From NCBI RefSeq assembly GCF_900112205.1, contig NZ_FOKW01000005.1, positions 62,001 through 126,000 of the forward strand: a stretch of DNA of 64,000 nt, written 5' to 3'. The translations under genes were made by a program, and so were the position numbers. The notes below the pieces were generated by a model. The model saw only the letters and a list, made by a program, of their open reading frames with translations. It was not told the DNA's origin and searched no databases. Shown piece after piece: positions 1 to 64,000 of this stretch. The DNA comes from Natronobacterium haloterrestre. GTDB taxonomy: Archaea; Halobacteriota; Halobacteria; Halobacteriales; Natrialbaceae. Every line of letters begins with the position of its first letter. Positions within the stretch are counted from its first letter, which is position 1.

Positions 1-1
1 C

Positions 2-757
2 GACGAGGACGAGATCGACTTCCGCCAGTCGGTGACCGCGATCGTCGACGCCGTCGCCGCCGGCGAACACGACCGGGGCGTCATCCCCATCGAGAACAGC
101 ATCGAGGGCTCCGTGACGGAGAGTTTAGACGCCCTCGCCGAGTACGAGGTCGCCGTCGTCCGCGAGATCGTCACCCCGATCAGGCACGCCCTGCTCGCCC
201 AGGGACCGGAGTTCGACACGATCGCCAGCCACTCGCAGGCGCTCGCACAGTGTCGCTCCTACCTCGAGCGGGAACACCCCGACGCCACCCTCGAGGCGGT
301 CGCGAGCACCGCCCAGGGAGTCGAGTTCGCCCGCGACGATCCCTCGATGGCCGGGATCGGCCATCCCGCAAACGCCAGCAACGGCACCGACCTCGAGGTG
401 CTCGCGGAGGACATCCAGGATCAGGACTCGAACGCGACGCGGTTCTTCGCCGTCGCGCCGGCCGACGAGCGCTCGAAAGGGGGCGGCAAAACCTCGCTGG
501 TCGTCTACCCGAACGCCAACTACCCGGGCCTGTTGCTCGAGTTGCTCGAGCCGTTTGCCGACCGGTCGATCAACCTGACCCGCGTCGAGTCCCGGCCCAG
601 CGGCCGACGACTCGGCGACTACGTCTTCCACGTCGACATCGAGGCCGGCCTCTACGAGTCCCGGACGAAAGAGGCCTTAGAGGAGATCGAGGAACTCGCG
701 GAGAACGGGTGGGTGCGACGACTGGGATCGTACGATACGGAACACGTCGTGGAGTGA
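2..757 (+). CDS. pheA: Prephenate dehydratase, 5' end cut by window
   Basis: Converts prephenate to phenylpyruvate in phenylalanine synthesis. The frame is already open at base 2 and matches the catalytic domain there (IPIENSIEGSV, with the substrate-loop asparagine), so the true start lies upstream; the GTG at 32 is only an internal codon. The TRFF motif that ends the dehydratase domain is present (SNATRFFAV). A C-terminal ACT domain with the phenylalanine-sensing ESRP motif follows (TRVESRPSG), so feedback inhibition by phenylalanine is expected from family knowledge. The chain ends at a TGA 54 bases before the peroxiredoxin gene on the same strand. The product is soluble and cytoplasmic. 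Confidence 0.95.
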   Translation, partial: DEDEIDFRQSVTAIVDAVAAGEHDRGVIPIENSIEGSVTESLDALAEYEVAVVREIVTPIRHALLAQGPEFDTIASHSQALAQCRSYLEREHPDATLEAVASTAQGVEFARDDPSMAGIGHPANASNGTDLEVLAEDIQDQDSNATRFFAVAPADERSKGGGKTSLVVYPNANYPGLLLELLEPFADRSINLTRVESRPSGRRLGDYVFHVDIEAGLYESRTKEALEEIEELAENGWVRRLGSYDTEHVVE

Positions 758-810
758 CGGCGGCCGAGGTTACCGAAAGCCGTTTCCGCCCGTTCGCAGT
801 ACGGGCACCC

Positions 811-1266
811 ATGACGCTCGAGACCGGCGCGGACGCACCCGACGTCACCGCACCCAACCAGAACGGCGAGGAGGTCTCCCCCGCGTTCGAGGAACCGACC
901 GTCCTCTACTTCTACCCGCGGGACGATACCCCGGGCTGTACCGTCGAGGCGAATCAGTTCCAGCGGGAACTCGAGACCTACCGCGACGCCGGGGTCGCGG
1001 TCTACGGCGTCTCGACCGACGACGTCGACTCCCACCGGGAGTTCCGCGAGTCGGAAGGCCTCGAGTTCGACCTGCTCGCGGACCCCGACGGGGAGGTCGC
1101 CGACGCCTTCGACGTCGACGTCCGAAGCGGCGCGACCGCACGGACGACCTTCGTGCTCGCCGACGGCGAGGTGAAAGCGGTCTACGAGGGCGTCGATCCG
1201 GACGGCCACGCCCGCGAGGTGCTGCAGGACGCCCTCGAGGAAGGGATCGCGACGCTGCCGGAGTGA
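811..1266 (+). CDS. bcp: Peroxiredoxin, Bcp/AhpC-TSA family, 1-Cys type
   Basis: A 151-residue thioredoxin-fold peroxidase expected to reduce hydroperoxides. The peroxidatic cysteine is C43 in DDTPGCTVEA, with Thr and Pro of the TPGCT motif intact. In two-cysteine Bcp proteins the resolving cysteine lies five residues later (EACGF); here that position is Asn (EANQF), and C43 is the only cysteine in the chain. This is therefore a 1-Cys enzyme that needs an external thiol partner. I chose the ATG at 811 because the frame upstream reads into the pheA stop region and the family starts with this short strand. It follows pheA by 54 bases but is functionally unrelated. Confidence 0.92.
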   Translation: MTLETGADAPDVTAPNQNGEEVSPAFEEPTVLYFYPRDDTPGCTVEANQFQRELETYRDAGVAVYGVSTDDVDSHREFRESEGLEFDLLADPDGEVADAFDVDVRSGATARTTFVLADGEVKAVYEGVDPDGHAREVLQDALEEGIATLPE

Positions 1267-1348
1267 TCGTCGAAGGACCGAGGATCGCGAGAATCGCCGG
1301 AGGGAAGCGGCATCGAGCAGTCGTTCTGTCCTCGCGGTGCGGGCAGAA

Positions 1349-1354
1349 TTTATC
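1349..1354 (+). promoter_or_regulatory. TATA-like box for the Hsp20 gene
   Basis: TTTATC lies 25-30 bases upstream of the ATG at 1379, the usual distance for a leaderless haloarchaeal transcript. It supports 1379 as the start rather than the upstream in-frame codon at 1337, which would precede the box. Confidence 0.5.
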
Positions 1355-1378
1355 TCGCTGGAAGCCATACCACTGGAC

Positions 1379-1798
1379 ATGCGACGGAACCCGTTCGACG
1401 AAATCGAGGAAATGCTCGACCGCGTCAGCCGACAGGTCGAAGAGGGGATGACCGGCGGCGGCCTCCAGGTCCCGGGCTCGGTGCCGGTCGACGTCGCCGA
1501 CACCGACGAGGAGTACGTCGTCACCGCCGACCTCCCCGGCTACGAGACCGACGACATCGAACTGACCCTCTCGGACGGCACCCTCCGCCTCGACGCGACG
1601 CGCGAGGACGACCTCGAGTTCGCCGAGGGCGAGTACCTGCGACGCGAGCGGACCCGCAAGACGGCGAGTCGCCGGGTTCGCCTGCCGGAGCCAGTCGAGG
1701 AAGACGAGGTGACGGCGGGGTACGAGAACGGCGTGCTCACCGTGCGACTGCCGAAGGTCGGCGGCGGCACGGGCTCGAAGTCGATCGACATCGAGTAG
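1379..1798 (+). CDS. Small heat-shock protein, Hsp20/alpha-crystallin family
   Basis: A 139-residue ATP-independent chaperone that binds unfolding proteins as an oligomer. A short N-terminal amphipathic segment (PFDEIEEMLDRV, residues about 4-16) precedes the alpha-crystallin domain (about 40-130). The domain ends with the family signature A-x-x-x-NGVLTVRLPK. The start at 1379 is favoured by a TATA-like box 25-30 bases upstream. The usual C-terminal I-x-I anchor appears as SIDIE at the very end. It converges on the DUF7522-like gene with only 7 bases between the stops. Confidence 0.93.
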   Translation: MRRNPFDEIEEMLDRVSRQVEEGMTGGGLQVPGSVPVDVADTDEEYVVTADLPGYETDDIELTLSDGTLRLDATREDDLEFAEGEYLRRERTRKTASRRVRLPEPVEEDEVTAGYENGVLTVRLPKVGGGTGSKSIDIE

Positions 1799-1805
1799 CG
1801 AGTCG

Positions 1806-2228
1806 TCACTCCGAGAGCAGCCGTTCGATCGCGGTCGCCGCGTCACGGAACGCGGCGACGTCCATGCTGTCGGTCGTCAGGACGACGCCGACGTCGTCGA
1901 CGATCTTTCTGACCACGAACCCGTCCCCGTGGACCCGAATGGTAAAGGAGTACTCGCCGATCCCGTTGGCGTGCTCTACGGCCTCGAGGCCGTTGCGGAT
2001 GGGCACTTCTGCGAAGCCGACGGTCTCCATGTCGATCAGTTCCGACTTCGCCTCGCGGGCCTCGTCGGTGGATTCGTACAGGTCCTGGCGGACGTAGAGG
2101 ACGTCGAACGCGCTCGGCGTGAAGTAGATGGCGCTGCGGAGCTCGTCCCCGAGCCCGGTTCGAGCGATGCGTACGATTTCGTCGGCCGATCCTCCCGAGA
2201 TGCCGGTTTCGAACGTGTGGTGTGTCAT
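1806..2228 (-). CDS. DUF7522-like haloarchaeal protein, copy 1
   Basis: A 140-residue soluble protein of unknown function. Its signature GDELRSAIYFTPSAFDVLYVRQDL is shared with the protein at 26000-26440 in this window (GDELRSITYFT, YLRSDL), as is the C-terminal pattern ending in VLTTDSMDVAAF / WVTTDSMSIERF. I believe this matches the haloarchaeal family named DUF7522, from memory of the signature. The start is the ATG read from 2228; an upstream in-frame extension to 2420 is low-complexity and would overlap the leuS promoter. It has no cysteines, no membrane segment and no recognisable catalytic motif. Confidence 0.7.
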   Translation of the reverse strand: MTHHTFETGISGGSADEIVRIARTGLGDELRSAIYFTPSAFDVLYVRQDLYESTDEAREAKSELIDMETVGFAEVPIRNGLEAVEHANGIGEYSFTIRVHGDGFVVRKIVDDVGVVLTTDSMDVAAFRDAATAIERLLSE

Positions 2229-2419
2229 CGCGGAGTATACGCGCCTCGAGATATCAAGGGTTTCGGCGCTAAAACCGCCGAAATACCGACGTTTCGGCAG
2301 CTCGAGCCGCATCGGACGAGGGGCGGGCAACGACCCGACGGTGACCCCGAACGCGAATCCGGCCGACGAGGGACCTGGACCACGGCCGCCGGGAAATCGG
2401 TCTCCGTGGCTCGAATCCA

Positions 2420-2427
2420 TTATAAGG
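2420..2427 (+). promoter_or_regulatory. TATA-like box for leuS
   Basis: TTATAAGG lies 26-33 bases upstream of the leuS ATG at 2453 and stands out in GC-rich surroundings. This spacing predicts a leaderless or nearly leaderless mRNA. The rest of the 2229-2452 spacer shows no gene. Confidence 0.6.
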
Positions 2428-2452
2428 TGTCAGGTCCCACGTCTACACAGCA

Positions 2453-5143
2453 ATGAGTGACGCGGGATACGACCACGCAGCGGTCGAACGCCGCTGGCAA
2501 GAGGCGTGGGACGACGCGGACGCGTATCGGACGCCCGACGACGTCGAGGACCCGACGTACGTCCTCGGGATGTATCCGTATCCGTCCGGCAAGCTCCACA
2601 TGGGCCACGTCCGCAACTACACGATCACGGACGCCTACGCCCGGTACCGACGAATGCAGGGCGACGACGTCCTCCACCCGATGGGGTGGGACGCGTTCGG
2701 CCTCCCGGCCGAGAACGCGGCAAAGGAACGCGACACCAACCCGCGGGACTGGACGTTCGACTGCATCGAGACGATGCGCGACCAGATGACGGCGATGGGC
2801 TTTGGCTACGACTGGGACCGGGAGGTCACCACCTGTACGCCGGAGTACTACCAGTGGAATCAGTGGCTCTTCCGGCGGTTCCACGAGGAAGACCTCGTCG
2901 AGCGCCGCGACGCCGAGGTCAACTGGTGTCCCCACTGCGAGACCGTCCTGGCCGACGAACAGGTCGAGGGCGAAGCCGAACTCTGCTGGCGCTGTGACAC
3001 GCCCGTGGAGACGCGCGAACTCGAGCAGTGGTTCCTGAAGATCACCGAGTACGCGGACGAACTGCTCGAGGACATCGACGACCTCGAGGGGTGGCCCAAC
3101 TCGGTGCGCCAGATGCAGCGCAACTGGATCGGCCGGCAGTACGGTAGCGAGGTCGACTTCGAGATCGAAGGACACGGACCAGTCACCGCCTTCACCACTC
3201 GTATCGACACCATCTACGGCGCGACCTTCTTCGCGCTCGCGCCGGACCACCCGATCAGCGAGGAACTCGCCGAGGAGGACGAGGAGGTTCGTCACTTCAT
3301 CGAGCACGAGGCCGACCCCGACGGCGACGAGCCGAACGGCGTCGAGACCGACCTGACCGCCACGAACCCCGCGACCGGCGAGGAGATCCCGGTCTACGTC
3401 GCGGACTTCGTCCTCTCGGACGTCGGGACCGGTGCGCTGATGGCCGTCCCCGGCCACGACGAGCGCGACCACGCCTTCGCCGAGAAGATGGGCGAGGAGA
3501 TCGTTCCTGTCGTCGCGCCCGAACCCGAGGACGGCGAGGACCCCGAAGCGCCCGACGTCGACGACGCGGCGTTCACCGAGGACGGCGTCCTGGTCAACTC
3601 CGGCGACTACTCCGGACTGGACAGCGAGACCGCCCGCGAACGCCTGACCGAGGACCTGGAGAGCGCCGAGCACGCGACACAGTACCAGCTCCGGGACTGG
3701 GGGATCTCGCGCCAGCGCTACTGGGGGACGCCGATCCCGGTCGTCCACTGCGACGACTGTGGCCCCGTCCTGGTCCCCGACGAGGACCTGCCCGTCGAAC
3801 TACCGGAGTTCATCAACACCACCGGGAACCCGCTGGACGCCGCCGAGGACTGGAAGGAGACGACCTGTCCCGACTGCGGTGGGCCGGCCGAACGGGAGAC
3901 GGACACGATGGACACCTTCGTCGACTCCTCGTGGTACTTCCTGCGGTACGTCTCCCCGGGCCTCGAGGACGCGCCGTTCGACCTGGAGCGGGCCAACGAC
4001 TGGATGCCGGTCGACCAGTACGTGGGCGGCATCGAACACGCCGTGATGCACCTGCTGTACTCGCGGTTCTTCACGAAGGTACTGGCGGACCACGAGGGCC
4101 TCGAGCACCGCGAGCCCTTCACGAACCTGCTGGCCCAGGGGATGGTCCAGCTCGAGGGCGAGAAGATGTCCAAGTCGAAGGGCAACGTCGTCTCCCCCCA
4201 GCGGATCGTCGAGGAGTACGGCGCGGACACGGCGCGGCTGTTCATGATGCAGGCCGCCCAGCCCGAGCGCGACTTCGACTGGAGCGAAGAGGGCGTCCGC
4301 TCGACGAACGCCTTCCTGGCCCGACTGAAGGAGATGGTCGAGGAGTACGCGGCGCCACGCGCCGCGGAAGACGCGAGCGGCGAGGAGCCGCGAGCGAACG
4401 GGTACGACGGCGGGAAAGACGCCGTCGCGAGCTACGTCGACGCCGAGATCGACGCGACGATCGCAATCGCCGACGCGGAGTACGACGACCTCACCTTCAA
4501 CAAGGCGCTGCGTGAGACCCAGGATCTGACGCGGACGCTACGACAGTACGCCGAGTACACCGAGCCCCACGCCGAAACCTACGAGCGCGGGCTGTCCGCG
4601 GTCGTCCGACTGCTGGCCCCCGTCGCGCCGCACCTCGCCGAGGAACTGTACGACGAACTGGGCAACGACGGCTTCGTCGTCGACGCACCGTGGCCGACCG
4701 CGGAGGTCGATCGCGACTACGTCGAGAAGCGCCGCCGCCTGGTCGAGAACACCCGCGAGGACGTCCGGGACATCGTCGAGGTCGCCGGCATCGAGGATCC
4801 CGAACGGATCGACGTCGTCGTCGCTCCCGAGTGGAAGTACGACGCCCTCGAGATCGCGATCGAGAGCGACGCCGACAACCTGATCGGCGAACTCATGGGC
4901 CACGACCACATCCGCCAGCAGGGCGACGCCGCGGCCGACTACGGTCAGGACCTGCAGGCCGAGCGCGAGGCCCTGGAGCGAACGCTCGGCCCCGACGAGG
5001 AGTACGCGGCCCTGGAGTCGGCCGCCTGGCTGTTAGAGCGCGAGTTCGACGCCGACGTGCGAGTCGTCTACGCGGAGGAAGTCGACGAGAGCGTGCTGAA
5101 AAACGCCGAACCGGGTCGACCGGCGATCGAGATCGAGGACTGA
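2453..5143 (+). CDS. leuS: Leucyl-tRNA synthetase
   Basis: Charges tRNA-Leu with leucine. The chain has 896 residues, normal for the enzyme. The class I signature HMGH is at residues 49-52 (PYPSGKLHMGHVRN) and KMSKS is at 571-575. Two CxxC pairs (CPHC and CWRC, about residues 158-180) form a zinc-ribbon insertion. A CP1 editing domain occupies roughly residues 225-430 (TTRIDTIYGATF, GTGALMAVPGHDERD), which hydrolyses mischarged amino acids. The anticodon-binding helical domain and a C-terminal extension follow. The domain order resembles the bacterial-type enzyme (zinc ribbon, CP1 editing), which halophiles are known to carry. It is transcribed alone behind the TATA box at 2420. Confidence 0.97.
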   Translation: MSDAGYDHAAVERRWQEAWDDADAYRTPDDVEDPTYVLGMYPYPSGKLHMGHVRNYTITDAYARYRRMQGDDVLHPMGWDAFGLPAENAAKERDTNPRDWTFDCIETMRDQMTAMGFGYDWDREVTTCTPEYYQWNQWLFRRFHEEDLVERRDAEVNWCPHCETVLADEQVEGEAELCWRCDTPVETRELEQWFLKITEYADELLEDIDDLEGWPNSVRQMQRNWIGRQYGSEVDFEIEGHGPVTAFTTRIDTIYGATFFALAPDHPISEELAEEDEEVRHFIEHEADPDGDEPNGVETDLTATNPATGEEIPVYVADFVLSDVGTGALMAVPGHDERDHAFAEKMGEEIVPVVAPEPEDGEDPEAPDVDDAAFTEDGVLVNSGDYSGLDSETARERLTEDLESAEHATQYQLRDWGISRQRYWGTPIPVVHCDDCGPVLVPDEDLPVELPEFINTTGNPLDAAEDWKETTCPDCGGPAERETDTMDTFVDSSWYFLRYVSPGLEDAPFDLERANDWMPVDQYVGGIEHAVMHLLYSRFFTKVLADHEGLEHREPFTNLLAQGMVQLEGEKMSKSKGNVVSPQRIVEEYGADTARLFMMQAAQPERDFDWSEEGVRSTNAFLARLKEMVEEYAAPRAAEDASGEEPRANGYDGGKDAVASYVDAEIDATIAIADAEYDDLTFNKALRETQDLTRTLRQYAEYTEPHAETYERGLSAVVRLLAPVAPHLAEELYDELGNDGFVVDAPWPTAEVDRDYVEKRRRLVENTREDVRDIVEVAGIEDPERIDVVVAPEWKYDALEIAIESDADNLIGELMGHDHIRQQGDAAADYGQDLQAEREALERTLGPDEEYAALESAAWLLEREFDADVRVVYAEEVDESVLKNAEPGRPAIEIED

Positions 5144-5379
5144 CGGGCCTCGGCGGTCGGTAGTCCGTTCGATCCCGCCCGGGTTCTTTCTCCCGTTTCG
5201 ACGGCGATCGTCCGCCGCCGAATCGTGACGAGTGCCGGCGCTGTCAGCACCGCGCCACCGCGCCGGTCCTGTAGAGCCCCGTGACGACTCCGTCGCGTCG
5301 CTCGTGTTCGTCGACCCGAAGGGGCGAAGGGAACGCAACACCGTTCAAATCGAAGCTCCGAAGAAGAGTCGCGACCGGT

Positions 5380-7572
5380 TCAGTCAGCCGCAATTTCTAG
5401 ATCGGCCGTCTCCTCCCGACCGATCGCCTCGACGATCAGTTCGGCGACGTCGACGACCTCGATCTCGTCCTCGTAGCCGCCGGTCTTGCGGCCGTCCTCG
5501 TACATCGTCATGCACATCGGGCAGGCGACGACGAACTTCTCGACGCCCGCGCCGGCGTCGGTGTCCTCGAGCGCCTCCCGAATCCGTTCTTCGCTCGGTT
5601 TGGGCTCCTCCTCGAAGTCCATCCAGAGGCCGCCACCGCCGCCGCCACAGCAGAAGGAGTTGTCGCGGTTGCGGGGCATCTCGTCGAGTTCACAGCCCGT
5701 GGCACGGATGAGTTCGCGCGGGGCCTCGTACTCGTCGTTGTACCGACCCAGGTGACAGGGGTCGTGGTAGGTGACGGTGTAGTCGAGTTCGTCGCCGTTC
5801 AGGTCGAGTTTGCCCTCCCGGACGAGTTCCTCGACGGCCTGGGTCCAGTGGTAGACGTCGATCTCGCCGTCTTCGTTCCACTGCTCGTCGTACTCGAACG
5901 GCATCATCGGGTCGTCCGCGAACTCGTCGAAGTTGAGCTCGGGGTACTCGTTTTTGAACGTGTTGTACGAGTGGGGGTCCGTACAGACGATCGTGTCGAA
6001 CTCACAATCCTCCCAGGTCTCGACGTGGTGGCCGGCGAGTTCGACGTACAGCAGTTCTTCGCCGACCCGGCGGATGTCGTTGCCGTCGTACTTCTCGTCG
6101 TCGAAGAGGATGCCGAAGCTGACGTCCGCCTCCTTCAGGATCGTCGCCAGCGAGCGGGCGACCTGCTTGTTGCGCTCGTCGTAGCTCGGGAAGTCACCGA
6201 CGTACCAGAGGTAGTCGACTTCCTGCTCGCGGGCGTCGGGGACGTCGAACTCGAGGTCGTCGGCCCAGTCGCCCCGGTTGCGCGGCGAGTCGCCGAAGGT
6301 GTTGCCGTTCTGCATGACGTTCTGGAAGACGTCCTGCATGTTGGAGTCGACGTCACCCTGGTCGGTGAGCTGTCGGTTGAGTCGGGTGAAGGACTGGAGG
6401 TGTTCGATTTCGACCGGGCAGGCGTCCATGCAGGCCATACAGGCCATGCAGGACTCCATCGTCTCCGCGTTGATGACGGAGGTGCCGCCGTCGGCGACGA
6501 TCGGCTGTTGCTCCCCGCCGGCCTCGAGTTCCTCGCGGTACTGTTTCAGGTCGAGGATGACGTTGCGCGGGTCGAGCGGACGATCGGACGCCTTGGCGGG
6601 ACAGACCGACGAACAGCGGCCACACTTGGTACAGGCGTCCTGGTCGAGGATCTCCTTCCAGGTGAAATCGTCGATGGATTCGGCGTTGGTCGCGTCCAGG
6701 TCCGACGGGACGTTCGGCAGGCGCTTGCCGGCCTTCTCGTCGCGGACGACGACGTTCGCGAACGAGGAGAGCATGTGGAACGGCTTGGCGTAGGGGATCC
6801 ACGCGATGAAGAAGAACGCGATCAGCGAGTGGGACCACCAGGCCAGCCAGTGGAGGTTCTCGGCGTTCAGCCCGGCGCCGTTGACCCCGGCCTGCTCCGC
6901 GCCCAGAACGGACAGCCCCGCCGCGTCGAAAGCCAGCGCGAGCCCGTAACCGACGAAGCTGACGATTTCGTGGTCTGGGATGCCGGCGCTGTAGATGCGC
7001 AGCCCCTCGAGGAGGAAGCCGCCGACGCCCAGCAGGAACAGCGTCCAGATGAAGACGTCGTCCTCGCTCGAGGTATGGCGATCCCAGAGGCGTTCGTTGC
7101 GGACCCAGTAGCGGCGATACATGGCCATCCCGATGCCGACGACGAACAGCAGTCCCATCGCGTCGACGATGAACTGGTAGGAGAGATAGAAGGTTCCTTC
7201 CCAGAAACTCGTGTGCAGGACCTTCTGGAAGGCGTACTCGTCGACCATCAGGATCAGCGTCGCGATGAACAGCGTCAGGAACCCCCAGAGGATAAACGAG
7301 TGCATCAGGCCGCCGTAGAGGTCCCTGTTGAACTGCTTCTCGTTCGAGAGGACGATCTTGGCCCCGTTGACGATTCGGCTCGGTAGATCGTTCAGCCGGG
7401 CGAACGGGTCGTCGTCGCCGTCCGTGTACCGGCTGAACCGCTGGTAGACCCCGTAGACGAACGTCGCGATAGCGATCGCCGCCAGGAGGTAGAACACCGC
7501 GTACTCGGTGTTCGTGATCCCCCAGTAGGTCTCGCGTGCGACGTCCGACTGGGCTAGGACGTTCATGTTCAA
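5380..7572 (-). CDS. Membrane Fe-S oxidoreductase, heterodisulfide reductase/CCG family (EmoA-like)
   Basis: A 730-residue protein fusing a haem-b-type membrane domain to Fe-S domains. Residues 1-270 hold five or six membrane segments with histidines (for example H91, H248) in a NarI-gamma-like arrangement. Two 4Fe-4S motifs follow: C314/C317/C320/C324 and C375/C378/C381/C385. The C-terminal half has two CCG (DUF224) modules, including DPCHLGRY, NSFCCGGGGG and CPMCM. This domain order is that of proteins proposed to pass electrons from electron-transfer flavoprotein to menaquinone, and I infer that role; a lactate or succinate-linked role is also possible. No flavoprotein or acyl-CoA dehydrogenase gene adjoins it. 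Start choice between the methionines at 7572 and 7566 is open. Confidence 0.85.
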   Translation of the reverse strand: MNMNVLAQSDVARETYWGITNTEYAVFYLLAAIAIATFVYGVYQRFSRYTDGDDDPFARLNDLPSRIVNGAKIVLSNEKQFNRDLYGGLMHSFILWGFLTLFIATLILMVDEYAFQKVLHTSFWEGTFYLSYQFIVDAMGLLFVVGIGMAMYRRYWVRNERLWDRHTSSEDDVFIWTLFLLGVGGFLLEGLRIYSAGIPDHEIVSFVGYGLALAFDAAGLSVLGAEQAGVNGAGLNAENLHWLAWWSHSLIAFFFIAWIPYAKPFHMLSSFANVVVRDEKAGKRLPNVPSDLDATNAESIDDFTWKEILDQDACTKCGRCSSVCPAKASDRPLDPRNVILDLKQYREELEAGGEQQPIVADGGTSVINAETMESCMACMACMDACPVEIEHLQSFTRLNRQLTDQGDVDSNMQDVFQNVMQNGNTFGDSPRNRGDWADDLEFDVPDAREQEVDYLWYVGDFPSYDERNKQVARSLATILKEADVSFGILFDDEKYDGNDIRRVGEELLYVELAGHHVETWEDCEFDTIVCTDPHSYNTFKNEYPELNFDEFADDPMMPFEYDEQWNEDGEIDVYHWTQAVEELVREGKLDLNGDELDYTVTYHDPCHLGRYNDEYEAPRELIRATGCELDEMPRNRDNSFCCGGGGGGLWMDFEEEPKPSEERIREALEDTDAGAGVEKFVVACPMCMTMYEDGRKTGGYEDEIEVVDVAELIVEAIGREETADLEIAAD

Positions 7573-7712
7573 TCACGGGGGTGGGCATGACTTAATTCTT
7601 GTCACACCGCACCACGTTGCACCCTGCCGCCGTCTTGCGGAAATTTTCCGTCTATTGCTCGTTTATAACTGTTGTTTGTGGTCGTTCTTCGCCCACGCTA
7701 TCTGGCAACAGG

Positions 7713-7720
7713 CTTAAATA
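7713..7720 (+). promoter_or_regulatory. TATA-like box for the gene at 7745
   Basis: CTTAAATA lies 25-32 bases before the ATG at 7745, consistent with leaderless transcription. The same 172-base divergent spacer must also hold the promoter of the Fe-S oxidoreductase on the other strand. Confidence 0.6.
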
Positions 7721-7744
7721 GCCGCCCGTCGCGAGTGTCCACCC

Positions 7745-8335
7745 ATGAACGAAAAAACGGAGGAATTGCGCGATATCTTCACTGACGTCACCGACGGGGA
7801 GGAAACCGTCACCGAGTCCCAGCAGGACACCCGGGGCTCCCTCGATCGGGACGAGCGAACCGACGAGGAACGGCTGGAAAGCGTCGTCACGCAGATGCGT
7901 GAACGCTACGAGTTCGAGGTCGACCTCTCGAACGAAGAACTCATCACGATCGCCAGAGGGTTCTACGACGAGAAAACCGACGCCGAACTCGCCGAGGATC
8001 TCGACACCGATCCGGAGGAAATCTTCGAGGCGCGCATGTCGTTGCACCTGATCAGCGACGAAGACGCCGACGAGGTCGACCTGGCCGCGATCCGCGACCG
8101 CGACGAGGACGACGCGACGCTGGCCGAAGAGTACGGCGTCGACGAGGAGGCGATCCGGCGCTACCGGCGGGTCGCGAAGGCCGAAGACGAGTCCCGAACG
8201 GCGAACGACCGCTACCGGGACGAGTTCGACAGCATCCTCGCCGACGCGGAACTCTCCCAGCAGATTACCAGCGACGTCCGGGAGGACGGCCTCAAGGATG
8301 CGACCGAAGGGATGGAAACGGACGTCGACTTCTAG
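7745..8335 (+). CDS. Conditioned medium-induced protein 4-like acidic protein
   Basis: A 196-residue, very acidic soluble protein. The N-terminus (EKTEELRDIFTDVTDGEETV) and the overall layout match what haloarchaeal genomes call conditioned medium-induced protein 4; I recall this from annotation and cannot check it. Residues about 60-130 contain two short helix-turn-helix-like repeats (ELAEDLDTDPEEIFEARMSL and TLAEEYGVDEEAIRRYRRVA), suggesting tandem DNA-binding-like helical modules. There is no membrane segment. A TATA-like box at 7713 sets the start. The function is unknown; a regulatory role is inference from the helical repeats. Confidence 0.65.
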   Translation: MNEKTEELRDIFTDVTDGEETVTESQQDTRGSLDRDERTDEERLESVVTQMRERYEFEVDLSNEELITIARGFYDEKTDAELAEDLDTDPEEIFEARMSLHLISDEDADEVDLAAIRDRDEDDATLAEEYGVDEEAIRRYRRVAKAEDESRTANDRYRDEFDSILADAELSQQITSDVREDGLKDATEGMETDVDF

Positions 8336-8446
8336 TCTTTCGACGGGTTCGGCTTCGCCTTCGCTGTCTCGTTCTATCGACTCGAGCGTTCGGGTTACCG
8401 TACCGTCGAACGCGGGTTTTTGTACGATCGGGCGGCCAACCGGGGC

Positions 8447-9139
8447 GTGACCGTCGAGTACGTCTCGTTTACCGACCTGCGAACCGCGGCGTTCTGTCCG
8501 CGACAGTGTTACTACCGCCGAACCCGGCGGAACGACGGCGAGGACGATCCGACACCGCCGCCGGAAGTCACCGCCGTCCGTGGACTCGAACCCCGGTACG
8601 AGCAACTGCTCGCTGCCGACGACGACGTGCTCGAGCGCGAGCCGATCGAACCATCATCCGCCGCGTACCGGGACCGACTGGCGGCGACCCGCGACCGACT
8701 CGCCTCGGCTGGCCACTGGGAGCGGCTTCGCGATCCCGATGTACGGGACGCGTTCGTGACGGGCCGGGACTGTCGCGGAATCGTCCACAAGGTCCTCGCG
8801 GACCCGCTCGAGCCCGTCCTGGTCTCCGCGGGGCGGCCCCCGGAACGGGGCATCTGGCACCCCCAGTCGGTCCACGCCGTCGCGGCGGCGAAGGCGCTCG
8901 CCTGGGAGCGGAAAACGGTGGTCGATCGGGCCTGGATCGAGTACCCTGCCTACGGCGAGATCCGCTCGCTCGAGTTGACCACGCGCCGAAAAGCACGGTA
9001 CCGGCGGACGCTCCGGACGGTCCGGGAACTCGACGGCCCGCCGCCGCGGATCGACGACGAGGCGAAGTGTCGTACCTGCGAGTTCGCGGACGAGTGTGGC
9101 GTCCGAACCCGGTCGTTGCGGTCGCTGCTCGGGCTCTAG
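8447..9139 (+). CDS. Stand-alone Cas4-like Fe-S protein with degenerate nuclease site
   Basis: A 230-residue protein with the Cas4/RecB (DUF83) layout: an N-terminal cysteine segment (FCPRQCYYRR) and a C-terminal CxxC-x5-C cluster (CRTCEFADEC), which together would ligate a 4Fe-4S cluster. The nuclease motifs look broken. The metal-binding Asp expected in GxxD is His (GIVHKV), and the ExK motif reads LVS in PVLVSAG; a Gln near the QxxxY position remains. I prefer the GTG at 8447 because the family begins just before VSFTDLR; a TTG at 8420 is the alternative. No cas1, cas2 or CRISPR repeats occur in the window. Its stop overlaps that of the convergent tsaC-like gene. Confidence 0.75.
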   Translation: MTVEYVSFTDLRTAAFCPRQCYYRRTRRNDGEDDPTPPPEVTAVRGLEPRYEQLLAADDDVLEREPIEPSSAAYRDRLAATRDRLASAGHWERLRDPDVRDAFVTGRDCRGIVHKVLADPLEPVLVSAGRPPERGIWHPQSVHAVAAAKALAWERKTVVDRAWIEYPAYGEIRSLELTTRRKARYRRTLRTVRELDGPPPRIDDEAKCRTCEFADECGVRTRSLRSLLGL

Positions 9140-9717
9140 TCCGCGAGCCAGGCCTCGATCTCGTCGGCCATCGCGCCGCGGCGGTGGATCGTCTCGCTCG
9201 AGACGTCGACGACGGTACTTTCGGTGCCCTCGGTCCGGCCGCCGTCGAGGACGACCGCGGCCGCCTCCCGGATCTCGGAGCCGAGGTCCCCCGCGGTCCG
9301 GACGCTCTCCCGGCCGCTGACGTTCGCGCTCGTGGCCGTGATCGGCGTCCCGGCGCGTTCACAGAGCGCGAGCGCGAGGTCGTGGTCCGGCACGCGGACG
9401 CCGACCCGGTCCGCACCGGCAGTGAGGACGTCGGGGACCTCCTCGCCGCGGCGACAGAGGACGGTGACGGGACCGGGCAGGAACGTCGCCATGAACCGTC
9501 GCTCGCGCTCGGTCGCGCGGACGTGTTGCAGCGCCGCGGGCACCGAGGGGACGGCGAAGGAGATCGGTTTCGACCGATCCCGGTCTTTCGCCTCGAACAC
9601 GCGTTCGACGGCGTCGGCCTCGAGCGCGTCCGCCGCGAGCCCGTAGACGGTTTCGGTGGGGTAGACGACCAGCTCCCCGGATTCGATCGCGTCCGCCGCA
9701 CGGTCGATCTCGCTCAT
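9136..9717 (-). CDS. tsaC: Threonylcarbamoyl-AMP synthase, Sua5/YrdC/TsaC family
   Basis: Makes the activated threonylcarbamoyl used for t6A37 in ANN-decoding tRNAs. The 193 residues form a single YrdC domain without the C-terminal Sua5 extension. Visible motifs are YPTETVYGLAADA near the N-terminus, KDRDRSKPIS for the nucleotide site, and TSANVSG for threonine/ATP binding. The product is soluble. It converges on the Cas4-like gene, and the two stops share CTAG at 9136-9139. The t6A transfer enzymes (Kae1/Bud32) are not in this window. Confidence 0.92.
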   Translation of the reverse strand: MSEIDRAADAIESGELVVYPTETVYGLAADALEADAVERVFEAKDRDRSKPISFAVPSVPAALQHVRATERERRFMATFLPGPVTVLCRRGEEVPDVLTAGADRVGVRVPDHDLALALCERAGTPITATSANVSGRESVRTAGDLGSEIREAAAVVLDGGRTEGTESTVVDVSSETIHRRGAMADEIEAWLAD

Positions 9718-9775
9718 TCGGGTGATACTCGGCGGATCCCGGGCAAAAAACTGTCGTCCGGTTCCGGCACGCCGG

Positions 9776-10300
9776 CTACGCGAGGCCGAGTTCCGCCTCG
9801 AGGTCGTCGTAGTCGGGGAACTCGGGCCACTCCTCGGCGACCCAGACCGCCTCGACGGTCAGGTCGTCGTCGAGCGCCACGAAGGCGGGTCGTGGTTCGC
9901 TCACGCCGGCCATTCCGTCCAGGTCGTGGGCCAGGCCGTACTCCTCGGCGACTTCGTTGGCCGGGTCGGCAAAGAGATCGAACGGGTAGTCGTTGTCCTC
10001 GATGAACCGCTTGACACCGTAGGGGTTCGCGACGGTGACCCCGACGACGCGGGGGGCGGCATCGTCCCAGCCGCGGTCGGCGAGTTCGTCCCAGACGTAC
10101 TTCGCGAGGAACGAGCCTGTCATAGGCGTGAAAACGAGGATCGCCCCGGTGCCGTCGCTTCCCCCTTCGGCGACGAGGTCGGACAGCGACCGATCCTCCC
10201 AGTACTCGTCGTTGACCAGCGGCCGGGTAAACTCGGGGGCGGTGTCGCCCGGTTCGACGTGCTCGGTCGACTCGAGCGAGACGACCTCGAAGTCGGGCAT
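9776..10300 (-). CDS. Cysteine-free redoxin-domain protein
   Basis: A 174-residue AhpC/TSA-fold protein. The fold is recognisable from VEPGDTAPEFTRPLVN at the start and from PFDLFADPANEVAEEYGL, which corresponds to the F-x-L-LADP motif of peroxiredoxins. The peroxidatic motif (TPxC) is replaced by LVFTPMTGSFLAKYVWDE, and the whole chain contains no cysteine. It cannot act as a thiol peroxidase; a binding or chaperone role is possible but only inferred. Its ATG overlaps the stop of the upstream CPYC protein as ATGA, so the two are translationally coupled. Confidence 0.82.
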   Translation of the reverse strand: MPDFEVVSLESTEHVEPGDTAPEFTRPLVNDEYWEDRSLSDLVAEGGSDGTGAILVFTPMTGSFLAKYVWDELADRGWDDAAPRVVGVTVANPYGVKRFIEDNDYPFDLFADPANEVAEEYGLAHDLDGMAGVSEPRPAFVALDDDLTVEAVWVAEEWPEFPDYDDLEAELGLA

Positions 10301-10620
10301 CAGGCGTCACCCCCGGCGGTTGCGCCCGTCCCCGGGCTCTCGGCCTCGGTTCCGGAGCCGTACGTCGACTCGAGGTAATCGACGATGTTCGCGCTCTCGG
10401 CCATCGTCACGCCCGTATTCTCGTCGACGATCACCGGCACCGTCCGGACGCCGGCGACCCGCTTGACGACGTTTCGGTCGGAGTGCATCGGCTCGACGAA
10501 CCGCGATCGGTAGGCCAGGTCGTACCCCTCGAGCAGGCGCGTCACCCGTTCGCAGTAGGGACATCCCTGTAGTCGGTAGAACGTGATCGGCGGATCGGCG
10601 TCGGTTGCGCGCTCGGTCAT
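10300..10620 (-). CDS. Glutaredoxin/GST N-terminal domain protein (CPYC)
   Basis: A 106-residue thioredoxin-fold protein with the glutaredoxin active site CPYC (RLQGCPYCERV, residues about 18-28), the cis-proline region (VRTVPVIVD) and the ESANIVDYLE helix typical of GST N-terminal domains. It probably exchanges disulfides with a low-molecular-weight thiol; haloarchaea use gamma-glutamylcysteine rather than glutathione. The ATG at 10620 was chosen because it directly precedes the domain; a longer frame to 10719 would run through the divergent promoter. It is the first gene of a two-gene operon with the cysteine-free redoxin and may be its redox partner or a relic of one. Confidence 0.85.
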   Translation of the reverse strand: MTERATDADPPITFYRLQGCPYCERVTRLLEGYDLAYRSRFVEPMHSDRNVVKRVAGVRTVPVIVDENTGVTMAESANIVDYLESTYGSGTEAESPGTGATAGGDA

Positions 10621-10687
10621 ACCCACCCGTTCGGGAAACGGCCGGGTAAACGTGTCGTCGCCGGTTACCTGGGCGGAAAACAGTAAA

Positions 10688-10697
10688 CGGTTAACCG
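10688..10697. promoter_or_regulatory. Palindrome in the divergent redoxin/CNNM promoter region
   Basis: CGGTTAACCG is a perfect 10-base palindrome, 25-34 bases upstream of the ATG at 10722 and about 70 bases upstream of the divergent ATG at 10620. It sits where the TATA box of the CNNM gene should be and could be an operator overlapping the promoter, or chance. Confidence 0.35.
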
Positions 10698-10721
10698 GTC
10701 GGGCGACAAGACCCCACATCG

Positions 10722-12176
10722 ATGGCGTTTTCGCTCCCGCTCGAGATCTCGAATGTCCTGTTCGCCGCCGAGGTGCCGGTCGTGGGCCTCGACGTCGCCC
10801 AGTCGACGGTGACGATTCTCGGCACGCTCGCGATCGTCGTTCTCATCCTGCTGTCCGGCTTTTTCTCCTCCTCCGAGATCGCGATGTTCAACCTGCCGAA
10901 ACACCGCCTCGACGGAATGGTCGAAGACGGTCTCGAGGGTGCGGAACTCACGAAGGCGTTGAAGGACGACCCACACAGGCTGCTCGTGACGATCCTGGTT
11001 GGAAACAACATCGTCAACATCGCGATGTCCTCGATCGCGACCGCAGTGCTGTCGATCTACTTCGGTGGGCTGATCGGCGTCCTGCTGGCGACGTTCGGCA
11101 TCACCGCGCTCGTCCTCCTGTTCGGTGAGAGCGTGCCCAAGTCCTACGCGGTCGAAAACACCGATACCTGGGCGCGCCGCATCGCCAAACCGCTGAAAGC
11201 CACCGAGTACGTCCTCTATCCGCTGATCGTTCTCTTTGATTACCTGACCAGGCAGGTGAACAAACTCATCGGATCGACGGGAGCGATCGAGTCGCCGTAC
11301 GTCACCCGCGACGAACTGCAGGAGATGATCGAATCCGGCGAGCGCGAGGGCGTCTTGGAGGAGGAAGAACACGAGATGCTCCAGCGCATCTTCCGGTTCA
11401 ACAACACGATCGTCAAGGAGGTCATGACCCCGCGGCTGGACATGACCGCGGTCCCGAAGGACGCCGACATCGACGAGGCCATCGAGACCTGTATCCAGAG
11501 CGGCCACGCCCGCGTGCCGGTCTACGAGGGGAGCCTCGACAACGTCCAGGGGATCGTCCACATCCGCGATCTGGTCCGCGATCTGAACTACGGCGAGACC
11601 GAGACCGACGAACTCGAGCTGGCCGATCTCATCCAGCCGACGCTACACGTCCCCGAGTCGAAAAACGTCGACGAACTCCTCACCGAAATGCGCGAAAATC
11701 GGATGCACATGGCGATCGTCATCGACGAGTTCGGTACCACCGAGGGGCTGGTGACGATGGAGGACATGGTCGAGGAGATCATCGGCGAGATCCTCGAGGG
11801 CGGCGAGGACATGCCCATCGAGGAACTGGACGACCGAACCGTGATGGTCCGGGGCGAGGTCAACATCGAGGACGTCAACGAAGCCCTCGAGATCGATCTC
11901 CCCGAGGGCGAGGAGTTCGAGACGATCGCCGGTTTCATCTTCAACCGCGCGGGCCGACTCGTCGAGGAAGGCGAGGAGATCACCTACGACGGAGTCCGAA
12001 TCACGGTCGAGAGCGTCGAGAACACGCGGATAATGAAAGCGCGGCTGCGAAAACTTGCGATGGAAACGGAGGAGGTCGACGGTGACGCAGCCGACGATAC
12101 AAACGGCGACAGCGAGGAACAGCCGCTCGAGACGGAACCCGACACGAGCGACATCGCCGACAGCGCGCCGGAGTAG
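10722..12176 (+). CDS. Hemolysin-family CNNM/CorC membrane protein with CBS pair
   Basis: A 484-residue protein likely to move divalent cations (Mg2+/Co2+) across the membrane. A DUF21/CNNM transmembrane domain covers residues about 25-190, with the conserved GFFSSSEIAMFNL stretch. A tandem CBS pair follows (about 215-335; VMTPRLDMTAVP, ARVPVYEG, MAIVIDEFG), which usually binds adenine nucleotides. A CorC/HlyC C-terminal domain then runs to about residue 435 (EFETIAGFIFNRAGRL). The last 35 residues are acidic and disordered. It is divergent from the redoxin operon. Confidence 0.92.
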   Translation: MAFSLPLEISNVLFAAEVPVVGLDVAQSTVTILGTLAIVVLILLSGFFSSSEIAMFNLPKHRLDGMVEDGLEGAELTKALKDDPHRLLVTILVGNNIVNIAMSSIATAVLSIYFGGLIGVLLATFGITALVLLFGESVPKSYAVENTDTWARRIAKPLKATEYVLYPLIVLFDYLTRQVNKLIGSTGAIESPYVTRDELQEMIESGEREGVLEEEEHEMLQRIFRFNNTIVKEVMTPRLDMTAVPKDADIDEAIETCIQSGHARVPVYEGSLDNVQGIVHIRDLVRDLNYGETETDELELADLIQPTLHVPESKNVDELLTEMRENRMHMAIVIDEFGTTEGLVTMEDMVEEIIGEILEGGEDMPIEELDDRTVMVRGEVNIEDVNEALEIDLPEGEEFETIAGFIFNRAGRLVEEGEEITYDGVRITVESVENTRIMKARLRKLAMETEEVDGDAADDTNGDSEEQPLETEPDTSDIADSAPE

Positions 12177-12196
12177 CGGACCGGTTCCGGTTCCCA

Positions 12197-12241
12197 GTTC
12201 CGGGTCACGGTTCCCGGTTCCGGGTCACGGTTCTCGTTTTT
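12197..12241 (+). terminator. Direct repeat and T-run downstream of the CNNM gene
   Basis: A 17-base direct repeat (GTTCCGGGTCACGGTTC at 12197-12213 and 12217-12233) is followed by five Ts at 12237-12241. A T-run just after a stop fits an archaeal terminator on the plus strand, but the repeat itself is not required for that. Confidence 0.3.
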
Positions 12242-12276
12242 CGACGGTTGAGGACCGACAGCGAGGATCGGAATCT

Positions 12277-12402
12277 GGATCGGGATCGGGATCAGGATCG
12301 GGATCAGGATCGGGGTCAGGATCGGGATCAGGATCGGGATCAGGATCGGGATCAGGATCGGGATCAGGATCGGGATCAGGATCGGGATCAGGATCGGGAT
12401 CA
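12277..12402. repeat. 12-base GGATCAGGATCG microsatellite
   Basis: About ten near-perfect copies of a 12-base unit made of GGATCA and GGATCG hexamers, with one GGGGTCA variant. It fills the convergent spacer between the CNNM gene and the membrane-protein gene at 12400 and supplies that gene's stop codon. Open frames across it (GSGSGS, DRDQDRDQ, IPILIPIL) are by-products of the repeat. Confidence 0.95.
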
Positions 12403-13245
12403 GGGACTCGAGTCCACCAGTCCAGTGATCTCTTCGGCGACCGACGGCGGGACGACGATCCGTCTCGGTCCGGCGACGTACTGCCCGCCAGGCTGGGCGT
12501 AATCGAGGCTCAACACGGCGATGTCGCCGATTCGCCGAACTGAGACGTCTCGGATCACCTCGAGATCGATCGCTCGGTCGGGATCGTAGAGGTAGATCGT
12601 TCGCTCGGTGCGATCGACCGCGCCGACCGACCGCAGGAAGGATGCGAGCACGAGGGCGACGAGCGCGAGCGGGATCGAGATGGCGGCCAGGCCGGTAAAC
12701 GCTGCCGGGCCGAGTACGCCGCCGACTCCGTTGCCGGACGCCGCGACCGATCGACCGACCACGACCAGTCCGCCGATGAGCCCGCCCATCACGACGGTCC
12801 CGACCGCGGCGTCGAGCGCCTGCGACAGGCCGCGTCGGGACGGCGATCCCGACGGGACGGGGAGCGCCTCGAGGAGGCGCTCGAGGCGCTGGACGGAGTT
12901 TCCGGAGACGGCGAGTGCGAGAACCGTTACGGCGACGGCCGCGATCGTCGCGAGGAGGACCGTCTGGACGATCTCCATGGTCGCGCCGCCGGCTTGCTCG
13001 GTGAAGTCGTACAGTCGCCAGAACACCACGTTGGAGATGGCGGCGAAGAACGTGCCGACGCCGAGCGACCAGAGCAGGCGAACGGTCCAGGAGGTCGACG
13101 CGTCGCGGCGCCACTGGACGGTCCCGGGGTCGTCAGGATCGACGGGATCGACCGGATCGACCGGATCGACGGCGTCGGCAGGGGAACCTGCCTCGGAATT
13201 CGCGTTCGCGTCGGCGTTCCCGCTCGCAGTCGCGTCCTCGTCCAT
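12400..13245 (-). CDS. Uncharacterised four-helix membrane protein with DPVDPV repeat
   Basis: A 281-residue protein I do not recognise. The first 45 residues are acidic and disordered and include a VDPVDPVDP repeat encoded by 9-base units at 13136-13170. About four membrane segments follow (roughly residues 55-77, 85-112, 150-170 and 182-207). The C-terminal 75 residues look like a soluble beta-rich domain (RTIYLYDPDRAIDLEVIRDV) that could be PH-like. The TGA stop lies inside the GGATCA microsatellite, so the C-terminus depends on that repeat's phase. The convergent neighbour encodes a cation transporter, which says nothing clear about function. Confidence 0.75.
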   Translation of the reverse strand: MDEDATASGNADANANSEAGSPADAVDPVDPVDPVDPDDPGTVQWRRDASTSWTVRLLWSLGVGTFFAAISNVVFWRLYDFTEQAGGATMEIVQTVLLATIAAVAVTVLALAVSGNSVQRLERLLEALPVPSGSPSRRGLSQALDAAVGTVVMGGLIGGLVVVGRSVAASGNGVGGVLGPAAFTGLAAISIPLALVALVLASFLRSVGAVDRTERTIYLYDPDRAIDLEVIRDVSVRRIGDIAVLSLDYAQPGGQYVAGPRRIVVPPSVAEEITGLVDSSP

Positions 13246-13385
13246 GGTCGAACTCGCCGCTCGCGGGGTAAAGACCGTTCGATGTTTGACCTTCCCGGGT
13301 TCGACGGTCGAGGCCGACAGCGACGACTCGCGGGCGGTCAGTGCCGACGGCGCGCTCGAGGGGCTCCGGTTTCACTCAACCGACG

Positions 13386-14579
13386 TCAGAGAATCAACGA
13401 AAACGCGGTGAATCCGGCGTAGGAGATGAGGATCGAGCCGACGAGCGATCCGATCCACGCCAGGACGGTGTATCCCATCTTTCGAGCGCTGACGCCGCCA
13501 CCGCTACCCGAGGCCGCGGCGTAGCCGCTGCCGATGATGGCGCTGACGATGATCTCGTTGAACGAGACCGGGATGCCGTACAGGACGGCCGTCTGGGCGA
13601 TGATGAACGAGGGGATCAGGGCGGCGATCGAGCGCCGCGGGCCCAGCGAGGAGTAATCCTGCGAAATCGCCTTGATCATCCGCGGCGCGCCGGTCCAGGA
13701 ACCGAGCAGCAGGCCGAACCCGCCGCCGACCAGCAGCGCGATCAGCGGCAACCCGACGTCGCCCGACAGCGGGATCAACGGCCCGATCGCCAGCCCGACC
13801 TGGCTCCCGCCGGCCGAGAACGCGACCAGACCACCCAGCACCAGCAGGAAGTGCCGTTCCCCGCGTTCGGTGCCGTTCCGGAGATCGATCCCGATAGCCG
13901 CGGTCCAGAACAGCGCCATGACGAGCGTCATCGCGGCGACCCCGAGGAGGTCCGGTCCCGGGATCCAGGCGCTCGAGGCCTCGGCGATCGACGCGCCGCC
14001 GGCCTCGGCGGGACCAAGAACCGCGAACTCGATGTTGGCCACGATGACCCCGACGAACGCGGCAAGCAGGGCGATCAGGTACTCTTCGGCGATGGGTTCC
14101 CGGCGGAGCAGACGCGCGATCGCGTAGGCGAGGCCACCGCCGACGAACGGCGTCAGGAGCCACAGCGTCGCGATCTCGCCGTACTTCGCCCACGCCGGAT
14201 CACCGCCCATCGCCAGCCCGACGCCGATGACCGCGCCGGTGACGGTAAAGGCAGTCGCGATCGGATATCCCGCGAAGACGCCGGTCGCGACCAGCCCCGC
14301 GGCGATGACCAGTGCGATCGTCGCGGCCATCGGGTCGAGGACGACTCCGCCGATCAGTTCCGTGCCGACCGCCTCTGAGACGTTCGCGCCCTGCAACACT
14401 GCGCCCGCGAATCCGAGGATACCAACGAAAAAGCCCGCTCGCATCACCGAAATCGCGTTCGCTCCGACCGCGGGTGCAAAGGGCGTCGATCCGCTCGAGC
14501 CGGCGCCGATCGCCCAGGCCATAAAGAGGCTCGCGAGGGCGGCTATCATGAACGTCGCGACCGTCGCGATCTCGACCAT
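13386..14579 (-). CDS. pit: Inorganic phosphate transporter, PiT family
   Basis: A 397-residue permease with about ten membrane segments. The N-terminal PiT repeat shows AWAIGAGSSGSTPFAPAVGANAISV and GFFVGILGFAGAVLQGANV, and a second repeat near residue 220 reads WTAAIGIDLRNGTE. It should import phosphate with a cation. The canonical GANDxxN in the first repeat is changed here to GAGSSGS, with GANAIS a few residues later; such variation is common in haloarchaeal members as far as I recall. It lies downstream of the DUF5828-like gene on the same strand, 129 bases away; in archaea PiT genes often pair with DUF47/PhoU partners, none of which I see. Confidence 0.9.
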   Translation of the reverse strand: MVEIATVATFMIAALASLFMAWAIGAGSSGSTPFAPAVGANAISVMRAGFFVGILGFAGAVLQGANVSEAVGTELIGGVVLDPMAATIALVIAAGLVATGVFAGYPIATAFTVTGAVIGVGLAMGGDPAWAKYGEIATLWLLTPFVGGGLAYAIARLLRREPIAEEYLIALLAAFVGVIVANIEFAVLGPAEAGGASIAEASSAWIPGPDLLGVAAMTLVMALFWTAAIGIDLRNGTERGERHFLLVLGGLVAFSAGGSQVGLAIGPLIPLSGDVGLPLIALLVGGGFGLLLGSWTGAPRMIKAISQDYSSLGPRRSIAALIPSFIIAQTAVLYGIPVSFNEIIVSAIIGSGYAAASGSGGGVSARKMGYTVLAWIGSLVGSILISYAGFTAFSLIL

Positions 14580-14708
14580 CTACGAGGGGGCTACTGGCGG
14601 ACCCTACAAGTGTGTGCCGACCTGCGATCGTCGGGCGGTGCCCGCGGCCGACGGACCACTCCGTCGGATGCTGGCGCCGGGCACTCCGCCGAGCGACGAG
14701 CCGACGGC

Positions 14709-15542
14709 TCAGTTCGTCGTCGACTTCGGTTCGTCGTCTTCCGGCTCCGGCGGCGGCTCGGCCCCCTCGATCGCCTCCGCGGCGTCGGTGTCCTTCTCGA
14801 CCTGGACGTGCCAGCGGTCGACCTCGTCCTCGAGTTCGGCGAGCCGATCCGAGACCGCGGCCTTCAGGTCGTCGTCGTTGATGTTGACCTCGAAGACGAA
14901 CCGCTCGGCGTCGTCGTTTCCGCGTGCGGACTGCTGGATGTTCGCGCTGACCAGGTCGTTGTCGAAGTAGTAGGGCGCGAGCTGGGTCATCACGTTCTGG
15001 TAGACCGTGTCCTCGACGCGGCGCAGAGCCTTGCGGCTCGCCGAGTCGGCCGCCCGCGCGACGTAATCGATCGACTCCCGCCAGTTGTCGACCGCCGCCT
15101 CGGGATCGTCCTCCTCGAGCTGTTCGTACGACTCCGAGAGCTTCTCGCCGGCGGTCTTGATGTCCTCGTCGGGTTCCTTCCCGGCCTTTTCGCCCTTGCC
15201 CTCCTCGACGCTTGCCTGATCGGCCGTCTTCTCGCTGACGTCGCTCTCGAGGGTCTCGTGGGCTTTCGGGCGCCACTCCTCCCACTCGCGGAAGGCCTCG
15301 ACGAACTGGTCCTCACGGTCCTTTCGGCCTTCTCGGTCCGGATGGTCGTCCTCGGCGGCCTCGTCGTCGGCCTCGTCATCGGCCTCGGAGCCGTCACCGT
15401 CGACGCTGCCGTCAGGGACCGGTCGATCGGGATCGTCCGCGCCGATGCCGGCGTCCCGCAGCGCGCGGGAGATCCGTTCGCCGTGCTCGACGACGTCGCC
15501 CCAGTCACCGCGAACTTTGAACCCCGAGATGCTCTCTTCCAT
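14709..15542 (-). CDS. DUF5828-like haloarchaeal protein
   Basis: A 277-residue, highly acidic soluble protein. Its start ([18 protein letters not shown]) matches what I remember as the haloarchaeal DUF5828 family. The ATG read from 15542 is preceded by a TATA-like box at 15573-15580; the longer frame to 15653 would overlap that box. A charged helical middle section (about residues 60-150) is followed by a more ordered C-terminal half with a pattern of DxD-rich helices. It is upstream of the PiT gene on the same strand, so a shared transcript is possible. There is no known function. Confidence 0.7.
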
Positions 15543-15572
15543 TCGACTGGCGCGGTAGTATGGGGCGGATCG

Positions 15573-15580
15573 GTATAAAC
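15573..15580 (-). promoter_or_regulatory. TATA-like box for the DUF5828-like gene
   Basis: On the minus strand GTTTATAC lies 31-38 bases upstream of the ATG at 15542. It also lies in the divergent spacer shared with upp. Confidence 0.45.
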
Positions 15581-15724
15581 TTCTCCGCCGACGCTCGCGA
15601 GCCCATGTGTTCCCCTCGGGCGTTCGCGGTCGCGGTGGCGGTCGCGGGCGCACTCGAGTGCGACCGCGACTCGCACCGGCGCGTCATCGATACCATCAAC
15701 TACCCGGCGCGAGCCAGTACGAGT

Positions 15725-16402
15725 ATGCCGATCGAAGACCGGGACGACGCGTACCTCGTCACCCACGCACTGGCGAAACACACGCTCTCACAGATTCGGG
15801 ACATCGAAACCGAGCAGGTCAGCTTCCGAAAGGGGCTGGTCAAACTGGGCCGCATCTGCGGCTACGAGATCATCGACGGCCGCATGGAAACCGAGTACGT
15901 CGAGATCGAGACGCCACTCGAGGCGACGATGGGCGAGCAGGTCCGTGGCCTCGACGACGTCGTCATCATCAACGTCTTGCGCGCGGCGACGCCGTTCGTC
16001 GAGGGGCTGCTGAAGGCGTTCCCGCGGGCCCGACAGGGCGTCATCAGCGCGAGCCGCGACGAGGAGGCCGGCCGCGACGAGGACGGTGCCTTCCCGATCA
16101 CGGTCGACTACGTCAAGCTTCCCGAGATCACGGAAGACGACACCGTCATCATCGCCGACCCGATGCTCGCGACCGGTTCGACGATGTGTACCGTCCTCGA
16201 GCACGTCACGGAGAGCGGGCCCGATCCGGAGAACCTGATCGTCCTCTCGGCCGTCTCGGCCCCCGAGGGGCTGCTCCGGATCGACGACGAGTTCCCCGAG
16301 GCGGACCTGCTGACGGTGTCGATCGACGAGAAACTCGACGAGAACGGCTTCATCGTTCCCGGCCTGGGCGACGCCGGCGACCGAGCGTTCCGGACGACCT
16401 GA
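15725..16402 (+). CDS. upp: Uracil phosphoribosyltransferase
   Basis: Salvages uracil: uracil plus PRPP gives UMP. The chain is 225 residues. The PRPP-binding loop DPMLATGST is at residues 145-153 and the uracil-binding region lies near the C-terminus ([18 protein letters not shown]), as in the family. An in-frame extension to 15560 is open, but the ATG at 15725 gives the normal family length and N-terminus. The pathway partner prs, which makes PRPP, is at 52464. The enzyme is soluble and usually GTP-regulated in archaea. Confidence 0.96.
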
Positions 16403-16471
16403 GGTCGCGACCATCGTCGGAATCGCCGCCGCCGTCGCCGGGCTTTTGACCGTTCCCGGAGACCAGTCGAT

Positions 16472-16960
<489 letters not shown>

Positions 16961-16966
16961 TCCCGG

Positions 16967-17161
16967 TCAGTCGCAAGTGTCGATACCAAGCAAGGCGTTG
17001 ACCGGACAGCGCTGGATGACCGCGGTCGCGAAGATATCGCTCCCGGCAACGAACGCGAGGGTTCCAGCGGTCCGGTCCCGGTTTCGGTAGCCGACGAGCA
17101 GCAGCGCTGCGCCGAGGACGAACCGGAGCGTACGGTCGAGACCGCCGACGTTTCTCTCCAT
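16967..17161 (-). CDS. YgaP-like inner-membrane domain protein (DUF2892)
   Basis: A 64-residue protein with two membrane helices (about residues 9-27 and 33-50). The start MERNVGGLDRTLRFVLGA and the end CPVNALLGIDTC match the YgaP transmembrane domain (DUF2892) pattern, including the conserved CPxNxxLGIxTC tail. In some proteins this domain is fused to rhodanese; here it stands alone. The start at 17161 is the family methionine; a longer frame to 17182 exists. Function is unknown, with sulfur or redox chemistry suggested only by the rhodanese association. Confidence 0.85.
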   Translation of the reverse strand: MERNVGGLDRTLRFVLGAALLLVGYRNRDRTAGTLAFVAGSDIFATAVIQRCPVNALLGIDTCD

Positions 17162-17266
17162 GTACGAGCGAACGACCGGCACGCACGTAGTACTGATCCC
17201 TGACGGGATCGACGCCGCCTCGAGTAGGCGGATCCCGACGGGGATCGTCGAGTCGGTCGTCGGAGT

Positions 17267-19429
17267 CTACTCTTCCCCGCCGTCGTCCTCTTGCGCGCTC
17301 GAGAGGCCCGCGTTCCGGTCGCGCTCGAGCGCCGGCGGCGCCTCGGTGTAGTCGGAGTAGCCGTCGAACCAGCGGACGATCCGCTCGAGTCGGTCGACGA
17401 CGTGCCCGGGTTCGCCCGAGCGGGAGAGCTCGTGGCCCTCGCGCGGGTAGCGGACGAGCCGGGTGTCGACGCCGTGTTTCTGCAGGCCGATGTAGAACAG
17501 TTCGGCGGTGTTGGCCGGCGTCCGGTAGTCCCGGTCGGAGTGGAGCACGAGCGTCGGGGTGTCGACCTCGTCGACGTGGGCGACGGGCGACTGCTCCCAG
17601 AGGAACTCGGGTTCCTCCCAGGGGGTAGTGTCGAAGTCCCCCTCGACGAGTTTGAACGCGTCCGTCGAGCCGTAGAAACTCGTGAGGTCGTAGACGCCCC
17701 GCTGGGAGACGGCGGCCTCGAACCGATCCGTGTGCGCGACCGTCCAGGCGGTCATGAACCCGCCGAAGCTGCCGCCCGTGACGTACTGCTCGTCCTCGTC
17801 GACGTAGTCCCGTTCGCAAACCGCCTCGACGCCTGCCAGAACGTCCGTGAGGGTGACCTCGCCCCAGTCACGTTCGATGGCCGTCGCGTGGTCCTCGCCG
17901 TAACCCGTCGAGCCCCGCGGGTTACACCAGAAGACGACGTACCCCTCGGCCGCGAGCGTCTGGAACTCGTGCCACATCGTCCCCGCGGTCGTCCACTGGG
18001 CGTGGGGGCCGCCGTGGATCTCGACGACCAGCGGGTACTCCTCGTCGGTCGCGTCGGCGTCGAACTCCGGCGGCGTCAGGACCCAGCCCTGGATCTCGGT
18101 TCCGTCGCTCTCGAACCGGATCTCCTCGGGCTGGCGGACGGCCCGATCCGAGAGGTAGTCGTCGTTGACCCGGGTCAACCGGGTGACCTCGTTGCCGCCG
18201 CGGGTCGAGAGGAAGACGTCGCCGGGGTGGTCCCACTCGCTCTGGACGTAGGCGATCGCGTTCTCGCCGACGGAGAAGTCCTCGATCGTGACGCCCTCGC
18301 CGTAGATCCGCGCGGGGTCGTCGCTCCCGTCGATCGGGACCGTCCAGAGGACCCGCGAGCCCTCGTCGGGCGTGGTGAAGTACAGCGACTCGCCCGCGGG
18401 ATCGAGGCGGAACGCACAGTTGTGGCCGACGGTTCGATCCAGCGGCTCCGTCGGCGTGACCTCCGTTCCGTCCTCGCGGTCGTGGACCGTGATCTCGGTC
18501 TGGCGCATCGATGCGTTCTCCTCCGGCGTGTACGGGAACGCGACCCGGCCGTCGGCCGTCGCCTCGAGCGAGTCGACCCACCCCGTGGTCTCCGTGAACG
18601 CCGTCGCCTCGCCGCTCTCGAGGTCGTGCTCGTACAGTTCGTACGTGAGCGAGTCGTCCGGGTGCTCGTCCTCTTCCGCGGTTTTCGAGGCGTAGTAGAC
18701 CGTCCCGTCGTCGCCCCACGTGGGCGCGATGTAATCCTCGTCGCCGTCGGTTAGCCGGGTGATGGGATGGTCGTCGGGGTCGACGGGGTCGCTCTCGTCG
18801 TTTTCGTCGTTCGCATCGTTCTCGTCGTTTTCCTCGTCCAGATCGCCGACCTCGCCGTGTAATACCTCGTCGTCGGCCTCAAGGGCAGCCTCCACGTCGA
18901 GGACGTAGACGTGGCTTCGGCGGCCGTCGAAGTACTCCGTCGCGGCGCGGTAGACCATCCGGTCGACGACCCGCGGATCGGGCTCTTCGGGATCGAAGTC
19001 GGGGTCGACGGCGTAGTCGCGGCGCGTCTCGCGGTCCTCGGCGGCTACCTGCTGGGTGAAGAGCAGCCGGGAGCCGTCCGGACTCCACTCGAGGTCGGCG
19101 ATCCCGCCGACGACGCCGGTGACGCGGCGGGCCTCCCCGCCGGTCGTGGGGAGAATCCACAGCTGCTGGCGGTCGCTCTCGCCGCGCGTGCTGGCGAACG
19201 CGAGTCGGTCGCCGTCGGGGCTCCAGCGGGGCTGACCGTCGACGCCTTCGCTGACGGTGAACTGCGTCGGCTCGTCGCCGCCGACGGGGACCACGTGGAT
19301 CGTCGCGCCGTAGGATTCCTCGTCGTCCGGTTCGCGGCGCACGAAGGCGACCCGCTCGTCGTCCGGCGAGACCCGCGGTTCCTCGGCATGAACGATGTCG
19401 TGATAATCGCTAGCATCGATCCTGTCCAT
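17267..19429 (-). CDS. S9-family serine peptidase (acylaminoacyl-/dipeptidyl-peptidase type)
   Basis: A 720-residue prolyl-oligopeptidase-family enzyme. The N-terminal 440 residues form a beta-propeller with TolB-like repeats (SPDDERVAFV, SPDGDRLAFAS, SPDGSRLLF). The C-terminal alpha/beta-hydrolase domain has the catalytic triad: S554 in GGSFGGFM, D634 in HSDRDYRTP and H666 in REGHELSRSG. It should cleave short oligopeptides in the cytoplasm, as no signal peptide is seen. A very acidic stretch with (EN/D)n repeats at about residues 205-225 is an insertion between blades. A TATA-like box at 19453-19460 sets the start. Confidence 0.94.
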   Translation of the reverse strand: MDRIDASDYHDIVHAEEPRVSPDDERVAFVRREPDDEESYGATIHVVPVGGDEPTQFTVSEGVDGQPRWSPDGDRLAFASTRGESDRQQLWILPTTGGEARRVTGVVGGIADLEWSPDGSRLLFTQQVAAEDRETRRDYAVDPDFDPEEPDPRVVDRMVYRAATEYFDGRRSHVYVLDVEAALEADDEVLHGEVGDLDEENDENDANDENDESDPVDPDDHPITRLTDGDEDYIAPTWGDDGTVYYASKTAEEDEHPDDSLTYELYEHDLESGEATAFTETTGWVDSLEATADGRVAFPYTPEENASMRQTEITVHDREDGTEVTPTEPLDRTVGHNCAFRLDPAGESLYFTTPDEGSRVLWTVPIDGSDDPARIYGEGVTIEDFSVGENAIAYVQSEWDHPGDVFLSTRGGNEVTRLTRVNDDYLSDRAVRQPEEIRFESDGTEIQGWVLTPPEFDADATDEEYPLVVEIHGGPHAQWTTAGTMWHEFQTLAAEGYVVFWCNPRGSTGYGEDHATAIERDWGEVTLTDVLAGVEAVCERDYVDEDEQYVTGGSFGGFMTAWTVAHTDRFEAAVSQRGVYDLTSFYGSTDAFKLVEGDFDTTPWEEPEFLWEQSPVAHVDEVDTPTLVLHSDRDYRTPANTAELFYIGLQKHGVDTRLVRYPREGHELSRSGEPGHVVDRLERIVRWFDGYSDYTEAPPALERDRNAGLSSAQEDDGGEE

Positions 19430-19452
19430 AGCGGAGAACGACGGCGGGGCCG

Positions 19453-19460
19453 ACTATAGG
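19453..19460 (-). promoter_or_regulatory. TATA-like box for the S9 peptidase gene
   Basis: On the minus strand CCTATAGT lies 24-31 bases upstream of the ATG at 19429, the leaderless spacing. Confidence 0.5.
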
Positions 19461-19585
19461 TTTCGGTCCCCCCAACGGCGTTCCGGAACTGCTGTAAAAA
19501 TAGTTACCACAATTCGAACAAGTCTTTCGGAGACTACCTGCTAATATATCACCAGTATATGGTTTCGAACGGTGTCGAATCGAAG

Positions 19586-19595
19586 CTATTAATAC
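19586..19595 (+). promoter_or_regulatory. TATA-like box for the TRAP binding-protein gene
   Basis: CTATTAATAC lies 25-34 bases before the ATG at 19620. The whole spacer 19480-19619 is unusually AT-rich for this genome and contains two TTCGAAC copies (19513 and 19564 regions) that could be operator half-sites. Confidence 0.5.
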
Positions 19596-19619
19596 CTTAT
19601 TGTCTAATAGTATAGAGAT

Positions 19620-20651
19620 ATGGTGAAACACATTAACAGGCGTAAATTCGTCGCAGCGACCGGGATTGCCGGACTGACCGGACTGGCCGGCTGTATCGGC
19701 GAAGACGCGGTCGAGGACGAAGAAGACCCCGACGGGGACGACGGAGACGACGGCGCCGACGGAGACGACGGAGACGACGGCGCCGACGGAGAAGGACAGG
19801 TGCTCTCCTGGCACGCCGGCGGTACCGGCGGGACGTACTACCCGCTTTCGGGCGACTTCAAGAGCATCGTCGACGCCGAGACGCCCCACGAACTGCAGGT
19901 CCAGTCGACCGGCGCGAGCGTCGAGAACGTCGGCAGTCTCGCCCGCGAAGAGGCCGAGTTCGCGCTGATCCAGAACGACATCGGCTACTTCGCGTTCAAC
20001 GGCACCGGCCTCGACCAGTTCGAGGGCGAGCCCGTCGAGAACCTCCGCGGCGTCGCGACGCTGTACCCCGAGACGATCCACGTCCTCACGCAGGGCGACT
20101 CCGGCATCGAGACCATCGAGGACCTCGAGGGCACGACGGTCAACACCGGCGACCTGGGGAGCGGGACCCAGGTCAACGCCCTGCAGATCCTCGAGAGCGC
20201 GGGCATCGAAGAGGGTGATTTCAACGAGCAGAACGGCGACTTCGACACCGCCGCGGACCAGATCCGCGACGGCGACGTCGACGCCGCGTTCGTCGTCGGC
20301 GGGTGGCCCGTCGGCTCCGTCGAGGAACTCGCGACGACCGAGGACATCTCGATCGTCGAGATCTCGGGCGACGTCCGCGAGGCCGTCATGGGCGACGCCG
20401 AGTGGTTCGCCGAGGACACGATTCCCGGCGGCACGTACGACGGCATCGACGACGACATCGAGACGGTGTCGGTCCAGGCGATGATCGCCACCCACGAAGG
20501 GGTCGACGAAGGCGTCGTCGAAGAAGTGACGACGGCGATCTTCGAGAACACCGACCAGATCACCCAGAAAGAGGAGTTCATCGACGCCGACTCCGCACAG
20601 GACGGCATGCCGATCGATCTCCACTCCGGCGCCGAAGCGTACTTCGGGTAA
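19620..20651 (+). CDS. TAXI-family TRAP transporter substrate-binding lipoprotein
   Basis: The extracytoplasmic receptor of a tripartite ATP-independent transporter. The N-terminus is a Tat signal (NRRKFVAATG) ending in a lipobox with C25 (GLAGC), so it is exported folded and lipid-anchored. An acidic Gly-Asp linker (residues about 30-60) carries a 27-base tandem duplication. The mature domain (about 62-343) matches the TAXI family (GGTGGTYYPLSGDF, VQSTGASVENVG). The ligand is unknown; family members bind glutamate, other dicarboxylates or amino acids. The DUF1850 and fused permease genes follow on the same strand. Confidence 0.93.
   Translation: MVKHINRRKFVAATGIAGLTGLAGCIGEDAVEDEEDPDGDDGDDGADGDDGDDGADGEGQVLSWHAGGTGGTYYPLSGDFKSIVDAETPHELQVQSTGASVENVGSLAREEAEFALIQNDIGYFAFNGTGLDQFEGEPVENLRGVATLYPETIHVLTQGDSGIETIEDLEGTTVNTGDLGSGTQVNALQILESAGIEEGDFNEQNGDFDTAADQIRDGDVDAAFVVGGWPVGSVEELATTEDISIVEISGDVREAVMGDAEWFAEDTIPGGTYDGIDDDIETVSVQAMIATHEGVDEGVVEEVTTAIFENTDQITQKEEFIDADSAQDGMPIDLHSGAEAYFG
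19743..19796. repeat. 27-base tandem duplication in the lipoprotein linker
   Basis: GGAGACGACGGCGCCGAC at 19743-19760 recurs at 19770-19787, with a GGAGACGAC half-unit between them. It encodes GDDGADGDDGDDGADG just after the lipobox cysteine and preserves the frame. Confidence 0.9.
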
Positions 20652-20786
20652 CGATCGGTTCCGGACCGCGACCCGACTCCACTCGTTTCGGACCGAGCAC
20701 CGAACGACCGGGCCGGCGACGCGAGCAGTCGAGCGCTCGATCGTGCCGGCACAGTTTCGATTTCACGCTCACGCCCGATCTCGACC

Positions 20787-21491
20787 GTGACTCGAGCGAT
20801 TCACCGACGAACTGCAGTCGTTTTCCTTGCGTTACTGGGAGCGACGGCTCTCCTCGCCGGCGTCGTCGTCGGCGTCGGGACGGCACTGACCGCCGACGCG
20901 ACCCTCGTGGTCGAACACGCCGACGGCGGCGACCGCGTCCTCGAGGTTCCAGTCGACGAAGGGACCGAGGTGACGATTTCGTACATGCATAGCGTGGAGA
21001 AGACGCCGGTCGAGGATATCTACGTCGTCGAGGACGGCGCGCTCCGGATGGACCGGATGGTATTCGTCTCCCACGGGGCGGGGCTCCCGTCGGACGCCGA
21101 CATCGAGGAAACCGACGACGGGTTCGTCGTCTATCCGGACGGCACCTACGAACGGCTCAACGTCGTGCCGGGGGAGATCGCCGGCCACGAACTGATCGTC
21201 GGAGACGAACGCTACGACCTGGTCGAACGGACCGACGGGCCGGTCGTACTCTCCGTTGCCGACCGGTCGCTCGCCGACGCGGTCCCGGTCCCGGTCCCGT
21301 GGTCCGGCAGTTCCGCGAACGTTCCGGGGGAGGCGACCGTCGCGACGGACACCGGCAGCGACGGCGGCGTTCTCGAAACTGCCGGCGCTCGGGCCACGAT
21401 ATCACTCGCGGAACCGCTGTCGATACTCGCACCTACTCTCGATCCAGCCTCGCAGTCGAACCCTGATCCACTACACTATATCGTACCATGA
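20787..21491 (+). CDS. DUF1850 protein of the TAXI-TRAP operon
   Basis: A 234-residue protein with one N-terminal membrane helix (about residues 10-33) and a periplasm-facing domain with the DUF1850 signature SYMHSVEKTPVEDIYVV. DUF1850 genes sit between TAXI binding proteins and fused permeases in many prokaryotes, so a transporter-accessory role is inferred from that association. The start is the GTG at 20787, directly before a Tat-free signal anchor. Its stop overlaps the permease start as ATGA (21488-21491), indicating translational coupling. The last 40 residues are Ser/Thr/Pro-rich and not conserved in appearance. Confidence 0.88.
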   Translation: MTRAIHRRTAVVFLALLGATALLAGVVVGVGTALTADATLVVEHADGGDRVLEVPVDEGTEVTISYMHSVEKTPVEDIYVVEDGALRMDRMVFVSHGAGLPSDADIEETDDGFVVYPDGTYERLNVVPGEIAGHELIVGDERYDLVERTDGPVVLSVADRSLADAVPVPVPWSGSSANVPGEATVATDTGSDGGVLETAGARATISLAEPLSILAPTLDPASQSNPDPLHYIVP

Positions 21492-24217
21492 GCACGGATA
21501 CTCGCGATACGGACTCGCTCTCGGACGACGGACTCCCCGAGGAAGAAACCGAGGACGTTCTCCAGGAAGTCGAACGTAACCGCACCCATCGAGGGCTGAC
21601 GGCGATCTTCGTCGCCCTGGTCGGTGTTACCTTCTCGGCGTTCCAGATGTGGATCGCCGCACGCGGCTACCAGTTCGAATTTACCCTCCCGGTCGCCGGC
21701 GAGGTCAGTCTCGTCTCGTTACAGCCGCTGCAAGTCTTTACGATCCACGTCACGTTCGCGCTGGTGCTCGCCTTTCTGCTGTACCCGCCGACCCGGGGCG
21801 ACGGCCCCCTTTCCCGCCGGCTCGGCGCGATCGAACCCGCCGCTCGAGACCTGTTCGGGGCCGACAGCCCGGTCACGCGAGCGACCGAGCGACTCGGCGA
21901 CGTCGTGCGCTGGCTCGCGGTCGACCCGTCGCTGAACCGGATCACGCCGCTGGACGTCCTCCTGCTGGTGCTGTCCCTGCTCCCGGCGGTGTACGTCGTG
22001 GGCAACTTCGACCAGATCCGGAACGCCGCCGTCTTCGGCATCCACTCGACGCCGCCGGTCCAGGAGGTCTACCCGTGGCTGCCGGGACTCGAGACGCTCG
22101 TCACGGGGCTTGCGGCCGTCGGGAGTCCGTTCCACGAGACCTCCTACGCGTTCGTGGTCGGCGTGCTCGGCATCCTGCTGGTCCTCGAGGCGACCCGCCG
22201 TGCGCTGGGCGGCCTGCTGATGGGCCTCGTCGCCGGGTTCATCGTCTACGCCCGCTGGGGGTACCTGGTCCCGCGGGACTCCGCTCTCGGCGTTCTCTCG
22301 ATCCAGCCCGAATCCTGGGGGAACATCGTCTACAACCTCTGGTTCACCACCGAAGCCGGCGTGATGAGTACTCCCGTCTCCGTCAGCGTCCGCTTCATCT
22401 ACATCTTCATCCTCTTCGGGGCCTTCCTCGAGATGAGCGGCGCGGGCAAGTGGTTCATCGACCTCGCGTACTCGCTGACCGGGACCAAGAAAGGCGGCCC
22501 CGCGAAGGCCAGCGTCGTCTCGAGCGGCTTCATGGGGATGCTCTCGGGGTCGTCGATCGCCAACACCGTCACCACGGGCGCGTTCACGATCCCGCTGATG
22601 AAGCGGTCGGGCTACACCCCCGAATTCGCCGGGGCCGTCGAATCCTCCGCCTCCTCGGGTGGACAGATCCTCCCGCCGGTGATGGGTGCGGCGGCGTTCC
22701 TCATCATGGAACTCACCGGAACGCCCTTCGCTGAAGTGATCATCGCCGCGACCCTGCCGGCGATCGCCTTCTTCTTCGGGATGTGGGTTATGGTCCACTT
22801 CGAGGCGGCCCGTGGCGGGATCGGCGGCCTCTCACGGGAGGAACTCCCCGACGCCCTCGAGAGCCTCCGAACGGGCTGGTTCTACCTCGTACCGATCGTT
22901 CTCCTGCTGTACTTCCTGGTGATCGCTCGGTTCTCGGTCAACCGGGCCGGCTGGTACACGATCGTCTCGATCGTCGCGCTCATTGCGGTCGTCGCCGCCT
23001 ACAACGAGCGCACGCGAGCCCCACTCGTGGGAACGATTACCGTCCTCTCGCTCTTCCAGGCCGCCGCGTACCTCACGACCGGGGCCGGCGTCGTCGACGC
23101 CGTGCGGGCGGCCGTCGGCGCAAGCAGCGTCGCTGCCGAACCGTACTCGATCGGCGAGGCCGCCGTGGCGACGGCCTCCGACCTCGGAACCATCATCATC
23201 CTCGTCAGCCTCGCGTTCCTGCTCGCCACCCGGAGTTCGAACTCGCCGCTGCTCGAGCTCGACGACGACGTCGACGAGGCGGCTCGAGCGGGGGCGTCGG
23301 CCGTCGACCGGCCGTCGCTGTCGAGTCACACCGCGTACCGCTTTGGCACCTTCATCCTGAAGTCGATGGACTCGGGCGCACGGACCGCGACGACCGTCGT
23401 CGTCGCCGTCGCCGCGGCAGGGATCGTGCCGGGAGTCATCAGCGTCACTGGGCTCGGGCCGAACCTCGCCGCGCTCATCGGCGCGATCAGCGGCGGATCG
23501 ATGCTCGCCTTGCTCACGCTGACCGGGATCGCGGCGATCCTCTTCGGAATGGGGATGCCGACGACCGCGATGTACATCATCCTGGTCGCGATGCTCGAGA
23601 CGCCGCTGGTCGACGCCGGCATCGGCGTCCTCGCGGCACACCTGTTCGTCCTCTACTTCGGCCTGATGGCGGACGTCACCCCGCCGGTCGCTGTCGCCGC
23701 CTTCGCCGCAGCCGGCGTCGCGAAGGCCGAGGAGCTCAAGACGGCGACGACCGCGTTCCTGCTCTCGCTGAACAAGATCCTCGTCCCGTTCGCGTTCGTC
23801 TTCTCGCCGGGCATCCTGCTCGTTCGCGACGGCGAGGTCATCGGCTGGAGCGACGTCGCCGACGTCGGGTTCTTCACCAGCGAGGTTCTGGTCCCGGTCG
23901 TCGGGATGTTCCTCGGCGTCTACGCGCTCGGCGTGACGATCATCGGCTACCAGTACGCCGACGTCGACTCCCTCGAGCGCGGGCTCTACTCGCTTTCCTC
24001 GATCCTGCTGATGGTGCCGGAGATACCCCTACTGATCGTCGAAGGGCTGCTCGGCTTGCTTGGCATCCCCTCGGCGCTGACGATCTTCACGATCACGGCC
24101 TCGCTTCGGGGGGTCGGGCTGGCTATGCTGGTCGGACTCACCTACCGGAACCGGTCCCGCGAGAGCCCCACGAGCGCCGACGCGGACGTGTCGACGCCGG
24201 CAGCCGGCGACGTCTGA
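21488..24217 (+). CDS. TRAP transporter fused permease (DctQM-type, TAXI system)
   Basis: A 909-residue polytopic permease. The N-terminal third contains the small-subunit (4TM) equivalent and the remainder the large DctM-type subunit. Signatures include GSSIANTVTTGAFTIPLMK, SSASSGGQILPPVMGAAAF and GMGMPTTAMYIILVAML, all typical of TAXI fused permeases. It imports the ligand delivered by the binding lipoprotein, driven by an ion gradient (usually Na+ in halophiles, inferred). The start overlaps the DUF1850 stop. The last 20 residues are an acidic cytoplasmic tail. Confidence 0.95.
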   Translation: MSTDTRDTDSLSDDGLPEEETEDVLQEVERNRTHRGLTAIFVALVGVTFSAFQMWIAARGYQFEFTLPVAGEVSLVSLQPLQVFTIHVTFALVLAFLLYPPTRGDGPLSRRLGAIEPAARDLFGADSPVTRATERLGDVVRWLAVDPSLNRITPLDVLLLVLSLLPAVYVVGNFDQIRNAAVFGIHSTPPVQEVYPWLPGLETLVTGLAAVGSPFHETSYAFVVGVLGILLVLEATRRALGGLLMGLVAGFIVYARWGYLVPRDSALGVLSIQPESWGNIVYNLWFTTEAGVMSTPVSVSVRFIYIFILFGAFLEMSGAGKWFIDLAYSLTGTKKGGPAKASVVSSGFMGMLSGSSIANTVTTGAFTIPLMKRSGYTPEFAGAVESSASSGGQILPPVMGAAAFLIMELTGTPFAEVIIAATLPAIAFFFGMWVMVHFEAARGGIGGLSREELPDALESLRTGWFYLVPIVLLLYFLVIARFSVNRAGWYTIVSIVALIAVVAAYNERTRAPLVGTITVLSLFQAAAYLTTGAGVVDAVRAAVGASSVAAEPYSIGEAAVATASDLGTIIILVSLAFLLATRSSNSPLLELDDDVDEAARAGASAVDRPSLSSHTAYRFGTFILKSMDSGARTATTVVVAVAAAGIVPGVISVTGLGPNLAALIGAISGGSMLALLTLTGIAAILFGMGMPTTAMYIILVAMLETPLVDAGIGVLAAHLFVLYFGLMADVTPPVAVAAFAAAGVAKAEELKTATTAFLLSLNKILVPFAFVFSPGILLVRDGEVIGWSDVADVGFFTSEVLVPVVGMFLGVYALGVTIIGYQYADVDSLERGLYSLSSILLMVPEIPLLIVEGLLGLLGIPSALTIFTITASLRGVGLAMLVGLTYRNRSRESPTSADADVSTPAAGDV

Positions 24218-24286
24218 GCGCATACCGCCGGCCCGACCGGCCCGACGTGACAAGCTATTTCCACGTCGCCCCCGAACTCGCCGTTG

Positions 24287-25135
24287 ATGTCCGCGGCCTC
24301 CCCGTCCGATGCGGGCGACGACCCAGCCCGTGACGGAGTCGTCGCCCGACTCGCCGCCGTCTACGCCGGCGTGGTCCTCTCGAGTACCGCCGCCACGATC
24401 GCGACGGCAGCCGACGGATCGAACGCGTTTCGCGTCCTCGCGCTCGCTGTGGTCGCGCTCGGCGTCGGCACCGTCTCGGGACTTTTTCTCTCGCGGCGCG
24501 TGTCGCCGCTCTCGAAGCGACTGGGGCGTAGTCGTCGCCGTCGAATCGGGGCCTTCCTGCCGGCGGTCCCGTTCGCAGCCGTCGGCCTCGCCGCAGGTCT
24601 CGGTCGTCTTCCCGAGGTCACCGGCGTCGTCGCCCTCCTCTCGGGGGTCGCGATCACCGTCGTCACCCTCGTCCTGACCGCGGCCGCGACGACGCGATAC
24701 GTCGACACCGTCGTCGGCGAGCCCCACGCGACCTGTCGGTGGACGCCGCCGCGTCGACCGGTGCTCGACGCCGTGCTCCTCGTTCTCTGGGTGCTATTGG
24801 CCGGAATCAACGCGCTCGGCGGGGACGGCCTCTGGGCGGTCGTCTGGGCTGGTCTCGGAGTCCTCTGGGTCGTCAGCGGTCTCGTCGAGGGCCGGCTCCG
24901 CTCGCCCGGGACTGGCGTCGAGCCCGAACTCCGCGTCCACGACGTCGGGCTGGTCGAGCGACGGCCGTACACGGCAACCCTCGTCCGCTGGGACGACGTC
25001 GATCACGCCCGTCTGCGCGAGGGGGAACTCGTCCTCGAGCGCGGGCTCTTCGACGTTCGGTTCGACCGCGACGACCTCGAGGATCCCGACGCGGTCCTCG
25101 CCGCGAGCGAGCGGTTCGTGGACCGGATCGGGTAA
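24287..25135 (+). CDS. Uncharacterised membrane protein with a C-terminal PH-like domain
   Basis: A 282-residue protein I do not recognise. About six membrane segments lie between residues 20 and 205, interrupted by a basic loop (SKRLGRSRRRR). The last 75 residues form a soluble domain (LRVHDVGLVERRPYTATLVRWDDV) resembling the bacterial-PH style seen in the protein at 12400. The ATG at 24287 is preferred over the TTG one codon earlier. It follows the permease by 69 bases on the same strand but may have its own promoter. Confidence 0.75.
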   Translation: MSAASPSDAGDDPARDGVVARLAAVYAGVVLSSTAATIATAADGSNAFRVLALAVVALGVGTVSGLFLSRRVSPLSKRLGRSRRRRIGAFLPAVPFAAVGLAAGLGRLPEVTGVVALLSGVAITVVTLVLTAAATTRYVDTVVGEPHATCRWTPPRRPVLDAVLLVLWVLLAGINALGGDGLWAVVWAGLGVLWVVSGLVEGRLRSPGTGVEPELRVHDVGLVERRPYTATLVRWDDVDHARLREGELVLERGLFDVRFDRDDLEDPDAVLAASERFVDRIG

Positions 25136-25153
25136 CTGCGAGAGCGGGCCCAT

Positions 25154-25198
25154 CGTCTCCCGTCTCTCGTCTCCCGTCTCCCGTCTCCCGTCTCTCGG
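25154..25198. repeat. GTCTCCC/GTCTCTC heptamer tandem repeat
   Basis: About six 7-base units made of GTCTCCC and GTCTCTC fill most of the convergent spacer between the membrane-protein gene and the IMPACT gene. The period is not a multiple of three and no gene crosses it. Confidence 0.9.
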
Positions 25199-25209
25199 GC
25201 CGTCTATCC

Positions 25210-25842
25210 CTAGGCGAGGTCCACGCGCCCGCTGGTCGCGCTGCGCAGCCGATCCCGAAGTGCCTCCGCCTCGGCGATCGGCACCCGCACGTGGAAGGTG
25301 ACGTCCGCCTCGTAGTCGGCCTCGAACTCGTAGCCCTCGCTCTCGAGGACCCCCCGGACGGTGCCGGAATCGTCGTACTCGACCGTGACGGTGACCGTCT
25401 CGTGCGGTCGCTCCTCGACGACGCCGGCCGCATCGACCGCGTCTTTCACCGCCTTCGAGTAGGCCCGGACGAGTCCCCCGACCCCGAGGTTCGTCCCGCC
25501 GTAGTAGCGCGTCACGACGACCGCGCAGTTCTCGAGGTCGCGCTGTGCGAGGACGTTCAGTGCCGGCTTGCCCGCCGAGCCGGAGGGTTCGCCGTCGTCG
25601 CTCGAGTACTCCCGCAGGAGTTCGCCCGCGGGGTCGGCCCGGACGCGGTAGGCGGGAACGTTGTGCGTGGCGTCGTCGTACTCCGCCCGAACGGCGTCGA
25701 CGAACGACTCGGCGGCCTCGACGGAGTCGACGGGGCGGACGTGGCCGAGGAACTCGGAGCCCTGGACGACGAACTCGGCGGTCGCGGGGTCGGCGACGGT
25801 CCGGTACGCGTCGCCGTCGCCGTCGGCGTCGCCATCGGTCAC
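25210..25842 (-). CDS. IMPACT/YigZ family protein
   Basis: A 210-residue protein of the UPF0029 family. The N-terminal IMPACT domain contains EFLGHVRPVDSVEAAESF, the SSDDGEPSGSAGKP motif and VVVTRYYGGTNLGVGGLVRAYS, all conserved in YigZ. A ferredoxin-like C-terminal domain (DUF1949) follows. Eukaryotic IMPACT regulates translation through GCN1; the prokaryotic role is not settled. The start is a GTG at 25842; the ATG at 25835 is out of frame. The first 12 residues are an acidic GDADGDGDA run. Confidence 0.92.
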   Translation of the reverse strand: MTDGDADGDGDAYRTVADPATAEFVVQGSEFLGHVRPVDSVEAAESFVDAVRAEYDDATHNVPAYRVRADPAGELLREYSSDDGEPSGSAGKPALNVLAQRDLENCAVVVTRYYGGTNLGVGGLVRAYSKAVKDAVDAAGVVEERPHETVTVTVEYDDSGTVRGVLESEGYEFEADYEADVTFHVRVPIAEAEALRDRLRSATSGRVDLA

Positions 25843-25985
25843 GGCCGCTCACCTGCCGACACGGACCGCGATCCGGCCTCGAGTCCGGGAACGAACATAT
25901 CGGTAGTTGACCGGAACGGGAAAAGAGCCCGTCGGTCGCCCGGCGGTGTGGAACCACCCCATACGCTATTGCCGCTCGCGCCAGT

Positions 25986-26001
25986 ATATTCGAACGAATA
26001 T
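25986..26001. promoter_or_regulatory. Inverted repeat overlapping the start codon of DUF7522 copy 2
   Basis: ATATTCG and CGAATAT are separated by AA and the second arm includes the A and T of the ATG at 26000. A perfect 7-base inverted repeat at a start codon could be an operator or a small RNA hairpin. It is AT-rich against a GC-rich background. Confidence 0.45.
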
Positions 26002-26440
26002 GTCCGCGGTCGACGACGAACTCATGGACGAACTGCTGTCCGCCTGTCGGACCGCCGTCGGCGACGAACTCCGGAGCATCACGTATTTCACCGAAGACGA
26101 GGTCGAACAGGTGTATCTGCGATCGGATCTCGAGCGTACCGCCGACCTGGTCGGGTTCGCCGATCACGAACGCGTCGGCTTCCGGGCCCAGTCGGCATAC
26201 CGGAACACCCAACTCGGCGACTACGAGGCGACGATCAGGATGTTCGAGAACGGCTACCTGACGCGGGTCATCCGCGGCGACCACGGCGTCTGGGTGACGA
26301 CCGATTCCATGTCGATCGAGCGGTTCGAGGAACTGGCCAGCACGCTCACGACGGTGCTCGAAGACGCGGGCTCGAGCGCAGGGACGGCGAACCCGGCCTC
26401 GAGTCCGAACTCCGGCCAGAACTGGAATTCGGACGAGTAG
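26000..26440 (+). CDS. DUF7522-like haloarchaeal protein, copy 2
   Basis: A 146-residue soluble paralogue of the protein at 1806-2228. It shares GDELRSITYFTEDEVEQVYLRSDL near the N-terminus, the central RMFENGYLTRVIRGDHGVWV strand pattern and TTDSMSIERFEEL near the end. The last 25 residues are Ser/Asn/Gly-rich and disordered. The ATG at 26000 lies within an inverted repeat. It converges on the ACT-domain gene with 3 bases between the stops. Two copies 24 kb apart suggest an ancient duplication rather than a recent one, since identity outside the motifs is modest. Confidence 0.75.
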   Translation: MSAVDDELMDELLSACRTAVGDELRSITYFTEDEVEQVYLRSDLERTADLVGFADHERVGFRAQSAYRNTQLGDYEATIRMFENGYLTRVIRGDHGVWVTTDSMSIERFEELASTLTTVLEDAGSSAGTANPASSPNSGQNWNSDE

Positions 26441-26443
26441 CGC

Positions 26444-26947
26444 TCACTGGATCTCGATTTTCCGAACGAAATCGAGGTCGCGAAGTTCGGTGATCACGTC
26501 GCCGGGCAGGTCCTCGTCGGTGATCAGGTAGAGCCGCGGTTCGTCGGTAAACTCCGGGTCCTCGCTGATCGTCTGGCGGATCGAGATGCCGTTGTCGGCG
26601 AGCGTCCCCGTGATACCGGCGACGATCCCCTCCCGTTCGGGGTCGTCGACCGCGATCGACAGCACCGTCAGGTCGAGCACCGGCGCAAGGTCCATCAGGC
26701 TGGGCACCTGCGAGATGTTCTGGAAGATGCGCCGCAGTTCGGGATCCTCGAGGATGACGTCGGTCGTGGAGTCGACGACGCGGCGATCGACGTCGATCTC
26801 GCGGGCGATTCCGGTGTTCGGGATCTCGATGCCGCCGGAGACGACCCGCCCGTCGTCGTTGACGGAGAAGCCCCGCTCGAGCAGTAGCCGGATGACCGCC
26901 TGCTGGCTCGGGGAGCCCTCGAACTTCTCCATGATCTCGTCGAACAT
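26444..26947 (-). CDS. ACT-domain amino-acid-binding regulator with N-terminal winged-helix-like region
   Basis: A 167-residue protein. Residues about 8-75 (SPSQQAVIRLLLERGFSVND, SGGIEIPNTGIARE) look like a winged-helix DNA-binding region. Residues about 90-167 form an ACT-type ligand-binding domain (LTVLSIAVDDPEREGIVAGI, DNGISIRQT). Proteins of this layout are annotated simply as amino-acid-binding proteins in haloarchaea and are plausible transcriptional regulators of amino-acid genes. The start at 26947 is supported by a TATA-like box at 26973-26980 that would lie inside a longer reading to 26971. Confidence 0.88.
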   Translation of the reverse strand: MFDEIMEKFEGSPSQQAVIRLLLERGFSVNDDGRVVSGGIEIPNTGIAREIDVDRRVVDSTTDVILEDPELRRIFQNISQVPSLMDLAPVLDLTVLSIAVDDPEREGIVAGITGTLADNGISIRQTISEDPEFTDEPRLYLITDEDLPGDVITELRDLDFVRKIEIQ

Positions 26948-26972
26948 TCGTTGCCGAGTGTACGTGTGCAAC

Positions 26973-26980
26973 GGTATAAT
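26973..26980 (-). promoter_or_regulatory. TATA-like box for the ACT-domain regulator
   Basis: On the minus strand ATTATACC lies 26-33 bases upstream of the ATG at 26947, indicating a leaderless transcript and deciding the start codon. Confidence 0.6.
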
Positions 26981-27112
26981 GGTCGGTGGTTGATGCCGAC
27001 GGCGCCCGTTCCTCGAGTTTCGACCCGGGTCGGCGGGGGCGGGGGCGGGGGCGGGGACGGAGACGGCGCGTCTGACGGACGTTTATTAGTTTGACGGCCA
27101 TCACCGGAGGAT

Positions 27113-27991
27113 ATGCGACCACTCCGGAACTGTGACTTCTGTGACGCCGACGCCGCCGGTACTTTCGAGGTGCTGCCGCGGGATCTCGAACCGACCCCGA
27201 CCGAGGACGAACAGCGCCGCGTCGTCCTCTGTGCCGAGTGCAAGGACCGCCTCGAGGTGCTGCTCGAGCCGCTGCTGGCCCGTGCCGCGGGCGGGGGCGG
27301 GGAGGAAGGCTCCGCGACCGCGACCACGGGCGCGACCGACGCGAAAACGGAACGAGCACGGACCGACCGCGATTCGAGCGGCACCGACGACCCCGCTCGC
27401 TCGGAGCGCGCCGGCTCCCGCTCCGGGTCGGACTCGCCTCCCGAACTCGAGGCCGCTCGTCCCGTCGAGACCGAGACGACCCGCACCGAGACGAGGTCGG
27501 CCGACGACGGGACAGCGGACTCGAGCGAGGACCCGACCCCAGACGCGACGGCCGACTCGAGTGCCAAGGAGGAGATCACGTTCGGTGACGACGGAATTCC
27601 GGAGCGATCCGCGACGGGAACTGACGCCGAGACGGGCGTCGAAGCCGATGCCGGCGAGAAAACCCGGGCGCGCGGGAGTGACGGGTCCGAGTCCGGAGAG
27701 ACGAAGGCATCGGCATCAGCATCGGAATCGGCATCGACATCGGAGACATCGGCGACATCGGAGACATCGGGCACGAGCGACGAGGAATCGACCCCGACCC
27801 GCCCCTCGAGGGCCTACGCGAAGGTCGTCCGCCTGCTGCGCAACCGCGATTTCCCCGTGAAACGGTCCGAAGCCGAGGCGCTGGCCGCCGGCGCGTACGA
27901 CCTCGAGAGCGACGAAGTCGAGGCGATCGTCGATCACGCGATCGAACAGGGGGAGTTCGAGGAACACCGGGGGAAACTCCGCCGACCGTAA
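27113..27991 (+). CDS. Haloarchaeal protein with zinc-ribbon-like N-terminus and long disordered linker
   Basis: A 292-residue protein. Residues 7-43 contain CDFC and CAEC pairs, a zinc-binding ribbon pattern. A disordered acidic Ser/Thr/Glu/Asp linker of about 170 residues follows; its end (SASASESASTSETSATSET) is encoded by GCATCG/ACATCG-type repeats at 27706-27772. The last 65 residues (PSRAYAKVVRLLRNRDFPVKR) form a small helical domain. This arrangement suggests an adaptor that links a zinc module to a helical DNA- or protein-binding module; that is inference. A TATA-like TTTATTA is at about 27082. Confidence 0.75.
   Translation: MRPLRNCDFCDADAAGTFEVLPRDLEPTPTEDEQRRVVLCAECKDRLEVLLEPLLARAAGGGGEEGSATATTGATDAKTERARTDRDSSGTDDPARSERAGSRSGSDSPPELEAARPVETETTRTETRSADDGTADSSEDPTPDATADSSAKEEITFGDDGIPERSATGTDAETGVEADAGEKTRARGSDGSESGETKASASASESASTSETSATSETSGTSDEESTPTRPSRAYAKVVRLLRNRDFPVKRSEAEALAAGAYDLESDEVEAIVDHAIEQGEFEEHRGKLRRP
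27706..27772. repeat. In-frame GCATCG-type repeats in the disordered linker
   Basis: Repeats of GCATCG, GCATCA and GACATCG pattern encode the SASASESASTSET tract of the zinc-ribbon-like protein. Length variation keeps the frame. Confidence 0.85.
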
Positions 27992-28094
27992 CGGGTTCGG
28001 CCCGGCAGAACCGCTCTTAGGAAGGATTTGATTGCTGCCATGACAATCCTCGTTAGGTAAAAGACACTACTTCCGAACGGTCCTAGGAAGCGGA

Positions 28095-29453
28095 GTGAAC
28101 ACCGCGACCCTCTCGTCACCCCTCTCGATCACTCTCCTCGTTCTACTCGGCACGTTGTTCGTGCTGTACGCCCTCTCGGCCCTGTGGTGGCTGTACGAGG
28201 TATTCGTGCTCTCGCGGAATCGGGATCGGGACCGGGACCGGGACGCCGAGGCGTTCGAATGGGGACTCGAGGACGTCCAGGTCCGCATCCTCACGGTCGA
28301 CGGCAAACGGGTGGTTCAGGGAACCGTCGACGCAGTTCCCTCGGCTATCGACGACGTCCACGTGATCGCCGAAGCGCCGATGGACGTCAGCGGGGCGACC
28401 GTCCACGTCGTCCCCGAGGAGTTCGACTGCGAGGCGACGAACAAGGGCCGGGCGCTCGAGTGGGCCAGCCGGACGCTCCAGTGTGAGAAGGAGTACGTCC
28501 TCTACCTCGACGAGGACACCATCGTCACCGACTTCACGGGCGTTCCGGACGCGGACGTCGTCCAGTTCACGGAGTTGCCGATCTACACCGGATCGTGGTT
28601 CACCTACTGCTGTGAGGTGTTTCGCGTCGGCTACCAGTTCGAGCAGTTCGGGTTTCCGCGGCTACGATACCCACTCTACGCCTGGGGCGGCGGCATCGCG
28701 ATTCGACGCGACCTCGAGGAACGGATCGGGTGGGACGTCGGGACCGTCACCGAGGATACGAACTTCGTCTGGCGGGCGGCCCGCGAGAAGGGATTCTCGT
28801 TTCGAGTGGTCGACGCCCGGTTCCGGAACCAGGCCCCGCCCACGATATCGGCAATGATCCGCCAGCGCCGGCGCTGGATCTCCGGTTCGCTCCAGGACGG
28901 CGGTATCCTCCCGCTCTCGTACCGGCCGCTGTACGGGACGCGGGTGGTCGTGTGGGCCTGTTCGCCGCTCGTCCTGATCTGGATTCTCGGCGTCGTCGTC
29001 GACACGGGAACGGCGGGGCTGCCCACTCGAGCGTTCGGCGGGATTTCGGCGGCGCTTGCGGTCGTGCTCGTCGTGTTCATGTGGTTCGGAATCCGGGCCT
29101 ACCGACTCGAGCCGTACCTATGGCCGGCGTTTCTCCTCGCGACGCCGCTGGCCGTCGTGCTCCACGCGGCCGGCGCGGCCTGGGGCATCGTCTCGCCCGT
29201 CTCCGAATTTCAGGTGACCGAGAAGATACCGCCCGAGACGGTCGAAACGGTCAATCCGGCCCTCGAGCGGGGCGACATCCGGGCACACGATGGAACCGAG
29301 TCGCTCGTCGGGGAGGGCCCGCAGGCGAGCGAAACCGGGGGGAAAGTGGAGGTGGAGGTGGAGGTGGAGAGAGAGGACGAGGTCGAGGAACAGGAACATG
29401 AACAGAAACAGAAACAGGAGCAGGAAGGGGATAGAGCCCGCCCGCTCGACTAG
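28095..29453 (+). CDS. Membrane glycosyltransferase, family 2 (processive type)
   Basis: A 452-residue protein. One N-terminal membrane helix (about residues 12-38) precedes a GT2 domain and four C-terminal helices follow (about 285-385). The domain shows LYLDEDTIV (metal site), VTEDTNFV (catalytic TED) and [10 protein letters not shown], which is the QxxRW motif of processive synthases. It probably builds or extends an extracellular polysaccharide from a nucleotide sugar. The GTG at 28095 is preferred. The C-terminal tail is a long charged repeat (EVEVEVE then [12 protein letters not shown]) from hexamer repeats at 29346-29426. Its stop overlaps that of hisB. Confidence 0.88.
29346..29426. 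repeat. In-frame hexamer repeats in the glycosyltransferase tail
   Basis: (GTGGAG)n at 29346-29369 and CAGGAA/CAGAAA-type repeats at 29389-29426 encode EVEVEV and QEQKQKQ. They lie beyond the last membrane helix in the predicted cytoplasmic tail. Confidence 0.85.
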
Positions 29454-30043
29454 AGCGCTCCCTTCGTACTCGGCGTGTCCCCTCGGCGCTCGTCGAGTCG
29501 CGTCGCATCGTCCAGCGTCCGGGCCAGCGTCTTGAACAGCGCCTCCACCTCGTGGTGAGCGTTCTCACCCGTCACCTCGAGGTGCAGCGTCAGGCCGGCG
29601 TTCATCGCAAGCGACTCGGCGAAGTGACGCGCCATGTCGCTCGTGAACCCGCCGATCGACTCCTGTGAGAACGTCCCGTCGAAGTAGAACCGGGGCCGCC
29701 CGCTGACGTCCACCACTGCACCCGCGACGGCCTCGTCGAGGGGAACCCGCCGGTCGGCGTACCGGACGATCCCCGTACGGTCGCCCAGCGCCTCGTCGAA
29801 CGCCTCCCCGAGGACGATCGCCACGTCCTCGACCGTATGGTGGTCGTCGATCTCGAGGTCGCCGTCGCAGTCGACCTCGAGGTCGAACAGGCCGTGTTTG
29901 GCGAACGACTCGAGCATGTGATCGAAGAAACCGATCCCGGTCTCGACGTCGGCGTCGCCGGAGCCGTCGATCGTCACGGTACAGTCGATCGCCGTCTCGG
30001 CGGTCTCGCGGGTGACGGTCGCGGTGCGATCGTGGTCGCTCAT
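29450..30043 (-). CDS. hisB: Imidazoleglycerol-phosphate dehydratase
   Basis: Catalyses the sixth step of histidine synthesis, dehydrating imidazoleglycerol phosphate. The 197-residue chain carries the metal-binding motifs [28 protein letters not shown] and [15 protein letters not shown]. This is the single-function enzyme without the HisB phosphatase domain. The ATG at 30043 matches the family start; a longer frame to 30070 exists. It converges on the glycosyltransferase gene, sharing CTAG at 29450-29453 as both stop codons. The other his gene here, hisI, is at 46580, so the pathway is dispersed. Confidence 0.97.
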
Positions 30044-30261
30044 GTCGAACCGATCGGACCCGCGGTACAAGGCGGTTGCGCTCGCCCCGGCGGCGGGTAC
30101 CGCTCCCGACTTCGCCCGTTCTGACCCGACAGCGAGGACGAAACCGGAAAACGCCCGCAGATCGCTCTATAAAATTTTAACGCCGTTCTAAAACCCCCGC
30201 GAAACGACGTTGGCCGGCGGCTAATGACGTGAAACGGACCGAAACCGAGTCAATATTCACC

Positions 30262-30269
30262 CCCTTATA
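30262..30269 (+). promoter_or_regulatory. TATA-like box and Shine-Dalgarno for the gene at 30313
   Basis: CTTATATC lies about 45 bases upstream of the ATG at 30313, and GAGGTGAT at 30301-30308 is a good ribosome-binding site 4 bases before CGATG. This gene is therefore likely to have a short leader, unlike most in the window. Confidence 0.5.
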
Positions 30270-30312
30270 TCCTCTCCAGGATGAATGTCGTGATCGAGAA
30301 GAGGTGATCCCG

Positions 30313-30582
30313 ATGTCGAACCCCTCCCCGCTTTCGAACGAATCGATCGGTCCGTCCGGCCCTGAAACGGACCGCCAGCACGACCGACGCCGCCGTATCG
30401 TCCACTCGCTGAAAGGCCCCGCACAGTTCCTCTCGTTCTGGGTCGCTATCGCCCTCCCGTTCGTCCACGTCCCCCTGCTCGCCCAGGGACTGGGCGACCC
30501 GAGCGTGACGCTGACCTTCCTGCTGTTGCTCGGTCTGAACGTCCTCGCGCTGTATCTCGGACACGGCTACAACCAGTCGTAA
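30313..30582 (+). CDS. Small membrane protein of unknown function
   Basis: An 89-residue protein. Residues 1-35 are hydrophilic with a basic patch (RQHDRRRRIVHSLKG), followed by two membrane helices (about 38-55 and 60-82). I chose the ATG at 30313 because of the strong Shine-Dalgarno GAGGTGAT just upstream; the reading to 30229 would begin before that site and has no support. No family recognised. It stands alone between hisB and trkH. Confidence 0.65.
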   Translation: MSNPSPLSNESIGPSGPETDRQHDRRRRIVHSLKGPAQFLSFWVAIALPFVHVPLLAQGLGDPSVTLTFLLLLGLNVLALYLGHGYNQS

Positions 30583-30776
30583 CGTCACGAGCCCGGAGAC
30601 GGCCGGATCGGACCATCGCCCGGACGAGCCCTCCACCGGTCCGCCTCGCTCCTCGGCGCGCTTCTTCCCGTGGCCGACACCCGACACCCGACGCCCGGTA
30701 GCTGGCAGTTTGCGTCCGTAACCGGCGTCGTTACCGTATCTGTTATGGGCCTCCCCCTCACAGGTCAGGACAGTCG

Positions 30777-32273
30777 ATGAGGATTCGCGTCGACTGGCGC
30801 TCGAGTTGTAGCCTCACGGGTACCATGCTGCGGTGGCTGGCCGTGCCGCTCGCAGCCCCGCTTGGCCTCGCGTTGCTCGACGGCGACGATCCACGTCCGT
30901 TCCTCGTCGCCATCGCCATCACGGTCGTCGTCGGGGCCGCCCTCGAGCAGCTGAAAGCGGACCGTGACCTCGGCCAGCGCGAGTCGTTCCTGATGGTCGC
31001 GCTCACCTGGCTCGGCGTCGCCGTCGTCGGGGCCGTTCCGTTTTTCGTCGCGGGCACGGGAACGATCGCCCATCCGGTTGACGCGCTCTTCGAGAGCATG
31101 AGCGGGCTGACGACCACCGGCGCGACCGTCCTCGAGGACTTTACGATCCACGACCGGTCGATACTGCTGTGGCGACAGCTCCTCCAGTGGCTCGGGGGGC
31201 TGGGGATCCTGATCGTCGCCATCGGCCTGCTTTCGCACCTGATGGTCGGCGGTGCCCAGCTGATGGAGACCGAGACCCAGACACAGAACGTCCGGAAACT
31301 CCGCCCCCAGATCTCCGAGACGGCACGGCTGATCTGGGGGCTGTACGTCGGTCTCACGCTGCTTGCGATCGCCGTCCTCTACGGGCTCCATCTGCTCGGT
31401 TTGGCACCCCAGATGGACCTCTTCAACGCCGTCTCGCACGCGTTGACGAGCGTCGCTACCGCCGGATTCTCGCCACAAGGCGAGAGCGTCGGGGCCTTCA
31501 CCCCGATCGTCCAGTGGGCGATCATCCCGTTCATGGTCGTCGGCTCGACGAACTTCGTGTTGCTGTACTATCTCACCCAGGGGGAGTTCAAGCGCCCGCT
31601 CGAGTCGGAAGAGCTCCGGTTCTACCTGGGAACGATCGCGTTCTTCGGCGCGGTAGTCGTCGGGATCCTCTGGTTCGATCCCGACGTCGCGAGGGGCCTC
31701 GAGGAGACGGTTCGCCACGGGCTGTTCAACGTGGTTTCGATGATCACGACGACCGGGTACGCCTCGACCGATTTCAACGTCTGGACCCCGGGCGCGAAAC
31801 ACGCGCTGTTCCTGTGTATGTTCCTCGGCGGGATGGCCGGGAGCACGACCTGTTCGATCAAGTCGCTGCGCTGGCTGGTCGTCCTGAAGACGTTTCGCCG
31901 GAATCTCTTCACGTCGGTTCATCCCGACGCGGTACGCCCGCTGCGGCTGGGCGGCGAGGTCGTCGACGAGGAGACGGTCAACGACATTTTCAACTACGTG
32001 CTGCTGGCCATCGTCATCTTCTTCCTGCTGACGGTCGTCATCGTCGTCGACGCGGCCCGTGCGGGGACCGCGGTCACCGAGTTCGAGGCACTGAGCGCGG
32101 CGGCCTCGATCTTCCTCAACATCGGCCCGGCGTTCGGGATGGCCGGACCGATGGACAACTACCACGGGTTCCCGGCGACGACCCGCTCGATCATGATCGT
32201 CATGATGTGGATCGGTCGCATCGAGATCATCCCCGTGCTCGTCCTGCTGACGCCCGCGTTCTGGCGATCGTAA
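30777..32273 (+). CDS. trkH: TrkH-type potassium uptake permease
   Basis: A 498-residue K+ channel-like subunit, important for the high cytoplasmic K+ of haloarchaea. It has the four pore-loop selectivity segments: SMSGLTTTGAT (residues about 108-117), TSVATAGFSP (about 224-232), MITTTGYAS (about 324-332) and LNIGPAFGM (about 449-457), each with the conserved glycine. No TrkA (RCK) gene is next to it; the regulatory partner must lie elsewhere. The start at 30777 is a plain ATG and the N-terminus is hydrophilic before the first helix. Confidence 0.94.
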   Translation: MRIRVDWRSSCSLTGTMLRWLAVPLAAPLGLALLDGDDPRPFLVAIAITVVVGAALEQLKADRDLGQRESFLMVALTWLGVAVVGAVPFFVAGTGTIAHPVDALFESMSGLTTTGATVLEDFTIHDRSILLWRQLLQWLGGLGILIVAIGLLSHLMVGGAQLMETETQTQNVRKLRPQISETARLIWGLYVGLTLLAIAVLYGLHLLGLAPQMDLFNAVSHALTSVATAGFSPQGESVGAFTPIVQWAIIPFMVVGSTNFVLLYYLTQGEFKRPLESEELRFYLGTIAFFGAVVVGILWFDPDVARGLEETVRHGLFNVVSMITTTGYASTDFNVWTPGAKHALFLCMFLGGMAGSTTCSIKSLRWLVVLKTFRRNLFTSVHPDAVRPLRLGGEVVDEETVNDIFNYVLLAIVIFFLLTVVIVVDAARAGTAVTEFEALSAAASIFLNIGPAFGMAGPMDNYHGFPATTRSIMIVMMWIGRIEIIPVLVLLTPAFWRS

Positions 32274-32299
32274 GCGGCTCCGGTCTCGAGCGAGGGCAG

Positions 32300-33607
32300 T
32301 CACTCGAGCGGTCGACCGTTCCGGCGGCACCGATACAGCATACACCCCGCGAGCATCAGCAGACAGCCGACGAGCATCGGCGTCGCGAGCGTCAGCAGCG
32401 GCGTCCCGATCGCCAGCAGCGGTTCCCCCACCGCAGGCGGTGTTGCGGCCGCGACGTCCTCGAGCGTCCCGGCCGTGATCGCCAGGTTCGCCAGCCCCGC
32501 GCCGCCGAGGAACAGGCCCCGTACGGCGGGGTCCTCGAGCAAGTACAGCAGCGGGAGCAGCGTCGCGAACGCGATTACGTAGTACAGAGGGAACGACGGG
32601 AAGAAGACGAAAACCGCGAGCACGGTCGCGTGCGCGGCCACGAGCCGATCGATCGGCGTCTCGAGCGGACCAGCGTAGACGAACGCGAGCGGGACGAGCA
32701 AAACGATGGCGGCGACCGCCGACAGCGCCGTCGGCTCGAGGTCGACGAAGACGGACAGCGGACGCCGCACCGTCACGTAGGGCGCGGCCGGGTCGAGGCC
32801 GCCGACGAACGCCTCGCCGTCGCTCCGGGGGAGCAAGGCCTCGAAGAAGAACGTCCGAGTGCGGTCGAGACCGAAAACGGCGGCCCCCAGCGCGAGGCCG
32901 CCCAGGCCGGTCGCGGTCGCGGCTCCCACGGCCAGCCACGCCCGCAGGCGGAGGAGCCAGACGCCGACGGCGGCCGGGAAGACCTTCAGCAGCGCCGCGG
33001 CTCCGAGCGCGACGCCGGCGAGCCCCTCGAGTCGAGAGTCGTCGGCTGCGACAGCCCGCTCGAGCAGGAACAGGCCGACGCCCACCGAAAGCGCCATCCG
33101 GAGGTTGACTTGCCCGTACACGAGCGACGGCACGGAGTGGATCGACGCGACGACGAACCCCGCGATCAGCGCGCGGTCGAGCGCGGCGAGCGGGCGGTGG
33201 CGCTCGATCCAGCGGACGATCAGCGCCGCCAGGACGAGCGCGAGCGCGATCTCGAGGGCAGTGTGAACGAGGAAGCCGGACCACCGGCCGACCGCGGCGA
33301 ACGGGAGGAACGGGACGATCGTGATCGGGGGGTACAGGTAGTAGAACTCGGGGAATCGTTCGGGCGCGACGTCGTAGAAGTCGCCGCCGGCGAGGGCCGC
33401 CTCGGCGGCGACCCGGTAGACCTCGAAGTTGGCCGCGAGCATGTGCCGGCGGTCGGTCAGGAGGACGGCGAGCATGACGACACCGAGCAGGATGCCACTC
33501 GCGAGGACGGCTCGAGCCCCCGCTGTCGGCCTCGAGCGGTCGGACTCCCGCTCGACGTCGGCATCTGAAGCGTCCGCGGCGTCGGACGGTTCGGGGGGTC
33601 GCGACAC
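32300..33607 (-). CDS. GT87-like polyprenol-mannosyltransferase
   Basis: A 435-residue protein with about ten membrane segments. The pattern resembles the GT87/DUF2029 family: PEFYYLYPPITIVPF near residue 90, SLVYGQVNLRMAL near residue 160 and LKVFPAAVGVWLL near residue 205. Members use polyprenol-phosphate-linked sugars to decorate lipids or glycans at the outer face of the membrane. The start is a GTG at 33607 followed by an acidic Ser/Pro-rich segment. It converges on trkH with 26 bases between the stops. Confidence 0.85.
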   Translation of the reverse strand: MSRPPEPSDAADASDADVERESDRSRPTAGARAVLASGILLGVVMLAVLLTDRRHMLAANFEVYRVAAEAALAGGDFYDVAPERFPEFYYLYPPITIVPFLPFAAVGRWSGFLVHTALEIALALVLAALIVRWIERHRPLAALDRALIAGFVVASIHSVPSLVYGQVNLRMALSVGVGLFLLERAVAADDSRLEGLAGVALGAAALLKVFPAAVGVWLLRLRAWLAVGAATATGLGGLALGAAVFGLDRTRTFFFEALLPRSDGEAFVGGLDPAAPYVTVRRPLSVFVDLEPTALSAVAAIVLLVPLAFVYAGPLETPIDRLVAAHATVLAVFVFFPSFPLYYVIAFATLLPLLYLLEDPAVRGLFLGGAGLANLAITAGTLEDVAAATPPAVGEPLLAIGTPLLTLATPMLVGCLLMLAGCMLYRCRRNGRPLE

Positions 33608-33736
33608 GCATGAGGGTTACGCGGACGGCGTTTCAGTGTAGCGATCGGAACCGGCCCCTTGCCAGTCGAACCCACGGTCAGCGGATTTTGCCGTTACTAC
33701 GACGCATATACACGTGCAGGAGTATGCGTACTAAAC

Positions 33737-35140
33737 ATGAGCGACGACGCGAGCGACGGGGACGACGCCGACCCGGCCAGCCGAGGGTTCGGGACACGGA
33801 GCGTACACGCCGGTCAGGGACCGGATCCGGCGACCGGCGCGCGGGCGACGCCGATCCACCAGACCACCTCCTACGTCTTCGAGGACGCCGACACGGCCGC
33901 CGCGCGATATGCCCTCGAGGACGACGGCTACATCTACTCCCGGATCGCGAACCCGACGGTTCGGGCCCTCGAGAAGCGCCTCGCGACACTCGAGGGCGGG
34001 GCAGGCGCGGTCGCGACGGGCAGCGGGATGGCGGCGCTGGACGCGGCAACGTTGCTCCTCGCGACGGCCGGCGACAACGTCGTCTGTTCGACCGACACCT
34101 ACGGCGGGACGACCACCTACCTCTCGACGACCGCGACCCGGCGGGACATCGAGCCGCGGTTCGTCCCCACCCTCGAGTACGACGCCTACGAGGCAGCGAT
34201 CGACGAGGACACCGCGTTCGTCCACGTCGAGACGGTCGGCAACCCGTCGCTGGTCACCCCCGACTTCGAACGCCTCGCCGACCTCGCCCACGATCACGGC
34301 GTCCCGCTCGTGGTCGACAACACCTTCGCGACGCCGGCGCTCTGTCGCCCGCTCGAGCACGGGGCCGACGTCGTCTGGGAGTCGACGACCAAGTGGCTCC
34401 ACGGCTCCGGGACGACGATCGGCGGCGTCCTCGTCGACGGCGGGTCGTTCCCCTGGGGCGAACACGGCTACGACGAACTCGCTGGACAGAACCACGCCTA
34501 CCCCGACGTCGACTTCTCGCGGGACTTCCCGGAGGCCCCGTTCGCGGCCGCGGCGCGATACCGGTCGCTGCGGACGCTCGGCAACCAGCAGTCCCCGTTC
34601 GACGCCTGGCAGACGCTGCAGGGACTCGAGTCGCTGCCGCTGCGCGTCGAGAAACACTGCGAGAACGCCGCCATCGTCGCCGACTACCTCGCGGATCACG
34701 ACGACGTCGCGTGGGTCACCTACCCCGGCCTCGAGAGCCACCCGACTCACGACAACGCCGCCCGATACCTCGAGGACTTCGGCGGGATGATCGCGTTCGG
34801 GCTCGAAACCGGCGGCGGGGACGGGGAGACGTCCGCCCGCGGCGGCTACGAGGCGGGGAAGACGTTCTGCGAGAGCGTGGAACTGGCCTCGTTCCTCGCG
34901 AACATCGGCGACGCGAAGACGCTGGTCACCCACCCCGCGAGCACGACCCACGGCCAGCTATCGCCGGAAGAGCAGAAGGAGGCGGGCGTCACGCCCGACC
35001 TCGTCCGGCTGTCGGTGGGAATCGAGGACCCCGAAGACATTCTGGCCGACCTCGAGCAGGCGATCGATCGGGCGACGCAGGCGACGCGAGCGAGCGGCGA
35101 TTCAGAACCGTCAACACGCCCGAGCGAGGAGGGGGAGTAA
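33737..35140 (+). CDS. metY: O-acetylhomoserine sulfhydrylase
   Basis: A 467-residue PLP enzyme that makes homocysteine from O-acetylhomoserine and sulfide. The PLP lysine is K219 in STTKWLHG. The substrate-loop [27 protein letters not shown] and VDNTFATP motifs are all present. The neighbour metX makes its substrate, which supports MetY over a cystathionine synthase or lyase. The ATG at 33737 starts a short acidic leader ([10 protein letters not shown]) before the family start TRSVHAGQG; an earlier start at 33659 adds no conserved sequence. The stop is 1 base from the metX GTG. Confidence 0.95.
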
Positions 35141-35141
35141 C

Positions 35142-36341
35142 GTGACCGCCAGAGACACGGTCGACCTCGGCGAGTTCGAGTTCCGCTCGGGCGAATCGAT
35201 CCCGTCGCTCGAGGTGGCCTACGAGACGTACGGCGACTTCACGGGCGACAATGCCGTGCTGATCTGTCACGCCCTGACCGGAAGTTCCCACGTCGCCCGC
35301 CGGCCGGACGCCGACGACGACACCGCGGGACAGGCCCGCGCGTGGTGGGGCGACGTCGTCGGCCCCGGGAAAGCGATCGACACCACCGAGTACTACGTCG
35401 TCTGCGCGAACGTGCCGGGCTCCTGTTACGGGACGACCGGACCCGCAAGCGAGAACCCCGAGACCGGCGAACCCTACGGCACCGACTTCCCACCGGTTAC
35501 GGTCGGCGACTGGACCCGCGCCCAGCGCGAACTGCTCGACGAACTCGGCGTCGGCCGCCTACACGCCGTCGTCGGCGGCAGCGTCGGCGGGATGAACGTC
35601 CTGGACTGGCTCCGGCGCTACCCCGACGACCTCGAGCGCGCCGCCGTCGTGGCCGCCGCCGCCAGGCTCGACGCGCAGTGTCTCGCGCTCGATACCGTCG
35701 CCCGGCGAGCCATTACCAGCGATCCGAACTGGGCGGGCGGCCACTACTACGGCGGCCCGGAGCCGGAGGACGGCCTCGCCCGCGCCCGCCAGATCGGCCA
35801 CATCATGTACCTCTCGAAGGCCTCGATGGCCCGGAAGTTCGGCCGCCGATCGGCGGGTCGAGAGACCGTCCGCGAGGAGCCGCCGGATCCCGCGGCCGCG
35901 TTCTTTCCGTATCGGGAGGTCGAGTCCTACCTCGACTACCAGGCCGAGAAGTTCGTCGACCGGTTCGACGCTAACAGCTACCTCTACCTGACCCGCGCGA
36001 TGGACGACTTCGACCTCTCTGCGGGCTACGAGAGCGATGCGGACGCGCTCGCAGCCTTCGAGGGGGAACTCCTGATGCTCTCCTTTACCGGCGACTGGCA
36101 CTTCACCGTCGAACAGTCCGAGTCACTGGCCGGGGCCGCCCGCGAGGCGAGCGTCGACGTCGCCCACCACGTCGTCGACTCCGACCACGGCCACGACGCC
36201 TTCCTGGTCGAACCCGAGAAGGTCGGCCCGCCGCTGTCGGGCCTGCTCGAGGAGGGGCTGTCGGCCCGAGCGATCGTCGACACGGACGACCCCGACGAAG
36301 ACGACTTCGCGCCGGTACACGCGAGCCTCTTTTCCGCCTGA
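35142..36341 (+). CDS. metX: Homoserine O-acetyltransferase
   Basis: Acetylates homoserine with acetyl-CoA, the step before MetY in methionine synthesis. The 399-residue alpha/beta-hydrolase has its nucleophile S147 in GGSVGGM; the acid and base are in SFTGDWHF and SDHGHDAF near the C-terminus. The ALTGSSH and [17 protein letters not shown] motifs are typical of MetX. The start is a GTG at 35142, one base after the metY stop, with a purine-rich GGAGGGGGAG site just upstream inside metY, so the genes are co-transcribed and probably coupled. Confidence 0.96.
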
Positions 36342-36407
36342 GACGGACGGAACCGACGCAAGACGAGAAAACGCCTCTACGACTCTACTGCTCCCGTTCG
36401 TGTGACC

Positions 36408-37595
36408 TCACTCCCGGCCGACGGCTGCGGAGTCGGAGTCGGACTCGGTCTCCCCGCTCCGGCCGCCGGTCCCCGGTTCCGTGTGCGTGAGCACCGTCGG
36501 ACCCTCGTCCGCGCTCTCGCCGAGCGCGTTCGACTGGAACTCAGCGGCCGCGGTTTCGACCGCCTCGGCCAGTTTCTCGAAGTCCGACTCGAGTCGGTCC
36601 TCGTCGTAGAGGGAGGTGCACTTCGCGCCGACGGTCACCGAGAGGACCGCGCCGGTCGCCGGCGAGGAGATCGACGGATCGACGCTGTACTCGACGCCCT
36701 CGAGGACGTCGTCGGCGTACTCGTTCGTCCGCGTGGCGTAGGCCGTCCCTTCCTCGACGCAGTAGAGTTCGCCCCACTCTCGAGTACGGGTGACGTAGTC
36801 GTAGGCGATTACCGCGACCCCGAACAGGGCGAGCGGAATTCCGAGGATCGGCAGGCTCTCGGCCAGTTCGTCGCCGACGGAGAACACGAGGATTCCGAGC
36901 GAGAGCGCGAAGACGCCGAGCGTCGTCACCGTCAGGAGCCGTTCGGCGTAGGGATCGTTGAGTTCCGACGCGAGCGGCTTCGCGTCCTCGATCGGACGCT
37001 TTCGGGCCTTGAATCCGCCCTTGGCGTGGAGTACGTCGTCGTCGATCGGCGACTGCGACCCGCTTTCGGCCGGCGACGCGTTCGTGACGATCCGATACCC
37101 CAGATCCTCGGCTCGCTGTCGGACCGCGATGTGAAACGAGTGCAGAGAGAACACGTCCGGCGACCGAACCGAGATCGTGTGCGTTCGATCGGCCTCGATC
37201 TCGTGGGCGAACCGCCAGGAAACGGCCTGGACGACGACCCCGGCCGCCGCGACGGCCGCCCACAGGCCCGCCTGTGAGAACTCCTGTAAAGCGAGCGAGA
37301 GGACGAACAGCACGCCGCCGGACACGGCGAGTGCGCTCCCGAACGAGCTCCGGAGCGTGTACTTCCCGATCCGCGACCAGTCCGTCGACGCGACGACGTC
37401 CTGACGGTCGAGCGCGAGTTGGCTCTTCACGCCGGGCAACGAAACGTCGAATCGACTCAGTCCGACCAGCAACGCCCCGAAGACGAGCAACGAAGCGGCT
37501 TCAGGGCCGCCGACACCCCCTGCGGTGGTGCCGAAAGCCAGTGCGAGCAATCCCCCGATAATGAGTACCTTTCCGACCGTAGCCAACCGTGACAT
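36408..37595 (-). CDS. Uncharacterised four-helix membrane protein
   Basis: A 395-residue protein I do not recognise. Two membrane hairpins lie at about residues 8-50 and 85-135, then a soluble segment with the phrase HTISVRSPDVFSLHSFHIAV, then another hairpin near 225-265 and a C-terminal soluble domain. The ATG at 37595 is supported by an AATAAAT box at 37621-37627 about 26-32 bases upstream on the minus strand. The last 30 residues are acidic and disordered. Confidence 0.7.
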   Translation of the reverse strand: MSRLATVGKVLIIGGLLALAFGTTAGGVGGPEAASLLVFGALLVGLSRFDVSLPGVKSQLALDRQDVVASTDWSRIGKYTLRSSFGSALAVSGGVLFVLSLALQEFSQAGLWAAVAAAGVVVQAVSWRFAHEIEADRTHTISVRSPDVFSLHSFHIAVRQRAEDLGYRIVTNASPAESGSQSPIDDDVLHAKGGFKARKRPIEDAKPLASELNDPYAERLLTVTTLGVFALSLGILVFSVGDELAESLPILGIPLALFGVAVIAYDYVTRTREWGELYCVEEGTAYATRTNEYADDVLEGVEYSVDPSISSPATGAVLSVTVGAKCTSLYDEDRLESDFEKLAEAVETAAAEFQSNALGESADEGPTVLTHTEPGTGGRSGETESDSDSAAVGRE

Positions 37596-37620
37596 ACAGC
37601 GGTACTGGTGAACAGGTAAC

Positions 37621-37627
37621 AATAAAT
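37621..37627 (-). promoter_or_regulatory. TATA-like box for the membrane protein gene at 37595
   Basis: On the minus strand ATTTATT lies 26-32 bases upstream of the ATG, in an AT-rich stretch. Confidence 0.5.
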
Positions 37628-37732
37628 CTATTCGCCGATGATATTTTCATACGCCCAATACGAGGGGGAGAAAAGCGGTCAGGGAACCCATTCGCGCGGG
37701 AAAAGCGAGAGAGCGGAGAACCCGAAATCGGA

Positions 37733-38113
37733 TCAGTCGGCCGCCTGATCGTAGGCCGGGCGATCGATCTCGTACTGCTCGAGCGGGTCCGAACCGGTCG
37801 CACGTCGCTTCGCCCAGCGGGCGGTATCCAGAACGAAGAGGGCCATCTCCTCGCGCCGGGTGAGCATCCAGGACTGTGCGCCGGGGGATCGGAACAGTGC
37901 GATCAGCGCCCACATCGATCCGGCGGTGAACGAACCCGTCGCCGAGAAGGTCATACCGAGCGTCGCGAACGTCAGGGAGTAGACGTACCCGATCGTCATC
38001 GACGGGACGCTCGTTCCGAGCGGAACGCAGGCGTCCGAGTCACGAAGCGTCGGTGCCAAAAATACCACCGAGAGACTGCTGCCGATCAGGAACACGAGGT
38101 CTTGCCACATCAT
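37733..38113 (-). CDS. Small uncharacterised membrane protein
   Basis: A 126-residue protein with two or three membrane segments (about residues 4-22, 40-60 and 64-80) and a basic cytoplasmic tail (MLTRREEMALFV...). Two in-frame ATGs (38113, 38110) follow a TTG; a TATA-like box at 38137-38144 favours the ATG at 38113. It lies on the same strand as, and 137 bases upstream of, the membrane protein at 36408. I recognise no family. Confidence 0.6.
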   Translation of the reverse strand: MMWQDLVFLIGSSLSVVFLAPTLRDSDACVPLGTSVPSMTIGYVYSLTFATLGMTFSATGSFTAGSMWALIALFRSPGAQSWMLTRREEMALFVLDTARWAKRRATGSDPLEQYEIDRPAYDQAAD

Positions 38114-38136
38114 CAAAACTACTTACTCGGTCTTGA

Positions 38137-38144
38137 GTTAATAA
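38137..38144 (-). promoter_or_regulatory. TATA-like box for the gene at 38113
   Basis: On the minus strand TTATTAAC lies 24-31 bases upstream of the ATG at 38113, consistent with leaderless transcription. Confidence 0.5.
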
Positions 38145-38321
38145 CTCGCTCGGTCGCGAAATCGGCAGTTAGACCGGACAGTTCCCTCGAGAAGACCGTT
38201 CGGACGGGTGACGTGGGCGCGGAGAGAACCGGGAAGACGGCCGGCTCGAGGCTGTTTCCGATCGAGGTGCTCCGATAATTGGTCATTAGAAGAGCGGTCG
38301 TGCCGTCGTTCCAGCGACCTG

Positions 38322-38972
38322 TCAGTCGTCCACGAGGACGCCCTCCTCGACGAGCGTCTCACGGGCTTCGTCCATGGAGTTCACGACGACGTCGCAGGCG
38401 GGTTCGACGGCCGGCTTCGGTTCGAACCCGATCGAGAGGCCCGCAACCTCGAGCATCGGCAGGTCGTTGGCCCCGTCGCCGACCGCGACGGTATCGGCGA
38501 GGTCGACGCCGACGTCGGCAGCCAGTTCCTCGAGGGCGTCGTCCTTGGTGCCCTCGATCAGCGGCCCCTCGACCTCGCCGGTCAGTTCGGTCCCGGCCTC
38601 GCTCATTGGAAGGCGGTTCGAGACGATGTGGTCGACCGACGCGCCCTCGCGCTCGAGGGCGGCCGCGACGCCGCGTTCGAACCCGCCGGTGAGGATCGCC
38701 GTGGTGACGCCCGCGTCGTTCAGGTCGGCGACGAGGTCGGCCGCGCCCTCGCGGAGTTCGACCTCGTCGAAGGCGGCGTGGGCGTCCTCTGCCGGCAGCC
38801 CCTCCAGCAGGGCCGCGCGTTCCCGCAGGCTCTCGGCGTAGCCGATCTCGTCGTTCATTGCACGTTCAGTGATCGCGGCCATGTCGTCGGCGACGCCCCG
38901 GCGGTCGCCGAGCAGGACGGTCATCTCCGAGTCGGAAAGCGTCCCGTCGAAGTCGAAGGCGACGACTGTCAT
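38322..38972 (-). CDS. serB: Phosphoserine phosphatase
   Basis: A 216-residue HAD enzyme for the last step of serine synthesis. The nucleophile Asp and acid/base Asp are D7 and D9 in AFDFDGTLSD. Motif II is ILTGG (about residue 95) and motif IV is VGDGANDLPML (about residue 165). The cap (residues about 20-70) matches the SerB type. The pathway dehydrogenase serA is 4.2 kb away on the other strand. Other HAD phosphatases are possible but the GDGANDLPML motif favours SerB. Confidence 0.92.
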   Translation of the reverse strand: MTVVAFDFDGTLSDSEMTVLLGDRRGVADDMAAITERAMNDEIGYAESLRERAALLEGLPAEDAHAAFDEVELREGAADLVADLNDAGVTTAILTGGFERGVAAALEREGASVDHIVSNRLPMSEAGTELTGEVEGPLIEGTKDDALEELAADVGVDLADTVAVGDGANDLPMLEVAGLSIGFEPKPAVEPACDVVVNSMDEARETLVEEGVLVDD

Positions 38973-39074
38973 CGTCGGAGGTTGTGAGCGACGGGATAAA
39001 CCAGTTCAGGTTCCACCGCGTTTTGCCGCCCCGCCGACCACAGCTACTTCGAGTCCGGCGCCGAACCGGGGTGT

Positions 39075-39740
39075 ATGTACCGCGACCTCTCCCAGCCGAT
39101 CGAATCCGGGATGCAGACGTTTCCCGGCGACCCCGCAGTCGACGTCTCGCGGGCCGCGACGATCCCGGAGGACGGCGTCGCGGTCCGGGAACTTCACTGT
39201 GGGAGCCACACCGGGACCCACATCGACGCGCCGGCACACACCGAACCCGACGGCGACACGCTCGAGGCCCGCGACGTCGGCGAGTACGTCTTCGACGCCC
39301 GGTTCGTCGACGTCTCGCCCTGCGAGCCACGCGAGCGGATCGGAGCCGAAGCGATAGTGGACGCCCTCGAGGTCGACGACTCGGTGGACCTGCTGGTGAT
39401 CCGAACCGGCCACGACGCCTACTGGAATACCGACGCGTACCGCGATCATCCGTACCTCGCGCCGGAGGCGGCGAGCCTGCTCAGGGAAGCCGGCTGTGGC
39501 GTGGCGACTGATACGCTGAGCCCGGATCCGACGCCGTCGCCCACGTCGACCGACGTCGAACCGGCGGACGAACCCGACGGCTTCCCCGCCCACCGGGAAC
39601 TCCTGGGGGCGGACCTGCCGATCCTCGAGAACCTGACGAACCTCGCGGGGCTCCCCGACCGGTTTACCCTCTACGCGTTTCCGCTGCCGCTGCGAGAGGG
39701 CGATGGCGCACCCGTGCGGGCGGTTGCGGGGCTCGAGTAG
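39075..39740 (+). CDS. Cyclase/kynurenine formamidase-family hydrolase
   Basis: A 221-residue metal-dependent hydrolase of the putative-cyclase (KynB-like) family. The metal motif HxGTHxDxPxH is intact (CGSHTGTHIDAPAHTEP, residues about 45-60). Family members open formamides, isatin or other amides. The region around residues 145-170 (SPDPTPSPTSTDVEPAD) is a low-complexity insertion, perhaps in a surface loop. The actual substrate cannot be told and no tryptophan-degradation genes adjoin it. It converges on the UspA gene. Confidence 0.9.
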   Translation: MYRDLSQPIESGMQTFPGDPAVDVSRAATIPEDGVAVRELHCGSHTGTHIDAPAHTEPDGDTLEARDVGEYVFDARFVDVSPCEPRERIGAEAIVDALEVDDSVDLLVIRTGHDAYWNTDAYRDHPYLAPEAASLLREAGCGVATDTLSPDPTPSPTSTDVEPADEPDGFPAHRELLGADLPILENLTNLAGLPDRFTLYAFPLPLREGDGAPVRAVAGLE

Positions 39741-39742
39741 CC

Positions 39743-39800
39743 AGAGTAGCCCGAAAACCCGAAAGCCCGAATAGCCGAAAGCCCGATCGGCCGGAAAACC
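39743..39800. repeat. Imperfect AGCCCGAAA repeats in a convergent spacer
   Basis: Several imperfect copies of AGCCCGAAA/ATAGCCGAAAGCC fill the gap between the cyclase gene and the UspA gene. The repeats may be part of bidirectional termination or simple slippage. Confidence 0.7.
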
Positions 39801-39818
39801 TCGCAGTCGAAGCGTACG

Positions 39819-40268
39819 TTACTCCTCGACCGGCGTCTTGACGATCGTTACCGGACGCGAGGCCAGTCGCGCGACGCGGTCGGTGACGCTGCCGAGCAGC
39901 CGACGGTACTCGCCCGAGCGCTCCTTCGACCCCATGACGATCAGGTCGACGTCGCCCTCCTCGGCGTAGTCGATGATCTCCTCGTGGGGCGAGCCGTGGC
40001 GTACGACCGTCTTCGACTCGAGGCCGGCCTCACGGGCCGATTCCGCGGCCGCCTCGAGCGCGTCCTCGCCCTCCTGCTCGAGGGCGGACTCGAGGCCCTC
40101 GAACTCGTGGACGTACTCGTCGCCGGTGTAGGAGCCGTAGACGTCGCTGTCGACGACGTACAGCAGGTGCAGTTCCGCATCGGCGTGGTCCGCGACGGCG
40201 ATGGCGTGTTCGATCGCCTGTTCGGTCCCCTTTTCGGCGTCCGTCGGGAGCAGGATACGGTCGTACAT
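39819..40268 (-). CDS. Universal stress protein, UspA family, copy 1
   Basis: A 149-residue single UspA domain. The start MYDRILLPTDAEKGTEQAI and the end LIVMGSKERSGEYRRLLGS are characteristic. The ATP-binding motif G-2x-G-9x-G-S is partly changed: the second Gly is Glu (GSKE instead of GSxG), so nucleotide binding is doubtful, unlike copy 2 at 48192 where it is intact. The start at 40268 was chosen by family; a 27-residue extension to 40517 is non-conserved. Confidence 0.92.
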   Translation of the reverse strand: MYDRILLPTDAEKGTEQAIEHAIAVADHADAELHLLYVVDSDVYGSYTGDEYVHEFEGLESALEQEGEDALEAAAESAREAGLESKTVVRHGSPHEEIIDYAEEGDVDLIVMGSKERSGEYRRLLGSVTDRVARLASRPVTIVKTPVEE

Positions 40269-40550
40269 ACGAGAGGGTACGCTCCCGGCGTAAATAACGG
40301 TAGCCGTCGTTCCAATCCAATGATAACTCGAGGGTGGACTCGAGCGTACTCGCCGCAACCGCAACGCTCTCCCCGGTTCCGTACCCAGACTCGGACGATC
40401 GATGGACGAGTCGCGACGACGCGATCCGACGACGCCCTCGAGGCCGTCTAGCCGGCGGCCCCGACCGAGGGTCAGCTGGCACCCACATCGCCTGCGGAGA
40501 TCGCTCGGCGAAGCCACCGGACGGAGGGGAACGACGGGTGGTCCGCCGCG

Positions 40551-41474
40551 ATGACCGGCCCACTCGCCCTCGGGGTCGAGTCGAGCGCGACCCTCGAGGT
40601 TCTCGCGCTCGCCCTGCTCCCGGCGATCCTGTGGGGGCTGGCCCCGATCTTCGACAAGCGCGGGATGGCCGCCGGCGGCGGGTCGGTCCAGGCGTCGCTG
40701 GTCGTCGTGGTCGTCGACTCGTCGATCTACTGGCTCGTCATCGCGCTCCTCTATGGCCGGTCGGCGTTTACGGGCCTGACTCTCGAGACGGCTGCCGTCT
40801 TCGCGTTCGCGGGCGTGATCGGCACCGCGCTGGGCCGAATCACCATCTTCGTCGGCGTCGACAAGGTCGGCGCGAGCCTCAACAGCACGATCCTGAGCAC
40901 GCGCCCGCTGTTCGCGACCCTGATCGCGCTGGTCTTCCTGAACGAACCGCTCGGCCCGGTCACCGGCGTCGGCGTCGTGATCCTCGTCGCCGGCCTCGCC
41001 TCGCTGACCGCCTCGCAGGGCGGCGACCTCTCGGGGTGGCAGCCCCGCGAGTTGCTGTGGCCGATCGCCGCCGCGGTCACCTTCGCCGTCGCGAACGTCG
41101 CCCGCAGGTACGGGATGCTCGAGACGCCGCTGTCGGCGCTCGAGGCCGTGACGATCAACGAGACCGCGGGACTGATCGCGCTCGTCGCCTACGTGGCCGC
41201 CGTCGGGGGCCGGGACGTCCTCGAGAAGCCCCGCGCCTCCTACCGTTACTTCCTGGGGAGCGGCCTGCTGACGACCGTGGCGATGCTCTCGCTGATGGCC
41301 GCGCTCGGCCTCGAGGAGGGCCGGATCGCGATGGTCGATCCGCTGGTCGCGACCGCGCCGCTGTTTACGCTCGTGTTCGCCGCGGTGCTGTTGCGCGACC
41401 TCGAGCGGGTGACGAGGGGCGTCGTCGTCGGCGCGGTGCTGGTCGTGGTCGGTGCGGCGCTGATTACCCTCTGA
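40551..41474 (+). CDS. EamA/DMT-family transporter
   Basis: A 307-residue permease with ten predicted membrane helices in two EamA repeats (about residues 10-140 and 165-305). Motifs include LGRITIFVGVDKVGASLNSTI, a typical DMT loop, and FLNEPLG before the internal repeat. It exports or imports a small metabolite; the substrate cannot be predicted. It follows a 282-base spacer with no gene visible and is 86 bases upstream of the DUF6498-like gene. Confidence 0.88.
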   Translation: MTGPLALGVESSATLEVLALALLPAILWGLAPIFDKRGMAAGGGSVQASLVVVVVDSSIYWLVIALLYGRSAFTGLTLETAAVFAFAGVIGTALGRITIFVGVDKVGASLNSTILSTRPLFATLIALVFLNEPLGPVTGVGVVILVAGLASLTASQGGDLSGWQPRELLWPIAAAVTFAVANVARRYGMLETPLSALEAVTINETAGLIALVAYVAAVGGRDVLEKPRASYRYFLGSGLLTTVAMLSLMAALGLEEGRIAMVDPLVATAPLFTLVFAAVLLRDLERVTRGVVVGAVLVVVGAALITL

Positions 41475-41560
41475 CCGAACCGACGGCGTCGAACCGCTCC
41501 GAACAGCGAAGCGGTCGATTTATCGTCATTAGCCCGAACAGTTCCGTAGACCGAACGGAG

Positions 41561-43030
41561 ATGGTCAGACCGATGCGTTCCTCCACACCCACGGGTCGAG
41601 ACGGCTTCCTCCCGATCCTCCTCGCGAACCTGCTCCCGCTTGCCGGGGTCGTCGTCCTCGAGTGGGATCCCGCCACCCTCGTGTGCGTCTACGGACTCGA
41701 ACTCTTCGTGACGCTGCTGCTTGCCGGCGGCAAGGCGCTGTTCGCCCAGCAACCGCCGCCGGCCGACCGGGAGGGCGTTCTGACCGTCTCCGACGCGGCG
41801 CTCGTGGACAAACGGGGCAGCGTCCGTCCGTTCGACTGGCTGCCGCCGGTCTACCCGCGGAACGTCCCTTTCGTGCTCGCTGTGGTCGGTGCAGTCGCGA
41901 TGTATCTGGTCTTCTTCGGCGTCGTCGTGGTCGCGATCTTCGACGGCGACCCCGGACCGACGCGCCCGGCCGTGCTCGGAAGCGTCGTCGCCCTCGCGAT
42001 CGGCCAGCTGTTCGAAACCCGGCGGGAGTACTTCGGCCGCCGGCGGTACGAGCGCGTCTCCCCCTACGGCGTCGTCGAGGTGCCCGCCCGCCAGTTGTTC
42101 GTGGTACTGATGGCGCTCGGCTTCCTCGGGGCTCCACTCGAATCGTTCGAACGGCTCGTGTTCGTCGTCGTCGCCAGTCTGAAGCTGTTCCTCGAGTGGT
42201 CGACGGTTCGCGCCGCCCGGGCCGACGAAGGGACGAATCGGTTCGTCGACCGTATCGCGTCCTGGTTCGCCGGCCCGACGGAAGACGCAGCGGTCGACGA
42301 CCGCGAGGAAGCCGTTCACGTCCCCGGGACGGCGCCGGACGCGCGGTTTCGGCCGGTGCCGACGGTGGTCGCCGCCGACGGACTCCTCCGGGCGCTCCGG
42401 CGGACCGTCTTCTACCTCCCCTTCCTGACGGTCGCCTGGTTCGTCGCCCTGTTCGTCGTCGTGGCGCGGGTGGACTCGCCCGTCGTCTTCTGGCTCGGCG
42501 TCGTCGGGTACCTGCTCCTGCTGGTCGTGATCGTCGGCGTCCAGACAGTGCGACACTACCTCGCCCGGGGTACGCTCGAGTACCAGCGCCGCGAGGATCG
42601 CCTCGTCGCGTACGATCGCCTGCTGGCGGAGCCCCAGTGGGTCGCCCGGATCGACGCGCTCCGGAACCCCCGGGTGGCGAACGACCACCTGACGGATCGC
42701 CTCCTCGGGACGCGTACCCTCCGCGTGACGACCGGCTGGGGGTCGACGGAAACGGACCGCACCCTCGGGCCGCTCGCGGAACCCGACCGCGCCGTCGAGG
42801 CCTTCGAACTGGGGCTGTCGACGACCGACCTGGAGCCGCTGCATCGACCGATCGCGGCCGCGGCCGTCGGACTCGGTGTCGGCATCGTCATCGCCATCCT
42901 CGGGCTTCAGGTCGTGCCGGGGCTCTCGACCGAGACCCGGTTCAACGCGGTGATGGCGCTGCCGTTCCTGCTCGTCGTCCCCCTGCTTTTGTGGGAACTC
43001 GCCGTTCCCGACGAGGCCAGTGACGCGTGA
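41561..43030 (+). CDS. DUF6498-like polytopic membrane protein
   Basis: A 489-residue protein. Two N-terminal hairpins (about residues 20-58 and 100-150), a soluble acidic loop (about 225-265), and two further hairpins (about 290-340 and 425-470) give about eight membrane segments. The LLANLLPLAGVVVLEWDPATL opening resembles what I recall as DUF6498. The start at 41561 is the first ATG of the conserved stretch; an open frame reaching back to 40334 is in a different frame from any gene there and is a shadow. Function unknown. Confidence 0.72.
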   Translation: MVRPMRSSTPTGRDGFLPILLANLLPLAGVVVLEWDPATLVCVYGLELFVTLLLAGGKALFAQQPPPADREGVLTVSDAALVDKRGSVRPFDWLPPVYPRNVPFVLAVVGAVAMYLVFFGVVVVAIFDGDPGPTRPAVLGSVVALAIGQLFETRREYFGRRRYERVSPYGVVEVPARQLFVVLMALGFLGAPLESFERLVFVVVASLKLFLEWSTVRAARADEGTNRFVDRIASWFAGPTEDAAVDDREEAVHVPGTAPDARFRPVPTVVAADGLLRALRRTVFYLPFLTVAWFVALFVVVARVDSPVVFWLGVVGYLLLLVVIVGVQTVRHYLARGTLEYQRREDRLVAYDRLLAEPQWVARIDALRNPRVANDHLTDRLLGTRTLRVTTGWGSTETDRTLGPLAEPDRAVEAFELGLSTTDLEPLHRPIAAAAVGLGVGIVIAILGLQVVPGLSTETRFNAVMALPFLLVVPLLLWELAVPDEASDA

Positions 43031-43147
43031 CCGTCACGAACGCGGCCATCCCCGCTTGCGTGCTTCACGACGGCTACGGTTGTGGTAGTTTTTGCCAGTC
43101 ACTGCGACAACGGAAGGGTTTACCCGCTGCGCTCGATTGTCTCGCGC

Positions 43148-44734
43148 ATGAAGGTACTCGTCACGGACCCGATCGCCGACGCGGGTCTGGACGTACTGAG
43201 AGACGCCGGCCACGAGGTCGAAACGGGGTACGAACTCGAGGGGGAAGACCTCCTCGAGGCAGTATCCGACGCCCACGGACTGATCGTCCGCTCGGGGACC
43301 GAGGTCACCGAGGAAGTACTCGAGGCCGCCGAGGAACTGGTCATCGTCGGTCGCGCGGGGATCGGCGTCGACAACATCGACATCGATGCCGCCACCGACA
43401 AGGGGGTCATCGTCGCCAACGCGCCACAGGGGAACGTCCGCGCGGCGGCCGAACACACCGTCGCGATGACCTTCGCCGTCGCACGCTCGATCCCACAGGC
43501 CCACGTCCGGCTCAAGACCGGCGAATGGGCGAAAAGCGACTACCTCGGGGCCGAACTCGACGGGAAGACGCTGGGCGTCGTCGGTCTCGGCCGGGTCGGC
43601 CAGGAAGTGGCGAAGAAACTCGACTCGCTCGGGATGGACATCGTCGCCTTCGACCCGTACATCTCCGAGGAGCGCGCCGCCCGTCTCGGAGCCGAACTCG
43701 TCGACTTCGAGGACTGTCTCTCCCGCGCCGACTTCCTCACGATCCACACGCCCCTGACCCCCGAGACCGAGGGGATGATCGCCGAGGACGAACTCGACAT
43801 GCTCGAGGACGGCTACCTCGTCAACGTCGGCCGCGGCGGGATCGTCCAGGAGGACGCCCTCGCGGCGAAAGTCGAGGACGGCACCCTCTCCGGTGCGGCA
43901 CTGGACGTCTTCGCCGAGGAACCCCTGCCCGAAGACTCGCCGTTGCTCGAACACGACGACGTCATCGTTACGCCCCACCTCGGGGCCTCGACGGAGGCTG
44001 CCCAGGAGAACGTCGCGACCTCGACCGCCGATCAGGTGGTCGCCGCATTCGAGGGTGAGCCGGTCGCGAACGCGCTGAACGCCCCCTCGATCGACGAGAG
44101 CGCGTTCCCCCGCCTCGAGCCGTACATCGAGATCGCCGAGACCGCCGGCAAGGTCGCCGCCCAGTTGCTCGACGGCCGCATCGAGGAAGTCGAGATCACC
44201 TACGAAGGCGACATCGCCGACGAGGACGTCGAGTTCGTCACCGCCTCCGCCCTGAAGGGCGTCTTCGAACCGCTCGAGTGGCAGGTCAACGCCGTCAACG
44301 CGCCCCAGATCGCGGAGGATCGCGGGGTCGACGTCACCGAGTCCAAGACCCGACAGGCCGAGGACTTCCAGAGCCTGATCTCGGTGGCGGTCAGCGACGG
44401 CGAGGAGGAACTCGCGGTCGACGGCACGCTGTTCGCCGGCGACGACCCGCGCATCGTCCGGATCGACGGCTACCGCGTCGACGCCATCCCCCACGGGAAG
44501 ATGGTCGTCACCCGAAACACCGACGAACCCGGCGTCATCGGCCTCATCGGCAGCGTCATGGGCGAACACGACGTCAACATCGCGGGGATGTTCAACGCCC
44601 GCGAGGCTCACGGCGGCGAGGCACTGACCGTCTACAACGTCGACACGGAAGTCCCCGACGAGGCCAAAGCGGAGTTGAACGAGGACGACCGGATCATCGG
44701 CGTCAACTACATCACGCTGAACGGCCAGGCCTGA
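43148..44734 (+). CDS. serA: D-3-phosphoglycerate dehydrogenase
   Basis: First step of serine synthesis, oxidising 3-phosphoglycerate with NAD. The 528-residue chain has NAD-binding GLGRVG at 146-151 and catalytic R229, E258 and H277. An intermediate ASB domain (about 320-440) and a C-terminal ACT domain (RNTDEPGVIGLIGSVMGEHD, about 455-525) follow, so serine feedback control is expected. The ATG at 43148 is the family start. serB, on the other strand at 38322, completes the pathway with a transaminase not found here. Confidence 0.95.
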   Translation: MKVLVTDPIADAGLDVLRDAGHEVETGYELEGEDLLEAVSDAHGLIVRSGTEVTEEVLEAAEELVIVGRAGIGVDNIDIDAATDKGVIVANAPQGNVRAAAEHTVAMTFAVARSIPQAHVRLKTGEWAKSDYLGAELDGKTLGVVGLGRVGQEVAKKLDSLGMDIVAFDPYISEERAARLGAELVDFEDCLSRADFLTIHTPLTPETEGMIAEDELDMLEDGYLVNVGRGGIVQEDALAAKVEDGTLSGAALDVFAEEPLPEDSPLLEHDDVIVTPHLGASTEAAQENVATSTADQVVAAFEGEPVANALNAPSIDESAFPRLEPYIEIAETAGKVAAQLLDGRIEEVEITYEGDIADEDVEFVTASALKGVFEPLEWQVNAVNAPQIAEDRGVDVTESKTRQAEDFQSLISVAVSDGEEELAVDGTLFAGDDPRIVRIDGYRVDAIPHGKMVVTRNTDEPGVIGLIGSVMGEHDVNIAGMFNAREAHGGEALTVYNVDTEVPDEAKAELNEDDRIIGVNYITLNGQA

Positions 44735-44739
44735 CCGCC

Positions 44740-45639
44740 CTAGGAGAACGAGGGCGGCGCGCCGACCACCGTCGCCGTCCGCCCGTCGATTCCCGACTCG
44801 CGGACGTCCGCCGATATTTCTTCGAGCGACGCGAGGGCCTCCTCCGTCAGGTCCGCCTCCCGGGCGAAGACGAACTTCCACGTCAACTCGTCGGCCGTCG
44901 GCGACTCGCTCGAGACGCCCCAGAGGTAGATGCCGTCGACGTCGACGCCCTCGGCCGCTGGCGCACCGTAATGGCCGGTGATCGTCTCGTCGTGGGGCAG
45001 TTCCCGGAACAGGTGCGTGAACTCGGGGTCGGCCTCCTCGAGCCGTTCGTACTCCCCCCGGTGGGCGTCGATCCGGCGTTCGTAATCCCGGCCGACGACG
45101 ACGGCGTCCGGGCCGACCGCGAGCCGACGGGTATCGCCGCCGACGGACTGCTCGAGAACCGCGTACCCTTCGTAGTCGTCGACGACCTCGAGGTCGTCTG
45201 CGGTCTCGGCGTCCTCGCTGACCGCCTCGCGGACGGCTTCGGGGTCGAACGTCCCGAAGAAGACCTGCGTGTACGACTGGATCAGGTGGCCGTCGACGGT
45301 GTCGGTCGACAGCCCCACGGCGTCGGGGAACCCCGCCCCGAGTTCGGTCCCCTCGGGGAAGACGGACGTGTAGTCGAACCGGCGATTGCCGTCGAGGACG
45401 GTGTCCGCGAGCAGCCAGGTCCGGAACTCGGCGGCCTCGTCCCAGTCGGGCTCGATGTCGCGTTCCGGTGGCTCGAGCGAGCCCGCGTCGTCGCCGTTCG
45501 ATTCCGGATCGGTATCGCCGTCGGCGGAATCGTCGGTATCTTCGGGGTCGTCGGACTGCTCGTCGTCGCTGCCGAGACAGCCGGCCAGCCCGGCCGCCGC
45601 GAGCGCGACGACGCCGCGGCGCGTCACGGTGTGGTCCAT
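44740..45639 (-). CDS. Tat lipoprotein of unknown function
   Basis: A 299-residue lipoprotein. Residues 1-21 are a Tat signal (TVTRRGVVALAAAGLAGC) with the lipobox cysteine C21, then an acidic linker (about 22-60). The mature domain has no motif I recognise, but contains TELGAGFPDAVG and LEVVDDYEGYAVL strands suggesting a repeated alpha/beta fold. It ends 5 bases from the serA stop in convergent orientation. The start at 45639 is the ATG before the RR pair. Confidence 0.82.
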   Translation of the reverse strand: MDHTVTRRGVVALAAAGLAGCLGSDDEQSDDPEDTDDSADGDTDPESNGDDAGSLEPPERDIEPDWDEAAEFRTWLLADTVLDGNRRFDYTSVFPEGTELGAGFPDAVGLSTDTVDGHLIQSYTQVFFGTFDPEAVREAVSEDAETADDLEVVDDYEGYAVLEQSVGGDTRRLAVGPDAVVVGRDYERRIDAHRGEYERLEEADPEFTHLFRELPHDETITGHYGAPAAEGVDVDGIYLWGVSSESPTADELTWKFVFAREADLTEEALASLEEISADVRESGIDGRTATVVGAPPSFS

Positions 45640-45717
45640 ACGAGCCGCCACCACGAGCGGAGTAATAACGTCTCGTGACTGTCCGCTGAGTGAGAACGTC
45701 GGCGCCCGATCGGAATT

Positions 45718-45921
45718 CTACGAGTCCTTTCCGCCACCGAACAGCCCGCGGATACGCTTGCCCCACCAGGGGAGTTCACCGCGCCTGAGTTCCGTCCCCC
45801 TGACCAAACACCAGAGCGCGATGCTACCGAAGATGACCGGGCCGACGATCGTCTCGACGGTTGCCACGGCGAGAACACCACAGACCAGCGCGCTCAGGTA
45901 AAAGGTGAGATACTCCTCCAT
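45718..45921 (-). CDS. Small membrane protein
   Basis: A 67-residue protein with one long or two short hydrophobic segments (about residues 5-40) and a basic C-terminal tail (WGKRIRGLFGGGKDS). I see no family motif. It lies upstream of the lipoprotein gene on the same strand, 78 bases away. Confidence 0.55.
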   Translation of the reverse strand: MEEYLTFYLSALVCGVLAVATVETIVGPVIFGSIALWCLVRGTELRRGELPWWGKRIRGLFGGGKDS

Positions 45922-46048
45922 ACTCGGCCGGTAGCGAGCACGCCCCTTAATTGCCGCCCATATGGATCAGCATCCCCCGGTCCAGCACCCAGTCTCTCGG
46001 AGCGGTCCCGGGCGACTCTCGAGGCCGATTCGACGAGAGAGCCGGCAA

Positions 46049-46408
46049 TCAGGGCTCGTCGGACTCCGCCTCGAGGCGCTGTCGCCGTTTCTCGTACTCC
46101 TCGTCGGTGAGGTCGCCGCGGGCGTACGCCCGGCGGAGTTCCTCGAGAGCGGCGTCGCCGTCGTCGCCGCCGTCGCCGCCGAGCAGCCGGATCGCCCCGT
46201 AGCCAAGCAGGAGGAGCAAGAGCAACGGGACCGCACTCATCCACAGCCAGCCGGTCGTTCCCATCCCGCCGGACCACATGCCGGTGCCGCTGCCGGCGTG
46301 CATCGCCCCGGCGAACGGCATCGCGACGAGCATCATCACGAGCGGGATCGCGAGGACCGCCAGGAGGACGACGACGATCGTTCGGAGCAGCGGATCCGAG
46401 TCGGTCAT
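46049..46408 (-). CDS. SHOCT-domain membrane protein
   Basis: A 119-residue protein with two membrane helices (about residues 9-33 and 53-75) and a C-terminal SHOCT helix pair ([26 protein letters not shown], quoted here only in its typical positions 88-113). SHOCT modules are oligomerisation tails. The glycine/methionine-rich loop between the helices ([15 protein letters not shown]) faces outward. The ATG at 46408 is chosen; the upstream frame is non-conserved. Function unknown. Confidence 0.85.
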
Positions 46409-46579
46409 ACGACTAGCTACGCCGGACCGCTTTTCCCCTTTTGCGGCTGTGTATCGAAAGATATCGGGCGCACAGACTTTGGGATCGAAAGTGAAGTGGG
46501 CGCTCGGTGGCCCGCGAATCGACGGCGACGACCTGCCGGCGGCAAAAGACCTATCGCCCCGACGACCGACCGCTTCGGT

Positions 46580-46960
46580 ATGGACGACGGCATTGCGGTC
46601 GACTTCGGCGAGGACGGACTCGTCCCCGCCGTCGCACAGGACGCCGAGACGGGCGAGGTGCTCATGCTCGCCTACGTCTCCCCCGAGGCCCTCGAGCGAA
46701 CCCGCGAGACCGGCCGCGCTCACTACTACTCCCGGAGCCGGGACGAGCTGTGGGAGAAGGGCGCGACCAGCGGCCACGTCCAGGCGGTCGAAGAGATCCG
46801 CGTCGACTGCGACGCCGACACCCTCCTCTATCTCGTCGACCAGGAGGGCGGCGCGTGTCACACCGGCCACCGGTCGTGTTTCTACCGGACGATCGAGGGG
46901 GAAACCGTCGGCGAGCAGGTGTTCGATCCCGACGCGGTGTACGACGACGACAACGAATGA
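46580..46960 (+). CDS. hisI: Phosphoribosyl-AMP cyclohydrolase
   Basis: Third step of histidine synthesis; opens the adenine ring of phosphoribosyl-AMP. The 126-residue chain has the zinc/magnesium ligands: C at VDCDADT and the pair CHTGHRSC (C-x6-C) near the C-terminus, as in the family. It is the single-function enzyme without the HisE pyrophosphohydrolase half. The stop overlaps the next gene's ATG as ATGA (46957-46960), so the coiled-coil protein downstream is translationally coupled to it. Confidence 0.96.
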
Positions 46961-48129
46961 GCGAACGCGCCCGTAGCCGCGGCGGTTCGGGGTCCGGTTC
47001 TGCCGTCGACGGCACCACCCCGCTCGAGGCCCTCGAGGCCGCCCGCGACCGGTACGAGCGGATCCAGGGCCGGATCGACGACGAGAGCGAGGAAACCGTC
47101 GAGCAGGTCGCCGACGCCTACCGCTCGGCGACCGACCTCCTCGAGTCCTACGTCGACCGGGCGACGGGAACCGGGCGGGAGAACTTCAAGGCCTACGTCG
47201 AACTCGAGGGGCAGTTCGCGACGCTCGTCGAGAACCTGCCCGACGACCTCCGCGATCGGACCGCCTTCGAGGACGCCCTGGACGCCATCGACAAGCGCCG
47301 GCTCAGCGAGTCCGACTTCGAGAACGCCCACGCAGCCCTGGAGCCGGCGGCCCGGTACGACGAACTCCTGCGGGACCGGGAGGAGGCCCGCGAACGGATC
47401 GCCGACGCCCGCACGGCCGCAGCGCGTCGACGCCGGGAACTCGGCGACGAGATCGCCGACCGCGAGCGGCTGCTCGAACTCGCAGACGCGGACCTGGACG
47501 CGCCCGTCGAGCGGTTGCGGGAGCCGATCGAGGCGTACAACGAGGCGATCCGCGACCGGTTCGGGTCCTACCGCCTCGAGGCGTCGGCCCGCGAGGTCTT
47601 CGAACTCCTCGATCGCAGCCGGTGGTACCCCTTCGTCGGCTACGAACTGCCGCCCGCGGACCTCCGGGAGTACGTCGCGGACAGCCCCGACGGGAAGCAC
47701 ACGATCCCGGAACTGCTCGAGTACGCCGAGTACTCGCGGTCGAAACTGGACCACTACGTCGCGGACGCGGACGTACTCAAACGACGGGTCGCCACCCAGC
47801 GGACCTTCCTCGACGGGATCGACGCCGACCCACTGACGATCGAGTGGCCGCCCGGCCCCGCCGGCGAACTCCGGCGTCGGGCGCGTGAGTACCGGCCGTT
47901 CGTCGACCGCGTCGCCGACGAGGAGACCGTCGCCCGCCTGCGGGAAGTCCGTCGGCTGACGACGGACGAGGACTACGACCGGCTCCAGACCGCGGCCGAG
48001 GCGGTCGCTCAGCTCTCGCCCGGGGAACGCGAGCGGGTCGCCGACAGCCGCGTCGCGGACGAACTCGAGGCCCTGCGGGAGGAGCGCCGGCGGCTGGCGG
48101 CCGCTCTCGAGGTCGAGGACCCGATCTGA
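46957..48129 (+). CDS. DUF7118-like coiled-coil protein coupled to hisI
   Basis: A 390-residue, mostly helical acidic protein with coiled-coil stretches at about residues 135-185 and 355-385 ([36 protein letters not shown]). A central [18 protein letters not shown] segment near residue 225 is the most conserved-looking part. I recall this as the haloarchaeal DUF7118 family. Its ATG overlaps the hisI stop. There is no signal peptide or enzyme motif. The link to histidine synthesis is positional only. Confidence 0.75.
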
Positions 48130-48163
48130 GTCGCGGTCCCGCCCGTCTCGAGTCCCCCGATCA

Positions 48164-48170
48164 TTTTTAT
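48164..48170 (+). promoter_or_regulatory. TATA-like box for UspA copy 2
   Basis: TTTTTAT lies 22-28 bases upstream of the ATG at 48192, consistent with a leaderless transcript. Confidence 0.5.
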
Positions 48171-48191
48171 TCGGCCCGCGAACGACCCGCC

Positions 48192-48608
48192 ATGTCCAGA
48201 CACCTGCTCGTCCCGATGGACGACTCTGAGACCGCCCGGCGCGCCCTCGAGCACGCGCTCGAGGTCTTTCCCGACGCCGAGATCACGGTCGTCCACGCGG
48301 TCGACGACCTCGAGGCGGCCTACGGCGGCGGGCCGGCGATCCCCGACGCGGGCGGCCGCGAGGACGAACCCGACTTCTTCGCCGACGTCCGCGACCTCGC
48401 CGCCGCTCGCGGCCACGGCGGGGACGTGGAGACGGCGGTCGTCGAGGGAACCCCAGCCGACGCCGTCCTCGAGCACGCCCGGGAGGGAGACGCCGACGCG
48501 ATCGTCATGGGCAGCGAGGGTCGGTCGGGCGTCTCGCGCGTGTTGCTCGGCAGCGTCGCGGAGGCGGTGACCCGCCGGGCGTCGATTCCCGTGACGATCG
48601 TTCCGTGA
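48192..48608 (+). CDS. Universal stress protein, UspA family, copy 2
   Basis: A 138-residue UspA domain with start MSRHLLVPMDDSETARRAL and intact ATP-binding motif G-2x-G-9x-G-S (GSEGRSGVSRVLLGS). It is likely to bind ATP and act in stress response. It lies downstream of the coiled-coil gene but has its own TATA-like box. The paralogue at 39819 has lost the second motif glycine. Confidence 0.93.
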   Translation: MSRHLLVPMDDSETARRALEHALEVFPDAEITVVHAVDDLEAAYGGGPAIPDAGGREDEPDFFADVRDLAAARGHGGDVETAVVEGTPADAVLEHAREGDADAIVMGSEGRSGVSRVLLGSVAEAVTRRASIPVTIVP

Positions 48609-48690
48609 TGCTCGTCGCCTCGAGTGAAGTTCCGGCGCCACAGGAGGACGAAGCGCCGGGGTTTTGGGCTCGAGCGGGCAACGGACGGGC

Positions 48691-49200
48691 ATGGACGACC
48701 GGACGGGGACGACGCTACACACCGGCCTCCTGCTCTCGACGACGGCCGTCGTGGCGTGGCTGTCGGGGCTCCCGACGCTCTTCCCCAGCCTCGGCCCGTC
48801 CGCGTTCGTACTCGCCATGTTCCAGGACAGCGACGCGACCTCGCCCCGGCGGGTGCTCGGCGGCCACGCGATCGGCGTCGTCGCCGGACTCGCCGCCTAC
48901 CACCTGCTCGCACCGGGACTCGCGATGACGGCGACGACCGCTCCCGGCTCGCTCGCGGGGCTCCGACTCGCGGCCAGCGGCGTGGTGGCGACGACGCTGA
49001 CCGCCGGCGGGATGCTCGCGACCGACACCCGCCACCCGCCGGCCTGCGCGACGACGCTGATCGTCTCGCTGGGACTGCTCTCGACGGTCCTCGAGGGTGC
49101 GTTGATCGTCCTCGCCGTGGCGGTGCTGCTCGCTGCACACCGGCTGTTGCTGGCGACCGAGCGGTTGGGGGCACGGTACGGCGAGCGGCTCCGGTCCTGA
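48691..49200 (+). CDS. HPP-family membrane protein
   Basis: A 169-residue protein with four membrane helices. The LPTLFPSLGPSAFVL opening and the DTRHPPACATTLIV motif (the HPP signature) identify the family. HPP proteins have been linked to nitrite transport in plants and cyanobacteria, but archaeal members are uncharacterised. The ATG at 48691 is chosen at the start of the conserved domain. It follows UspA copy 2 by 82 bases. Confidence 0.9.
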   Translation: MDDRTGTTLHTGLLLSTTAVVAWLSGLPTLFPSLGPSAFVLAMFQDSDATSPRRVLGGHAIGVVAGLAAYHLLAPGLAMTATTAPGSLAGLRLAASGVVATTLTAGGMLATDTRHPPACATTLIVSLGLLSTVLEGALIVLAVAVLLAAHRLLLATERLGARYGERLRS

Positions 49201-49241
49201 ACCGATGCCGCTCGCCGTCGGAAAAAGAACGGAGTCGAAAC

Positions 49242-50606
49242 TCAGGCCTCGTCTCTCGCGTCGAGCAGCGTCTCGTACATCTCCTCGGCCAGCCCGTTCG
49301 CGCGGTCGACGTCGCGAGCCTCGGCGTAGATCCGGACGAGCGGTTCGGTACCGGAGGGACGGGCAAGCACCCACGCGTCGCCGTAGTCCAGGCGGTAGCC
49401 GTCGCGCGTGTTGAGGTCGGCGTCGGCCGAATGGGCGTGGTTGGCCGCGGCGTCGAGCATCGCGTCGCGTTCGGCCGTCGACTCGTACTCGATGTTGCGC
49501 CGGACGTTGGCGTAGTCGTCGTACGGCGCGGCGATCTCGCTGACCGGGCGTTCCGCGACGAGTTCGAGGAACCGGGCGGCGGTGAACGCCCCGTCCCGCG
49601 AGAGCCGGTACCCGGGGAAGAAGATCCCGCCGTTGCCCTCGCCCGCGATCGGGACCCGCCGGCCGTTGGCCTCGAGTTCCTCGATCCGCGTGATGATGTT
49701 CGTCGAGCCGATCGGCGTCAACTCGAGGTCGGCACCGACGTCGTCGACGACGTCGACGAGCCGTTGGGAGACGTTGACCGCCGAGACGGTCGTGTCTCCT
49801 TCCTCGAGTTCCGCGGCCGCGAGGGCGGCGAGGGTGGCGTCGCCCTCGACGTACTCGCCGTTCTCGTCGAAGAAGATCGCGCGGTCGGCGTCGCCGTCGT
49901 GAGCGATGCCGACGTCCGCGTCGGTCGCCCGGACCAGCCGTCCCAGGTCCTCGAGGTTCTCGGGGACGGGTTCGGGGTCGCGTCCGGGGAAGTGGCCGTC
50001 GGGCTGGCCGTTGACCGTGACGACGCGACAGCCGAGTTCGCGGAAGAACTCCGGACTCGTGAGCGAGCCGGCGCCGTGGCCGGGGTCGAGCGCGACCGTC
50101 AGGTCGGCGTCGGCGATCGCCTCCCGGTCGACGGCCGCGAGCAGGGCGTCGACGTAGTCGGTGGTGACGCCCTCGACCTCGCGGACGCGGCCGGTCTCGT
50201 CCCACGGCGCGTCGGTGTAGCTTTCCGCGAGCAGCGCCTCCTCGATGCGCTCGAGGTCGGAGACGGCGAGTTCGACGCCGTCGCTGCCGACGAGTTTGAT
50301 GCCGTTGTACTGTGGCGGGTTGTGCGAGGCCGTGACGACGATGACCGGCACGCCCTCGCGTTCCGCGTAGAACTGTGCCCCCGGCGTGGGGACGACCCCG
50401 AGGCGATCGACGTCGGTACCCGTACTGGCCAGGCCGCTCGCGGCCGCGTCGGCGAGCATGCGCCCGGTGTAGCGCGTGTCTCGCGCGATGGCAACCCGGT
50501 CGACCCCCCAGGCCGTCCCCGCCGCTTTCGCGACGCGCAGGACGAACGCGGGCGTCAGCTCGTCGTTGGCGACGCCCCGCGTCCCGCTGGATCCGAACAC
50601 TTCCAT
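49242..50606 (-). CDS. Phosphohexomutase (phosphoglucosamine/phosphomannomutase family)
   Basis: A 454-residue alpha-D-phosphohexomutase. The phosphoserine is S94 in TASHNPPQYNG, the Mg loop is DGDAD at 237-241, the sugar-binding loop is GEGNGG at 322-327 and the phosphate-binding motif is RPSGTEP near 424. Haloarchaea carry several such enzymes; the sugar (glucosamine, mannose or glucose phosphate) cannot be decided from sequence. It would feed nucleotide sugars to glycosyltransferases such as those at 28095 and 32300. The ATG at 50606 begins the family domain. Confidence 0.93.
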   Translation of the reverse strand: MEVFGSSGTRGVANDELTPAFVLRVAKAAGTAWGVDRVAIARDTRYTGRMLADAAASGLASTGTDVDRLGVVPTPGAQFYAEREGVPVIVVTASHNPPQYNGIKLVGSDGVELAVSDLERIEEALLAESYTDAPWDETGRVREVEGVTTDYVDALLAAVDREAIADADLTVALDPGHGAGSLTSPEFFRELGCRVVTVNGQPDGHFPGRDPEPVPENLEDLGRLVRATDADVGIAHDGDADRAIFFDENGEYVEGDATLAALAAAELEEGDTTVSAVNVSQRLVDVVDDVGADLELTPIGSTNIITRIEELEANGRRVPIAGEGNGGIFFPGYRLSRDGAFTAARFLELVAERPVSEIAAPYDDYANVRRNIEYESTAERDAMLDAAANHAHSADADLNTRDGYRLDYGDAWVLARPSGTEPLVRIYAEARDVDRANGLAEEMYETLLDARDEA

Positions 50607-50736
50607 CGGGCGTTACTCCGGTCGGACTCCCCATAGGGATTCCGAAGGCGAGCGGGAGTCGCCGCCGGCCGAACTCCCGCGGGCTCGGAGCGAGGGGAAC
50701 GCTTTCGGCGGACCACACCGACGGTGTACGCGAAGA

Positions 50737-51639
50737 ATGCTCTCTATCGAGGAAAAACGCGTCTACGACGAGCGCAGGACGGTGACGGAGGCGTACGTCT
50801 CGAGCGCGATGGGGGTCGTCCAGGTCCGGATCGCGGGCGACACCGTCGGCGAGTTCGCGCTGTGTGAACGCTGCGACGCCCGGGACGTCGCCGCGGCCGG
50901 GGGCCAGGTGGCGATCGCCACGGGGGAAGACGTGCTCGTGCTCGAGGACGAGGACGATGAGAGAGAGGAGGGAGCCGACCCGGATCCCGACCCCGACTTC
51001 GCAGAAACCGGCTTCGGCCCCGCCGTCGCCGTCGGCTACGACGGCACGGCGCTGCTCGCGGCGAGCCCCGACGGCCGCGTCGCACGGCGGCCGCCGGGGG
51101 AGGACTGGGTCACCGTCGAGAACGCCGCCGAGGACGGACCGGTCGAGGACGTCCGTGCCATCGACGGCGACCTCGTCGGGACCGACGCCGGCGTCTACCG
51201 CGTCCACGACGGCGCGCTCGACCACGCCGGCCTCACGGAGGTCCGCGACGTCGCCGCGGCCGGCGAGGGCGCGCCGCTGGCCGCGACCGACGAGGGGCTG
51301 TACAAGCTCGGCAACGGCTGGATGGAGATCTTCGAGGGGCCGTTCGACGCCGTCGCCGTCGATCCGCGCTCGAGTCCGAGGTCGATCGAACGCGCCCACG
51401 CGGTCGCCGGCGACCGACTCTACGCGTTCGAGGACGGCGAGTGGGCGGAAGCCGACGCGGGAGCGGAACGGATCGTCGGCGTCGCCTACGGGGATCGGGT
51501 CTACGCCGTCACCGAGGCGGGGACGGTCCGGGTCGCGGGGCCCGAGTCGGAAGCGCCGAATCACGAGGAAGGCGACACCGATAGCTGGCGCGACCGCTCG
51601 ATCGGCGTCCGCGACGTGACCGGACTGGCAGTTCGCTGA
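50737..51639 (+). CDS. HVO_0234-like beta-propeller protein
   Basis: A 300-residue protein with six or so short repeats of the form (hydrophobic)-DGTALLAASPDGRV, VRAIDGDLVGTDAGVYRV, VAAAGEGAPLAATDEGLYKL. This repeat pattern indicates a beta-propeller. The opening LSIEEKRVYDERRTVTEAYV resembles the family called HVO_0234-type in haloarchaea, which I name from memory. An acidic loop (EDEDDEREEGADPDPDP) sits in the second blade. There is no signal peptide, so it is cytoplasmic. Function unknown. Confidence 0.78.
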   Translation: MLSIEEKRVYDERRTVTEAYVSSAMGVVQVRIAGDTVGEFALCERCDARDVAAAGGQVAIATGEDVLVLEDEDDEREEGADPDPDPDFAETGFGPAVAVGYDGTALLAASPDGRVARRPPGEDWVTVENAAEDGPVEDVRAIDGDLVGTDAGVYRVHDGALDHAGLTEVRDVAAAGEGAPLAATDEGLYKLGNGWMEIFEGPFDAVAVDPRSSPRSIERAHAVAGDRLYAFEDGEWAEADAGAERIVGVAYGDRVYAVTEAGTVRVAGPESEAPNHEEGDTDSWRDRSIGVRDVTGLAVR

Positions 51640-51730
51640 CGTCTCTCGACCGTCTCGGCCGCGCTCGCCGATTGGTCCGATCGGCGTCTGACGTAGAATT
51701 AATGGCCCGGGGCTCTCGAGGAAGGGACGT

Positions 51731-52315
51731 ATGGCGGAACTATCACGTCGACGCCTGCTCGCCGGTACCGGGACCGTACTCGCCGGCGGACTCGCGGGCT
51801 GTTCGACAGAGGAGGGAGAGACCGAGGGTACGACCGACGGGGACGAGGACGGGAACGGAGACGACCCCGGAGAAGAACCCGGGGCGGAAACCGAAACCGG
51901 GACCGAAACCGAGACCGAGAACGGGAACGACGACTCGTCCGCCTCCGACGGAACGATCCTCGGCGACATCCGTATCGAAAACGTCGACGACGGGAGCCAC
52001 ACCGTCGACGTAGTCGTCGAGTTCGGCGACGAGATCGAACACTGGAGCACCCACGAACTCGAGTCGGCCGACGGCACCGAACTCGAGCGCGACTGGACGA
52101 CGGAACCGGGCTCGTTCCGGGTGACGGCCCGCCTCGACGGCGACGACCCGGTCCAGGTCGATCCCGAGACGTGGAACCGGTCGCCCTGTCTCGGACTCGT
52201 CGTGCTGGTCGACCGCGACGGCGAGTTGACGGTACTCGCGGACGCGGACGGCGAGCACTGCGGCGACGACGGCGGCGATGGGGACGGGAGCCAGCCGTTC
52301 GACGGCGACGACTGA
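51731..52315 (+). CDS. Tat lipoprotein with acidic repeat linker
   Basis: A 194-residue lipoprotein. The Tat signal SRRRLLAGTGTV ends with lipobox C24 (GLAGC). An acidic linker (about residues 25-75) contains ETETGTETETEN, from hexamer repeats at 51889-51926. The mature domain (about 76-175) shows GDIRIENVDDGSHTVDVVVE, a beta-sandwich-like strand pattern, and two cysteines (PCLG and EHCGDD) that could form a disulfide. The ligand or function is unknown. Confidence 0.83.
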   Translation: MAELSRRRLLAGTGTVLAGGLAGCSTEEGETEGTTDGDEDGNGDDPGEEPGAETETGTETETENGNDDSSASDGTILGDIRIENVDDGSHTVDVVVEFGDEIEHWSTHELESADGTELERDWTTEPGSFRVTARLDGDDPVQVDPETWNRSPCLGLVVLVDRDGELTVLADADGEHCGDDGGDGDGSQPFDGDD

Positions 52316-52352
52316 CCTGCCGCCGGCTGTCACGCGTCTCGAGACCGACACG

Positions 52353-52394
52353 GCACGGGCCGGGGAACCGCACCCGCACGGGCCGGGGAACCGC
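52353..52394. repeat. 19-base direct repeat upstream of prs
   Basis: GCACGGGCCGGGGAACCGC occurs at 52353-52371 and again at 52376-52394, a 23-base period. It lies 70-110 bases before the prs start, outside any gene, and could be a pair of operator sites or a duplication. Confidence 0.85.
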
Positions 52395-52440
52395 GACGGA
52401 AGCCCCGTCGAACCGCCGTGGAAGAACGAAAACGGGTTTA

Positions 52441-52459
52441 GGTCCCGCGCTGTGGGACC
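52441..52459. promoter_or_regulatory. Inverted repeat between TATA box and start of prs
   Basis: GGTCCC and GGGACC are separated by 7 bases and lie between the GTTTAGGT TATA-like box (52436-52443) and the ATG at 52464. On RNA this would be a short hairpin at the very 5' end; on DNA it could be a repressor site. It is not proof of either. Confidence 0.45.
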
Positions 52460-52463
52460 GAGT

Positions 52464-53327
52464 ATGATCGTCAGCGGATCCGCGTCGCAGGCGCTGGCCG
52501 CCGCGCTCGCGGACGAACTCGAGGTACCGCTCGCCGAAGTCGCGTACGACCGGTTTCCCGACGGCGAACTGCTCGCGGCCGCGCCCGGCGTCGCCGAGGC
52601 GGATCCGGACCGGGCGGTCGTCGTCGGCTCCACCGTCTCGAGCGACGCCCACCTCGAACTCCTCCAGTTGCAGGACGCCGTTCGCGAGGCCGGGGCCGAC
52701 GAGGTCGTTACGGTCCTCCCGTACATGGGCTACGCGCGCCAGGACGAGGCCTTCGAGCCCGGTCACCCCGTCTCCGCGCGGGCGGTCGCCCGCGCCGTCT
52801 CGAGCGGGACCGATCGCGTGCTGACGGTCAACCCCCACGAAGAGGCCGTCTGCGAGTTCTTCGAACCGACGGCGACCGCCGTCGACGCCGCGGGTCGCCT
52901 CGCGGAGCCGCTGCCCGCGGATCTCACGGATCCCGTCTTTCTCTCTCCCGACGCGGGCGCGATCGGCCTCGCGGAGACGGTCCGCGACGCCTACGGCGAG
53001 GGCGAAGGCGAGGTCGACTACTTCGAGAAGACCCGCCACTCGGGCACCGAAGTCGAGATCACGCCCAGCGACGTCGACGTGGCCGGACGCGACGTCGTCG
53101 TCACCGACGACATCATCGCCACGGGATCGACGATGAGCGAGGCCGTCGGCGTCCTCGGCGAGCGCGACGTCGGCCGCGTGTTCGTCACCTGCGTCCACCC
53201 GCTGCTCGCCCGCGACGCGTACGCGAAGCTCTCGCGGGCCGGCGTCGAGGCGATCTACGGCACCGATACGATCGAACGCGGCTCGAGCGCCGTCTCGGTC
53301 GCGCCCGTCCTCGCGGACCGGCTGTGA
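52464..53327 (+). CDS. prs: Ribose-phosphate pyrophosphokinase
   Basis: Makes PRPP from ribose 5-phosphate and ATP, feeding upp, hisG and nucleotide synthesis. The 287-residue chain is of the short archaeal type. Motifs include PYMGYARQDEAFEPGHPVSA and the PRPP-binding loop DDIIATGST. The ATG at 52464 is supported by the TATA-like GTTTAGGT just upstream. It lies after the lipoprotein gene on the same strand but with its own promoter. Confidence 0.94.
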   Translation: MIVSGSASQALAAALADELEVPLAEVAYDRFPDGELLAAAPGVAEADPDRAVVVGSTVSSDAHLELLQLQDAVREAGADEVVTVLPYMGYARQDEAFEPGHPVSARAVARAVSSGTDRVLTVNPHEEAVCEFFEPTATAVDAAGRLAEPLPADLTDPVFLSPDAGAIGLAETVRDAYGEGEGEVDYFEKTRHSGTEVEITPSDVDVAGRDVVVTDDIIATGSTMSEAVGVLGERDVGRVFVTCVHPLLARDAYAKLSRAGVEAIYGTDTIERGSSAVSVAPVLADRL

Positions 53328-53369
53328 GTCGCTCGAGCGGCCCGGACGGAGTCGGTAGTTGGGAACGGC

Positions 53370-53393
53370 CACGGGCACGGGCACGGGCACGGG
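53370..53393. repeat. CACGGG hexamer repeat downstream of prs
   Basis: Four tandem CACGGG units in the spacer after prs, outside any gene. Confidence 0.9.
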
Positions 53394-53546
53394 CCTAAAC
53401 CGTTAAGTGGTCACCGAACCCTGGCTCAAATACTGGCAGACACCGCCGTCTTCCCCCGAAAACAGTACCCCTCCCGCGACCGGCGGGCGATCGACGACCG
53501 AGCCGAACAGTCGGTCGGATCGGGACGGACAAAAGCGAGGGATCGA

Positions 53547-54161
53547 ATGCACGGGATCGTCCACAAGACCCTGAAGGAGTACGTCGTCGACCGGGCCGGT
53601 GAGGACGCCTGGGACGCCGTCGCCGAGCGGGCCGGCCTCGAGTCGACTCTCTACCTCCCGGTCTCGCGTTACGACGACGCCGACGTCGACGACGCCCTCG
53701 ACGCCCTCTCGACGCTCGCCGACGAAGACAGGCGCCGGGTCGAACGCGACTTCGGTCGGACGCTCGCCCCGGAACTGCTCTCGACGTTCGACGCGCACGT
53801 CCCGACCGACGGCGACCTCGTCACGCTGCTGACGACGCTGGAGACGGCCTACGAGGAACTCGAGGCCGGGGTCGACGACGTCACGCTCCCCGACGTCGCC
53901 AGTCGCCGGACGGACGGAGGACCGGTGATCGTCACCTACCGATCGCCACGAGAGCGGGGGTACTGCTGGCTGGCCTACGGGATCCTCGAGGGGCTGGCCG
54001 CGACCCTCGACGCGGACGCGACCGTGACGAAGACCGACTGTGCCGACGGCCGCAGTGACGGTGACGGTGACGGTGGCGGTGGCGATGACGATGACAATGA
54101 CGGCGACGGCAAGGACGAAACCGGAAGCGACGCCTGCCGGTTCCGGGTTTCAGTCGCGTAA
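53547..54161 (+). CDS. Haem-NO-binding (H-NOX) domain-like protein
   Basis: A 204-residue cytosolic protein. It opens with the H-NOX pattern MHGIVHKTLKEYVV and retains the propionate-binding YxSxR motif (Y131, S133, R135 in VTYRSPRERG). The proximal haem histidine expected near residue 102 in the helix after LLTTLETAYEEL is not evident: Thr and Glu occupy that stretch, while H84 is the nearest histidine. An acidic Gly-Asp insertion (residues about 169-195), from hexamer repeats at 54055-54113, precedes the last strand. It may bind haem through another residue or not at all. No kinase or cyclase adjoins it. Confidence 0.78.
   Translation: MHGIVHKTLKEYVVDRAGEDAWDAVAERAGLESTLYLPVSRYDDADVDDALDALSTLADEDRRRVERDFGRTLAPELLSTFDAHVPTDGDLVTLLTTLETAYEELEAGVDDVTLPDVASRRTDGGPVIVTYRSPRERGYCWLAYGILEGLAATLDADATVTKTDCADGRSDGDGDGGGGDDDDNDGDGKDETGSDACRFRVSVA
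54055..54113. repeat. In-frame GACGGT/GATGAC hexamer repeats in the H-NOX-like gene
   Basis: Repeats of GACGGT, GGCGGT and GATGAC encode the GDGDGGGGDDDDND loop near the C-terminus and keep the frame. Confidence 0.85.
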
Positions 54162-54185
54162 CGAGCGACGCCCCAGTACTGCCTG

Positions 54186-56288
54186 CTACTGCCGCCCGAA
54201 CGCGACCAGCCCTGCGAGAACGGCCGCGAGCGCCGCGACCGAGACACCGACGCCGAACCCGGGGACTTCCTCGAGTTCGGCGAGCGGCAGGCTCCCGACG
54301 GTCACCGTCACGACGCGGTCGCCGACGGCGACCTCGTGGCGTCCCTCCTCCTCGAACCGGACCTCCCGAGTTATCGTCGCGGTCTCGCCGGTCCTGACGG
54401 CGACAGGTGCCTCAGCGACGACGCCATCGTGGGTGCGGACGGCGACGAACGCCGCGGCGGGCCGGTCGTCGGCCGGTTCGACCGTCGCCGTCACTGCGGC
54501 CGATTCGCCGGGGTCGATCTCCCGCGGCTCGAGGTCGAGGTCGGCGACGGCGACGCTCGAGGGCGCGCGCACGATGACGGTCGTCGTCTCGGAACCGACC
54601 CGGAGCTCGTACGTGCCGGGTTCGGGCGGCGTCCACGAGAGCCGTTCCGTGGCGCGCTCGCCCGTCTCGAGGCTCCCCTGGGCGCGGTCGACGGGCACGC
54701 CGTCGACCTGTAGCGTGGCGTCGTAGCTCCCCGCGCGGTCCCCGACGTTTGCGACCTCCACGGGGACGGCGACGGTCGTTCCGGCAGGGACGGCCGCGAG
54801 CCGACCCTCGTCGGTCTCCCAGCGCTCCCAGGGTTCGCCGTCGACCTCGAGCGGCGGGTCGGCGTGGCCGTAGTCGATCGCCGGTACCGGTTGGTCGAAC
54901 GCCGCCTCGTGTTCGGCGCGGCTCCACGTCCCGGGAACGGCCTTGGTTTCCGCGTAGCGTTCGGCCGCCTCGCGGACCGACTCGTCGCCCGCCTCCTCGA
55001 GGGCCGCATAAAAGTCAGCTGCCGCGATCCGGTCGTTCGCCGCGCGGGCATTGAGCGTCCGGAAGACGTCCGTGAGTGTGCGGTCGCCGTCGGTCGCCAC
55101 CCGGAGCCGTCGATCGATCTCGCCGTAGACGAGCGGCCCCTGTACGTAGTCGGTGTGGGGGTCGTCCCAGCTGCCGGGTTCCGCGAGGATCCCGTCGGCG
55201 TACGGCGACCGCTCGCCGCGCTCGAGGAAGCGTTCGAACTCCTCGAAGCCGATCAGTCCCGTCCCGAGGGCGACCTGTGCCGCGTGGTACTCCGCCTGGG
55301 CCTCGACGAGCCACGTTGCGTCGGTTGCCGTGGCGTCGGGCGAGCCGGCGTAGGCCTGTCGGACGTGGACGTACTCGTGGAGCCAGACGTTGTCGGGTTC
55401 GTCGAGGGGCGCGTCCGCGCGAACCCACGCGTCGGCGTCGCCGTACTGGAGGCCGCGCGAGCCCCAGTCGACGCCGGTCGGAGCCGCGACGACGAACGTC
55501 TCGTCGGGCCGTTCGCCGACCGCGAGGCGCTGACTGCCGGCCGCGAGCGTCTCGAGGACGTCGTCCGGCGCCTCCTGCAGGTCGGCCGCCGCGGGGACGA
55601 CGAGCCGGAGGCGCTCGCCCTCGACGAGTCGCTCGTACTCGGTCACCTCGCCGAAGACGGCGACGTCGCCCCCGGTCGCCCCCGAACCGTCGACCGTCGC
55701 CGACGACTCGAGGCCGACCGGCTCGCTCCCCTGTGCGTAGACACGAAGCTGCGGGACCGGGACGATCGCCCAGTCGCCGGCGTCGACGAAGGAGTAGCCA
55801 TCGTCGCGCTCGCTGACCGTCGGCGACTGGCGGTCGTCGTGGCCGGTCCGGTTCGCAGGTAATGTCACCAGAAGCGACGGTGCGGCCGTCTCGCCCGTCC
55901 AGCGGTACACACCGTCGGCGGTCGATTCGAACCCATCCGCCGACCGGACCGTCGCCTCCGCCGTCCCCTCGAGGTCGAGGTCGACCTCGACCTCGGAGAC
56001 CGAGTCGGGCACCGAAAAGCGGATCTCGGCCTCGTAGGTCGGTTTCTTGGGTATCTGTCGCAGTTCCGTCGTGTAGGAAAGGACGTCGCTCGAGCCGGAA
56101 ACCGACGGGGTCGAGGAGTCGGGGTCAGGGTCGGGGTCGGGGCCGACGTGTTCGAGTTGCTGTGTTCGATCCGTAGCGCCGACGCTTGCCCCTGGCGAGG
56201 CCGATCCGGTGCCGAGAACGACGCCGCCGATACCGGCAGGGAGAGACGCCACGAGCAGCGCGACCGCGAACACGACCCGGTAGTTCAC
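54186..56288 (-). CDS. Secreted HExxH metallopeptidase with CARDB and PGF-CTERM domains
   Basis: A 700-residue surface protein. It starts with a signal peptide (RVVFAVALLVASLPAG) from the GTG at 56288. A linker with DPDPDPD (repeat at 56117-56144) follows. The gluzincin zinc site is H304-E305-x-x-H308 (LHEYVHVRQAY) with the third ligand E329 in WLVEAQAEYHA, as in M61-like proteases. A CARDB-type beta domain (about 520-610) and further beta domains follow. The C-terminus is a PGF-CTERM signal (EVPGFGVGV, hydrophobic stretch, end FGRQ), processed by an ArtA-like archaeosortase to a lipid anchor. It is divergent from the DUF4382 lipoprotein. Confidence 0.88.
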   Translation of the reverse strand: MNYRVVFAVALLVASLPAGIGGVVLGTGSASPGASVGATDRTQQLEHVGPDPDPDPDSSTPSVSGSSDVLSYTTELRQIPKKPTYEAEIRFSVPDSVSEVEVDLDLEGTAEATVRSADGFESTADGVYRWTGETAAPSLLVTLPANRTGHDDRQSPTVSERDDGYSFVDAGDWAIVPVPQLRVYAQGSEPVGLESSATVDGSGATGGDVAVFGEVTEYERLVEGERLRLVVPAAADLQEAPDDVLETLAAGSQRLAVGERPDETFVVAAPTGVDWGSRGLQYGDADAWVRADAPLDEPDNVWLHEYVHVRQAYAGSPDATATDATWLVEAQAEYHAAQVALGTGLIGFEEFERFLERGERSPYADGILAEPGSWDDPHTDYVQGPLVYGEIDRRLRVATDGDRTLTDVFRTLNARAANDRIAAADFYAALEEAGDESVREAAERYAETKAVPGTWSRAEHEAAFDQPVPAIDYGHADPPLEVDGEPWERWETDEGRLAAVPAGTTVAVPVEVANVGDRAGSYDATLQVDGVPVDRAQGSLETGERATERLSWTPPEPGTYELRVGSETTTVIVRAPSSVAVADLDLEPREIDPGESAAVTATVEPADDRPAAAFVAVRTHDGVVAEAPVAVRTGETATITREVRFEEEGRHEVAVGDRVVTVTVGSLPLAELEEVPGFGVGVSVAALAAVLAGLVAFGRQ

Positions 56289-56660
56289 GGACGTATACTC
56301 GAAACTGACCGTCAAGTCTCTTGTGGGGTTTGTCCGCCAGAGAAATCGATGGTGCCGATACGTCCGGCAGCCCGTCGATGGCCGGCAGGTGACGTCGTGG
56401 ACCGTCACCGTCTATAAAAACGTGAACGACTCGAGGGGCGACGGCGCTCGAAAGGACCGGCATTCCCGGATCCGATCGGGAGTCGCGCAGTTATCCCGGT
56501 TTTCCGGCCGAGTGACCACGAGACCCGAAACTCGAGGAGAGAGGGACGGAGAAAGGGATAGCCGCTATCAGAGCCTTAAAAACGATCTTGAACCGTTCTA
56601 CCCGGCGAAAGCGACCGAACGATCGTCGGCCCTTTTTCCCAGCCGTGAAACGTGACGATC
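56289..56660. other. Gene-free divergent spacer between protease and DUF4382 gene
   Basis: These 372 bases hold no gene that I can support. Two AT-rich TATA-like sites are visible, CTATAAAAAC at 56413-56422 and CTTAAAAAC at 56575-56583; the second lies about 80 bases before the ATG at 56661 and would give a leader. Reading frames here are shadows. Confidence 0.6.
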
Positions 56661-57701
56661 ATGACCGAAAAGCAGTCGAACCCGAATCGCGATCGAGCAG
56701 ACTGGTCGTTCGATCACGGCGTCGGCCGCCGGACGTTTCTCGCCGCCGGCGGAGGCGTGAGTGCGACGCTACTCGCCGGTTGTAGCTCGGACTCGGGGAG
56801 CGAGTCGGCCGACGGCGACGACGAAACCGACGGATCCACGGAAACCGACGACGATGACGGTGCCGCGGGGACCTTCCGGTTGCTCATCAGCGACATGCCG
56901 GCCGACATCGGGGATTTCGACAGACTGGACGTTGCCCTCGACAGCGCCCGTATCTTCGATGGCGAGGGCGAGGACGCTGAAGAGGAAGACGATGAAAGTG
57001 ACGACGCAAACGAAGGAGAAGACGAACGCGACGGGGAAGAGGTGGACGACGAGAACGAAGAGGAAAACGATACTGCGAACGGCGAGGAGGAAGAACGCGA
57101 CACGGAGAAAGACGACACCGAGGACGCGGACGACGAGAAAGAGGAAACGGAAGACGACGAGGAGCGCGGGTTCTACGTCGTCGACCTCGAGGGCGCGACC
57201 GTGGACCTGACGCAGGTCGTCGGCGACAAGGCGATGCCGGTCGGCGAACTCGACCTGTCGGAAGGGACCTACCAAAAGATCGAACTCCACGTCGCGGACG
57301 TCGAAGGGATCGTCGACGGCGACGAAGCCAACGTGAAGGTCCCGTCCGAGAAACTACAGCTCACCAAGCCGTTCGAAGTCCGCGCCGGCGAGTCCGTCGA
57401 CTTCGTGTTCGACATCAACGTGGTCAAGCGCGGGCAGGGGAACGACTACAACCTCACGCCCGTGATCTCGAAGAGCGGAATCAAGGGAGAGGACGTCGAG
57501 GTCGAAGAGGTACCCGAAGGCAGCGAGTCCGAGGCCGAAGACGGCGACGAGGAAGCCGGGGACGAAGGCGACGGCGACAACGACGAGGGCGACGAGGGCG
57601 ACCAGGACGACGAGGACAACGAAGACAACGAAAACGAGGAAACCGACGAAAAAGGAAACGAATCGGAGACGGAAGACGGCGAAGGGAACGACGGAACCTG
57701 A
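56661..57701 (+). CDS. DUF4382-family Tat lipoprotein with acidic insertion
   Basis: A 346-residue lipoprotein. Its Tat signal (GVGRRTFLAAGGG) ends at lipobox C41. A DUF4382 domain follows, split by an acidic insertion: the first strands (GTFRLLISDMPADIGDFDRL, about residues 70-95) and the rest (RGFYVVDLEGATVDLTQVVG, then FVFDINVVKRGQG, about 165-280) are separated by about 65 residues rich in Glu/Asp. The C-terminal 60 residues are another acidic tail. DUF4382 proteins are secreted, of unknown function. It is divergent from the PGF-CTERM protease. Confidence 0.88.
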   Translation: MTEKQSNPNRDRADWSFDHGVGRRTFLAAGGGVSATLLAGCSSDSGSESADGDDETDGSTETDDDDGAAGTFRLLISDMPADIGDFDRLDVALDSARIFDGEGEDAEEEDDESDDANEGEDERDGEEVDDENEEENDTANGEEEERDTEKDDTEDADDEKEETEDDEERGFYVVDLEGATVDLTQVVGDKAMPVGELDLSEGTYQKIELHVADVEGIVDGDEANVKVPSEKLQLTKPFEVRAGESVDFVFDINVVKRGQGNDYNLTPVISKSGIKGEDVEVEEVPEGSESEAEDGDEEAGDEGDGDNDEGDEGDQDDEDNEDNENEETDEKGNESETEDGEGNDGT

Positions 57702-57848
57702 CGTCAGTCGCCTCGAGTCTCGCAAGCCAAACGCCGTAACCGCACCGGCATCGGGCACTCGAGCTTTTCTCACCTCGTTCGCTCTGCGAGCGAACCGCTC
57801 GGCGCAAAAATCTGGACCAAAAAACCGCCGCAGTTCACTCGTCGGTGA

Positions 57849-60800
57849 TCAGTCCGACGCTTCGGCGGCCGCCAGCGGCTCGACCGCGATTTCCATCGTC
57901 ACGCCGTCGACATCCCACTCCTTGCGGTGGCCGTCGTCGTCCTCGACCGCGCGGAGTTCGTCCGCACGGACCTCCTCCCGGATCAGGTCCTCGCGCTCGG
58001 CAACCAGGTCGGCGACGCGGTCGTCGTCGATCTCGAGGTCCAGCGCGATCCGTTCCTCGACGTCGAGTTCGAGGTCCTTTCGCATCTCCTGGACGCGGCG
58101 GATGACCTCGCGGGCGTAGCCCTCGCTCTCGATATCCTCGGTCAGCGAGGCGTCGACGTAGGCGACGCCGCGGTCGTCGCCGTTCAGCCCGAACGCGGTG
58201 CCGGCGATGTCCGCGGGCGTCTCGGTGACGAACGAGACCATCGACTCCTCGATCGACTCGCCTTCCTCGAGGACGTCGGAGACGGCCTCCTCGAGCAGGT
58301 CGAGGTCCGGCTCGTCGATCCGGGCCTCGTTTAACGCGTTCATCACCTGTCCGGCGCGGTCGCCGAAGGCAGGGCCGAGTTCGCTCATGTCCGCCTCGGC
58401 GCTGTACTGGAGTTCCTCCCAGCGGTCCTCCGCGGAGACGAGTTCGATCTCGCGGGCGTTGAGCCGTTCGGCGAGCAGGTCGGTGTGGCGCTCGACGGCC
58501 TCGGCGACGCGGTCGTCGTCGGCCGCGACGACGACCCGCGGGACGGGCCAGCGAAGCTTGCGACCGGCCTGCTGGCGGGCGTTCGCGCCCGCCTCCTCGA
58601 TCGCCCGCAGGAAGGCGACGTCCTCCTCGAGTTGTTCGTCGACCCAGTACTCCTCGATCTCGGGCCAGTCACACATGTGGACCGTGTCGTGTTCGGCGTC
58701 GCCGGTCAGCGTGCCGTAGATCTCGTCGGTGATGAACGGCGCGTACGGCGCGAGCAGGGCGACCGTCTCCCGCAACACCCGGTAGATCGTCGCGTAGGCG
58801 GCCTCCTTGGAGGCGCTGTCTTCCTCCTCCCACATGCGCTCGCGGACGGCCTGGACGTAGAACCGGGAGACGTCCTCGACGACGAACTCGATGAGGGCGT
58901 CGACGGCCTTGTCCTGGCGGCGGTCCTCGAAGTGCTCGGTCATCTCGGCCTTCGTGGACTGCAGCCGGGCGAGCACCCACTCGTCGATCAACTCGAGGTC
59001 CCCGTCCACGTCCTCGAGCGTCGTCTCCTGGGGATCGAAGTCGTCCAGCCGCATGTACGGCAGCGGGAACCGGAAGACGTTCCACAGCGTCCGGAGGTGG
59101 TCCTCCATCGTCTGCATGCCGTCCCAGGAGAACCGCATGTCGTCGCCCTGCGGGTTGTTCGACAGCAGGAACAGCCGCATGACGTCCCGGCCGTGGCGGT
59201 CGATCGCCTCGTGGGGGTCGATGAGGATGTCCTTGGACTTGCTCATCGCGCGGCCGTCGGGCATCAGCGCGTGGCCGTGCATCAGGACCTCCTCGTAGGG
59301 GATCTCGCCGAGCGCGGCCGTCCCCATCCCGAGCTGGGACCAGAACCAGCCACGCGTCTGGTCGTGGGCCTCGAGGATGAAGTCCGCGGGCCAGAGTTCC
59401 TCGAACTTGCTGTCGTCCTCGGGGAAGTCGAGCGTCCCCCACGACGCCACGGAGGAGTCGAGCCAGACGTCGAAGACGTCGGGAACGCGGGTGTAGGTCG
59501 TGCCGTCCTCGGTGATCGTCAGGTCGTCGACGGTGTCCTTGTGGAGGTCGACCTCGTCGGGGTCGACGTCCTGGTCGACCCGTTCGGCGAGTTCCTCGCG
59601 GTCGCCGATGACGATGCGGTCCTCGTCGTCGTCACGGCCCTCGGGGGTCCAGACGGGAAGCGGGATACCCCAGTAGCGCTGCCGGGAGACGTTCCAGTCC
59701 GGCGCTTCCTCGACGAAGTCACGGAAGCGGTTATCGCGGGCCCAGTCGGGGTGCCACTCGCTGTCCTCGATGTTCTCGAGCAGTTCGTCCTTGACGTCGG
59801 TGATCGTGATGAACCACTGGTCGGTGACGATCTGGATGATCCCCGTGTCACAGCGCCAGCAGTGGCCGTAGCTGTGGTGGACGGTGCCCGACGCGAGCAA
59901 CGCGCCGTTGTCCTCGAGGTCGGCGATGATCTCGTCGTCGGCCTCTTTGACGAACTGGCCCTCGTACTTGCCGGCCTCGTCGGTGTAGACGCCGTCGCTG
60001 CCGACGGGACAGAAGATGGGGAACCCGAGTTCGCGGCCGCGCTCGAAGTCCTCCTCACCGTGGCCCGGTGCGGAGTGAACGAGCCCCGTACCGTCGCCGC
60101 CCGTGTCGACGTAGTCGGCGGCGTAGACCTCGCCCGCGCCCTCGTGGTCGGGGTGGTCGGGGACCTCCTCGGCGAGCGGGTGGTCGTACGACCAGCCGAT
60201 CAGTTCCTCGCCGGTCAGTTCCTCGACGATCTCGTAGTCCTCGTACCGACCTTCTTTGAGGACCTCCTCGTGTTTGGCCTCGGCGACGTACAGCAGTTCC
60301 TCCTCACCATCTTTCTCCGCGCGGACGCCGACGTAATCGCCCTCCTCGTCGACGGCGACGAAGGTGTTCGCGGGGATCGTCCACGGCGTGGTGGTCCAGA
60401 TGACGATCGAGCCCTCGCGGTCGGCGAGGTCGAACTTGACGTAGACGGAAGGGTCCTCGACGTCCTCGTACTCGACTTCGTTGTTCGCGATGGCCGTCTC
60501 ACACCGGGGACACTGCGAGATCGAGCGATGGCCCTTCTCGACCAGGCCCCGCTCGGCAGCCTTCGAGAAGCCCCACCAGGCGGCCTCCATGTACTCCGGA
60601 CGGACCGTCTTGTACGGATCCGACCAGTCCATCCAGACGCCGAAGTCCTGGAAGTCCTCCTGCAGGCCCTCGAGTTGCTCTTCGGCGTACTCCTTGCAGG
60701 CCTCGATGAAGTTCTCCTCGCCGTACTCCTCGATGTCCTTCTTGTTCTCGAAGCCGAGTTGCTCCTCGACGCGGGTCTCGATGGGGAGCCCGTGCATGTC

Positions 60801-61061
60801 GTAGCCCGGCCGATCGGTGACGTCGTACCCCTGCATTCGGAAGAACCGGAGGTAGACGTCCTTCAGCGTCTTGTTCCAGGTGGTCCCCATGTGGGCCGAC
60901 CCGGAGGTGTACGGCGGCCCGTCGACGAAGAAGAACGATTCACCGTCGGAGCGGTGCTCGACCGTCTGCTCGTAGGCGTCGACGTCGTCCCAGTAGTCGA
61001 AGACCCGCTGCTCTAGAGCGTGCGGATCGTACTGGTCGTCGACCTCGCCGAATCTGCTCAT
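57849..61061 (-). CDS. ileS: Isoleucyl-tRNA synthetase
   Basis: Charges tRNA-Ile. The 1070-residue chain has HMGT at residues 57-60 (SGSAHMGTTWNK) as the HIGH motif and AMSKS at 605-609 for KMSKS; the first lysine is Ala but the catalytic second lysine is kept. An editing domain (about 195-420, with WTTTPWTIPANTF) and a C-terminal anticodon/zinc region follow. The size fits the archaeal/eukaryotic-type enzyme. The ATG at 61061 begins the family sequence; an extension to 61121 is not conserved. Confidence 0.96.
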   Translation of the reverse strand: MSRFGEVDDQYDPHALEQRVFDYWDDVDAYEQTVEHRSDGESFFFVDGPPYTSGSAHMGTTWNKTLKDVYLRFFRMQGYDVTDRPGYDMHGLPIETRVEEQLGFENKKDIEEYGEENFIEACKEYAEEQLEGLQEDFQDFGVWMDWSDPYKTVRPEYMEAAWWGFSKAAERGLVEKGHRSISQCPRCETAIANNEVEYEDVEDPSVYVKFDLADREGSIVIWTTTPWTIPANTFVAVDEEGDYVGVRAEKDGEEELLYVAEAKHEEVLKEGRYEDYEIVEELTGEELIGWSYDHPLAEEVPDHPDHEGAGEVYAADYVDTGGDGTGLVHSAPGHGEEDFERGRELGFPIFCPVGSDGVYTDEAGKYEGQFVKEADDEIIADLEDNGALLASGTVHHSYGHCWRCDTGIIQIVTDQWFITITDVKDELLENIEDSEWHPDWARDNRFRDFVEEAPDWNVSRQRYWGIPLPVWTPEGRDDDEDRIVIGDREELAERVDQDVDPDEVDLHKDTVDDLTITEDGTTYTRVPDVFDVWLDSSVASWGTLDFPEDDSKFEELWPADFILEAHDQTRGWFWSQLGMGTAALGEIPYEEVLMHGHALMPDGRAMSKSKDILIDPHEAIDRHGRDVMRLFLLSNNPQGDDMRFSWDGMQTMEDHLRTLWNVFRFPLPYMRLDDFDPQETTLEDVDGDLELIDEWVLARLQSTKAEMTEHFEDRRQDKAVDALIEFVVEDVSRFYVQAVRERMWEEEDSASKEAAYATIYRVLRETVALLAPYAPFITDEIYGTLTGDAEHDTVHMCDWPEIEEYWVDEQLEEDVAFLRAIEEAGANARQQAGRKLRWPVPRVVVAADDDRVAEAVERHTDLLAERLNAREIELVSAEDRWEELQYSAEADMSELGPAFGDRAGQVMNALNEARIDEPDLDLLEEAVSDVLEEGESIEESMVSFVTETPADIAGTAFGLNGDDRGVAYVDASLTEDIESEGYAREVIRRVQEMRKDLELDVEERIALDLEIDDDRVADLVAEREDLIREEVRADELRAVEDDDGHRKEWDVDGVTMEIAVEPLAAAEASD

Positions 61062-61154
61062 AGGTGACGTGATTCGCTCCGAGACTAAAGGAGAATCGGT
61101 CCGTGCGCTCTCGAGTGGCACGTGCGCTCGCCGCGACCGTCACCGCGGCAGCCG

Positions 61155-62411
61155 TCAGGCGGACCCTGTCGACGGTACCGAAAGCGAGAGTGCAAGCGCC
61201 ACCCCGGCGACGGCCGCCAGCAGGAGAAACGCCTCGTCGAAGTAACCGGCGTCCGCCAGCGCCCCCACGACCGTCGGGCTCCCGGCCCCGATCAGCATGT
61301 AACCGGTCCGCAACGATCCCAGGCCGGTCCCCTGGACGTCCTCGGGCAGGGCGTTCGTGAGATACGTGAGCGTGATCGTCCCGTAGCCGAGGACGCCGCT
61401 GGCGAGCGCGGTGATCGCGGTCAGCGCGGCGAGGCCCTCGACGAGCGGAAGCAACGCCATCGCGGCCGTGATCGCGAGGAGGACGACCGGCAGCGAGCGG
61501 CGCAGCCCGCGGGCGTCGTACGCTGACCCGGCCAGCGGCTTCACGAGCGTCCCGAGCGCGAAGAAGCCGCCGAACAGCACCGTCGCGGTCGTCGGCGCGA
61601 TCCCCTTCGCCTCGACGAGATACGTGGGGTAAAAGCCCGTAAACGCCTGCCAGACGCAGTATCCGAGCGTCTGAATTCCCGCGACGGTCAGGACCGCCCG
61701 CCCTCGCAGGGCACCGCCGATCCTGCGAAGGGTCTCGAGGAAGCCGGGCCCGCTCCCGTTCGAGGGCGACGCGGACCCGCCGCTCGCGCCGTCGCCCGGC
61801 ACGGTGAGGTGGATACCGACGGTCGCGAGGAGAAACAGCGGGATCGCGGCGGCAAAGCCCAGTTCCCAGGCGAGCGCGACCGCGAGCGCGCCGGCAAGCG
61901 GGGGCAGGAGGGTGTTGCCGAGATCCCCCGCGGCCATCGTCAGTCCGATCGCGGTCCCGCCGTGGTCGGGGTAGTTCGTCGTGAGGATCGTGAACCGGGC
62001 GACGCCGTACAGCGCGGTCGCGAAGCCAAACAGGATCGTCGCCGCGAACAGTACCGGGACCGAGCCCGCGACGACGACGAACGTCAGCGCGACCGCCGAG
62101 ACGCCGGTGCTCGCGACGAGGACGCGGCCGCCGCCGATCCGATCGTCGAGGACACCGCCGGGGAGCTGTCCGAGCGCGTACGCCACCCAGAGCGCGGTGA
62201 TGAGCAGTCCCGAACGCGTCAGGTCGAGGCCGTAGGCGGCGCGCAGTTGGGGCAAGACGGCGGGGTAGATCATCCGGACCCCGAGCGAGAGGAACCAGCC
62301 GCCGGCGACGGCGACGAGGATCGGTCCCCGGCCCTCGCTCCAGAGTTCGGCCCCGAGGCGGCGAAGTCGCCTGGCCCGGTCGGCGACGTGCGTCGGTATC
62401 GGCGTCGACAT
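61155..62411 (-). CDS. MFS transporter
   Basis: A 418-residue permease with about twelve membrane helices. The first half contains YALGQLPGGVLDDRIGGGRVLV, matching the G-x-x-x-D-R-x-G MFS loop motif; a central cytoplasmic loop (PGDGASGGSASPSNGSGP) separates the halves. The substrate cannot be predicted. The start at 62411 precedes the first helix; the frame is open to 62543 but that sequence is low-complexity (ANANANAN). It is on the same strand as ileS with 93 bases between. Confidence 0.88.
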   Translation of the reverse strand: MSTPIPTHVADRARRLRRLGAELWSEGRGPILVAVAGGWFLSLGVRMIYPAVLPQLRAAYGLDLTRSGLLITALWVAYALGQLPGGVLDDRIGGGRVLVASTGVSAVALTFVVVAGSVPVLFAATILFGFATALYGVARFTILTTNYPDHGGTAIGLTMAAGDLGNTLLPPLAGALAVALAWELGFAAAIPLFLLATVGIHLTVPGDGASGGSASPSNGSGPGFLETLRRIGGALRGRAVLTVAGIQTLGYCVWQAFTGFYPTYLVEAKGIAPTTATVLFGGFFALGTLVKPLAGSAYDARGLRRSLPVVLLAITAAMALLPLVEGLAALTAITALASGVLGYGTITLTYLTNALPEDVQGTGLGSLRTGYMLIGAGSPTVVGALADAGYFDEAFLLLAAVAGVALALSLSVPSTGSA

Positions 62412-62701
62412 CGATGCGTCGGTACTCGCGCTCCGACCGCATTGTATGCACCGGTGGCGGAAGTTCGCGTTCGCGTTCGCGTTTGCCGGTCCCGGTTCCC
62501 AACTCCCCGGGCCGGGGATCGCTCGAGAACGGCGGAAACGCACCGCGTCAGCCTACGTCGGATTCCGGTCGGGAGAGCGCAGACCACGGTACCTCGAATC
62601 GGCGGCCCCTCGCGAACGCTCGGGTGGACGAAGCGGCGGTTCGACTCGAGGGGAAAGCTGTGCGGAAAATCGAGTACGGGCTCGCGGTCGTTGCCCGGAC
62701 C

Positions 62702-62932
62702 TTACCGGAGCGCGACGACCCGTGCGAGGATCTTCTGGTAGGCGATCCCGTAGACGCCGGCGTAGAGCATGACGCCGCCGATGGCGGCGAGCCACAGCGC
62801 GACCATCAGTTCGCCGGAGCCGTAGTGCTGCAGGCTGGTGTACTCCGCGAGTGCCCCACCCGCCGTAAGCAGCGCCGCGGCGGCGGTATAGAGGAGTACG
62901 GACAGCGATTCGACGAGGAGTTCTGACGACAT
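62702..62932 (-). CDS. Small two-helix membrane protein
   Basis: A 76-residue protein with two membrane helices (about residues 8-30 and 42-64) and a short basic tail (YQKILARVVALR). A TATA-like GGATAAATTT on the minus strand lies about 30-38 bases upstream of the ATG at 62932 (62961-62970). No family recognised. Confidence 0.65.
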   Translation of the reverse strand: MSSELLVESLSVLLYTAAAALLTAGGALAEYTSLQHYGSGELMVALWLAAIGGVMLYAGVYGIAYQKILARVVALR

Positions 62933-63027
62933 TATGCGGTCAGAGACGCTCGGCGAAGGTAAATTTATCCCCTCGAGCGGGGAGCAACGTCACTCCGGCG
63001 GAATCGTCATTCGAATCGAACCGACCC

Positions 63028-63035
63028 ACATAAAC
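63028..63035 (+). promoter_or_regulatory. TATA-like box for the UDG gene
   Basis: ACATAAAC lies 24-31 bases upstream of the GTG at 63059, which supports that codon as the start of a leaderless message. Confidence 0.5.
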
Positions 63036-63058
63036 GCCTCCGAGCCCTGGCGTCGTCC

Positions 63059-63835
63059 GTGTCTCCGCGCGACTCCGATCCCGACTCGAGGGGGAGCGGC
63101 CGACCGGCCGACCCGGCCTTCCCCGACGACCAGGGACTCGAACTCGAGCCCGACTGCACACGGTGTCCGGCGCTCGTCGACGCCCGCGAGCGCATCTCGT
63201 GGGGGAACGGCCCCGAGGACGCGAGCATCGTCGTCGTCGGCGAAGCGCCCGGTTACGGGAACCCGGACGCCGACCGCTGGAAGGGCGGCAACTGGACGGG
63301 GAAGGCCTACACCTCGCGTCACTCCGGCCGGCGGATCCGGCGACTACTCGAGCGCGTCGGCTTCGGGGACGACGCCTACTACACGAACGCGGTGAAGTGT
63401 TTCCCGAGCGAGCCGCGCAGCGTCCCGAAATCGGCGAGCGGGGAAACCGCGAGCCACGACCCCGACGATCCGACGACGAACCGGGAGCCGACACCCGAGG
63501 AGCGCGCGAACTGTCGACCGCACCTGCTACGGGAACTCGAGATCCTCGACCCAGCGACCGTCCTCGCGACGGGGAAACACGCGACGAAGACGGTGCTCGC
63601 GGCGGAACGAGCGGCGGGCGAGGACGGCGAGGACGGCCCGCAACTCGAGGGGTTCGTCGATAGCGTCCTCGAGCCGATTCGCTGCGACGCGCTGGGCGTC
63701 CACCTCGTGCCCGTGCTCCACCCCTCGTACCAGGACGTCTGGATCGGCCGCCTCGGTTACGAACCGGCGGAGTACCGGGCCGCGATCCGGGACGCCCTCG
63801 AGGAGACGACGGAACGGGCAGAAGAGTCGTCGTAG
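63059..63835 (+). CDS. Uracil-DNA glycosylase, Fe-S (family 4-like)
   Basis: Removes uracil from deaminated DNA. The 258-residue chain has the 4Fe-4S cysteines C33, C36, C114 and C152, motif A GEAPGYG near residue 61, and the C-terminal HPSYQ motif at 221-225. Compared with the typical GEAPGxxE...GxPFxGxAG motif, the loop after GEAPG is replaced by NPDADRWKGGNWTGKAYTS, an unusual spacer. Two loop insertions (about 122-145, 186-196) are acidic. The start is a GTG set by the TATA box at 63028. Confidence 0.85.
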   Translation: MSPRDSDPDSRGSGRPADPAFPDDQGLELEPDCTRCPALVDARERISWGNGPEDASIVVVGEAPGYGNPDADRWKGGNWTGKAYTSRHSGRRIRRLLERVGFGDDAYYTNAVKCFPSEPRSVPKSASGETASHDPDDPTTNREPTPEERANCRPHLLRELEILDPATVLATGKHATKTVLAAERAAGEDGEDGPQLEGFVDSVLEPIRCDALGVHLVPVLHPSYQDVWIGRLGYEPAEYRAAIRDALEETTERAEESS

Positions 63836-63841
63836 CCGTCC

Positions 63842-64000
63842 CTACGCGACGGCCGAAACGAGGGTGTAGAGCAGCGCGAAGAACGTAAACCACAGCAGCG
63901 TCCGGACGAACAGCATGCTGTAGACGTCCGGCACCGGTACCATCGCGTGGAACCGGCGCTCGGCCTCGAGAAACGCACGAACGGCGGCTTTACTGCGATC
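63842..64000 (-). CDS. C-terminal end of a membrane protein, cut by window end
   Basis: Reading from 64000 on the minus strand gives 52 residues ending at a TAG at 63842-63844. The segment begins DRSKAAVRAFLEAERRF, then VPVPDVYSMLFVRTLL, followed by a membrane helix (FFALLYTLVSAVA) as the last residues. It converges on the UDG gene with 6 bases between. The rest of the gene is outside the window, so no family can be given. Confidence 0.6.
   Translation of the reverse strand, partial: DRSKAAVRAFLEAERRFHAMVPVPDVYSMLFVRTLLWFTFFALLYTLVSAVA

Follow-up and report, generated by a model that had tools for sequence, protein, structure and literature searches.

A class-wide haloarchaeal core gene encodes a Cas4-fold, probable Fe-S protein predicted to have lost its nuclease centre

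Introduction

Cutting is usually seen as the task of Fe-S nucleases in the Cas4/AddB/Dna2 group. The RecC protein carries a dead nuclease-like domain, which provides a precedent for a catalytically dead domain with a structural role. Solo-Cas4 proteins of archaea are mainly vertically inherited, and conservation was taken to suggest that all Cas4 proteins are active (Hudaiberdiev et al. 2017, PMC5704561). That survey also cites the nucleocapsid protein of the virus TTV1 as a Cas4-like nuclease that has been inactivated. A 2025 study of Methanosarcina mazei is reported in an editorial (PMC13383573) to have found a solo-Cas4 with metal-dependent nuclease activity.

Here, a stand-alone gene of Natronobacterium haloterrestre is described from a stretch of 64,000 nt that was analysed as a whole and is called the window. 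The predicted fold and the order of elements of its product were like those of CRISPR-associated Cas4 (PF01930/COG1468; 7mi4, 8d3l, and SSO0001), and both contained a cluster site made of an N-terminal cysteine and a C-terminal CxxC-x5-C motif. However, the window protein had none of the D, ExK, and QxxxY motifs, the genome had no cas1, and the gene was a chromosomal core gene. Like the archaeal solo-Cas4 (PMC5704561), the protein and its relatives stood alone, were largely vertically inherited, and kept the Fe-S cysteines, but this pseudonuclease family lacked the ExK acid throughout and coexisted with an intact solo-Cas4 in one genome (G279). The nuclease domains of AddB/AdnA and Dna2, both Fe-S nucleases, had the fold of the window protein; these domains and that of RecC are parts of large helicase complexes, whereas the window protein was a stand-alone protein without a helicase domain. 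No published description of the pseudonuclease family was found in a literature search that left most subscription papers outside its range, and the nuclease assayed from M. mazei may be either an intact solo-Cas4 or a member of this family.

Results

Identification of a Cas4-family protein outside CRISPR

The features of the locus are collected in Table 1. The Pfam profile Cas_Cas4 (PF01930; DUF83) matched the protein marginally, mainly over its C-terminal half, with 25.7 bits against the curated cut-off of 22.7, and a PADLOC Cas4 model matched residues 6-218 (E 1e-9), whereas the NCBIfam equivalog TIGR00372 scored 28.8 and did not reach its cut-off of 65. An AlphaFold model built on 68 relatives was confident (pLDDT 94.4, pTM 0.89) and showed the Cas4 fold. 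The best solved match was Cas4/Cas1 7mi4 (Z 17.1, 175 residues aligned, rmsd 3.4), and further matches were 8d3l (Z 15.1) and SSO0001 (4ic1, Z 11.0), with AdnA (Z 11.8), Dna2 (Z 11.4), and also Exo5 and RecE next among them. By fold, profile, and cysteines, the protein is a member of the Cas4 family, but it is neither a Cas4 nuclease nor a CRISPR adaptation protein. The initial annotation had already denied it a place in CRISPR adaptation, and a search of the entire genome agreed, revealing neither Cas1 nor a second PF01930 gene, while the window contained no CRISPR-like array. The reading as a CRISPR adaptation gene was thus rejected. A short tandem repeat with 12-nt units (GGATCAGGATCG type) was located at 12241-12428 and is not a CRISPR.

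Table 1. Coordinates of the gene, its predicted functional sites, and its neighbours in the window
Feature	Position	Strand	Remarks
Upstream neighbour, 196 aa, two predicted HTH-like modules	7745..8335	+	adjacent in most haloarchaea
Promoter-like element, TTTTGTA-N7-GCGGCCA type	8418..8438	+	just 5' of the start; sole match in the window, 0 in shuffles
Cas4-fold Fe-S pseudonuclease gene	8447..9139	+	230 aa; GTG start at 8447; stop included, ends at 9139
C17 codon, first predicted Fe-S ligand	8495..8497	+	76/76 haloarchaeal sequences, 57/58 other relatives
H114 codon, in place of the metal-binding Asp of GxxD	8786..8788	+	conservation, profile alignment, solo-Cas4 comparison
L125-V126-S127 codons, in place of E-x-K	8819..8827	+	conservation, profile alignment, model, solo-Cas4 comparison
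C208, C211, C217 (CRTCEFADEC), other three predicted Fe-S ligands	9068..9097	+	conservation
Convergent neighbour, Sua5/YrdC family (t6A biosynthesis)	9136..9717	-	adjacent in most haloarchaea, including divergent lineages

The gene is a core gene of Halobacteria

The gene was found in 290 of 292 near-complete Halobacteria genomes and in all 76 genera (76/76), nearly always in one copy, and a separate count found it in 144 of 145 genomes. Species of Natronococcus, Natrinema, Natrialba, Halorientalis, Natronomonas, Halolamina, and Halococcus are among the carriers. It is a near-universal single-copy core gene of the class and no oddity of this genome. The dN/dS values among the closest orthologue pairs were 0.1-0.35, so the gene is under purifying selection. 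The class-wide conservation and a dN/dS well below 1 ruled out a sequencing error or a pseudogene. The gene was split in one genome, carried early stops in two, and had no match in two others, and this rare breakage or absence indicated that it is not strictly essential everywhere. The split orthologue (L296/L297, G041 C25:257337-291380) was interrupted around residue 75, and the roughly 33 kb between its two parts included, as judged by eye, type I restriction-modification-like genes.

The catalytic residues are replaced in most haloarchaea

The initial annotation had proposed, from an alignment by eye, that the nuclease centre was dead while the cysteines were kept, pointing to the motifs GIVHKV and PVLVSAG. 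Both were present as written, at residues 111-116 and 123-129. In the profile alignment to Cas4/1 7mi4, the D-Y-K of the enzyme lay over L125-V126-S127 and the catalytic Asp over H114. The genome G279, which we take to be a Methanosarcina, encoded two paralogues, one an intact solo-Cas4 (GIVDEV...APLEYK...FQL), the other belonging to the pseudonuclease family (GVPSKL...VPSIMK...MHA), and the catalytic stretches of both could be aligned with GIVHKV...EPVLVS of the window protein. This comparison with an intact solo-Cas4 of the same phylum was ungapped (APLEYK / VPSIMK / EPVLVS) and, together with the profile alignment, ruled out an error of the alignment by eye. In the model, H114 was within the strand 109-117, L125 was within the strand 122-126, and S127 followed directly, so that H114 and L125/S127 occupy the D and ExK slots of the predicted Cas4 fold. 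The QxxxY motif was absent from the haloarchaeal family, and H143 and A147 stood in its place in the window protein.

The alignment of 76 distinct haloarchaeal orthologues showed how widely these replacements are shared. Position 125, the slot of the ExK acid, was hydrophobic in all of them (76/76), and Ser was found at the Lys slot, position 127, in 67/76. The change from Asp to His at GxxD proved prevalent (66/76) but not invariant, since position 114 also held Gln (3), Ala (3), Asp (2), Ser (1), and Gly (1). The loss was therefore common to the whole class and affected a near-universal single-copy gene, which gave the dead centre stronger support than it had at first. With all catalytic PD-(D/E)XK residues gone (H114, L125, S127, and H143/A147 in their slots), the window protein is predicted to be unable to cut DNA by the Cas4 mechanism.

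PD-(D/E)XK enzymes are generally known to relocate catalytic residues, and a protein that is still a nuclease, with an active site rearranged from other conserved acids (E165, D10, and D196), was considered. E165 was invariant in the 76 haloarchaeal sequences (76/76) and was Glu in 40/58 of the other relatives, and an unconventional metal site formed by it, or by D10 and D196, is conceivable. However, most haloarchaea had lost all canonical positions together, and the few conserved acids that remained were scattered over the strand 161-166, the N-terminal helix, and the loop before the Cys region, off the strand 2/3 site. A rearranged nuclease is thus considered improbable.

The cysteines of the cluster site are kept

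Four conserved cysteines of the Cas4-type cluster site were found in the haloarchaeal sequences: C17 in 76/76, C208 in 76/76, C211 in 75/76, and C217 in 76/76. The four-cysteine framework of the initial annotation stood, except that the second cysteine of FCPRQC, C21, was kept in 32/76; since it is not conserved, the ligand set consists of C17 and C208/C211/C217. These cysteines suggest that the protein binds an Fe-S cluster, and that this cluster would hold the N-terminal helix against the C-terminal lobe, an arrangement known from Cas4, AddB, and Dna2. A very long-branched haloarchaeal orthologue (L067, G045) had a shortened spacing of the C-terminal cysteines (CEECSQSC) and a Ser at the GxxD site; its sequence is compatible with further decay of the protein in this lineage.

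A redox or iron sensor that would signal its cluster state to another protein, for example the HTH protein encoded next to it, was also weighed. The cysteines were the best-kept positions in the whole family, the HTH-like gene was upstream in most haloarchaea, and peroxiredoxin-like and glutaredoxin-like genes were found downstream beyond sua5, two and three genes away. Yet the clusters of Cas4, AddB, and Dna2 are generally regarded as structural, the HTH gene did not appear next to the non-haloarchaeal relatives, and the Cas4-like gene had its own promoter-like element, which leaves the sensor an unlikely reading. The element in the window suggests a promoter of the gene's own and a very short leader or a near-leaderless message. 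A similar TATA-like box with GnGRCCA directly before the start codon was found in many orthologues, and the conserved GnGRCCA is possibly an initiator or an operator. The 196-aa HTH-like protein had no Pfam family and no PDB match by Foldseek at E <= 0.001; it was conserved among haloarchaea; elsewhere in the phylum, its conservation was weak (about 24-29% identity).

Relatives outside the class and the order of loss

The comparison set consisted of 58 relatives from the same phylum outside Halobacteria, presumably from methanogens and their kin. The cysteines were kept in 57-58 of the 58, the Asp in 45, and Lys or Arg at the Lys slot in 51, while the ExK acid was found in none; at QxxxY, the Q was present in 29 and the Y in 40. 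Three divergent haloarchaeal lineages (L066, L068, and L069) kept D and K and lacked E. In a quick tree with long branches, which was used for coarse grouping alone and whose internal order is not firm, these three branched below the remaining haloarchaeal forms, all haloarchaeal forms grouped together beside the other relatives, and the CRISPR-associated Cas4 formed a separate branch with a support of 100. The absence of the ExK acid from all 58 relatives, with Asp and Lys mostly kept outside the class, points to a stepwise erosion of the site on the Fe-S scaffold. Judging from the relatives, the divergent lineages, and the tree, we infer that E would have been lost first and across the phylum, and D, K, and QxxxY later, in most haloarchaea and in part in another lineage.

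Charge and gene neighbourhood

The window protein had a pI of 8.26, a net charge of +2, and 35 Arg, which is unusually basic for a haloarchaeon; the median pI of the window was 4.33. The pI values of 10 further orthologues ranged from about 5.9 to 9.9, and those of the divergent lineages from 5.1 to 5.3. The window protein was basic, in contrast to the acidic CRISPR-associated Cas4, of which two from haloarchaea had a pI of 4.9. Fourteen Arg/Lys columns were conserved at a level of at least 90%, and such residues in a basic protein of an acidic proteome point to nucleic-acid binding, in which the conserved Arg/Lys would make the contacts.

The haloarchaeal neighbourhood was mostly constant, with the HTH-like gene upstream and sua5 convergent. 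In the non-haloarchaeal relatives, the adjacent genes were PCNA in 10 loci, PriL in 9, and MCM with an Hjc-like gene in 7, four of which also had Orc1/Cdc6. These replication-gene neighbours were concentrated in few families and so represent few independent events; the adjacency, which was found outside haloarchaea alone, could possibly reflect chance or plain synteny. Three genomes from a single non-haloarchaeal family (L211, L282, and L284) had Sua5-MetAP-X316 directly upstream of the relative, which is a second, separate link to Sua5. A literature search for HVO_0252, HVO_0253, and HVO_0254 matched HVO_0253 alone, the sua5 gene, which is essential in Haloferax volcanii (PMC3017900). From synteny, the orthologue of Haloferax volcanii probably adjoins HVO_0253.

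Since the tRNA-modification gene sua5 was the most persistent neighbour, RNA-linked roles were weighed against DNA. A role in RNA metabolism or translation, such as tRNA or rRNA binding, would make the Sua5 link functional. It fits the adjacency of Sua5 across the class, the rearranged divergent lineages included, and the Sua5-MetAP pair of the non-haloarchaeal family, and the basic charge suits RNA and DNA equally. However, the fold family (Cas4, AddB/AdnA, Dna2, and Exo5) acts on DNA, the convergent orientation precludes co-transcription with sua5 in haloarchaea, and relatives in other families adjoin replication genes. The RNA role is therefore given a small but real chance. The fold family and the replication neighbours of the relatives lead us to infer DNA rather than RNA as the favoured ligand.

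Discussion

Our results are best explained by a structural or end-binding role, because the catalytic residues are absent and the cluster site is kept. We consider it somewhat more probable than an even chance that the window protein is a dead-nuclease Fe-S protein which binds nucleic acid without cutting it and serves replication or repair as a DNA-binding subunit or a scaffold. The step from binding to such a subunit, for which the dead nuclease-like domain in RecC offers a parallel, is the less certain one. The role in DNA binding, ends, or repair that was suggested at the outset is accordingly plausible from the present analysis. A Cas4-derived protein that lost catalysis and turned into the structural protein of a nucleoprotein has a precedent in the nucleocapsid protein of TTV1, although it is the capsid protein of one virus, unlike the haloarchaeal family, and the two are likened by description.

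A broader reading is put forward tentatively and is doubtful at present: a phylum-wide, Cas4-derived pseudonuclease family may be a non-cutting part of archaeal replication or repair, with catalysis lost step by step and the haloarchaeal form as the final stage. Such proteins could, for example, work together with PCNA/primase or Orc1-MCM at primed ends or forks, and the haloarchaeal form would have kept nothing but its Fe-S scaffold and its nucleic-acid surface.

Across a whole class, a core gene that retains the cluster site without the cutter would uncouple the role of the cluster from catalysis. The pseudonuclease family qualifies the published statement on the activity of Cas4 proteins (PMC5704561), and in haloarchaea that are amenable to genetics, Haloferax volcanii among them, it offers a testable, uncharacterised core gene.
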